This document shows positions 1 to 33,276 of a stretch of 33,276 nt of DNA, piece after piece (within the stretch, counting starts at the first letter, position 1; each line of letters begins with the position of its first letter). The notes under the pieces were generated by a model that was given only the letters and a program-made list of their open reading frames with translations, did not search any database and had not been told where the DNA came from. The stretch comes from Caryophanales bacterium. GTDB lineage: Bacteria > Bacillota_I > Bacilli_A > RFN20 > CAG-826. Where the stretch lies: contig JAQYER010000059.1 of the NCBI GenBank assembly GCA_028723545.1, positions 1 to 33,276 of the forward strand, in the 5' to 3' direction. The position numbers were made by a program, and so were the translations under genes.

Positions 1-2
1 TG

Positions 3-74
3 ATTTTATCAAAATCACATGCACGTACGCAAGTATTTTTTGAATTTACCGATTATGAAATAGATATTATTTAA
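3..74 (+). CDS. C-terminal end of an unrecognised plus-strand gene (partial)
   Basis: An open frame runs from the window edge to a TAA and encodes about 23 residues ending in a mixed aromatic and acidic stretch (FFEFTDYEIDII). The frame has no start here, so it would be the tail of a gene lying outside the window and converging on the metal ATPase gene. The residue mix looks protein-like, but the piece is too short to assign a family. The other two plus frames close sooner. It could also be chance reading of AT-rich DNA. Confidence 0.4.
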   Translation: MLSKSHARTQVFFEFTDYEIDII

Positions 75-149
75 TTTATTAAATAAAATAAAAATAATTT
101 GTTATATTTTTTGAATTTTTTTCTCTCGTTTTTGCATCTTCATATGTAA

Positions 150-203
150 AAAATAAAACACCCGACTATCCCTAATTCATTTTTAGAAGAAGTGTGGGTG
201 TTT
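150..203 (-). terminator. Rho-independent terminator after the metal ATPase gene
   Basis: On the minus strand AAACACCC pairs with GGGTGTTT across a loop of about 32 nt, and a T-rich run (TTTTATTTTTT) follows. It begins six bases past the ATPase stop codon. The long loop is atypical, but the GC-rich stem followed by a T tract is convincing. The plus-strand reading has a poorer tail, so ending of the converging gene is less certain. Confidence 0.75.
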
Positions 204-208
204 AATTG

Positions 209-2362
209 TTATTTAATTTTTCTAATCAAAATTGATAATGAATGAAGAGTCATTATGATTGTTAATGGAATGTCCGCTAAAACCATGATGATTCCGATAT
301 ATTCACTTAATGATTGAACAAATATAATAAGTATCGCTGCAATGAATTTTAAGGCAAGAGTAACAATGATATTTATTAAAACTGTTCGATTAGTAATTTG
401 TGAAATTTTAATCGCTTCATAAATAGTTCCTGGATAATGTTTCATCAAGACAATATCAGAAGCATTAACTGCGTTATCAGCGCCTAATTCACCATTTGAA
501 ACCCCAATATCCGCTACTTCAAGGCTTGGAACGTCGCTATTATCAAATCCGGCGACAAGAATGTTCTTTTTGCCTTTTTTCTCTAATGCTTCTTTTACCA
601 ATTTTTGTTTACCTTCAGGATTTAAATCGGCATAACATTTTTCAATTTGAAGAATTTTTGCTAATACATCAGTGTTTGATTGACTATCTCCAGACATCAT
701 CACTACTTCAATACCTAATTTATGAAGATTTTGAACAAGCGGTTCAGCTTCATCGCGAATATATTCATATAAAACAACATACCCTCTATACATTCCATCA
801 ACCGCTAAATATACCAAAATTCCTTCTTCATTTGGTTTTTCAAATTCAATACCAACTGAATTCAAAAATTTATAAGAACCAGCAATAATTGAATGATTAT
901 CATAACGAGTTTTAACACCATATCCTGGAACTTCTAAATAATTTTCTTGAACCGCTCCTAAAGAGGCAATGTCTTGGCCATAACATAATGTTCTTGCAAT
1001 TGGATGGGCGCTTCTTGATTCGCAAGCAATCATATATTCGGCAAATAAATTGTCTTCAATATTAATTGGTACAACTTTTGCAATTTGGAAATCAGAAAAA
1101 GTTAATGTTCCTGTTTTATCAACAAATACAGTACCAACTTTAGATAATTTATCTAATATGTTCGCACCTTTAATAATAATCCCATATTTCATCGCTAAAG
1201 CGGATGAAGATGTATACGCTAAAGGAACGGAAATAACAATCGCACATGGGCAACCGATTACTAAAATTAATAATCCTTGATGAAGAGAATAAGCCCAATT
1301 TTGAGTAACTAATCCAAAAATTAAGAAAACAATTAATCCTAATCCTAAAATAATTGGAGTGTATATATGGGCAAATTTGGTAATAAATTTATCGCCTTTT
1401 CCTTTATGTTCTCCACTATTTTGAATCATCTCAATTGATTTAGATATTTGAGTATCGTTAAATAATTTAGTGACTGATAAAGTAATTGTTCCTTCTTTTA
1501 ATATTGTTCCACCAAGAATATTCATATCTTTTTGTAAAGATAATAAATTAGAATCGCCAGTAAATGATGAAGTATCTAAAAATCCACTTCCATCAAGAAT
1601 TATTCCATCAACTGGAACGATTTCTCCTTCATTAACGATAATTTGATCACCGATTTTTAATTCATCTGGGCTAACTTTGCTAACACCATTATCATCAATC
1701 CTATTAGCGAATTCCGCTCTTTTATCAATGACGCTTGCGATAGTGCTTTTTGCTTTTGTTGTAGCGAATTTTTCAACTAATTCTCCAACTTGATATAAAG
1801 CAACAACCATACATCCATCAAAGAAAGCTGGCTCTAAATCAGAAGGGACTAAATAAGATAAAAACATTCCAGCAGCGAATATTACCATCAATAAATTCAT
1901 ATCAACAGGGTTTTGCTTCTTAATAATGTTCATGAATAATCGATATATAATATCGTAAATAATAATCGCTAAAGCGAGGCAATATAAAATAATTCCATAT
2001 GGAACAAATAATTGCTCAAAATGTTCTTCAAAAACAAATTTGGCAACAAACATTAACAATAATGAAACAATGACTCTTGCTAATAAGATCCATTCTTTTT
2101 TAGTGAATCCTTTTTTATATGTTCTTTTGCGATATGCTTTTTCTAATTCAACATGAATAATACTTCCATCAATACGACCAATTAATTGGTGGATTTCATC
2201 TAGCGTTAATGGTTCATCCTTATATGTGATAAATAATTTTTCATTATTCACATCGATATTAACGCTTAAAATTTTGTCATTATTTGACAATATATCTTCT
2301 GCTTTAGTCGCGCACGCTAAACAATCGAATCCTTCGATATGATAAATAATTTTCTTTGCCAT
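209..2362 (-). CDS. P1B-type heavy-metal-transporting ATPase (Zn/Cd/Pb CadA/ZntA-like)
   Basis: Predicted membrane pump that would export divalent metal using ATP. The 717 residues fit the family. In order: an N-terminal HMA-like domain with GFDCLAC (Cys14 and Cys17), paired membrane helices from about residue 90, an actuator domain, the CPC metal-binding motif in a helix near residue 370, the phosphorylation motif DKTGTLT near 415, the SxHP nucleotide-site motif near 450, and two final helices ending in a DIPLT...HSL segment that recalls the Zn/Cd subgroup. Several signatures depart from consensus: the actuator TGES reads TGDS, the TGDN-like site reads SGDS, and the hinge GDGxND reads GFDNSD. 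The gene follows the nusG terminator. No Shine-Dalgarno is visible before the ATG. Substrate is inferred, and activity is uncertain because of the motif changes. Confidence 0.88.
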   Translation of the reverse strand: MAKKIIYHIEGFDCLACATKAEDILSNNDKILSVNIDVNNEKLFITYKDEPLTLDEIHQLIGRIDGSIIHVELEKAYRKRTYKKGFTKKEWILLARVIVSLLLMFVAKFVFEEHFEQLFVPYGIILYCLALAIIIYDIIYRLFMNIIKKQNPVDMNLLMVIFAAGMFLSYLVPSDLEPAFFDGCMVVALYQVGELVEKFATTKAKSTIASVIDKRAEFANRIDDNGVSKVSPDELKIGDQIIVNEGEIVPVDGIILDGSGFLDTSSFTGDSNLLSLQKDMNILGGTILKEGTITLSVTKLFNDTQISKSIEMIQNSGEHKGKGDKFITKFAHIYTPIILGLGLIVFLIFGLVTQNWAYSLHQGLLILVIGCPCAIVISVPLAYTSSSALAMKYGIIIKGANILDKLSKVGTVFVDKTGTLTFSDFQIAKVVPINIEDNLFAEYMIACESRSAHPIARTLCYGQDIASLGAVQENYLEVPGYGVKTRYDNHSIIAGSYKFLNSVGIEFEKPNEEGILVYLAVDGMYRGYVVLYEYIRDEAEPLVQNLHKLGIEVVMMSGDSQSNTDVLAKILQIEKCYADLNPEGKQKLVKEALEKKGKKNILVAGFDNSDVPSLEVADIGVSNGELGADNAVNASDIVLMKHYPGTIYEAIKISQITNRTVLINIIVTLALKFIAAILIIFVQSLSEYIGIIMVLADIPLTIIMTLHSLSILIRKIK

Positions 2363-2373
2363 AATTTTTAGTT

Positions 2374-2402
2374 AAAAAGCAGCTAGCAAACTAACTGCTT
2401 TT
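2374..2402 (-). terminator. Terminator after nusG
   Basis: AAAAGCAGTTAG and CTAGCTGCTTTT form a 12-bp stem (one G-U pair) with a TTTG loop, followed by more T on the minus strand. It sits between the nusG stop and the ATPase ATG, ending about 11 bases before that ATG. It should end the rpmG-secE-nusG transcript and leaves very little untranslated sequence for the ATPase. Confidence 0.8.
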
Positions 2403-2430
2403 ATATTATATAATTTTTTATCAAAAATGA

Positions 2431-3006
2431 TTAATTAACTTTTTCAATAGATGCAAATTCAACTTCAGTTGGAGTTTCTGAACCAAAGAAGATGAGTGAT
2501 ACAGTGCAAAGGCCATTTACACGGTCAATATTTGTAATTGTTCCTTCAATTCCTTCAAATGGACCATGGATAATTTTAACGAGGTCACCTTCGTTATAAC
2601 GATCATACATTGATGAATCAATTTTACCAACTCTTTTGAGAACTGGTTCCATTTGTTCTTTAGTAACTGGAGATGGTTTTTGACCTCCACCAGCTGATCC
2701 AGCAATACCTGTTACATCTGGTGTATTACGAACGATATACCAAATTTCATCAGTCATAATCATTTCAACAAAGATATATCCTGGATAGAGGTTTACCATT
2801 CTTGTTTTTGGATTACCTTTTTTATCATATTGAGGCACTCCATCGCGAATGACAGGTACTTCTTCTTCGCAAACAACAACATCAAGAATACGATCGCCTA
2901 ATCCCATTGTTTCAACTCTTTTTAAAAGGTTGTCAGCGACTTTGCGTTCATGTGTTGAATATGTAGTAACAATGTACCATTGTTTTTCTGCTAAATTCTT
3001 TTCCAT
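2431..3006 (-). CDS. nusG: Transcription termination/antitermination factor NusG
   Basis: NusG binds the RNA polymerase clamp and influences pausing, termination and transcription-translation coupling. The 191-residue protein has the NGN domain (WYIVTTYSTHERKVADNL near the start, then NLYPGYIFVEM) and a C-terminal KOW domain (VKIIHGPFEGIEGTITNID). The NGN domain carries a short insert around residues 45-70, common in Gram-positive versions. An AGGGGA ribosome site precedes the ATG. It is the last gene of rpmG-secE-nusG. In most Bacilli rplK and rplA come next, but here a terminator and a metal ATPase follow instead. Confidence 0.97.
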   Translation of the reverse strand: MEKNLAEKQWYIVTTYSTHERKVADNLLKRVETMGLGDRILDVVVCEEEVPVIRDGVPQYDKKGNPKTRMVNLYPGYIFVEMIMTDEIWYIVRNTPDVTGIAGSAGGGQKPSPVTKEQMEPVLKRVGKIDSSMYDRYNEGDLVKIIHGPFEGIEGTITNIDRVNGLCTVSLIFFGSETPTEVEFASIEKVN

Positions 3007-3021
3007 TATTCAATTCCCCTA

Positions 3022-3282
3022 TTATTTCAATAAAAATAATTTAATTGCTTCCGCAACTGAACTGCTATTTTCAGTATTTCCAGAAACAGATAAATCTTTA
3101 AATATTTCTTTAATTTGTTGGATTAATGATCCAGCTGCCCAGTCTTCTAATGATAAAAATAAAGCAGCGACAACACAAACGACGAGAACAGCAACTAAAG
3201 CAGGAATAAATTCTTCTCTCTTTGGCCATCTAACACGTTTGCCTTCTTTGATTACTTCTTGTGCGTATTTTTTAACACCCAT
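3022..3282 (-). CDS. secE: Preprotein translocase subunit SecE
   Basis: Small essential subunit that clamps SecY in the plasma-membrane translocon. The 86-residue protein has the amphipathic SecE start (EVIKEGKRVRWPKREEF, typical of the family) followed by one hydrophobic helix (about residues 27-47). A strong AGGAGG site precedes the start. The C-terminal tail after the membrane helix is longer than in many single-helix SecE proteins and is Ser/Asn-rich before a final helical stretch. It sits between rpmG and nusG as in Bacillus. Its partner SecY is encoded in the ribosomal operon of the same window. Confidence 0.95.
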   Translation of the reverse strand: MGVKKYAQEVIKEGKRVRWPKREEFIPALVAVLVVCVVAALFLSLEDWAAGSLIQQIKEIFKDLSVSGNTENSSSVAEAIKLFLLK

Positions 3283-3293
3283 GGTAATACCTC

Positions 3294-3443
3294 CTATTTG
3301 CTTTCTTTATGCAAAGTATATTTATTGCATTTCGGACAAAATTTACTTATTTCAAGACGAGTTGAATTCCCTTCAACTTTTTTAGTTGTTGTGTAATTCC
3401 TACTTAAGCATTCAGGGCAAATTAAAAGAACTTTCTTTCTCAT
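3294..3443 (-). CDS. rpmG: 50S ribosomal protein L33 (zinc-binding type)
   Basis: A 49-residue ORF too short for the supplied track. The translation starts [12 protein letters not shown] and ends with [15 protein letters not shown], giving the two CxxC pairs of the zinc-ribbon (C+) form of L33, with the typical NYTTTK stretch between them. An AAGG ribosome site lies about 10 bases upstream and a consensus promoter lies 26 bases before the ATG. The stop falls in the secE ribosome-site region, so rpmG, secE and nusG form one transcript, the conserved order of Bacilli. Confidence 0.95.
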
Positions 3444-3468
3444 ATAGTTTCAACCTTCTTGTGCGTTA

Positions 3469-3497
3469 ATTTTAATCTAAAAAAATTATTGTGTCAA
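3469..3497 (-). promoter_or_regulatory. Sigma-A promoter for rpmG-secE-nusG
   Basis: On the minus strand TTGACA (3492-3497), a spacer of exactly 17 bases, then TAAAAT (3469-3474). This is a perfect -35 box and a 5/6 -10 box, about 26 bases upstream of the rpmG start. It separates the rpmG-secE-nusG transcript from the sigma-H-like gene. Confidence 0.85.
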
Positions 3498-3515
3498 TAT
3501 GATTCAATTGAATTG

Positions 3516-3575
3516 ATTTTATATGTCTCTTATAAAGTGTTTAAAATTTTATATGTCTCTTACAAAGTGTTTAAA
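3516..3575. repeat. Two-copy 30-bp tandem repeat upstream of the rpmG promoter
   Basis: The unit ATTTTATATGTCTCTTAYAA...TTTAAA occurs twice head to tail (3516-3545 and 3546-3575) with one T/C difference. On the minus strand each unit contains AAGAGACATATAAAAT, and TTTAAA lies 16 bases before TATAAA, so each copy could act as a weak promoter. The near identity in non-coding DNA suggests recent duplication or selection. It may also be part of a dispersed repeat family. Confidence 0.8.
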
Positions 3576-3620
3576 AAAATTTATTTATATAAGAATAATA
3601 TTTATTCAATCACATAGAAA

Positions 3621-4229
3621 TTACTTTAATAAAATTTTAATATCATTTAGTACTGTACCTTCTTTATCATCTTCCAATAATCTTCTTACTTGAGCGACTG
3701 AGATTTTTAATTTTTCAGCAATTTCATTAATTGTGTAGCCATCTTTTTTTAATTTTAATACTGTGGCTTGGTTACTATTTTTTCCTTTTTTTCTACTTGG
3801 ACTAGATAAAATCAAATTTAATTGATTTAATTCATAATTTTTTCGCGGATCTTCATCGTTAGAGCCAACAATATCATGAAAAGTCGAACGAGTTGATATT
3901 TCGGAATCTAAATTAATGGGGTTCATTGATATACATTCTTGTTGATATTTATCAATTAATTTAAGTAAATCTCTAACAAATATCGTTCTAAATAAAACTC
4001 TAATAGGACACCCATATTGATAATGTGAAAAAGTGGTTAATATATCTTGGTACGCTAAACAATAAGCGTCTTCAACATCAAAACCTTTAATGTTATTTTG
4101 CGTTAATACATTGTAAATTATTCCTTTCGCGCACGTAAAAAGACGATTAACTAATTCGTTGTAGACTTGTTGATTTCCACGCGCTGCTAATCGATATAAT
4201 TGTTCGTCAGAAGCCGATTCAAATGACAT
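3621..4229 (-). CDS. Sigma-70 family factor, SigH-like by sequence and position
   Basis: Probable alternative sigma factor that would direct RNA polymerase to a special promoter set. The 202-residue protein has a region-2-like segment (about residues 10-95) with DVEDAYCLAYQDILTTF, matching the DIVQEG...AIRDF part of SigH, followed by a basic helix (VRDLLKLIDKYQQE). A C-terminal region-4-like helix-turn-helix (GYTINEIAEKLKISVAQVRRLL) follows. Its place between rlmB and rpmG-secE-nusG is the position of sigH in Bacillus, which supports orthology. Sequence is quite diverged. It starts 7 bases after the rlmB stop with no Shine-Dalgarno, suggesting translational coupling. The Rae1/YacP gene usually before sigH is missing. 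Confidence 0.75.
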   Translation of the reverse strand: MSFESASDEQLYRLAARGNQQVYNELVNRLFTCAKGIIYNVLTQNNIKGFDVEDAYCLAYQDILTTFSHYQYGCPIRVLFRTIFVRDLLKLIDKYQQECISMNPINLDSEISTRSTFHDIVGSNDEDPRKNYELNQLNLILSSPSRKKGKNSNQATVLKLKKDGYTINEIAEKLKISVAQVRRLLEDDKEGTVLNDIKILLK

Positions 4230-4236
4230 AAATATA

Positions 4237-4980
4237 TCACTGTTTGCTTCTAATCATTGCTAAAATAATACCTGTTGCGACAGAAACATTTAATGAATTA
4301 ACATGACCTTTCATTGGGATTTTTATTTTAAAATCACTATTGTCAAGAACTAATCGAGATATTCCTCTTCCTTCACTACCCATAACAACTACAGTTTTGC
4401 CATTATAATCTAATTTTGAATAATCATCTTTGGCTGATCCATCGCTAGAATATACCCAATATCCAGCATCTTTGAGTTTATTAATTGCTGACACTAAATT
4501 GCTCACCATTGCGACTTTTACATAATTAATCGCTCCCGTTGATACTTTAGCGACCGTTGAATTAACATTTACTTGATTGCGATTTTTAATAATTATTCCA
4601 TCAACAGAAAAAGCATCAGCGCTTCTTAAAATCGCTCCAAAATTATGTGGATCTTCAATTTCATCTAAAATTAAAATTAATGGATTTTCTTTTTTGTTTG
4701 CTTCAGTAATTATTTCATCTAAAGAAACATATTGATAATCTTTTGCCACAGCGATAATTCCTTGGTGATTACCAAATTTTGTCTTCTTATTCATCTCATC
4801 TATTGGAAGATAGATAGTTTTAATATTTTTTTCCGAAATAAGAGATAGTATTTCTTTATTTGAAAAATGGTCTTGTAAATAAATTGTCTTAACTTGATTT
4901 TCTTTTAAAGAAGCAATTACAGTATTCCTCCCATAAATCAAGTTTGACACATCTTGCGATTTTCTATTCTCATTTTTCAT
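4237..4980 (-). CDS. rlmB: 23S rRNA 2'-O-ribose methyltransferase RlmB (TrmH/SpoU family)
   Basis: Predicted to methylate the 2'-OH of a conserved 23S rRNA guanosine (G2251 in E. coli). The 247 residues comprise an N-terminal substrate-binding domain beginning YGRNTVIASLKEN and a C-terminal SPOUT domain. That domain carries the three SpoU motifs: DEIEDPHNFGAILRSADAF, VVVMGSEGRGISR and IPMKGHVNSLNVSVATGI, the last two forming the knotted SAM site. It follows mgtC by four bases without a Shine-Dalgarno, so translation is probably coupled. The cysS-rlmB-sigH order supports the RlmB rather than TrmH assignment. Confidence 0.93.
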   Translation of the reverse strand: MKNENRKSQDVSNLIYGRNTVIASLKENQVKTIYLQDHFSNKEILSLISEKNIKTIYLPIDEMNKKTKFGNHQGIIAVAKDYQYVSLDEIITEANKKENPLILILDEIEDPHNFGAILRSADAFSVDGIIIKNRNQVNVNSTVAKVSTGAINYVKVAMVSNLVSAINKLKDAGYWVYSSDGSAKDDYSKLDYNGKTVVVMGSEGRGISRLVLDNSDFKIKIPMKGHVNSLNVSVATGIILAMIRSKQ

Positions 4981-4984
4981 AAAA

Positions 4985-5725
4985 TTAAAATTCAGTTGAT
5001 ATTTTGATATCTAAAGGATGGGAAGTTAATTTAATTTCATCAATAAATTCAATGATTGTTGATTCTCTTGCAGGAGCAATACGGATAGAAACTCTTATGT
5101 ATTGTTCATTTTGATAATTGATTAATTGAGATTCAGTATCTTTAATGTTGATTGAGAAACGATTAGCGACTTGTAATATTTCTTTTAAGATTGGTTGATT
5201 TGGGCTACATACAATAATAATCATTGGATTATGTCTTGAAGCAACACGTTCAACGCGTCTTAAAGAAACGAGCACAAATAGCATAATTAACGTTGCAAAT
5301 ATACAAATAATTAAATTACCACTTCCAGCGCATAAACCAATCGCCATTGAGCCCCAAATTGTTGTTGCAGTTGTTAAACCTTTAATATCAGAACCATTTT
5401 GAATAATTGTACCAGCGCCTAAAAAACCAACACCAGTAACTACTTGGGCTGCTAAACGGGCTGGATCTCTTGTAGCAGCGTTTAATCCACCAAAACCAAA
5501 CATTGAAATGTACATAATTAAACATGAACCAACCGCAACTAAGACGTGGGTACGAAGACCAGCACTATGACCGCGATATTCACGTTCAAATCCTAATGCA
5601 CCACTACAAAAAATAGTAATAAGTAAGCAAACAACACCAAAAAGAACTACTCCCCAACCATTTCCATTAAAAAGGTTAGAAAACCATTCAGTAATTTTGT
5701 AATCAATTGGAACAATTTGATTCAT
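4985..5725 (-). CDS. MgtC/SapB family membrane protein
   Basis: Inner-membrane protein of the MgtC/SapB/YhiD family, linked in other bacteria to growth at low magnesium and to acid or envelope stress; its biochemical role is unsettled. The 246 residues contain an N-terminal membrane domain of about 4-5 helices with family signatures (GALGFEREYRGHSAGLRTHVLVAVGS, then AAQVVTGVGFLGAGTI and GLTTATTIW) and a C-terminal ACT-like cytoplasmic domain from about residue 165. A strong AGGAGG site precedes the ATG. It sits between cysS and rlmB, where Bacillus carries mrnC (mini-ribonuclease III), so it appears to have been inserted into a translation operon. Confidence 0.93.
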   Translation of the reverse strand: MNQIVPIDYKITEWFSNLFNGNGWGVVLFGVVCLLITIFCSGALGFEREYRGHSAGLRTHVLVAVGSCLIMYISMFGFGGLNAATRDPARLAAQVVTGVGFLGAGTIIQNGSDIKGLTTATTIWGSMAIGLCAGSGNLIICIFATLIMLFVLVSLRRVERVASRHNPMIIIVCSPNQPILKEILQVANRFSINIKDTESQLINYQNEQYIRVSIRIAPARESTIIEFIDEIKLTSHPLDIKISTEF

Positions 5726-5740
5726 GTTTACCTCCTTTTT

Positions 5741-7075
5741 TTAAATTATGCGTCTAGCGATTAATATATTTCTTAGTTCATCGCTTTTTGCAAAATTCTT
5801 TTCTTTTTTATATTCGATATATTCGTTATAAATTTGTTCATCTTCGTTAGTTAATAACGGATAATCGATTTTTAACCCTAAAATATTTAACATATCGCGG
5901 TAATTGGCGAATATATCTTCTAATTTAGATAAATCAATTGGGTTTTTACGCAATTCTTGATTGGCTAATTTCATTACATTAAATAATTCAGTTAAAGCAT
6001 TTGAAACATTTAAATCATCAGCAAGAGCATTTAAGAAATTATCCATATTGTTCGCTTTTTTATTAATATCGCCTTTTAATAATTGAATTTTAACCGCTAA
6101 TTGAATAAAAGCTTTTTCGATTCTTTCATATGAATTTTTAGTAGATAAAATCGTATCATCAGTAAATTGCACTGGAGCGCGATAATGAGTAGATAAAATT
6201 AATAATCTCATTACATTTCCGCCATATGTTTTAATAGCGTCTTTCGCTAATACGACATTTCCAAGTGATTTAGACATCTTTTCATCGCCGAAATTAACAA
6301 ATCCGTTATGCATCCATATATTAGCGATTTTATTGTGGTTATGCGCTTTTGCTTGAGCGATTTCATTTTCGTGATGTGGGAATTTCAAATCAAATCCACC
6401 ACCATGAATATCTATTTTTCCACTTGGGAAAATTGAATCGATCATAACACAACATTCTGTATGCCATCCTGGTCGGCCTTCTCCCCAAGGAGAAACCCAT
6501 TTAATTCCTTGCTCAGTTGTTTTCCATAAAACAAAATCTAATGGTGATTCTTTTTTGGAATTTTCTTCGATTCTTGCACCGACAACTAAATCATCCATAT
6601 TGATTTTTGATAATTCGCCATAATCTTGAATTGAAGAAATTCTAAAGAATACATCTCCATCTTTTTCATAAGCCGCTCCAACAGAAATTAATTCACCGAT
6701 ATATTTGATAATTTGTTCCATATATTCAGTAACTCGAGGATTGTTGTAATATGGCTTAATATTCAATGAATTTAAAACGTCTTTATAAGCATTTATATAA
6801 CGATTTGTAATCACTGATTCAGGAACATTTTCCGCTAGTGCTTTTTTAATAATTTTGTCATCAACATCAGTAAAATTAGAAACCAATTTCACATTATAGC
6901 CAATATATTGTAAGAAATTTCTAAATGTATCAAAAACAATAGGAGGTCTAATATTCCCCACATGAGCATCTCCATAAACAGTTGGACCACAACAATAAAT
7001 AGAAACCTCATTTTCAACAATTGGCTTTAAGCTTTCTATTTTACCGGTAAGTGAATTATATATTTTAACTTCCAT
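5741..7075 (-). CDS. cysS: Cysteinyl-tRNA synthetase
   Basis: Charges tRNA-Cys with cysteine in the cytoplasm. Class I synthetase motifs are present: a HIGH-equivalent HVGN after CCGPTVYG, KMSKS in GDEKMSKSLGN, and zinc-site residues in GRPGWHTECC and GGGFDLKFPHHENE. The ORF track begins at 7108, but that codon lies upstream of the predicted transcription start. GGAGG sits 8 bases before the ATG of MEVKIYNS at 7075, giving 444 residues. The protein ends at RNILIARRII and lacks the short EDT...W tail most CysRS have, a likely benign C-terminal trimming. It leads the operon with mgtC, rlmB and the sigma-H-like gene. No T-box was seen. Confidence 0.96.
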   Translation of the reverse strand: MEVKIYNSLTGKIESLKPIVENEVSIYCCGPTVYGDAHVGNIRPPIVFDTFRNFLQYIGYNVKLVSNFTDVDDKIIKKALAENVPESVITNRYINAYKDVLNSLNIKPYYNNPRVTEYMEQIIKYIGELISVGAAYEKDGDVFFRISSIQDYGELSKINMDDLVVGARIEENSKKESPLDFVLWKTTEQGIKWVSPWGEGRPGWHTECCVMIDSIFPSGKIDIHGGGFDLKFPHHENEIAQAKAHNHNKIANIWMHNGFVNFGDEKMSKSLGNVVLAKDAIKTYGGNVMRLLILSTHYRAPVQFTDDTILSTKNSYERIEKAFIQLAVKIQLLKGDINKKANNMDNFLNALADDLNVSNALTELFNVMKLANQELRKNPIDLSKLEDIFANYRDMLNILGLKIDYPLLTNEDEQIYNEYIEYKKEKNFAKSDELRNILIARRII

Positions 7076-7096
7076 TGTCATGACCTCCGTGAACGT

Positions 7097-7125
7097 ATTA
7101 TAACACATTTATTTAATGTGTTTAA
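7097..7125 (-). promoter_or_regulatory. cysS promoter with extended -10
   Basis: Minus-strand TGTTATAAT gives an extended -10 (TGnTATAAT; -10 at 7097-7102). The hexamer 17 bases upstream is TTAAAC (7120-7125), a weak -35. The -10 lies about 21 bases before the chosen cysS ATG, which argues against the longer ORF-track start. Confidence 0.75.
7102..7122. promoter_or_regulatory. Inverted repeat in the cysS promoter spacer (possible operator)
   Basis: AACACATT and AATGTGTT form an 8-5-8 inverted repeat filling the space between the -35 and -10 boxes. A regulator dimer binding there would block RNA polymerase. No regulator is known for it, and an AT-rich chance palindrome is possible. Confidence 0.5.
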
Positions 7126-7162
7126 TAGTGCGCTTTTTATCGGAAAAATACAAGCGAAAAAA

Positions 7163-7225
7163 TAAAAAAGAAGCGATTATATATCGGAAATTTAATAATT
7201 AAACACCTTTTATTAATTCGCTTCT
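7163..7225 (-). terminator. Hairpin terminator upstream of cysS (probably two-way)
   Basis: AGAAGCGA and TCGCTTCT pair across about 41 nt, and an inner AT-rich TTAATAA/TTATTAA pair can form in the loop. T runs follow on both strands (TTTTTTATTTTTT on minus, ATTTTTTT on plus). It lies after the remnant ORF and before the cysS promoter, so it probably ended the now-decayed gene. Confidence 0.6.
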
Positions 7226-7253
7226 ATTTTTTTGTTAAAACATTAAATGACAA

Positions 7254-7445
7254 TTAATCAATAAAATAATATCCGCATAAACTAGATAAAACATCATCAT
7301 TTAGAAAGGCAATATAGTCTAAAGACATATCACTAACATTTATTCTATAAACAAAATATTTAGGCCTTTTATATTCATCATTAGAATCATGGCTTATAAG
7401 AACATATAAATTGTTATTTGAATAATAAAAACTGCTAGGCGAGGC
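7254..7445 (-). pseudogene. 3' remnant of an unrecognised gene between rplQ and cysS
   Basis: The gap between the cysS start and the rplQ stop is about 400 bases. Within it one minus frame is open for about 60 codons and ends in YIAFLNDDVLSSLCGYYFID, with a protein-like mix of residues. It has no usable start: an in-frame TAG lies at 7446-7448, inside the rplQ terminator, and the only ATG is 24 codons from the end with no ribosome site. This suggests the tail of a gene whose front was deleted when the ribosomal cluster was joined to cysS. No family was recognised. Confidence 0.5.
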
Positions 7446-7457
7446 CTAACAGTTTTT
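7427..7457 (-). terminator. Terminator of the ribosomal superoperon after rplQ
   Basis: A 14-bp stem, AAAAACTGTTAGGC with GCCTAGCAGTTTTT (one G-U pair) and a 3-nt loop, lies 16 bases past the rplQ stop and ends in a T run on the minus strand. The near-perfect symmetry and terminal A/T runs would allow activity in both directions. Confidence 0.9.
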
Positions 7458-7473
7458 AATAGATTAAGTTTAA

Positions 7474-7869
7474 TTATTTAACAAATTCAACAATAACTAA
7501 TTTTGCGTTATCGCCTTTACGAACTCCAGCTTTAATTCCGCGAGTGTATCCACCATTACGTGATACATAACGAGGACCGAGTTCATTAAATAATTTTTCT
7601 AAAGCTGTAACATCATTTTCCTTGTAATTGCGAACAACTGCTGCGGCTTGACGACGTGCATGTAAATCACCACGTTTTGCAAGAGTTACTAAATGATCCG
7701 CTAAAGATTTAATTGCTTTAGCTTCGCCACTAGTAACAGTGACACGTTCATTAAGGACTAATGTAGTAACAACGTTTCTTAAATAATTTTCATGTTTAGA
7801 TTTTGTGTAAGCGGCTTTGAAGCGAACACCTGTTTTTCCATGAACATTTTTACGACCTTGTGCTGCCAT
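7474..7869 (-). CDS. rplQ: 50S ribosomal protein L17
   Basis: Large-subunit protein near the peptide exit region. The 131-residue protein carries L17 features: an Arg/Lys-rich start with KHENYLRNVVTTLVLNERVTVTSGEAK, then ADHLVTLAKRGDLHARRQA and a YTRGIKAGVRKGDNAKLVIVE end. AAAGGAG precedes the ATG. It is the last gene of the alpha operon, in the standard place after rpoA, but is separated from it by an unusually structured 125-base gap, and it is followed by a strong terminator. Confidence 0.97.
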   Translation of the reverse strand: MAAQGRKNVHGKTGVRFKAAYTKSKHENYLRNVVTTLVLNERVTVTSGEAKAIKSLADHLVTLAKRGDLHARRQAAAVVRNYKENDVTALEKLFNELGPRYVSRNGGYTRGIKAGVRKGDNAKLVIVEFVK

Positions 7870-7919
7870 AATATTTCTCCTTTATTTTGTGGTATTTCCT
7901 TGATTAATTAATATTATTT

Positions 7920-7983
7920 CAAGGTTTCTGACCTTCAATAAGCTTATAAAATAAGCACATTATCGAAGACATTTTTCTACTAG
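7920..7983. repeat. Decayed duplicate of two rpoA 3' segments in the rpoA-rplQ gap
   Basis: An 18-base stretch (7920-7937, CAAGGTTTCTGACCTTCA) is identical to rpoA 8072-8089. A second stretch (7963-7982, TCGAAGACATTTTTCTACTA) matches rpoA 8200-8219 with one inserted base and one substitution. The two appear in the same order as in rpoA but about 26 rather than 111 bases apart. This looks like a partial tandem duplication of the alpha C-terminal-domain coding region that lost its middle. On the minus strand the region also folds into small hairpins (GCTTAT/ATAAGC; AAGGT/ACCTT). Confidence 0.75.
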
Positions 7984-7994
7984 CTAAATTTAAA

Positions 7995-8984
7995 TTATTC
8001 AGCAGTATAATCCTTGAATGAAAGACCTAATTCAAGTAATTTATCTTTAACTTCTTTAAGTGATTTCTTTCCAAGGTTTCTGACCTTCATCATTTCTTCT
8101 TCAGTTTTTTGAGTTAATTCAGCAACTGTAGCAATAGCTGCTCTCTTGAGACAGTTATTTGAACGAACAGAGAGGTCAAGTTCTTCGATAGGCATATTTT
8201 CGAAGACATTTTCGACTACTTGAACTTCTTCTTTAATCATGTTGATTTCTTCAACAGCTTGTTCAAGTTCGACGAATGGACGGAAGTTTTCAACGAGCAT
8301 TTCTGCCGCTAAAGCGACAGCAGTTTGTGGCTTCATTGATCCGTTTGTCCAAACTTCGAGAGTTAATTTATCGAATTTTGAATCGTGGCCAACACGAGTT
8401 GGTTCAACGAAATATCTTGCTCTTGTGACTGGTGAATAATTTGAGTCTGTAGCAATTAAACCGACTTCTGTACCGTGTTCTTTGGCGGTTTTACGATCTG
8501 GTTTATTAGCTTCAGATGTAACATATCCACGTCCATTACGAGCATGAAGTGTCATCTTAAGATGTCCACCTTCAGTAACATGAGCAATAACGAGATCAGG
8601 ATTAATAACTTCAACTAACCCTGGAGTGCGAATATCTTGAGCTGTAACGACCTTTGGTCCTTCGACATCAATTTCGAGGAGTTTTGGTTCGTTGTCTTCG
8701 TCATCGATACGAAGAACTAAATCTTTAAGATTGAGAATGATGGCGGTAACGTCTTCTTCAACACCTTTAAGTGCACTGAATTCATGACGGGCACCTTCGA
8801 TTTCGACCGCAAATACGCTTGCGCCTGGAAGGCTTGATAATAATACTCTACGAAGTGAATTACCAAGTGTAAGTCCGTATCCTCTTTCAAGTGGTTCGAT
8901 AACGAATCTTCCAAATTCGCCAGTTGCATCGACAGTTGCTACTTTGAATATAGCTTTTTCGAATGGTTTTGCTAATTTTGCCAT
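7995..8984 (-). CDS. rpoA: DNA-directed RNA polymerase alpha subunit
   Basis: Dimerises to nucleate RNA polymerase assembly and contacts promoter UP elements and regulators. The 329-residue protein has the N-terminal assembly domain (FVIEPLERGYGLTLGNSLRRVLLSSLPG at residues 27-54), the insert domain, a linker, and the C-terminal domain with two helix-hairpin-helix-like segments (LDLSVRSNNCLKRAAI and VRNLGKKSLKEVKDKL). GGAGG precedes the ATG. It sits in the usual rpsM-rpsK-rpoA-rplQ order. No rpsD (S4) gene lies in the alpha operon, as is usual in Bacilli. Confidence 0.98.
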   Translation of the reverse strand: MAKLAKPFEKAIFKVATVDATGEFGRFVIEPLERGYGLTLGNSLRRVLLSSLPGASVFAVEIEGARHEFSALKGVEEDVTAIILNLKDLVLRIDDEDNEPKLLEIDVEGPKVVTAQDIRTPGLVEVINPDLVIAHVTEGGHLKMTLHARNGRGYVTSEANKPDRKTAKEHGTEVGLIATDSNYSPVTRARYFVEPTRVGHDSKFDKLTLEVWTNGSMKPQTAVALAAEMLVENFRPFVELEQAVEEINMIKEEVQVVENVFENMPIEELDLSVRSNNCLKRAAIATVAELTQKTEEEMMKVRNLGKKSLKEVKDKLLELGLSFKDYTAE

Positions 8985-9003
8985 GTTTCTTTCCTCCTAA
9001 GTA

Positions 9004-9393
9004 TTATCCACGTGGACGCTTTGGTGGACGGCATCCGTTGTGTGGAATTGGTGTAGTATCGGTAATTGATAATACTTGTAATCCAGCTGTTGCAAGTGAG
9101 CGAACAGCAGATTCACGACCTGGACCTGGACCTTTGACTAATACATCAACTGTACGAAGTCCTTGATCATATGCAGCTTTACCAGCAGATTCACCAGCGA
9201 GTTGAGCAGCAAATGGTGTGCTCTTCTTTGCGCCTTTGAATCCTAATGCTCCTGCACTACTCCATGCAATGACATTACCTTGTTCATCAGAAATAGTAAT
9301 GATTGTGTTATTGAAAGTAGAGTGAATGTGTGCGACACCCTTAGTATATGCACGTTTAATTTTTTTCTTACGTGAATTTGATTTTGTTGCCAT
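9004..9393 (-). CDS. rpsK: 30S ribosomal protein S11
   Basis: Small-subunit platform protein near the mRNA path and the 3' end of 16S rRNA. The 129 residues show the family pattern [50 protein letters not shown], and the C-terminal [23 protein letters not shown] lies 9 bases before the ATG. Length is normal, and it sits between rpsM and rpoA as expected. Confidence 0.98.
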
Positions 9394-9412
9394 ACCTAAT
9401 TACTCCTTTCAA

Positions 9413-9787
9413 TTACATTGTTGCAACTTTCTTATTTGCAATTGTTTTACGTTTACCTTTTCTTGTACGAGCATTTGTTCTTGTACGTTGTCCACGAACA
9501 GGTAATCCTTTACGGTGTCTCATACCACGGTAACAACCGATTTCAGATAAACGTTTGATGTTTAAGGCGACTTCACGGCGGAGATCACCTTCAACTTTGT
9601 ATTTAGCAATTTCTGCACGAATTGCAGCAAATTGTTCTTCAGTTAAATTTTTAACACGGATGTCTTCTGAGACACCTGCGTCTTTACAAATTTTCTTTGC
9701 AGTTGTAGGTCCGATACCAAAAATGTAGGTAAGAGAGATTACAACGCGTTTTTCATTTGGGATATCAACCCCAACAATACGTGCCAT
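9413..9787 (-). CDS. rpsM: 30S ribosomal protein S13
   Basis: Head protein of the small subunit that bridges to the large subunit and contacts P-site tRNA. The 124 residues include the N-terminal helix-two-turn-helix ([25 protein letters not shown]) and the basic tail ([19 protein letters not shown]-like, ending [10 protein letters not shown]). AGGAGG precedes the start. First gene after rpmJ in the alpha operon. Confidence 0.98.
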
Positions 9788-9806
9788 AACAATGGTCCTC
9801 CTTTAA

Positions 9807-9920
9807 TTAACCTTGGCGTTGTTTGTGCTTTGGGTTTTCGCAAATGACCATGATTTTACCATGGCGGCGAATAACTTTGCACTTATCGCACATTGGTTTG
9901 ACGGAAGGTCTGACTTTCAT
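9807..9920 (-). CDS. rpmJ: 50S ribosomal protein L36 (zinc-binding type)
   Basis: A 37-residue ORF missing from the supplied track. The translation begins [21 protein letters not shown] and ends [12 protein letters not shown], with Cys11, Cys14, Cys27 and His32 as the zinc-binding set of the C+ form. AGGAGG lies 8 bases before the ATG. It is placed between infA and rpsM, the normal location in Bacilli. Confidence 0.97.
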
Positions 9921-9952
9921 AGATTTTCCTCCTAGATCAAATCGATCCTAAA

Positions 9953-10174
9953 TTAGTTTTTGTATCTAAATGTGATACGTCCACGTGTTAAATCATAAGG
10001 CGAGATTTCTACCATTACTCTATCACCTGGTAAGATGCGAATGTAATGCATGCGGATTTTACCAGAAACGTGGGCAAGAATAACAACACCGTTTTCAAGT
10101 TTTACTCTAAATTGGGTATTAGGTAAACACTCAATAACAGTCGCCTCTACTTCGATAACATCATCTTTTGCCAT
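9953..10174 (-). CDS. infA: Translation initiation factor IF-1
   Basis: Binds the A site of the 30S subunit and works with IF-2 and IF-3 to select the initiator tRNA. The 73-residue single S1/OB-fold protein has the standard length and sequence ([63 protein letters not shown]). Its ATG overlaps the map stop (TAATG), and AAGGAG lies within the 3' end of map, so the two are translationally coupled. Confidence 0.98.
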
Positions 10175-10986
10175 TAATTAGTCTCCTTAGTTTTTGCTAA
10201 TTGTTCAGCTTCATCAGTCACAACAACAATTGGGCCTTCAGCTTTTGTCAAGATTTCGAATCCATCTTTAGTAATAACAATGGAATTTTCATAATGGCAT
10301 GATAATTTGCCATCTTTGGTTTTTGCTGTCCAACCATCTGATAAGACACGGATTTTAAATGTTCCTTGAGTTACCATTGGTTCGACTGCTAGGCACATTC
10401 CTTCTTTGAGAAGAGGACCACTACCTCTTGTTCCATAATTAGGAATATATGGATCTTCATGAAGATGGGAACCAACTCCATGTCCAGTATATTCGCGGAC
10501 TATGCCATAGCCATTTTTTTCACAATATTCTTGAATAGCGTGAGATACATCACCTAGACGATTGCCAGGTTTCATATATTTCATGCCTTCAAAGAAGCTA
10601 TCTTCGGTTATTTTGATTAATCGCAAAGTTTCTTCTTTACAAATGCCAACCGGGAAAGTACGGCAAGCATCACCAACATAACCATGTAATGTTGCTCCAA
10701 CATCGACAGAAACTATATCTCCATCACGAAGGATACGTTTCTTAGATGGAATACCATGAACAATTTCATCATTGACGCTGACACATACAGCGCCAGGATA
10801 TCCAGAATAATTTAAGAAGGTTGGATAAGCTCCTTCATTTCGTATGATTTCTTCACACCAATTCGCGATATCTAATGTAGAAATTCCAGGGCGGATCTTT
10901 TCTTTGAGTTGATCGAAGACTTTCCCAACGACTCGACCCGCCTCTTTCATTAAATTTATTTCGCGAGGTGATTTAATAATAATCAC
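10174..10986 (-). CDS. map: Type I methionine aminopeptidase
   Basis: Removes the initiator methionine from new proteins; cytoplasmic metalloenzyme. The first 250 residues of the 270-residue product match MAP type I, with metal ligands in [20 protein letters not shown] (two Asp), the active-site His in [19 protein letters not shown], and a Glu in LAVEPMV and in the final [16 protein letters not shown]. The initiator is GTG, with AAGGAG 11 bases upstream. The C-terminal tail of about 20 residues after the catalytic core (acidic, ending AKTKETN) is a little longer than usual. It follows adk directly. Confidence 0.97.
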
Positions 10987-10989
10987 CGA

Positions 10990-11640
10990 CTAATTCTCCT
11001 TAAAGAGCTTTTTGAGCTCATTTAATAATTCATCTGCACCAACTGTTCCATCAAAGGTGTGTAACAAATTCTTTTTTTGATAGAAATCAAGAAGAGGCTT
11101 TGTATCTTTGACATAATGATCTAAACGAATATTTAATGCTTCTTCGTTATCATCTTTACGTTGGATAAGATCGCCACCACATATATTACAAATTCCATCT
11201 TTTGCAGGTTTCATTGTAACAATGTGATATGGTGCGCCACAACATTTACAAACACGGCGACCACTAATACGTCTAATTAATTCTTGTTTTTCGACTTCGA
11301 TATCGACAACATGAGTAACTGGACGATTGATTTCTTTTGATAAGATTTCAAGAGCTTCCGCTTGTGGGATTGTTCTTGGAAAACCATCAAGAAGATATCC
11401 GTTTGCACAATCAGGTTGAGATAATCTTTCTTTAACCAATCCAATTGTTACATCATCAGGAACTAAATGTCCTTTTTCGATATAAGATTGGGCTAATTTA
11501 CCTAATGGTGTTTGTGCTTTGATTGCTTCTCTAAACATATCACCAGTTGAAATATGAGGAATGTTATAAGAAGCAACAATGCGTTTTGCTTGGGTGCCTT
11601 TTCCAGCACCAGGAGGTCCCATGAGAACGATATTTAACAT
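10990..11640 (-). CDS. adk: Adenylate kinase (zinc lid)
   Basis: Catalyses ATP + AMP to 2 ADP and keeps the adenylate pools balanced. The 216-residue protein has the P-loop GPPGAGKGTQAK, the AMP-binding region HISTGDMFREAIK, GFPRTIPQAEAL, and a lid with four cysteines (CKCCGAPYH and CNICGG) in the Gram-positive zinc-binding arrangement. It starts 2 bases beyond the secY stop, using a GA-rich ribosome site inside secY. Standard secY-adk-map order. Confidence 0.98.
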   Translation of the reverse strand: MLNIVLMGPPGAGKGTQAKRIVASYNIPHISTGDMFREAIKAQTPLGKLAQSYIEKGHLVPDDVTIGLVKERLSQPDCANGYLLDGFPRTIPQAEALEILSKEINRPVTHVVDIEVEKQELIRRISGRRVCKCCGAPYHIVTMKPAKDGICNICGGDLIQRKDDNEEALNIRLDHYVKDTKPLLDFYQKKNLLHTFDGTVGADELLNELKKLFKEN

Positions 11641-11642
11641 AT

Positions 11643-13013
11643 CTACTCTCTTCCAGCAGTTGCTTGGACCTCATCGTATGTCTTACCAGCAAGTAAGCCA
11701 TCGATTTGATGTGAAAGTTCAAGAGATACACCAGCGGCGATGATAAGGCCTGTACCACCAATCGCTAAGCTTGAGTTGCCATCAAAGATATTAGTCAATG
11801 TTAAGACAACTGGTAAAGCGGCGATGAATGTTAAGGCTGCAGCACCGATACAAGTGACGCGGTTGACAACTTTCTTAACATAACGTTCAGTTTCATTACC
11901 TGGACGAATACCAGGAATGTATGAACCGTTTTTACGGAAATTCTCAGCGAGTGTTTCTGGATCAATTTGTAATGATGAATAGAAGAATGAGAATAAGACG
12001 ATGAGAACAACATAAATAATTAATCCCCAAGGCATTTCCCAACTATCTCCATTAAACCATGGCATTGTCACAGTTTCACTATAAGAGAAAATCTTTAACC
12101 ATTCAGCGCTTGTATCACTAGTAATAAAGCTAGCAATAACTGATGGTGCCATCATGATTGAAGAAGCGAAGATGACAGGAATAACCCCAGCAGAGTTAAC
12201 TTTAATTGGAAGGAATGAAGCTTTGGACATTGATTGAGTTTGTCCACCACTTTTTCCTGAGTGTTGTACTGGGATTTTTCTTTTCGCTAATTCGATGAAG
12301 ACAACGAACGCTAAGATGAGAACAAGAGCGAGGACATAGACAACAAATTGTAATGCTCCTTTTACCCCTTGAGCAGTATCACCGAGTTGAATATTATATT
12401 TAACCCAAGTTTTATAAGCTGTACTAATTTGAATTGGTAAGCTTCTTACGATACCGGCGAAGATGATAACGGAAATACCATTGCCGAGTCCTTTTGTAGT
12501 AATTTGGTCACCAAGCCACATAACGAGCATGGAACCAGCAAGTAAGATAATAATGATATAAGCATAAGTCCAGAAATTAGTTTCAAGGTTAATAGTAATA
12601 TAATCACTATTTTCCATTGTTTTAATAATTCCATAGCCTTGAACAGCACCTAACATAAGTGTTAAGTAACGTGTTGCCATTTCAGTTTTCTTACGTCCAT
12701 ATTGTCCTTGCTTTGATAATTCAGTCAATGCTGGCAATACATCTTTTTGTAATAATTGGATGATAATTTGCGAAGTGATATATGGACTGACACCAAGAGC
12801 AAAGATTGAGAAGTTTGATAATGCACCACCACCAAGAAGGTCCATTAAGGCAACTGCGTTGGCTTGATTCATCGCGTTGTTTAATTCACCTGATGGAGTA
12901 ACACCTGGAACAGTAATTGCTGCTCCAATACGGATGACGAGGAGAATCATGATCGTAAAGAAAATACGACCCATGATTTCTTTGTTTTTAAAGATAGAGA
13001 TAATCTTTTTCAT
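11643..13013 (-). CDS. secY: Preprotein translocase subunit SecY
   Basis: Forms the protein-conducting channel of the plasma membrane with SecE. The 456-residue, ten-helix protein has the family pattern: GRIFFTIMILLVIRIGAAITVPGV in helix 1, the plug and TM2 segment (GGALSNFSIFALGVSPYITSQIIIQLL), basic cytoplasmic loops including QHSGKSGGQTQ (the usual QYAKR... region), and the final GTGLIIAAGVSLE helix. It follows rplO by 2 bases, with GAGG inside the rplO end serving as ribosome site. Length is slightly above the Bacillus protein. Confidence 0.98.
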   Translation of the reverse strand: MKKIISIFKNKEIMGRIFFTIMILLVIRIGAAITVPGVTPSGELNNAMNQANAVALMDLLGGGALSNFSIFALGVSPYITSQIIIQLLQKDVLPALTELSKQGQYGRKKTEMATRYLTLMLGAVQGYGIIKTMENSDYITINLETNFWTYAYIIIILLAGSMLVMWLGDQITTKGLGNGISVIIFAGIVRSLPIQISTAYKTWVKYNIQLGDTAQGVKGALQFVVYVLALVLILAFVVFIELAKRKIPVQHSGKSGGQTQSMSKASFLPIKVNSAGVIPVIFASSIMMAPSVIASFITSDTSAEWLKIFSYSETVTMPWFNGDSWEMPWGLIIYVVLIVLFSFFYSSLQIDPETLAENFRKNGSYIPGIRPGNETERYVKKVVNRVTCIGAAALTFIAALPVVLTLTNIFDGNSSLAIGGTGLIIAAGVSLELSHQIDGLLAGKTYDEVQATAGRE

Positions 13014-13015
13014 AA

Positions 13016-13456
13016 TTAGAGAACCTCTGTTTTACCACCAGCAGCTTCAATCGCTTTAATAGCAGATTGAGAGAATTTATTGGCTTGGACTGTGAGCTTT
13101 TTAGTAAGTTCACCATTTCCAAGAATTTTAATTCCGTCTAATTCTTTACGGACTAAACCTTTTTCAATAAGTAATGCTGGGGTAACAATTGTCTCGTCTG
13201 CGAACATATTTAAACTTGAGACGTTAACGATAGCAAATTCTTTGCGTCCACCGTTTTTAAAACCAAATTTTGGTAAACGACGGAATAAAGCTGTTTGACC
13301 ACCTTCGAATCCAGGACGTGTTCCGCCACCAGAACGAGAGTTTTGACCCTTGTTTCCAGTACCGGCATTTTTACCGTTTCCTGAACCAACGCCACGGCCT
13401 TTGCGGTAAGGTTTTGTCTTAGCGCCTTCGGCATAAGTGAGTTCGTTTAGTTTCAT
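13016..13456 (-). CDS. rplO: 50S ribosomal protein L15
   Basis: Late-assembly large-subunit protein that reaches into 23S rRNA. The 146-residue protein has the Gly/Arg-rich N-terminal arm ([43 protein letters not shown]) and the C-terminal globular part ending [19 protein letters not shown] precedes the ATG. It normally follows rpmD, but only 48 non-coding bases separate it from rpsE here, so L30 is absent at this locus. Confidence 0.98.
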
Positions 13457-13504
13457 AATTGCACCTCCCTTTAATAGAAATTTTTATTTTTTGTAAATAA
13501 TTAA

Positions 13505-14158
13505 TTATTCTTCTTCTTTAGTTTCAACTGGTTCTTCGACTTTTGCACGAAGAGCTTGAACTTGTGAATAACTCTTTAAATTATTTAAGCCATTATGGGT
13601 GGCGCGGATAATATTGATTGGCGCACGTGAACCATAAACTTTTGAATAAACGTTGCGGATACCTGCTAATTCTAAAATAGCACGAACTGGACCGCCGGCG
13701 ATAATTCCTGTGCCTTCTGGAGCTGGTTTGAGGAATACTTGGCAAGCACCAAATTTTCCGATAACTTCATGAGGAATTGTATCACCTTTTACAATCTTAA
13801 AGGTAGAAGTATTCTTTTTAGCTGCTTCTAATGCTTTTTTAATTGCATCAGGTACTTCAGCTGCTTTACCCGTACCGAAACCGTATTTTCCTTTGCCATT
13901 ACCGACAACGATAAGAGCACTAAATCTCATACGGCGTCCGCCTTTAACAGTTTTAGAAATACGATTGATTTCAACTACTGATTCTTTGTATTCCTTAACT
14001 TCTTCTTGGCGAGGACGGCGTTGTCCTTTGCCATCGCGGCGTTGTCCTTTTCCATTTGGACGAGTTCCACGGCGTTCACCTTTTGGAGCATCAGCTACTG
14101 GAGAGCCTGCTTCTGGAGCTACTGGAGTAGCTTCAACTTTAACTTCATTTTCTGCCAT
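13505..14158 (-). CDS. rpsE: 30S ribosomal protein S5 with long N-terminal extension
   Basis: Small-subunit protein at the mRNA entry side, important for decoding accuracy and helicase-like unwinding. The conserved core begins near residue 52 ([35 protein letters not shown]) and runs through [23 protein letters not shown] and ATHNGLNNL. The protein has 217 residues against about 166 in Bacillus. The extra part is an N-terminal arm of about 50 residues with a repeated GKGQRR element, and a Glu-rich C-terminal tail ([10 protein letters not shown]). AAGGAG lies 9 bases upstream of the chosen ATG, so the extension is translated. Confidence 0.97.
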
Positions 14159-14175
14159 TAGTTTAATCTCCTTAA

Positions 14176-14532
14176 TTAGAATTTTAATCCTGCTTCACGA
14201 GCAGCATCAGCAAGAGCAGCAACACGTCCATGATAGACATAGCCGCCACGATCGAAGACAACATTTTCAATGCCTTTTGCTAAGCAAGCTTCAGCAACAG
14301 CTTTACCTACTTGAGCAGCAGCTTCGATGTTTGAACCGTTTTCGAGTTTGAGAGCGATTGAACTAGCAGAAGCTAATGTAACACCCTTTACATCATCGAT
14401 AACTTGAGCTTCGATATTTTTATTTGAACGGAAGACACATAAACGTGGACATTCAGCTGTTCCGCTAATTTTTGCTCTAACACGAGCATGTTTACGTAAG
14501 CGAATAACTTTACGAGATTCTTTTGTAACCAT
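14176..14532 (-). CDS. rplR: 50S ribosomal protein L18
   Basis: Binds 5S rRNA together with L5 in the central protuberance. The 118-residue protein has the usual Arg-rich start ([31 protein letters not shown]), the [16 protein letters not shown] segment and the C-terminal [32 protein letters not shown] precedes the ATG. Length and place between rplF and rpsE are standard. Confidence 0.98.
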
Positions 14533-14551
14533 AATTATTGCCTCCCTTCAA

Positions 14552-15094
14552 TTATTTAGCACCAGCGCGCTTACCTTCCTTACGGATGATATGTTCGCCT
14601 TTGTACATAATACCTTTACCATTGTATGGTTCAGGTTCACGAATTGCACGGATACGAGCAGCTGTTTGACCAACGGCTTGTTTGTCAATTCCTTCAACAA
14701 CCATTTCTGTATCAGATGTGCAAGAAATTTTTGCACCTGCATCAGGGACGATTGTTACTTCGTGAGAATATCCAGCTTTGACAACGACATTGTTTCCTCT
14801 CATTTGAGCACGGAATCCAATACCGACCATGACTAATTCTTTTTTGAAACCTTCGCTGACGCCTACGATAGCGTTGTGAAGATTTGCACGAGTTGTACCG
14901 TGAAGTTGTTTTGTGTGTTTTTCATCATTTGCACGAGCACATGATACTGTTGCACCATCAACTGTAACAGTAATAACTTCTGGGATGTTGACTTTTAATT
15001 CGCCTTTAGGGCCTTTAACAGTCATGACACCATTTTCTTGAGTAAGAGTAACGCCTGCTGGGACGTTGATAACTTTTAAACCGATACGTGACAT
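14552..15094 (-). CDS. rplF: 50S ribosomal protein L6
   Basis: Large-subunit protein near the sarcin-ricin loop and factor-binding site. Two L6 repeats are seen, with YNGKGIMYKGEHIIRKEGKRAGAK at the end. The ORF-track start (MVIFMSR, 15106) lies within rpsH. The better start is the ATG of MSRIGLKVINVPAG at 15094, five bases after the rpsH stop, giving 180 residues as expected. No Shine-Dalgarno fits in that gap, so translation is probably coupled to rpsH. Confidence 0.96.
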   Translation of the reverse strand: MSRIGLKVINVPAGVTLTQENGVMTVKGPKGELKVNIPEVITVTVDGATVSCARANDEKHTKQLHGTTRANLHNAIVGVSEGFKKELVMVGIGFRAQMRGNNVVVKAGYSHEVTIVPDAGAKISCTSDTEMVVEGIDKQAVGQTAARIRAIREPEPYNGKGIMYKGEHIIRKEGKRAGAK

Positions 15095-15099
15095 AAAGA

Positions 15100-15492
15100 T
15101 TACCAAACGTAAGCTAATACTTCACCGCCAACACCGAGTTGACGAGCAGTTTTGTCGCTTACGACTCCTTTACTTGTAGAGATAATAGCAATACCTAATC
15201 CTCTTAATACGCGTGGAAGTTTTTCGCATGGAACGTTAACGCGAAGGCCAGGTTTACTAATTTTCTTTAATCCAGAGATGACGCGTTGGCCATTTACTCC
15301 GTATTTTAATGTGATTGTTAATTGTTTTTTGACATCGCCTTTAACTTCGAAGTTAGAAATGAATCCTTCTTCTAATAAAATTTTAGCGATTTCAACTTTC
15401 ATTTTGCTGCTTGGCATTTCGACTGTAGCGTACTTTAAAGAGTTAGCATTACGAATGCGAGTAAGCATATCTGCAATTGGATCTGTCATCAT
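15100..15492 (-). CDS. rpsH: 30S ribosomal protein S8
   Basis: Primary 16S rRNA-binding protein of the central domain. The 130 residues match S8: [19 protein letters not shown] at the start and [34 protein letters not shown] at the end. Two adjacent ATGs are possible; the first is 11 bases after GGAGG and the second 14, so the first was kept. S8 is the spc-operon autoregulator in E. coli; no matching target was identified here. Confidence 0.98.
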
Positions 15493-15511
15493 AAATTACG
15501 TTACCTCCTTA

Positions 15512-15697
15512 TTACCAGCTTGATTTTTTCATGCCTGGGATTTCACCTTTGTAAGCAAGCTCACGAAGGCAAATACGGCATAATTTGAATTTTGAATACA
15601 CAGAGTGAGGACGTCCACAACGTTCACAACGAGTATATTCACGCACTTTGAACTTTTGTGGTCTAGCGCATTTAACTTTCATACTTGTTTTTGCCAT
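15512..15697 (-). CDS. rpsZ: 30S ribosomal protein S14, zinc type (RpsN1/RpsZ)
   Basis: Small-subunit head protein. The 61-residue short form has two CxxC pairs ([20 protein letters not shown]), the zinc-containing C+ version, with the C-terminal [20 protein letters not shown] precedes the start. Position between rplE and rpsH is normal. Confidence 0.98.
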
Positions 15698-15709
15698 TGT
15701 TCTATCCTC

Positions 15710-16309
15710 CTATTTGTGGAAAGGCATACCGATTAATTCGAGTAAGCTATATGCTTCTTCGTCGGTTTGAGCCGTTGTAACAATTACAATATCCATTCCG
15801 CGAATTTTAGATACTTTATCGTATTCAATTTCAGGGAAGATTAATTGTTCTTTAACACCGAGTGTGTAGTTACCATGACCATCGAAAGCATTTTTTGAAA
15901 CGCCACGGAAGTCACGAACACGTGGAAGTGCGATTGAGACTAATTTGTCGATGAATTCGTACATTCTTACACCACGGAGTGTTACTTTACATCCGATTTC
16001 TTGTCCTTCACGGAGTTTGAAGGTTGCGATAGATTTTTTAGCTTTAGTAGTTACAGGTTTTTGACCAGTGATGATCGCTAATTCTTTAACTGCTTCTTCT
16101 AATTGTTTCTTATCAGCAGTAGCTTCGCCGACACCGATGTTAATGACAACTTTTTCAAGATGTGGGATTTGCATAACAGAAGAATAATTATATTTTTCCA
16201 TTAATGCTTTTTTAATTTCTGATTCGTATCTATCTAATAAACGAGTAGATTTAGCACGAACTTTATTACCATTAGAAGTTGCAACTGCATTATTTTTATT
16301 TTCAGCCAT
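15710..16309 (-). CDS. rplE: 50S ribosomal protein L5
   Basis: Contacts 5S rRNA and the P-site tRNA in the central protuberance. The core ([66 protein letters not shown]) is intact. At 199 residues it is about 20 longer than Bacillus L5 because of an Asn/Lys-rich N-terminal tail ([20 protein letters not shown]). AGGAGG lies just before that ATG, supporting translation of the tail. Confidence 0.97.
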
Positions 16310-16325
16310 TGTAAGTTCCTCCTAA

Positions 16326-16637
16326 TTAGTTAAGCTTACTTCCGCTTGCTTTTGTGACACGGATTTTCTTTCCATCTTTGTCAACTGAATAAGCAACACG
16401 AGTAGCTTTTTTTGTTTTTGGATCAACGATAGCAACATTGCTAGCATCGATTGGTACGTAAATTTCAACAACTGATCCTTCTGGAGTTTGTTGTGTTGGT
16501 TTACGATGTTTTTTGTGAACATTGACGCCTTCAACAACGACTTTGTTCTTCTTTGGATAAACAGCTTGGACTGTTCCTTCTTTTCCTTTGTCTTTTCCAG
16601 CGATGACGACAACTTTATCACCTTTTAAAATCTTCAT
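16326..16637 (-). CDS. rplX: 50S ribosomal protein L24
   Basis: Early-assembly protein near the tunnel exit. The 103-residue KOW-domain protein shows GDKVVVIAGKDKGKEGTVQAVYPKKNKVVVEGVN, the HRKPTQQTPEG turn and the C-terminal basic stretch. AGGAGG precedes the ATG. Position between rplN and rplE is standard. Confidence 0.98.
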   Translation of the reverse strand: MKILKGDKVVVIAGKDKGKEGTVQAVYPKKNKVVVEGVNVHKKHRKPTQQTPEGSVVEIYVPIDASNVAIVDPKTKKATRVAYSVDKDGKKIRVTKASGSKLN

Positions 16638-16654
16638 AATTTGTCATCCTCCTA

Positions 16655-17029
16655 TTATAAGACTTCGATAGCGAGAGAAATGATTTTCATAAATCCTTCA
16701 CCCTTATCACGAAGTTCACGCGCTACTGGTCCAAAGACACGAGTTCCAATTGGAGCACCTTCGTTATCGATTAAGACAACTGCGTTGTCATCGAATGCGA
16801 TTGTTGATCCATCTGGTCTATTGATTGGATGTTTTGTACGAACAATAACACCACGAACAATATCAGATTTTTTAACACGGCCATTTGGGATAGCTTCTTT
16901 AACAGCACAAGTGACGATGTCACCAATGCTACATGATTTGCGGTAGCTTCCACCTTTAAGACGGAAGACACGAACTGAACGAGCACCTGAATTGTCGGCG
17001 ACGACTAAGTTTGTTTCTGTTTGAATCAT
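16655..17029 (-). CDS. rplN: 50S ribosomal protein L14
   Basis: Large-subunit protein at the subunit interface. The 124 residues include [50 protein letters not shown] and the C-terminal [20 protein letters not shown]-type end with one extra residue pair. GGAGG precedes the start. Normal length is 122. Confidence 0.98.
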
Positions 17030-17046
17030 AACTTTGCAACCTCCTA

Positions 17047-17358
17047 TTATTCAGCTTTTGCTTCAGCTTCAAGTTCGAGTTCAGCTTCAGCTGTTTTGAT
17101 GTCTTCGAGAGCCTTCTTGTCAACGCTTACTAATCTAAATCTCTTAGTAGCGCTTAATGGACGGCAAGCCATAATTGTGACTGTATCTCCGACATTAGCA
17201 ACGTTATTCTCATCGTGTGCATAATATTTAGAAGCATATTTGACACGTTTAGAATATTTTGCGTGTTTTTTGTGAGTTTCAACTAAGACAACGATGGTTT
17301 TGTTCATCTTAGCAGAAGTAACAACACCTTGAAGTGTAATTCTAGCATTTCTTTCCAT
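17047..17358 (-). CDS. rpsQ: 30S ribosomal protein S17 with acidic tail
   Basis: Primary 16S rRNA-binding OB-fold protein. The core ([42 protein letters not shown], then [22 protein letters not shown]) is complete. The 103-residue length exceeds Bacillus S17 (87) because of a Glu/Ala-rich C-terminal tail ([14 protein letters not shown]). AGGAG precedes the ATG. The tail is acidic, in contrast to the basic extension on L22. Confidence 0.97.
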
Positions 17359-17370
17359 TGTCTAGTTCTC

Positions 17371-17568
17371 CTATTTAATTCCGAGTTCTCTTTCGCGAAT
17401 TACCATATTAACTCTGGCAATATCTTTACGAACTCTATTGATTTCTTCACCGTGTTCAAGTTGACCAACAGCTTGACGGCGACGAAGATTGAATAATTCT
17501 TCTTTAAGGGAGTAAACCTTAGCGGTCAACTCTTCATTACTTAATTCACGAACTTCACTGATCTTCAT
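17371..17568 (-). CDS. rpmC: 50S ribosomal protein L29
   Basis: Tunnel-exit protein that contacts trigger factor and SRP. The 65-residue two-helix protein has the usual LSNEELTAKVYSLKEELFNLRRRQAVGQLEHGEEINRVRKDIARVNMVIRERE pattern. GGAGG precedes the ATG, and the gene sits between rplP and rpsQ as expected. Confidence 0.97.
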   Translation of the reverse strand: MKISEVRELSNEELTAKVYSLKEELFNLRRRQAVGQLEHGEEINRVRKDIARVNMVIRERELGIK

Positions 17569-17571
17569 GGC

Positions 17572-17988
17572 TTACTTAACCTCCTTTTTCGCTACAACGC
17601 GGCAGCGGCATGGAAGTTTATATGATGCTAAGCGTAATGCTTCGCGTGCAACTTCTTCTGGGATGCCGCCCATTTCAAACATGACTCTGTTTGTTTTAAC
17701 GACTGCTACCCAGCTTTCTGGACTACCTTTACCAGAACCCATACGAACTTCAGCAGGTTTTTTAGTTTTTGCTAAGTGTGGGAAGATGCGGATATAAACT
17801 TTTCCTTCTTTTTTGGTATATCTAGAGAGAACAATACGAGCCGCTTCGATTTGACGGTTTGTTATCCAAGCACCTGTTACAGCTTGTAAACCGAATTCAC
17901 CGAATACTACTTCATTGCCACCTTTAGAGAGACCTTCGTACTTAATTGAATGAGGACGACGATATTTCACTCTTTTTGGTTGTAACAT
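17572..17988 (-). CDS. rplP: 50S ribosomal protein L16
   Basis: Large-subunit protein that helps shape the A-site tRNA elbow region. The 138-residue protein starts [13 protein letters not shown], includes [24 protein letters not shown] and [15 protein letters not shown], and ends with the basic tail of the family. It is 4-6 residues shorter than Bacillus L16. AAAGGAG precedes the ATG. Confidence 0.98.
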
Positions 17989-17990
17989 GA

Positions 17991-18707
17991 TTATTCTCCT
18001 TTCTTAGCGTTGTCTTTTTCTTCTTTTGTATCTAAGACTTCGCCACGGCAGATCCATACTTTGACACCAAGACGGCCATAAGCAGTAACTGCTTCAGCAT
18101 GAGCATAATCAATATCAGAACGGAGTGTTGTTAATGGGACGATACCTTCCTTATAACCTTCACTACGAGCGATATCAGCTCCGCCTAAACGACCACTAAT
18201 CATTGTACGGACACCTTTAGCGCCGGCTTTACGAACTCTTTGAATCGCTTTCTTTTGTGCAACACGGAATGAAACACGATTTTCAAGTTCTTTTGCGATT
18301 GATTCGGCGACTAATGTTGCGTCGAGATCAGGATTCTTAACTTCGATTACAGCGATTTTAACTCTTGAACCTTTAAGCATTCCTGAAACGACTTTTGTAA
18401 TACGTTCAATATTTGAACCTTGTTCTCCGAGGACAACACCTGGACGAGCAACGAAGAGTTTAATAAGAACGTTGGCAGACTTCTTATCGGCTTTGCGGCG
18501 TTCAATTTCAATGTGTGAAACTAATGCGCGGCTATTTTCATTACCTTTATCAGAAGGTTTGCCATCTAATTCGTATTTGAGATATTTACGAATTTTAATA
18601 TCTTCATGGAGATATGTTGCGAAATCAGAATCATTAGCAAACCAACGTGAATTCCATTGTTTGTTAATGCCGATACGCATACCAATTGGACTAACTTTTT
18701 GACCCAT
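17991..18707 (-). CDS. rpsC: 30S ribosomal protein S3
   Basis: Head protein lining the mRNA entry channel, with helicase function together with S4 and S5. The 238-residue protein has the N-terminal KH domain ([24 protein letters not shown], the GxxG loop altered to GEQG) and the C-terminal domain with [31 protein letters not shown] and [22 protein letters not shown] precedes the ATG. Its length exceeds Bacillus S3 (218) mainly through a Lys/Asp-rich tail. Confidence 0.98.
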
Positions 18708-18719
18708 TGTATTTACCTC

Positions 18720-19262
18720 CTAGCGAGACTTAACCACAACAGTGATGTGGCTAGTTCTTTTAACAAGACCTGACGCGCTTCCTTTAGCACGTGGAAGATA
18801 TCTTTTCATTTTTAATCCATCGTTAGCATAGATAGTAGCGATATATAATGAGCTTTCTTCCATGCCGAAGTTGTTGATAGCATTTGCTGCAGCGCTTTTA
18901 ATAACTTTTGCAACGATTGGAGAAGCAGCTTTATTAACGTTTTCAAGGATACCGAGAGCTTCGTTAACATTTTTGCCTCTTACTAAATCTATTACTAAAC
19001 GCGCTTTACGTGGAGTGACGCGTACGTCATACGCGACCGCTCTTGCTTCAGTTCTTGCAGGTTTTTTAGGTTCTTCAACAACTTTCTTTGCTGCTTTTTT
19101 AGCTTTTGGAGCTTTTGCAGGTTTTTCTTCGACTACTGCTTTTTCTTCAACTGGTGCAGCTGTTTCAGCTTTAACTGCTTTTTTAGTTGTTTTCTTTGCA
19201 GTTGTTGATTTTTTAGTTGTTGATGTAGCTTTCTTGGCTACTTCTTTCTTTTCTTCTGCCAT
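18720..19262 (-). CDS. rplV: 50S ribosomal protein L22 with long Lys/Ala-rich N-terminal arm
   Basis: L22 lines the nascent-peptide tunnel. The conserved part begins near residue 72 ([34 protein letters not shown]) and ends [22 protein letters not shown]. Total length is 180 against about 113 in Bacillus. The first 70 residues are a low-complexity Lys/Ala/Glu/Pro arm resembling a histone H1 tail. GGAGG sits just before the distal ATG and there is no ribosome site near the core, so the arm should be made. The [12 protein letters not shown] tunnel loop has a normal length. Confidence 0.96.
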
Positions 19263-19273
19263 TCTGCTACCTC

Positions 19274-19564
19274 CTATTTCTTAGCGGCTGCTCTATCTTC
19301 AGCGTTATTTCCGATGTGGCCATGGAATGTACGTGTAGGAGCGAATTCGCCGAGTTTATGTCCGACCATGTCTTCTGTAACATAGACGGTAATGTGTTCG
19401 CGGCCATTGTAGACAGCGAATGTGTGTTCAACGAATGAAGGGAAAATTGTTGAACGACGTGACCAAGTCTTGATGACTTCTTTTTTATTAGCCTTATTAA
19501 GTGCTTCAACTTTTTTCATTAAGCTTTCATCACAGAATGGGCCTTTTTTCAAACTACGTGCCAT
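19274..19564 (-). CDS. rpsS: 30S ribosomal protein S19
   Basis: Small-subunit head protein contacting S13 and 16S rRNA. The 96 residues show [71 protein letters not shown] and a short basic tail. GGAG precedes the ATG. Standard rplB-rpsS-rplV order. Confidence 0.98.
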
Positions 19565-19583
19565 AACTTATTTTCTCCTTTCA

Positions 19584-20417
19584 TTATTTACCATTTCTTC
19601 TACGTACGATTAATTTAGTAGAAGGTTGTTTGTTGCGTCTTGTCTTAACACCAAGAGCTCTTTTACCCCAAGGTGTACGTGGTGCATCACGACCAACTGG
19701 ACACTTACCTTCACCACCACCGTGTGGGTGATCATTAGGGTTCATAACAGAACCACGAACGGTAGGACGTGTGCCAGCCCAACGTGTTTTACCAGCTTTT
19801 CCTTTATTAACAAGGATATAGTCTTCATTACCGACTACACCGATTGTTGCGCGGCATTCAGCTAAGACTTTACGGACTTCGCCAGATGCTAAACGAAGGA
19901 TAACGTGATTTCCTTCTTTACCAAGTACTTGTGCGCTTGTACCAGCAGCACGGCACATTTGGCCTCCCTTACCAGGTTGTAATTCAACATTGTGAACGAA
20001 TGTACCTTCAGGGATGTTCTTTAATTGAAGAGCGTTACCAACTTTGATATCGACTGCTTCACCAGAGACGATTTTATCTCCGACTTTTAATCCTTGTGGA
20101 GCAAGGATGTATCTTTTTTCTCCATCAGCATAACTGACAAGCATAATGTTTGCATTACGGTTTGGATCATATTCGACCGCTTTGATTGTACCAACGATTC
20201 CATCTTTGTTTCTCTTGAAATCAATGATTCTGTAACGACGTTTGTGTCCTCCACCGATATGACGTGTTGTAATAACGCCTTGGTTATTACGTCCGCCAGT
20301 CTTAGTTAATCTAACTGTTAAGCTTTTTTCAGGAGTGGACTTTGTGATTTCTTCAAACGTCAAGTTCGTCATGTTTCTACGTGATGGCGAAGTTGGTTTG
20401 TAAGTTCTAATTGACAT
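19584..20417 (-). CDS. rplB: 50S ribosomal protein L2
   Basis: Conserved core protein of the large subunit near the peptidyl-transferase centre. The 277 residues carry [33 protein letters not shown] in the N-terminal half and the C-terminal [21 protein letters not shown] followed by the catalytic-loop stretch [19 protein letters not shown] with the conserved His. GGAGG precedes the ATG. Length is that of Bacillus L2. Confidence 0.98.
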
Positions 20418-20449
20418 ATAAACCTCCTATATTTGGAATAAGAACTAAA

Positions 20450-20785
20450 TTATTCCTTGAATAAGTCAATTGCAGCACCGTCTGCGACAGTGACAATTGC
20501 TTTTTTGAATCCAGAGATAGAACCTTGATAACGTCCACCTCTAGTTGTCTTCTTGGCAACAACGTTGACAATGTTGACATCAGTAACTTTGACGTTGAAG
20601 ATGTTTTCGAATGCTTTTCTAACTTCAGCGCGATTAGCTTTAGCAGAAACTTCAACTGTTACTTTATTTTGCTCTTGCATAAGAGTCATTGTTTTTTCAG
20701 TGATAACAGGTCTAATAATTGTATCGAAGTCATGAATTGTTGCTTTTGATACAGTTTCAGCTGCTTTAGATACTTTTTTAGCCAT
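20450..20785 (-). CDS. rplW: 50S ribosomal protein L23
   Basis: Tunnel-exit protein and trigger-factor docking site. The 111-residue protein contains IIRPVITEKTMTLMQEQNKVTVEVSAKANRAEVRKAFENIFNVKV and VVAKKTTRGGRYQGSISGFKKAIVTV. It has about 15 extra residues at the N-terminus (MAKKVSKAAETVSKAT) relative to Bacillus L23. GAGGAGG lies in the end of rplD. Confidence 0.97.
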   Translation of the reverse strand: MAKKVSKAAETVSKATIHDFDTIIRPVITEKTMTLMQEQNKVTVEVSAKANRAEVRKAFENIFNVKVTDVNIVNVVAKKTTRGGRYQGSISGFKKAIVTVADGAAIDLFKE

Positions 20786-20786
20786 A

Positions 20787-21422
20787 TTACTTCAATGCCT
20801 CCTCAACCATCTTAACGGTTGCTTTGTCCATAATAACGTTATCGAAGTACATTAAGTCATAAACAGAAACGTTTGTAACTGGTGTAACAACAACGTTAGC
20901 AATGTTAGCTGCTGATGCGATGAGGTTTTCATCTAAATCAGAGATAACAATGAGGGATTTCTTGTCAGCTTTAAGAGCTTTGAGCATAGCGACGACATTC
21001 TTTGTTTTGATTGAGTCAAATTTGAATTCATCGACGACAATTAATCCATTTTTAGCTTGTGCGCTATAAGCACACTTGAGAGCTAATTTGTGTTCCTTAC
21101 GGTTTTGAGAGAGCTTGTGGTTTTGAACACCTGTAGGTCCAAATACGCATCCACCGCCAACCCAAATTGGAGATCTTGTGGAACCAGCACGGGCACGGCC
21201 TGTACCTTTTTGTCTCCATGGTTTTTTACCACCACCACTGACTTCATCACGCTTTTTTGTTTTAGCTGTGTCTTGTCTCATGTTTGCTTGATAGACGAGA
21301 ACAGCATCATGCATGACTTGTTTGTTTTCTTCTACTCCGAAGACAGAAGCGTTGAGTGAGAGTGATTCGACTTTTTCGCCAGCCATATTGACTACAGCGA
21401 CACTAACTTTTTTAGTTGCCAT
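20787..21422 (-). CDS. rplD: 50S ribosomal protein L4
   Basis: Tunnel-wall protein; in E. coli it also represses its own operon by binding the S10 leader. The 211 residues have the N-terminal region with QANMRQDTAKTKKRDEVSGGGKKPWRQKGTGRARAGSTRSPIWVGGG (the extended tunnel loop) and the C-terminal globular part ending VKMVEEALK. AAAGGAG precedes the ATG. Whether it binds the structured leader found ahead of rpsJ is untested. Confidence 0.97.
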   Translation of the reverse strand: MATKKVSVAVVNMAGEKVESLSLNASVFGVEENKQVMHDAVLVYQANMRQDTAKTKKRDEVSGGGKKPWRQKGTGRARAGSTRSPIWVGGGCVFGPTGVQNHKLSQNRKEHKLALKCAYSAQAKNGLIVVDEFKFDSIKTKNVVAMLKALKADKKSLIVISDLDENLIASAANIANVVVTPVTNVSVYDLMYFDNVIMDKATVKMVEEALK

Positions 21423-21427
21423 GCGAA

Positions 21428-22111
21428 TTATTCTCCTTTCTCAACAACAGCAAGTGTTTTAACTTCTTCTGGCTTGCCGAGTTGAACTTTTACTGCGCTA
21501 CGAATTGTAACGATTGATTTTTTGGCTCCTGGAACTGAACCTCTAATGAGAATATAGTTCTTATCAGCGTTTGCTTCGATAACTAATTGATTGAGAATAG
21601 TTGCAGATTTGTTTCCCATGTGTCCTGACATGTGTTTGCCTGGAATAACGCGGTTATTGCAACGTCCGTTATTAGCGAAGGAACCTTGTTGTCTGTGGTA
21701 TCCAGATCCGTGACCTTTAGGACCAATCTTTCCACCCCAGCGTTTGATTGTACCAGCATATCCACGACCTTTTGATGTTCCGATTACGTCGACAACATCG
21801 CCAGCTTTGAAGATATCTGCTTTGATTTCATCTCCAACTTTGTATGAGAGCATTTCGTCGCCTTTGATTTCCATTAAGACTTTAGTTGCCTTAACACCAG
21901 CTTTTTCGAAATGACCTTTTTCGGCTTTGTTTACTTTAGATTCTTTCTTTTCTTCAATACCGACTTGGAGAGCGTCATAACCATCTTTTTCAGTTGTCTT
22001 TACTTGAGTGACAACGTTAGGTAAGACTTCAACAACAGTGACAGCATACATTGTGCCATCTTGAGCGAAGACTTCAGTCATGCCCATTTTGCGTCCAACG
22101 ATTTGTTTCAT
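21428..22111 (-). CDS. rplC: 50S ribosomal protein L3
   Basis: Large-subunit protein whose loop approaches the peptidyl-transferase centre. The 227-residue protein begins MKQIVGRKMGMTEVFAQDG and has GTSKGRGYAGTIKRWGGKIGPKGHGSGYHRQQGS. The following stretch reads FANNGRCNNRVIPGKHMSGHMGNK, different from the usual RVFKGKKMAGRMG. It is about 18 residues longer than Bacillus L3, partly from a Lys/Glu-rich insert near residue 50-65. GGAGG precedes the ATG. Confidence 0.97.
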   Translation of the reverse strand: MKQIVGRKMGMTEVFAQDGTMYAVTVVEVLPNVVTQVKTTEKDGYDALQVGIEEKKESKVNKAEKGHFEKAGVKATKVLMEIKGDEMLSYKVGDEIKADIFKAGDVVDVIGTSKGRGYAGTIKRWGGKIGPKGHGSGYHRQQGSFANNGRCNNRVIPGKHMSGHMGNKSATILNQLVIEANADKNYILIRGSVPGAKKSIVTIRSAVKVQLGKPEEVKTLAVVEKGE

Positions 22112-22125
22112 TGTCTCGAGCCTCC

Positions 22126-22437
22126 TTATAACTTGATATCAATATCGACACCGCTTGGAAGATCGAGCTTTCTTAATTGTTCGACAGTTTCCTTGGTTGG
22201 ATTTTTGATATCGATTAATCTTTTGTGTGTTCTAATTTCAAATTGTTCACGAGAATCTTTGTACTTATGGACAGCACGTAAGATTGTGTAAACTTGACGT
22301 TCCGTTGGGAGCGGAATTGGGCCAACAACACTAGCGCCAGTTTTTTTCGCTGCAATTACGATCTTTTCAACAGACATATCGAGTACTCTGTGATCATAAG
22401 CTTGAAGACGAACCCTGATTGTTTTACTTTTCGCCAT
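22126..22437 (-). CDS. rpsJ: 30S ribosomal protein S10
   Basis: Small-subunit head protein and NusE partner of NusB in transcription antitermination. The 103 residues include [60 protein letters not shown] and the C-terminal [18 protein letters not shown] precedes the ATG. First gene of the superoperon, with a promoter about 130 bases upstream and a folded leader between. Confidence 0.98.
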
Positions 22438-22563
22438 GAATTTTTCCTCCTACATTTCTTTTCAGGCATTTAACGATGCTCCATGCGAATTACCTGATCA
22501 CCAATTTCATGACAACGCCTGATGGTGTATCAGCAACCTCGCATATCAATGCAGACGTTAACG
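22438..22563 (-). ncRNA. Structured 5' leader of the S10 operon (candidate r-protein leader)
   Basis: Between the predicted start of transcription and the rpsJ ATG lie about 125 nt that fold into one long nested element. From the outside in: TTAACG/CGTTAA (22556-22561 with 22470-22475), ATGCGA/TCGCAT (22539-22544 with 22483-22488), and CTGAT-A-CACCA/TGGTG-ATCAG with one bulged A (22523-22533 with 22494-22503), closing a loop of about 19 nt. A second hairpin, CTGAT/ATCAG within 22519-22533, competes with the inner arm, giving two alternative folds. The rpsJ ribosome site lies just outside. No named Rfam family was recognised by eye. Confidence 0.6.
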
Positions 22564-22569
22564 ATTGGT

Positions 22570-22598
22570 ATAATACTCCTATATTTTATATAAGGCAA
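22570..22598 (-). promoter_or_regulatory. Promoter of the S10-spc-alpha superoperon
   Basis: Minus-strand TTGCCT (22593-22598), a spacer of exactly 17 bases, then TATTAT (22570-22575): 4/6 and 5/6 matches to the sigma-A consensus. Its start point would fall near 22563, where the folded leader begins. It lies after the terminator of the upstream acyltransferase gene, so the superoperon is independently transcribed. Confidence 0.75.
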
Positions 22599-22630
22599 CA
22601 ATTTTTTTATTATTTTTTCCGAAAGTTAAC

Positions 22631-22662
22631 AAAAAGCTGAGTGATTTCCACCCAGTTTTTTT
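22631..22662 (-). terminator. Terminator after the double-PlsC gene
   Basis: AAAAAACTGGGTG and CACTCAGCTTTTT form a stem of 7 bp (one G-U pair) with flanking A and T runs on the minus strand, about 13 bases past the acyltransferase stop. It separates the queuosine operon from the ribosomal operon. Confidence 0.85.
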
Positions 22663-22674
22663 GAAATTTTTTTG

Positions 22675-23958
22675 TTATTTTTTGGTTTTTTCGTATGTTT
22701 TTAACTGGCTATAAAGCTCAACAAATTTTTGATGAAGTATCTCAGTTAATTTCACAATTGTTTCTTTTTGTTTTAATTGTTCTTCACTAAATATTTCACT
22801 AGGAATTATTTTCTTTCCAATCATTACATGATTGCGATGGAAAGGTTTGTATTCTTTTAAAGGAATATTTATGTATATTGGAGTGTTGGTTGAAATAGCG
22901 AAATACGCTGCTCCATTCATGAATTCACCAATCTCATTTTTGACAATTTTTCCTTCAGGATAAATACCCACTACTCCATTACATTTTAAAATGTTTCTTG
23001 TATCAATCATTAATTTTGGATCATTTTGTCCTTTTGTGCGGTTATATTTGATTACTCCGAGGTGTTTTACGATCTTAACTGAATTAAATGCATCATCACC
23101 AATAATGATTCTTGTTCTTCTTGTCCAATAATCAACTGTTAATATTGGTGGGTCAGTTAATCCATTATGTTTAGAAACAATAATTGCTCTTCCTTTAATC
23201 GTCTTATCGTTTTTCTTATTTGCCCCTTCTTCATAATGGACTTTGGTTGGGAAAACTAACCATTGACTAATTTTGCAAAAGAAGCGAAGGGAATCGAAAA
23301 CAAACCAATGAAAATCAATTTTGTTCCACGCTTTATATTTTTCATATAATTCGATTTGGTGTCCCAATTCTTTTACTTTGCTTCGAAGCATTTCACATAA
23401 TTGTTTGACTTTTTCAGAGCTTGGAATTTTTTCATTGCAATATTTTGTCAAATCAATTGGTTTACCAACATTTATTCTTTTTCTAGATAATGGACCATTA
23501 TGAGAAATATAAACCGGAATGATTGGAGTGTTTGTTCTTAACGCTAAATAAACAGCAGCAGGTTTAAATGTATCTAAGTCTTTTTCTTTAACAAATCTTC
23601 CTTCTGGGAATATACAAATAACATCGCCTTTATCTAATCTTTTTTCACATTCACTCATAAAAGATAAATCACTTCTTTCACGATGAACTAAGATGTTACC
23701 CACACATTTACAGAAAAACGCTAAAAGCTTTTTTTGATATATTAATTCAGACACTAGTGTTCTTACTCTTTTAAAGAAGAATGTTAAATATATAACAAAG
23801 AAATCACTGATGTTTTTATGATTGGCAATAACAATTGCTTTTCCTTTAATATGTTTGGTTTTTGCTTTTCGATCTTCACTATAAAATTTTGGTCGAAAAG
23901 CAATTAGCCCAGGAAGCCATCCAGTTATTTTGAATAAAATTCTCGCTAACCAAGTCAT
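22675..23958 (-). CDS. Protein with two tandem PlsC-type acyltransferase domains
   Basis: Probable membrane-associated glycerophospholipid acyltransferase (lysophosphatidic-acid type). Two copies of the domain are fused in 427 residues. Domain 1 has NHKNISD (HX4D, His47-Asp52) and IFPEGR (116-121). Domain 2 has KHNGLTD (His264-Asp269) and IYPEGK (332-337). Both catalytic HX4D pairs are intact; the second has Tyr in place of Phe before PEG. Each half is followed by the ISTNTP/LRTNTPIIPVY-type strand. The N-terminus is hydrophobic. The ATG overlaps the queH stop (ATGA), so it is coupled to queH. Whether both domains act or one binds substrate is unknown. Confidence 0.85.
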   Translation of the reverse strand: MTWLARILFKITGWLPGLIAFRPKFYSEDRKAKTKHIKGKAIVIANHKNISDFFVIYLTFFFKRVRTLVSELIYQKKLLAFFCKCVGNILVHRERSDLSFMSECEKRLDKGDVICIFPEGRFVKEKDLDTFKPAAVYLALRTNTPIIPVYISHNGPLSRKRINVGKPIDLTKYCNEKIPSSEKVKQLCEMLRSKVKELGHQIELYEKYKAWNKIDFHWFVFDSLRFFCKISQWLVFPTKVHYEEGANKKNDKTIKGRAIIVSKHNGLTDPPILTVDYWTRRTRIIIGDDAFNSVKIVKHLGVIKYNRTKGQNDPKLMIDTRNILKCNGVVGIYPEGKIVKNEIGEFMNGAAYFAISTNTPIYINIPLKEYKPFHRNHVMIGKKIIPSEIFSEEQLKQKETIVKLTEILHQKFVELYSQLKTYEKTKK

Positions 23959-24614
23959 TTATTGTTTCTTTCCTTTTCTTTTTCTAAACCTTGCTGATAT
24001 GTGTATTTGCATCCACAATATAATTGTTGATATAAATCGTAATGGATTCTCATTTCACGAGCAATATCTATTCCTTTATTTTTCTTGAAATCAGAATAAA
24101 AATATTTAGTGAATTGATGTTCTTTTTCTAATTTTTTACCAATTTCATTTAATATTTGTGAATTCTTTTGACGTGAAATAGTCATCACTGTGGTGAAATA
24201 ATCAAACTTTTGTTCTTCAGCGAAATCATATGCCTCTTTCATTCTTTTTTCATAGCATAAATGGCACCTGTTTCCGCCTTCTTTTTCGTCTTTATATGGT
24301 TCTAAATCTAAATTATATTTATCATTATCATAATCTGTCTTAATAACTTTAACATCATATCCATAATCTTGTTTAAAAAAAGAAAGAAATTTGATTAATT
24401 CTTCATATCGACGATTATATTCTTTTTCTGGATAAATATTAGAATTATTAAAATAAATTGTTACATCAAAATGAGGTGTTAAATATAGCAAAGGAAAACA
24501 AGAACACGGACCACAGCAAACATGCAAAAGAATGGATGGTTTTGTATTACTTTTTTCAATTTCTTGAATCTTTTTTTCACTAATTTGAAAATAATTAATT
24601 TTTCTTGTTTCCAT
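23955..24614 (-). CDS. queH: Epoxyqueuosine reductase QueH (DUF208)
   Basis: Catalyses the final step, epoxyqueuosine to queuosine in tRNA, and replaces QueG in many bacteria. The QueH signature cysteines are present: HVCCGPCS (Cys33, Cys34, Cys37), NSNIYP, the RCHLCYEKRM pair, and CGC near the C-terminus; together they would bind a 4Fe-4S cluster and a metal. The ORF track starts at a TTG inside queA. The ATG of METRKINYFQ at 24614 matches the usual QueH start and gives 219 residues. It overlaps the end of queA by about 20 bases, so the genes are coupled. Confidence 0.92.
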   Translation of the reverse strand: METRKINYFQISEKKIQEIEKSNTKPSILLHVCCGPCSCFPLLYLTPHFDVTIYFNNSNIYPEKEYNRRYEELIKFLSFFKQDYGYDVKVIKTDYDNDKYNLDLEPYKDEKEGGNRCHLCYEKRMKEAYDFAEEQKFDYFTTVMTISRQKNSQILNEIGKKLEKEHQFTKYFYSDFKKNKGIDIAREMRIHYDLYQQLYCGCKYTYQQGLEKEKERNNK

Positions 24615-25634
24615 ATATGAACATTGAATCGCCAAAACTAAAGAAGCGATATTGTTTTTCAATCGCGTGTTTATATACTTCTAAAGTGAATTCTCTTCCC
24701 ATTAACGCACTGACAAGCATGATTAAAGTTGATTTTGGCAAATGGAAATTGGTAATCAAACAATCAATCGCTTTGAATTCATAACCTGGTTTAATAAATA
24801 TTGCTGTATCTTCTTTGCATTCAACAAATTTATGATGCTTTTGCATTACTGATTCCAAAGTTCTTGTCGAAGTTGTTCCAATTGCGATAATTCGACGATT
24901 TTCTTCTTTGGCTTTGTTTAAAATGTCCGCAGTTTCTTGACTCATTTCATAATGTTCAGTATGCATTTTATGATTATCAACATCTTTCTCTTTTACTGGT
25001 TTAAATGTTCCTAAACCAATATGAAGAGTAACATCGACTACTGTCACACCCATTTTCTTAATTTTGTCAAATAATTCATCAGTGAAATGGAATCCCGCTG
25101 TTGGAGCAGCTGCGCTTCCTAATATTTTTGCATACACTGTTTGATAACGGTCATTATCTTCGCATTGTTTTTTAATATATGGAGGTAATGGCATATTACC
25201 TATTTCATTTAATATTTCCATAAATATTCCATCATAAATAAATTCCATGATGCGAATACCTTCTTCTTTGACTTCTAAGCATTTAGCTTTTAAAAGTCCA
25301 TCTTTAAAATCAATCACAGAACCAACTTTAATCGGTTTAGCGTTTCCGCATAAACATTCCCAAACATCGCCTTGAATTTGATGAAGTAATAATACTTCCA
25401 CATGAGCGTTAGTTTGTTCTTTATGTCCAAATAATCTAGCCGGAATTACTTTGGTGTTATTTCTCACTAAAACATCACCAGGTTTTAAATAATCAACAAT
25501 ATCATGAAATATTTTATCTTCATAAGTTTTATTATCGTTATTAATTGCTAAAAGACGAGATTCATCTCTTTTTAATGAAGGGGTTTGGGCAATTAAATGC
25601 TGAGGTAAATCAAAATCAAATAAATCTATATCCA

Positions 25635-25635
<1 letters not shown>
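24595..25635 (-). CDS. queA: S-adenosylmethionine:tRNA ribosyltransferase-isomerase QueA
   Basis: Moves and rearranges the ribosyl group of SAM onto preQ1 in tRNA to form epoxyqueuosine. The 346 residues have family features: FDFDLPQHLIAQTP at the start, GDVLVRNNTKVIPARLFG, TAGFHFTDEL, VTLHIGLGTFKPV and TTSTRTLES. Its ATG overlaps the tgt stop (TAATG), and AAAGG lies just upstream. It stands between tgt and queH as the middle step of the pathway. Confidence 0.97.
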
Positions 25636-26765
<1,130 letters not shown>

Positions 26766-26768
26766 TTA

Positions 26769-26774
26769 ATTATA
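26769..26774 (-). promoter_or_regulatory. Putative -10 box immediately before tgt
   Basis: Minus-strand TATAAT lies 9 bases before the tgt ATG. The 17-base-upstream hexamer (ATAGAA) is a poor -35 and would fall at the end of the flavin-reductase-like gene. Initiation about 7 bases downstream would leave almost no leader. tgt might instead be reached by readthrough from the upstream pair. Confidence 0.45.
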
Positions 26775-26798
26775 CACATATATAAAATAAATTCTATT

Positions 26799-27245
26799 TT
26801 ATTCAGTTAAAACATCATCTAATGACAAGAATTTTTTCTTTTTATCAGATGCGTGTTTTAATATTTCAAAATACACTAAATGGTCATTTTCATCAGCAAT
26901 AGATGGTTCGATTTTCATAACTTTACAAACCATTTGGACTTTTGAATCAGGGATAAGAATAGCTGAATCAATAATTGATATATCCACATCGTGAAATTTA
27001 TTAAATGAAGTAGAATGATTATCACCAAAAATTAATGCGATATCATCTTGTTTTTTAGCTAATGAAGAAACGCCAACAATATCGCCAACTTCTAAATTGT
27101 TACCAGTTTCAGATTGCCCACCTAAAAGCATTAATAAAACATTGTGATCAATCATCATAGCCCATGCACAAGTCATGCCATATTTTTGATTATTTTTTTG
27201 ATACGCAACAACGTTGCAACCCATATTAACTGCGTGTAATCCCAT
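26799..27245 (-). CDS. Flavin reductase-like (FMN-binding split-barrel) protein
   Basis: Resembles the small flavin reductase/NADH:FMN oxidoreductase fold (DIM6/NTAB type), with the GCNVVAYQ...GMTCAWAMMI opening and the NLEVGDIVGVSSLAKKQDD segment typical of the barrel. The ORF track begins at 27263, but AAGGAG lies 7 bases before the ATG of MGLHAVNMG at 27245, giving 148 residues. It is the second gene after the kinase-like gene and lies just before tgt. It could supply electrons to a redox partner in the operon such as QueH, but this is only a context guess. Confidence 0.7.
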   Translation of the reverse strand: MGLHAVNMGCNVVAYQKNNQKYGMTCAWAMMIDHNVLLMLLGGQSETGNNLEVGDIVGVSSLAKKQDDIALIFGDNHSTSFNKFHDVDISIIDSAILIPDSKVQMVCKVMKIEPSIADENDHLVYFEILKHASDKKKKFLSLDDVLTE

Positions 27246-27256
27246 CTTAATTCTCC

Positions 27257-27829
27257 TTACCAATATTTAACTCCCAATAACACTACTTTTTTATTAGCTT
27301 CTGCTTTTGATAAAACGTGTTCTAGTTTTGGAAGATTATTATCAATTAAATAATTATTTAATGTTGATGAATTAATCCAATAAAATAATCCTTCTTCCTC
27401 TAAAGAATGTTTTGGATCTTTTTTATACATTTCATTTAATAAATAATATAGCTTTCCATCTTTATAACAATAATTATCTGGATGATAATCTAAATCAAAT
27501 TTGTATAACCTCGCAAAACGATACATATTAAATAATAATTCAATGGCTTTTTCTTCTAGTTCATTTTTAGATAAATCAATTAGACAATTTTCTTTATCGA
27601 TATATTGTCTAATAATAATTAATTCTTTTTTTGATTTAGAAACAATTTTAGGAATTGTTATTCCATGTTTATTTAATGATTTATTGACTTCAATATATCT
27701 TTTATAATCTTCTAAATCATCAAAATGAATATATTCATATTTTTTGTCTTTATGAATAACAATGCGATGTTCATTTTGAATTTCCCAAGTTAATGAATAT
27801 GTTTTAAATCCAATTTTTATTTGTTCCAT
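27257..27829 (-). CDS. Kinase-fold-like protein of unknown function
   Basis: The 190-residue protein looks like a small kinase or phosphotransferase fold, with no recognised family. A hinge-like IPKIVSKSKKELIIIRQYID (residues 59-78) is followed by LDYHPDNYCY (His116, Asp118, Asn119), like the catalytic HxDxxxxN/HPDN loop of lipopolysaccharide/fructosamine-type kinases. The place of the metal-binding Asp reads LLNE (Asn132), so activity may be lost. No P-loop or signal peptide is seen. It starts an apparent operon with the flavin-reductase-like gene, divergent from gtrA, with a 36-base intergenic space. No Shine-Dalgarno precedes its ATG. Confidence 0.6.
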   Translation of the reverse strand: MEQIKIGFKTYSLTWEIQNEHRIVIHKDKKYEYIHFDDLEDYKRYIEVNKSLNKHGITIPKIVSKSKKELIIIRQYIDKENCLIDLSKNELEEKAIELLFNMYRFARLYKFDLDYHPDNYCYKDGKLYYLLNEMYKKDPKHSLEEEGLFYWINSSTLNNYLIDNNLPKLEHVLSKAEANKKVVLLGVKYW

Positions 27830-27836
27830 ATTTCAA

Positions 27837-27857
27837 ATTTTATCACATTGTTATATA
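27837..27857. promoter_or_regulatory. Overlapping divergent promoters between the kinase-like gene and gtrA
   Basis: Plus-strand TGTTATATA (27849-27857) is an extended -10 ending 8 bases before the gtrA ATG. Minus-strand TAAAAT (27837-27842) ends 7 bases before the kinase-like ATG. Clear -35 boxes are missing. A 13-bp palindrome ATAGTTAAACTAT (27855-27867) overlaps the gtrA start. Both starts would be close to leaderless. Confidence 0.4.
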
Positions 27858-27865
27858 GTTAAACT

Positions 27866-28390
27866 ATGGTAAAAAAAGATAATTCAAAAAGTATACCTTT
27901 AGAAATATTAAGATTTGTTGTCGTAGGATTAGGTTCGACACTAATTGATTATGGAGTTCATTCAATAATGGGCTTTATTTTAAAAAGCTCATCTATTTCA
28001 TCTTCATTAAACAATGCGATATGTGTGGCGTCTGGATTTTTAATTTCAGTTATTTTCAATTATATTTTAAGTTCAATTTGGGTTTATAAAAACGTTGATA
28101 AAGACGTAAATAAAAAATCCCCAAAATCAATGATGTTATTTTTGTTTTTATCCACAATAGGATTATTTATTGGCATTGGTTTATGGGAATTAGGAGCGTA
28201 TAAAGCTTTAATTGATTTAAATATTAATAATTTAAATAGTTGGACAGAAGGATTGTTTACTAATAATTTTGATTTTTCAAAATTTTTCTGGTTTACATTT
28301 TATTTCTGCTTTAAAACATTAATTACTCTCGTTTGGAATTATCTATCTCGAAAATTATTTATATTCAAAGCCCCAAAAGAACAAAAATAA
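27866..28390 (+). CDS. GtrA-family membrane protein
   Basis: GtrA-like proteins have four helices and are thought to move lipid-linked sugars in cell-envelope or O-antigen glycosylation. The 174 residues show the family pattern EILRFVVVGLGSTLIDYGVHSIMGF, an internal helix with ASGFLISVIFNYILSSIWVY and the C-terminal FYFCFKTLITLVWNYLSRKLFIF. It is the only complete gene on the plus strand. No Shine-Dalgarno is present; an extended -10 lies 8 bases before the ATG. Its stop is one base from that of the converging pyrophosphohydrolase gene. Confidence 0.9.
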   Translation: MVKKDNSKSIPLEILRFVVVGLGSTLIDYGVHSIMGFILKSSSISSSLNNAICVASGFLISVIFNYILSSIWVYKNVDKDVNKKSPKSMMLFLFLSTIGLFIGIGLWELGAYKALIDLNINNLNSWTEGLFTNNFDFSKFFWFTFYFCFKTLITLVWNYLSRKLFIFKAPKEQK

Positions 28391-28391
28391 A

Positions 28392-28736
28392 TTATTTCTT
28401 GCGTGATTTTTCTTTATATTCATCATATTTTTTTGATGAACCTTTTACTAATGAAGCTGGATATTTATTTTCGTTTATTATTAATTTTTCATTTATTATT
28501 TCATCTAAATCAAGATGATATGCGTCCGATAATAAAATGGAATACATTAAAACATCTGCGAGTTCTTCTTTAACTTTATCAATGGATTTTTCTTCTTTTG
28601 TATATTGAAATACTTCTAATAATTCTCCCGCTTCAATTAAAATCGATTTAGCGAGGTTTTCACCACTATGAAATTGTTTCCAGTCTCTTTCGTCTCTAAA
28701 TTTAATTAATCGGTTAATTGTTTCGTCTTTAATCAT
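28392..28736 (-). CDS. MazG-like nucleotide pyrophosphohydrolase
   Basis: Probable house-cleaning enzyme that hydrolyses NTPs or dCTP-like substrates to the monophosphate. The 114 residues have the MazG/RS21-C6-type pattern: WKQFHSGENLAKSILIEAGELLEVFQ (EAGELLE, metal-binding Glu) and VKEELADVLMYSILLSDAYHLDLDEII (EELADVLMY, ExxD metal site). The ORF track begins at an upstream codon. The ATG of MIKDETINRL at 28736 follows GAGG by 9 bases and starts at the family's first helix. Its promoter overlaps the eno terminator. Confidence 0.85.
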   Translation of the reverse strand: MIKDETINRLIKFRDERDWKQFHSGENLAKSILIEAGELLEVFQYTKEEKSIDKVKEELADVLMYSILLSDAYHLDLDEIINEKLIINENKYPASLVKGSSKKYDEYKEKSRKK

Positions 28737-28759
28737 GTTTATTATCCTCAACTAATAAT

Positions 28760-28788
28760 ATTATATAAAAAATTAAAAAGGAGTTTAA
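28760..28788 (-). promoter_or_regulatory. Promoter of the MazG-like gene, inside the eno terminator
   Basis: TATAAT (28760-28765) lies 23 bases before the ATG, with TTAAAC (28783-28788) 17 bases upstream, the same weak -35 as in the cysS promoter. The -35 falls within the arm of the eno terminator hairpin, so the two overlap. Confidence 0.5.
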
Positions 28789-28805
28789 ATAAATAAACCC
28801 CTTTT
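28775..28805 (-). terminator. Terminator after eno
   Basis: AAAAGGGGTTTA and TAAACTCCTTTT form a 12-bp stem (one G-U pair) with a 6-nt loop, then TTTTAATTTTTT on the minus strand. It lies about 20 bases past the enolase stop codon. Confidence 0.85.
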
Positions 28806-28824
28806 AACAATTTTAGATAATTAA

Positions 28825-30198
<1,374 letters not shown>

Positions 30199-30236
30199 TT
30201 ATTAGTGAACAATAAAGTAAAATGTTAATAAATATT

Positions 30237-30254
30237 AATCGATTTTTATCGATT
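30237..30254 (-). terminator. Weak hairpin at the esterase stop codon
   Basis: AATCGAT and ATCGATT pair across four A residues on the minus strand; the esterase stop codon is in the loop. Downstream sequence is AT-rich without a clean T run, so termination efficiency is doubtful. Confidence 0.35.
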
Positions 30255-31142
30255 TCGAATGAAAAATTCGGCGATTGTCTCGTTTGTTTTAATACTTTCT
30301 TCAAATAATGGATGCATAATATTAAAACAGTGATCTAATTTATTAGATACATCTTTGACATCTAATAATTGATAAGGATATTTATATTGATTATATAAAT
30401 CCACTAATTCGATTGATTGGTAATAATAATGGTCATTTTTAGTTGTAACAATTAACGTTGGAGGTAATTGTGAATAACGGATAATATCTTGGATTGAAGT
30501 TAATTTATAATCATCTCCATTTTCACCATTGTTATATACAGCGTTTCTAAACCATTTAATGCGGGAATTTTTATCCATGGCTTTTTTGACATTTGCGACA
30601 GGGCAAATAAGCGCTAAAGCGTTGAATTTGATTGGATTTTCAAGAAGGAAATTATATTTCGCTCTTAAATATTTATTGTTGTTAACAATCGAATAAGTAA
30701 TGACTTGCCATCCACCAGCGGAATCACCTAATCCATATATTTGCTTAATGTCACCATGATATTCTTTTCCGTGTCGATATACCCAAATCAAAGCTTGGTT
30801 AACACTTTGAACCATATCAATTAAGTCAACTTCAGGTGCTAAATCGTAATTGATATTAATAACGCAGAAGTTTTGTAACGCTAAACGCATTCCAAATTCT
30901 TTATTATAAAATTTATCTCCAGCAACAAATGCCCCACCATGAATTGAAATAACAATTGGGAGTAATCCTTCAACATGTTCTGGATAATAAACATCTAATG
31001 AATGGTTAATGGTGTTATCATGTAAATAATGAATATCGCTAAAAACAGACACTCCCTCAGGAAGAGATTGTCCTTTCATTTGTTTAATAACTGAATGTGC
31101 TTGGATTTTTCGAATTAAATTGATAAAAGATGAACTACTCAT
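30246..31142 (-). CDS. Alpha/beta-hydrolase-fold esterase or lipase (HSL/BD-FAE-like)
   Basis: Predicted carboxyl-ester hydrolase. The 298 residues show the oxyanion motif SIHGGAF (HGG at 68-70), the nucleophile GDSAGG (Ser141), the acidic residue in TTKNDHYY (Asp237) and the catalytic His in LDHCFN (His271), the order for this family. No signal peptide is clear; the first 20 residues are only mildly hydrophobic. It starts 2 bases after the lipoprotein stop without a Shine-Dalgarno, so translation is coupled. As the last gene of a surface-protein cluster it may act on membrane lipids or acylated carbohydrates. Confidence 0.88.
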   Translation of the reverse strand: MSSSSFINLIRKIQAHSVIKQMKGQSLPEGVSVFSDIHYLHDNTINHSLDVYYPEHVEGLLPIVISIHGGAFVAGDKFYNKEFGMRLALQNFCVININYDLAPEVDLIDMVQSVNQALIWVYRHGKEYHGDIKQIYGLGDSAGGWQVITYSIVNNNKYLRAKYNFLLENPIKFNALALICPVANVKKAMDKNSRIKWFRNAVYNNGENGDDYKLTSIQDIIRYSQLPPTLIVTTKNDHYYYQSIELVDLYNQYKYPYQLLDVKDVSNKLDHCFNIMHPLFEESIKTNETIAEFFIRNR

Positions 31143-31144
31143 AA

Positions 31145-31840
31145 TTAATAATAAAAGACAATTGATTTAATAAAGACACGATGCGCGACATCGTCATTTG
31201 AAATAGTGACCGTATTTGTAGATTCTACTTCACTAACAAATTCATGGATTGGGTTTTCTCCTTCAGTGGATATTGATAAGTCAAAATAATTACTATTGTC
31301 ATTAACATATATTTTAGCGGATTCATCTTTAGAATATGAAGAAGTATATTCAACATATTTTGAATAAGCTTGAACAACAAATTTAACTTTTTGGAAATTT
31401 GTTTTTGTATTAATTGTTAATGATCCAGATAATTTTTTAGATCCTAATGTTAATTCAAGACATGATTGATTATTTTCCATAACATGTTCTTGAACAAATA
31501 ATCCTGAAAATGAAACGGAAGAAATGAATTGTCCATTTGGATCTAATGCTTTCGTTAATTTTTCATCACTACCATCGGTGACATCAAAATTATATCCGGC
31601 CGAAAAAGAAGATGCAAAATCATCAGGTGTTTGATATTCATTTAAGGCTGAAACACTACTAGAAGTGCTTGAACTAACACTGTCTTCACTAGAAGTTGAA
31701 TTAGAAATAGTATTTGAATTATCTAATGTTGTAGAAGATGATGTGTTATCAACTGATGAATGATTATTGGTTGATGAAGAATCACAACTAGCGACGAGAA
31801 ATAAAGAACCCAATAAGAGGATTAATGATTTTTTTATCAT
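31145..31840 (-). CDS. Secreted lipoprotein with Ser/Thr/Asn-rich linker
   Basis: A 231-residue lipoprotein: a lysine-containing, hydrophobic signal (MIKKSLILLLGSLFLVASC) with lipobox LVASC and modified Cys19, then a low-complexity Ser/Thr/Asn linker to about residue 65, then a beta-rich domain to the end (IKSIVFYY). Function is unknown. Such linkers keep a folded domain away from the membrane in uncultured Bacilli lipoproteins. AGGAG lies 10 bases before the ATG. It sits between a membrane protein and an esterase, likely co-transcribed. Confidence 0.85.
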   Translation of the reverse strand: MIKKSLILLLGSLFLVASCDSSSTNNHSSVDNTSSSTTLDNSNTISNSTSSEDSVSSSTSSSVSALNEYQTPDDFASSFSAGYNFDVTDGSDEKLTKALDPNGQFISSVSFSGLFVQEHVMENNQSCLELTLGSKKLSGSLTINTKTNFQKVKFVVQAYSKYVEYTSSYSKDESAKIYVNDNSNYFDLSISTEGENPIHEFVSEVESTNTVTISNDDVAHRVFIKSIVFYY

Positions 31841-31855
31841 TTAAGCCAATCTCCT

Positions 31856-32764
31856 TTACTTTTTTTCTGACTTAATAAAAACAATTGAATAATAGACTAT
31901 TAAGAAGATACAAACAACAAAAATAAATAAAATTCCTAGTGGAAGACCGAAATAAGGGTATCCAAATAAGAATAATGGTTGGGTACTTTCAGGATAATAT
32001 GATGGATTAATCGCGAATCCAACAAGCGCCCAAACATAAAAAGCAATAACTAAAAATGAGAAAGAGCTAACAAAAATAATCCAAATTGTTCTTCTTATTT
32101 TTGGAGAAATTAAAAAATATAATCCACCTAAAATTAATCCAATTGTTGGTAGTAACATAATAAATAAATTTGCTAAAACCCATGGAATATTTGGATCGTT
32201 TGGATTAGATAAAACATTACCACTTGAACAAATAACATTGCCAAGATGATATGACGCAAACGCTAATAAGAAAGTAAATAAAGCATTTGTTTTTCCTTTA
32301 ATGTATTGTTGGTTTGTTTTTTCTTTCAAATAATCTTTACGAAGCATTATTAAAATAAAGAAAACCAACGAAATAACAAAAACAATTAAAGATATTATTA
32401 AAATATCTAATGGATAATATTTAGTTAATGTTCCTATTATTTTTTTGGCATTAATATATTTGATTAATGAACAAACAAATGCAAATAACGAAATAGAATT
32501 AGTTGCAATTGTAGTCCCAAATAACAATTTCCATTTTTCTTTTTTTCCAATAGCCATATCAAATCTTCTAGACATAACAGTAATTAATAATGGAACAAAA
32601 TATAATAAAGAAACCGGCAAAATTGTTAATATTAACCTTCCTGCATGGGGAATAATTGGTGATAGCAAAACAAAGCCTTTATAAGTAAAAATACTTGATA
32701 TAGCAAATAAAACCCAAAATAACACGAGCTTCGAAATAGTTAATGTGTATCTTTTGTTTGCCAT
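31856..32764 (-). CDS. Multi-pass membrane protein of unknown function (about 8 TM)
   Basis: The 302-residue protein has eight apparent hydrophobic segments (roughly 10-32, 44-64, 80-101, 119-141, 160-180, 193-217, 226-250 and 270-295), short loops, and a charged C-terminal tail (SEKK). No family motif was recognised. A basic loop around residues 65-80 and another around 140-155 suggest cytoplasmic placement. GAGG lies 10 bases before the ATG. Its start overlaps the end of the phosphoesterase gene by 25 bases, and it is followed by the lipoprotein gene. Confidence 0.75.
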   Translation of the reverse strand: MANKRYTLTISKLVLFWVLFAISSIFTYKGFVLLSPIIPHAGRLILTILPVSLLYFVPLLITVMSRRFDMAIGKKEKWKLLFGTTIATNSISLFAFVCSLIKYINAKKIIGTLTKYYPLDILIISLIVFVISLVFFILIMLRKDYLKEKTNQQYIKGKTNALFTFLLAFASYHLGNVICSSGNVLSNPNDPNIPWVLANLFIMLLPTIGLILGGLYFLISPKIRRTIWIIFVSSFSFLVIAFYVWALVGFAINPSYYPESTQPLFLFGYPYFGLPLGILFIFVVCIFLIVYYSIVFIKSEKK

Positions 32765-33276
32765 AAATATTTCGCCTCGCCTTCATAAGACATGTGAATC
32801 ATTTTTAAATCAAAATATTCTTTATATGAAGTATTTCCGTCTTTTGTTGTTCTTGTATAGGGGGTATCTTTTAATTCATAAAATGTTGCGCCTAACGTCT
32901 CTTCATCATGATAAATACCATCAGTAGATTTTAATCCATAAATAAAGCGAACTGGGAAATCACCATCACCACTATAATGAATATCACAATTATTTATATG
33001 GTCGTGAGCAGCCCCTATTCCCACTGTTGATTTTAATTTTTGAATTGTTTCAAATAAATTATCATCTTGTCGACTATTAGCGATTTTTTCTTGCTTATCT
33101 AAATAATTTAAATCTAATTCATCTTGATGGTCGATATATCTATATACTTCATCGTATTCAGCGTATTGGCCAATCGCATATTCGAAATCAATATTAGGAA
33201 TATGGAAAAACATTAATGATTTAATCATGTTTTCTTTGATTGGATCATTTTTTGATAAGCCATTTGAATAACGAAC
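32740..33276 (-). CDS. Calcineurin-like metallophosphoesterase, C-terminal part (truncated by window edge)
   Basis: The frame is open to the window end (16 further codons past the ORF-track ATG, with no stop), so this is the tail of a longer gene, not a gene starting at 33228. The visible part carries the C-terminal metal-site motifs of the metallophosphatase family: FFHIP (the SHxP-like His) and AHDHINN, corresponding to GHDHxN. Later comes GDGDFPVRFIYG and a final strand. The N-terminal DxH and GDxxD motifs would lie outside. Substrate could be a phosphodiester or phosphomonoester. It overlaps the membrane-protein gene by 25 bases. Confidence 0.7.
   Translation of the reverse strand, partial: VRYSNGLSKNDPIKENMIKSLMFFHIPNIDFEYAIGQYAEYDEVYRYIDHQDELDLNYLDKQEKIANSRQDDNLFETIQKLKSTVGIGAAHDHINNCDIHYSGDGDFPVRFIYGLKSTDGIYHDEETLGATFYELKDTPYTRTTKDGNTSYKEYFDLKMIHMSYEGEAKYLWQTKDTH

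Follow-up and report, generated by a model that had tools for sequence, protein, structure and literature searches.

What has become of a heavy-metal pump that keeps its metal site and its phosphorylated Asp but reads GFDNSD where the catalytic loop should read GDGxND? The question is raised by an ORF at 209–2,362 of the window (the whole 33,276-nt stretch of DNA analysed, from a metagenome-assembled genome (MAG) of a Caryophanales bacterium). The ATPase ORF and the features of its locus are given in window positions and lie on the reverse strand.

Family and genomic context of the window ATPase

The ORF has an ATG start and 717 open codons, with zero stops or frameshifts, and encodes a P1B-2-type (Zn/Cd family) heavy-metal P-type ATPase homologue of 717 aa with a degenerate catalytic loop. 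Pfam profiles identify E1-E2_ATPase, Hydrolase and N-terminal HMA domains. The protein scores 385.7 bits against TIGR01525 (heavy-metal P-type) and 315.8 bits, barely above the cut-off of 313.5, against TIGR01512 (Cd subfamily), for which two canonical comparators, the sister orthologue L009 of genome G012 and L002, a second CadA encoded in the same genome as the window ATPase, score 424.5 and 467.7, respectively. The top PDB match by sequence is the Zn2+-ATPase ZntA (4umv), and an AlphaFold2 model (input of 37 aligned sequences; mean pLDDT 84.6) has a complete P1B fold, with Zn and Cu P1B ATPases as its best PDB matches. In the tree, the protein lies inside the CadA clade of its genus (100/100; 24 genomes in the collection used), as sister to L009 (84/82). 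It is also the syntenic orthologue of the canonical arsR-linked CadA of the genus, as most congeners inspected have the order secE-nusG-arsR-P1B-rplK-rplA around this pump. By descent, on the basis of tree and synteny, the window ATPase is thus a P1B-2 (ZntA/CadA) protein.

The ORF list and synteny place the conserved neighbours secE (3,022–3,282) and nusG (2,431–3,006) upstream. The ATPase follows nusG after 68 bp, arsR being missing between them, and the only ArsR in the genome akin to the missing regulator adjoins L002. In G020 arsR is also absent from the nusG locus, yet the pump is canonical, so arsR loss alone does not predict decay. At the other end of the gene, comparison of contigs shows that the end of contig C59 (window 1–278) overlaps contig C20 (L041:1–278), which continues into rplK-rplA, with about 5% divergence. 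This suggests that the MAG contains two or more strain alleles, with a break at the ATPase-rplK junction. Over the last 22 ATPase codons, the sole overlap within the gene, C20 differs from the window by two synonymous and no nonsynonymous changes, and the encoded protein is identical.

Catalytic and metal-site motifs

A reading of the sequence alone had described a P1B ATPase with intact CPC and DKTGTLT motifs, and profiles and alignment bear this out. The N-terminal HMA metal-binding motif GFDCLACA (residues 11–18; 2,309–2,332; alignment and Pfam HMA), the membrane CPC metal site (residues 371–373; 1,244–1,252), DKTGTLT with the phosphorylation acceptor D415 (1,100–1,120), the N-domain His-Pro of the nucleotide site (residues 453–454, in HPIA; 1,001–1,006) and K585 are all intact. 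P1B-2 pumps are further recognised by N(x)7K in TM7 and DxG(x)7N in TM8, their membrane metal site being formed by the CPC cysteines and the TM8 Asp, partnered by the TM7 Lys (PMC6305203). In the window ATPase N(x)7K is intact (N664–K672; 347–373), whereas DxG(x)7N (242–274) is reduced to its Asp (D697), with G699P and N707H; His at the last position is also seen in some congeners. Metal binding by the protein is plausible, since CPC, D697 and K672 are kept.

The catalytic loop is a different matter. GFDNSD (residues 605–610; 533–550; context AGFDNSDVPS) replaces GDGIND, with D606F, G607D, I608N and N609S. The Asp-to-Phe and Asn-to-Ser changes had been correctly pointed out; G607D is a third within the loop. 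D606, G607 and N609 are each invariant in 111 of 111 homologues (113 were aligned, two partial sequences ending before the loop; 80 database loci were fetched by two scan patterns, one adjoining the GDGxND loop and the other elsewhere). The first Asp is known from classical work as D703 in SERCA and D710 in the Na,K-ATPase. In the actuator, TGDS (residues 268–271; 1,550–1,561) stands for the canonical TGE(S/P), as had also been reported; E270D is unique, this Glu being present in 113 of 113 homologues. GDGxND is described as essential both to coordinate Mg2+ and to carry out phosphorylation, with TGE mediating dephosphorylation (PMC13322241, PMC10779151). A literature search for mutants of the first GDGxND Asp in P1B pumps found none among the papers covered.

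Three independent motif changes had been proposed, the third being SGDS (residues 557–560; 683–694) in place of TGDN. This motif is ordinary for the clade: same-genus orthologues have SGDK or SGDT, and among homologues the first residue is T or S and the fourth varies freely among N, K, R, S, A and T. GFDNSD and TGDS remain, and further broadly conserved sites are altered as well (G388A, G423S, D533E, M623N, D642H and G699P). Within the catalytic segment 603–630, 4 of 10 broadly conserved sites are changed, compared with 7 of the 44 outside it (Fisher p = 0.19), and targeted loss of the GDGxND loop is not shown statistically.

Compared with ZntA/CadA P1B-2 ATPases (Shigella sonnei ZntA, 4umv/4umw; TIGR01512), the window ATPase has the HMA, E1-E2 ATPase and HAD domains, CPC, N(x)7K, the TM8 Asp, DKTGT and HP in common, but differs in GFDNSD for GDGIND, TGD for TGE and the reduced DxG(x)7N. 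The nusG-locus CadA proteins of the same genus (L009 and about a dozen others; 42–45% identity) differ from it in that their catalytic motifs are canonical and most of their genes have arsR next to them. The earlier suggestion of an alignment with homologues, which might have revealed changes shared by a clade, gave the opposite result: no congener has them, and a clade-wide loop variant was rejected. A search of GTDB contigs for a sister species, with the window protein alone as query, returned zero matches; with the alignment as query it returned L112 (43% identity, canonical motifs). L039 and L040, with many deviating sites, were rejected as parallels, being distant (28–29% identity) and apparently of the Cu-type branch.

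Conversion of GDGIND to GFDNSD requires at least five clustered nonsynonymous changes across four codons, with the frame kept. Shifted frames, read informally for a compensating frameshift, did not contain GDGIND. An alignment allowing in-frame indels, GGA[TTT]GAT--AAT[AGC]GAC, keeps the order G, D, N, D with changed spacing, the Asp-to-Asp distance being 3, down from 4 in GDGIND. That alignment speaks for an altered but working pump whose remodelled loop would bind Mg2+ through D607 or D610, with Zn/Cd export being slow or under different regulation. Such a pump would account for retention of the membrane metal site, D415, HP, K585 and SGD, and the human protein ERMA, discussed below, is reported to be active without the loop. 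We nevertheless consider it unlikely, given the lack of variation at D606, G607 or N609 among ~111 homologues, the shortened spacing and the several other conserved sites altered. In the AlphaFold2 model, moreover, the P-domain strand ends at residue 604 and F606 appears to fall in the following loop, where the Asp normally sits.

Evolutionary rate, decay and retention

Eight other orthologues from the genus share 236 invariant sites, of which 70 (29.7%) are altered in the window ATPase; the same leave-one-out counts give 0.6–7.3% for the other orthologues. The acceleration is specific to the ATPase gene, because SecY (window species 4.4%, others 0–4.1%) and NusG (15.5%, others 0–14.5%) show little or no excess. 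On the tree, the tip branch leading to the window ATPase has a length of 1.41 changes per site and that leading to L009 a length of 0.50.

This gene-specific acceleration across the whole gene supports the original view of an altered enzyme over a single sequencing error. It had been argued that canonical motifs in homologues would imply sequence errors; all homologues are indeed canonical, but error does not follow. An error of sequencing or assembly might be suspected, as there is a single assembly, with a strain break where the contig ends beside this gene. It is nonetheless very improbable, as divergence is gene-wide with an intact frame, the loop has clustered substitutions and not frameshifts, and contig C20 carries the same divergent C-terminus.

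Another alternative, which we regard as possible though not favoured, is gene decay: having become redundant after the second CadA and lost its regulator, the gene would now be an unexpressed pseudogene, still open by chance. A raised, gene-specific rate at conserved sites is what relaxed constraint on a pseudogene would produce, and the altered sites are scattered across nearly all domains. The loss of arsR, the presence of a second canonical CadA in the genome and the lack of a pump at the nusG locus in congeners carrying an L002-type CadA all point the same way. Expression signals are equivocal. No Shine-Dalgarno sequence is found upstream of the ATG, and an 11-pair hairpin (2,374–2,402), preceded by TATAAT (2,405–2,410), ends 11 nt before it. 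Such a hairpin might terminate transcription or form part of the 5′-UTR of a transcript from TATAAT and, with the absent Shine-Dalgarno, may mean that the ATPase gene is silent; however, nusG, rlmB, tgt and other window genes equally have no clear Shine-Dalgarno.

Against decay, the frame is undisrupted over 717 codons in spite of the long branch. In simulations with AT-biased mutation, 50 unconstrained substitutions left a stop-free frame in ~3% of runs (a stop arising in ~97%) and 100 substitutions in 0.3%. Simple neutral decay therefore fits poorly, as a stop is almost certain to arise within 50 neutral substitutions. For six independent neutral changes to fall in the loop stretch within so short a phase, the probability is ~2 × 10⁻⁶, so that the loop changes would be hardly compatible with a short neutral phase if independent, a single complex mutation being the escape. 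Of the broadly conserved sites, 43/54 (80%) are retained, and the GC content by codon position (0.42/0.30/0.19) is like that of neighbouring genes. At unanimous sites change is less frequent at second (12.3%) than at third (26.9%) codon positions, with few third positions informative. The two synonymous and no nonsynonymous differences from the strain allele also argue, weakly, against decay. From the open frame, the kept sites and the codon-position composition, the gene probably encoded a retained protein over most of its divergent history and may still be under selection, the evidence coming from one species and a single MAG.

Candidate roles beside a second CadA

The second CadA, L002, encoded on contig C128 next to an arsR of its own, has canonical motifs throughout (TGES, TGDN and GDGIND). 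Within the genus it is matched most closely by proteins of G006 and G014 (58–59% identity), neither of which has a P1B gene between nusG and rplK. In G014 that interval (L107:1717–3847) holds two unrelated genes, for an acidic protein and a membrane protein with CxxC pairs. Two other contigs of the window genome, C138 and C55, carry copper-type P1B fragments (L003 and L004), which look like alleles or halves of one CopA. A slow pump or metal sensor had been suggested for the window ATPase; loss of pumping by this protein, with Zn/Cd export covered by L002, fits the genome better.

Our best explanation, held tentatively, is that the window ATPase is a lineage-specific pseudo-pump that would bind metal and nucleotide but form a phosphoenzyme poorly or not at all, with Zn/Cd exported by L002. 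Of three signatures of catalytic competence, DKTGT with D415 is present, and GDGxND and TGE are lost. Without D606, the catalytic Mg2+ would not be held beside D415, which would be phosphorylated poorly or not at all, with ATP-driven export lost or very slow as a consequence, and E270D would further slow dephosphorylation. Zn/Cd export would fall to L002 with its own ArsR, and the window protein would persist as a membrane protein that binds metal and nucleotide. Overall, the gene is probably a retained pseudo-pump and possibly a dying gene; a working pump is less likely.

Degenerate P-type proteins are known from eukaryotes. Human ERMA/TMEM94 has GSSANL for GDGVND and no TGES, with the acceptor Asp kept, and is reported to transport Mg2+ (PMC13322241), although it has also been argued not to be a P-type Mg2+ ATPase (PMC12134183). 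Like the window ATPase, it is a natural protein of P-type fold that has no GDGxND and retains the acceptor Asp; unlike it, ERMA/TMEM94 is eukaryotic and of another subfamily, with an occluded nucleotide pocket, TGES wholly absent and DKQGI instead of DKTGT. Given the reported transport by ERMA, inactivity may not follow from the missing loop. The P4-ATPase-like domain of PfGC alpha, an apicomplexan guanylate cyclase, has a degenerate GDGxND (PMC6592433), likewise inside a retained P-type domain, but it is fused to guanylate cyclase and belongs to a eukaryotic P4 lineage. A limited literature search found no bacterial precedent for a P-type ATPase with degenerate GDGxND.

A more specific version of the pseudo-pump, in which selection maintains the protein as a bacterial P1B pseudo-ATPase that binds Zn/Cd in the membrane but does not pump, serving as sensor, buffer or partner, is in our view rather doubtful. 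With the Mg2+ loop shed and the metal and nucleotide sites kept, it would be the prokaryotic equivalent of degenerate P-type proteins such as ERMA/TMEM94, a parallel that we regard as equally doubtful. The retained metal site is the sole feature that would suggest a sensor; no fused or adjacent signalling domain or partner was found, and the ancestral ArsR is gone.

GDGxND counts as a loop that P-type ATPases cannot do without, and whether the human exception, ERMA/TMEM94, is active is disputed. The window ATPase would offer a single-subunit bacterial case, with metal site and acceptor Asp kept, in which it could be tested directly whether a P-type pump completes its cycle when the first Asp of GDGxND is missing, and canonical same-genus orthologues would serve as controls. 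It looks like a pump between redundancy (a second CadA) and loss (absence in two congeners).

Next to the secE-nusG pair, the window encodes a sigma-factor-like protein with a resolvase-type HTH (3,621–4,229), which has weakly conserved counterparts in relatives. Between this gene and secE, G012 and G011 have an Mrp/NBP35-type P-loop gene (L042:2162–2983) that is missing from the window (3,282–3,621). The cysS and rlmB genes, adjacent in G012 with no MgtC-family gene between them, are separated in the window by a gene for an MgtC-family membrane protein (4,985–5,725; Pfam PF02308).
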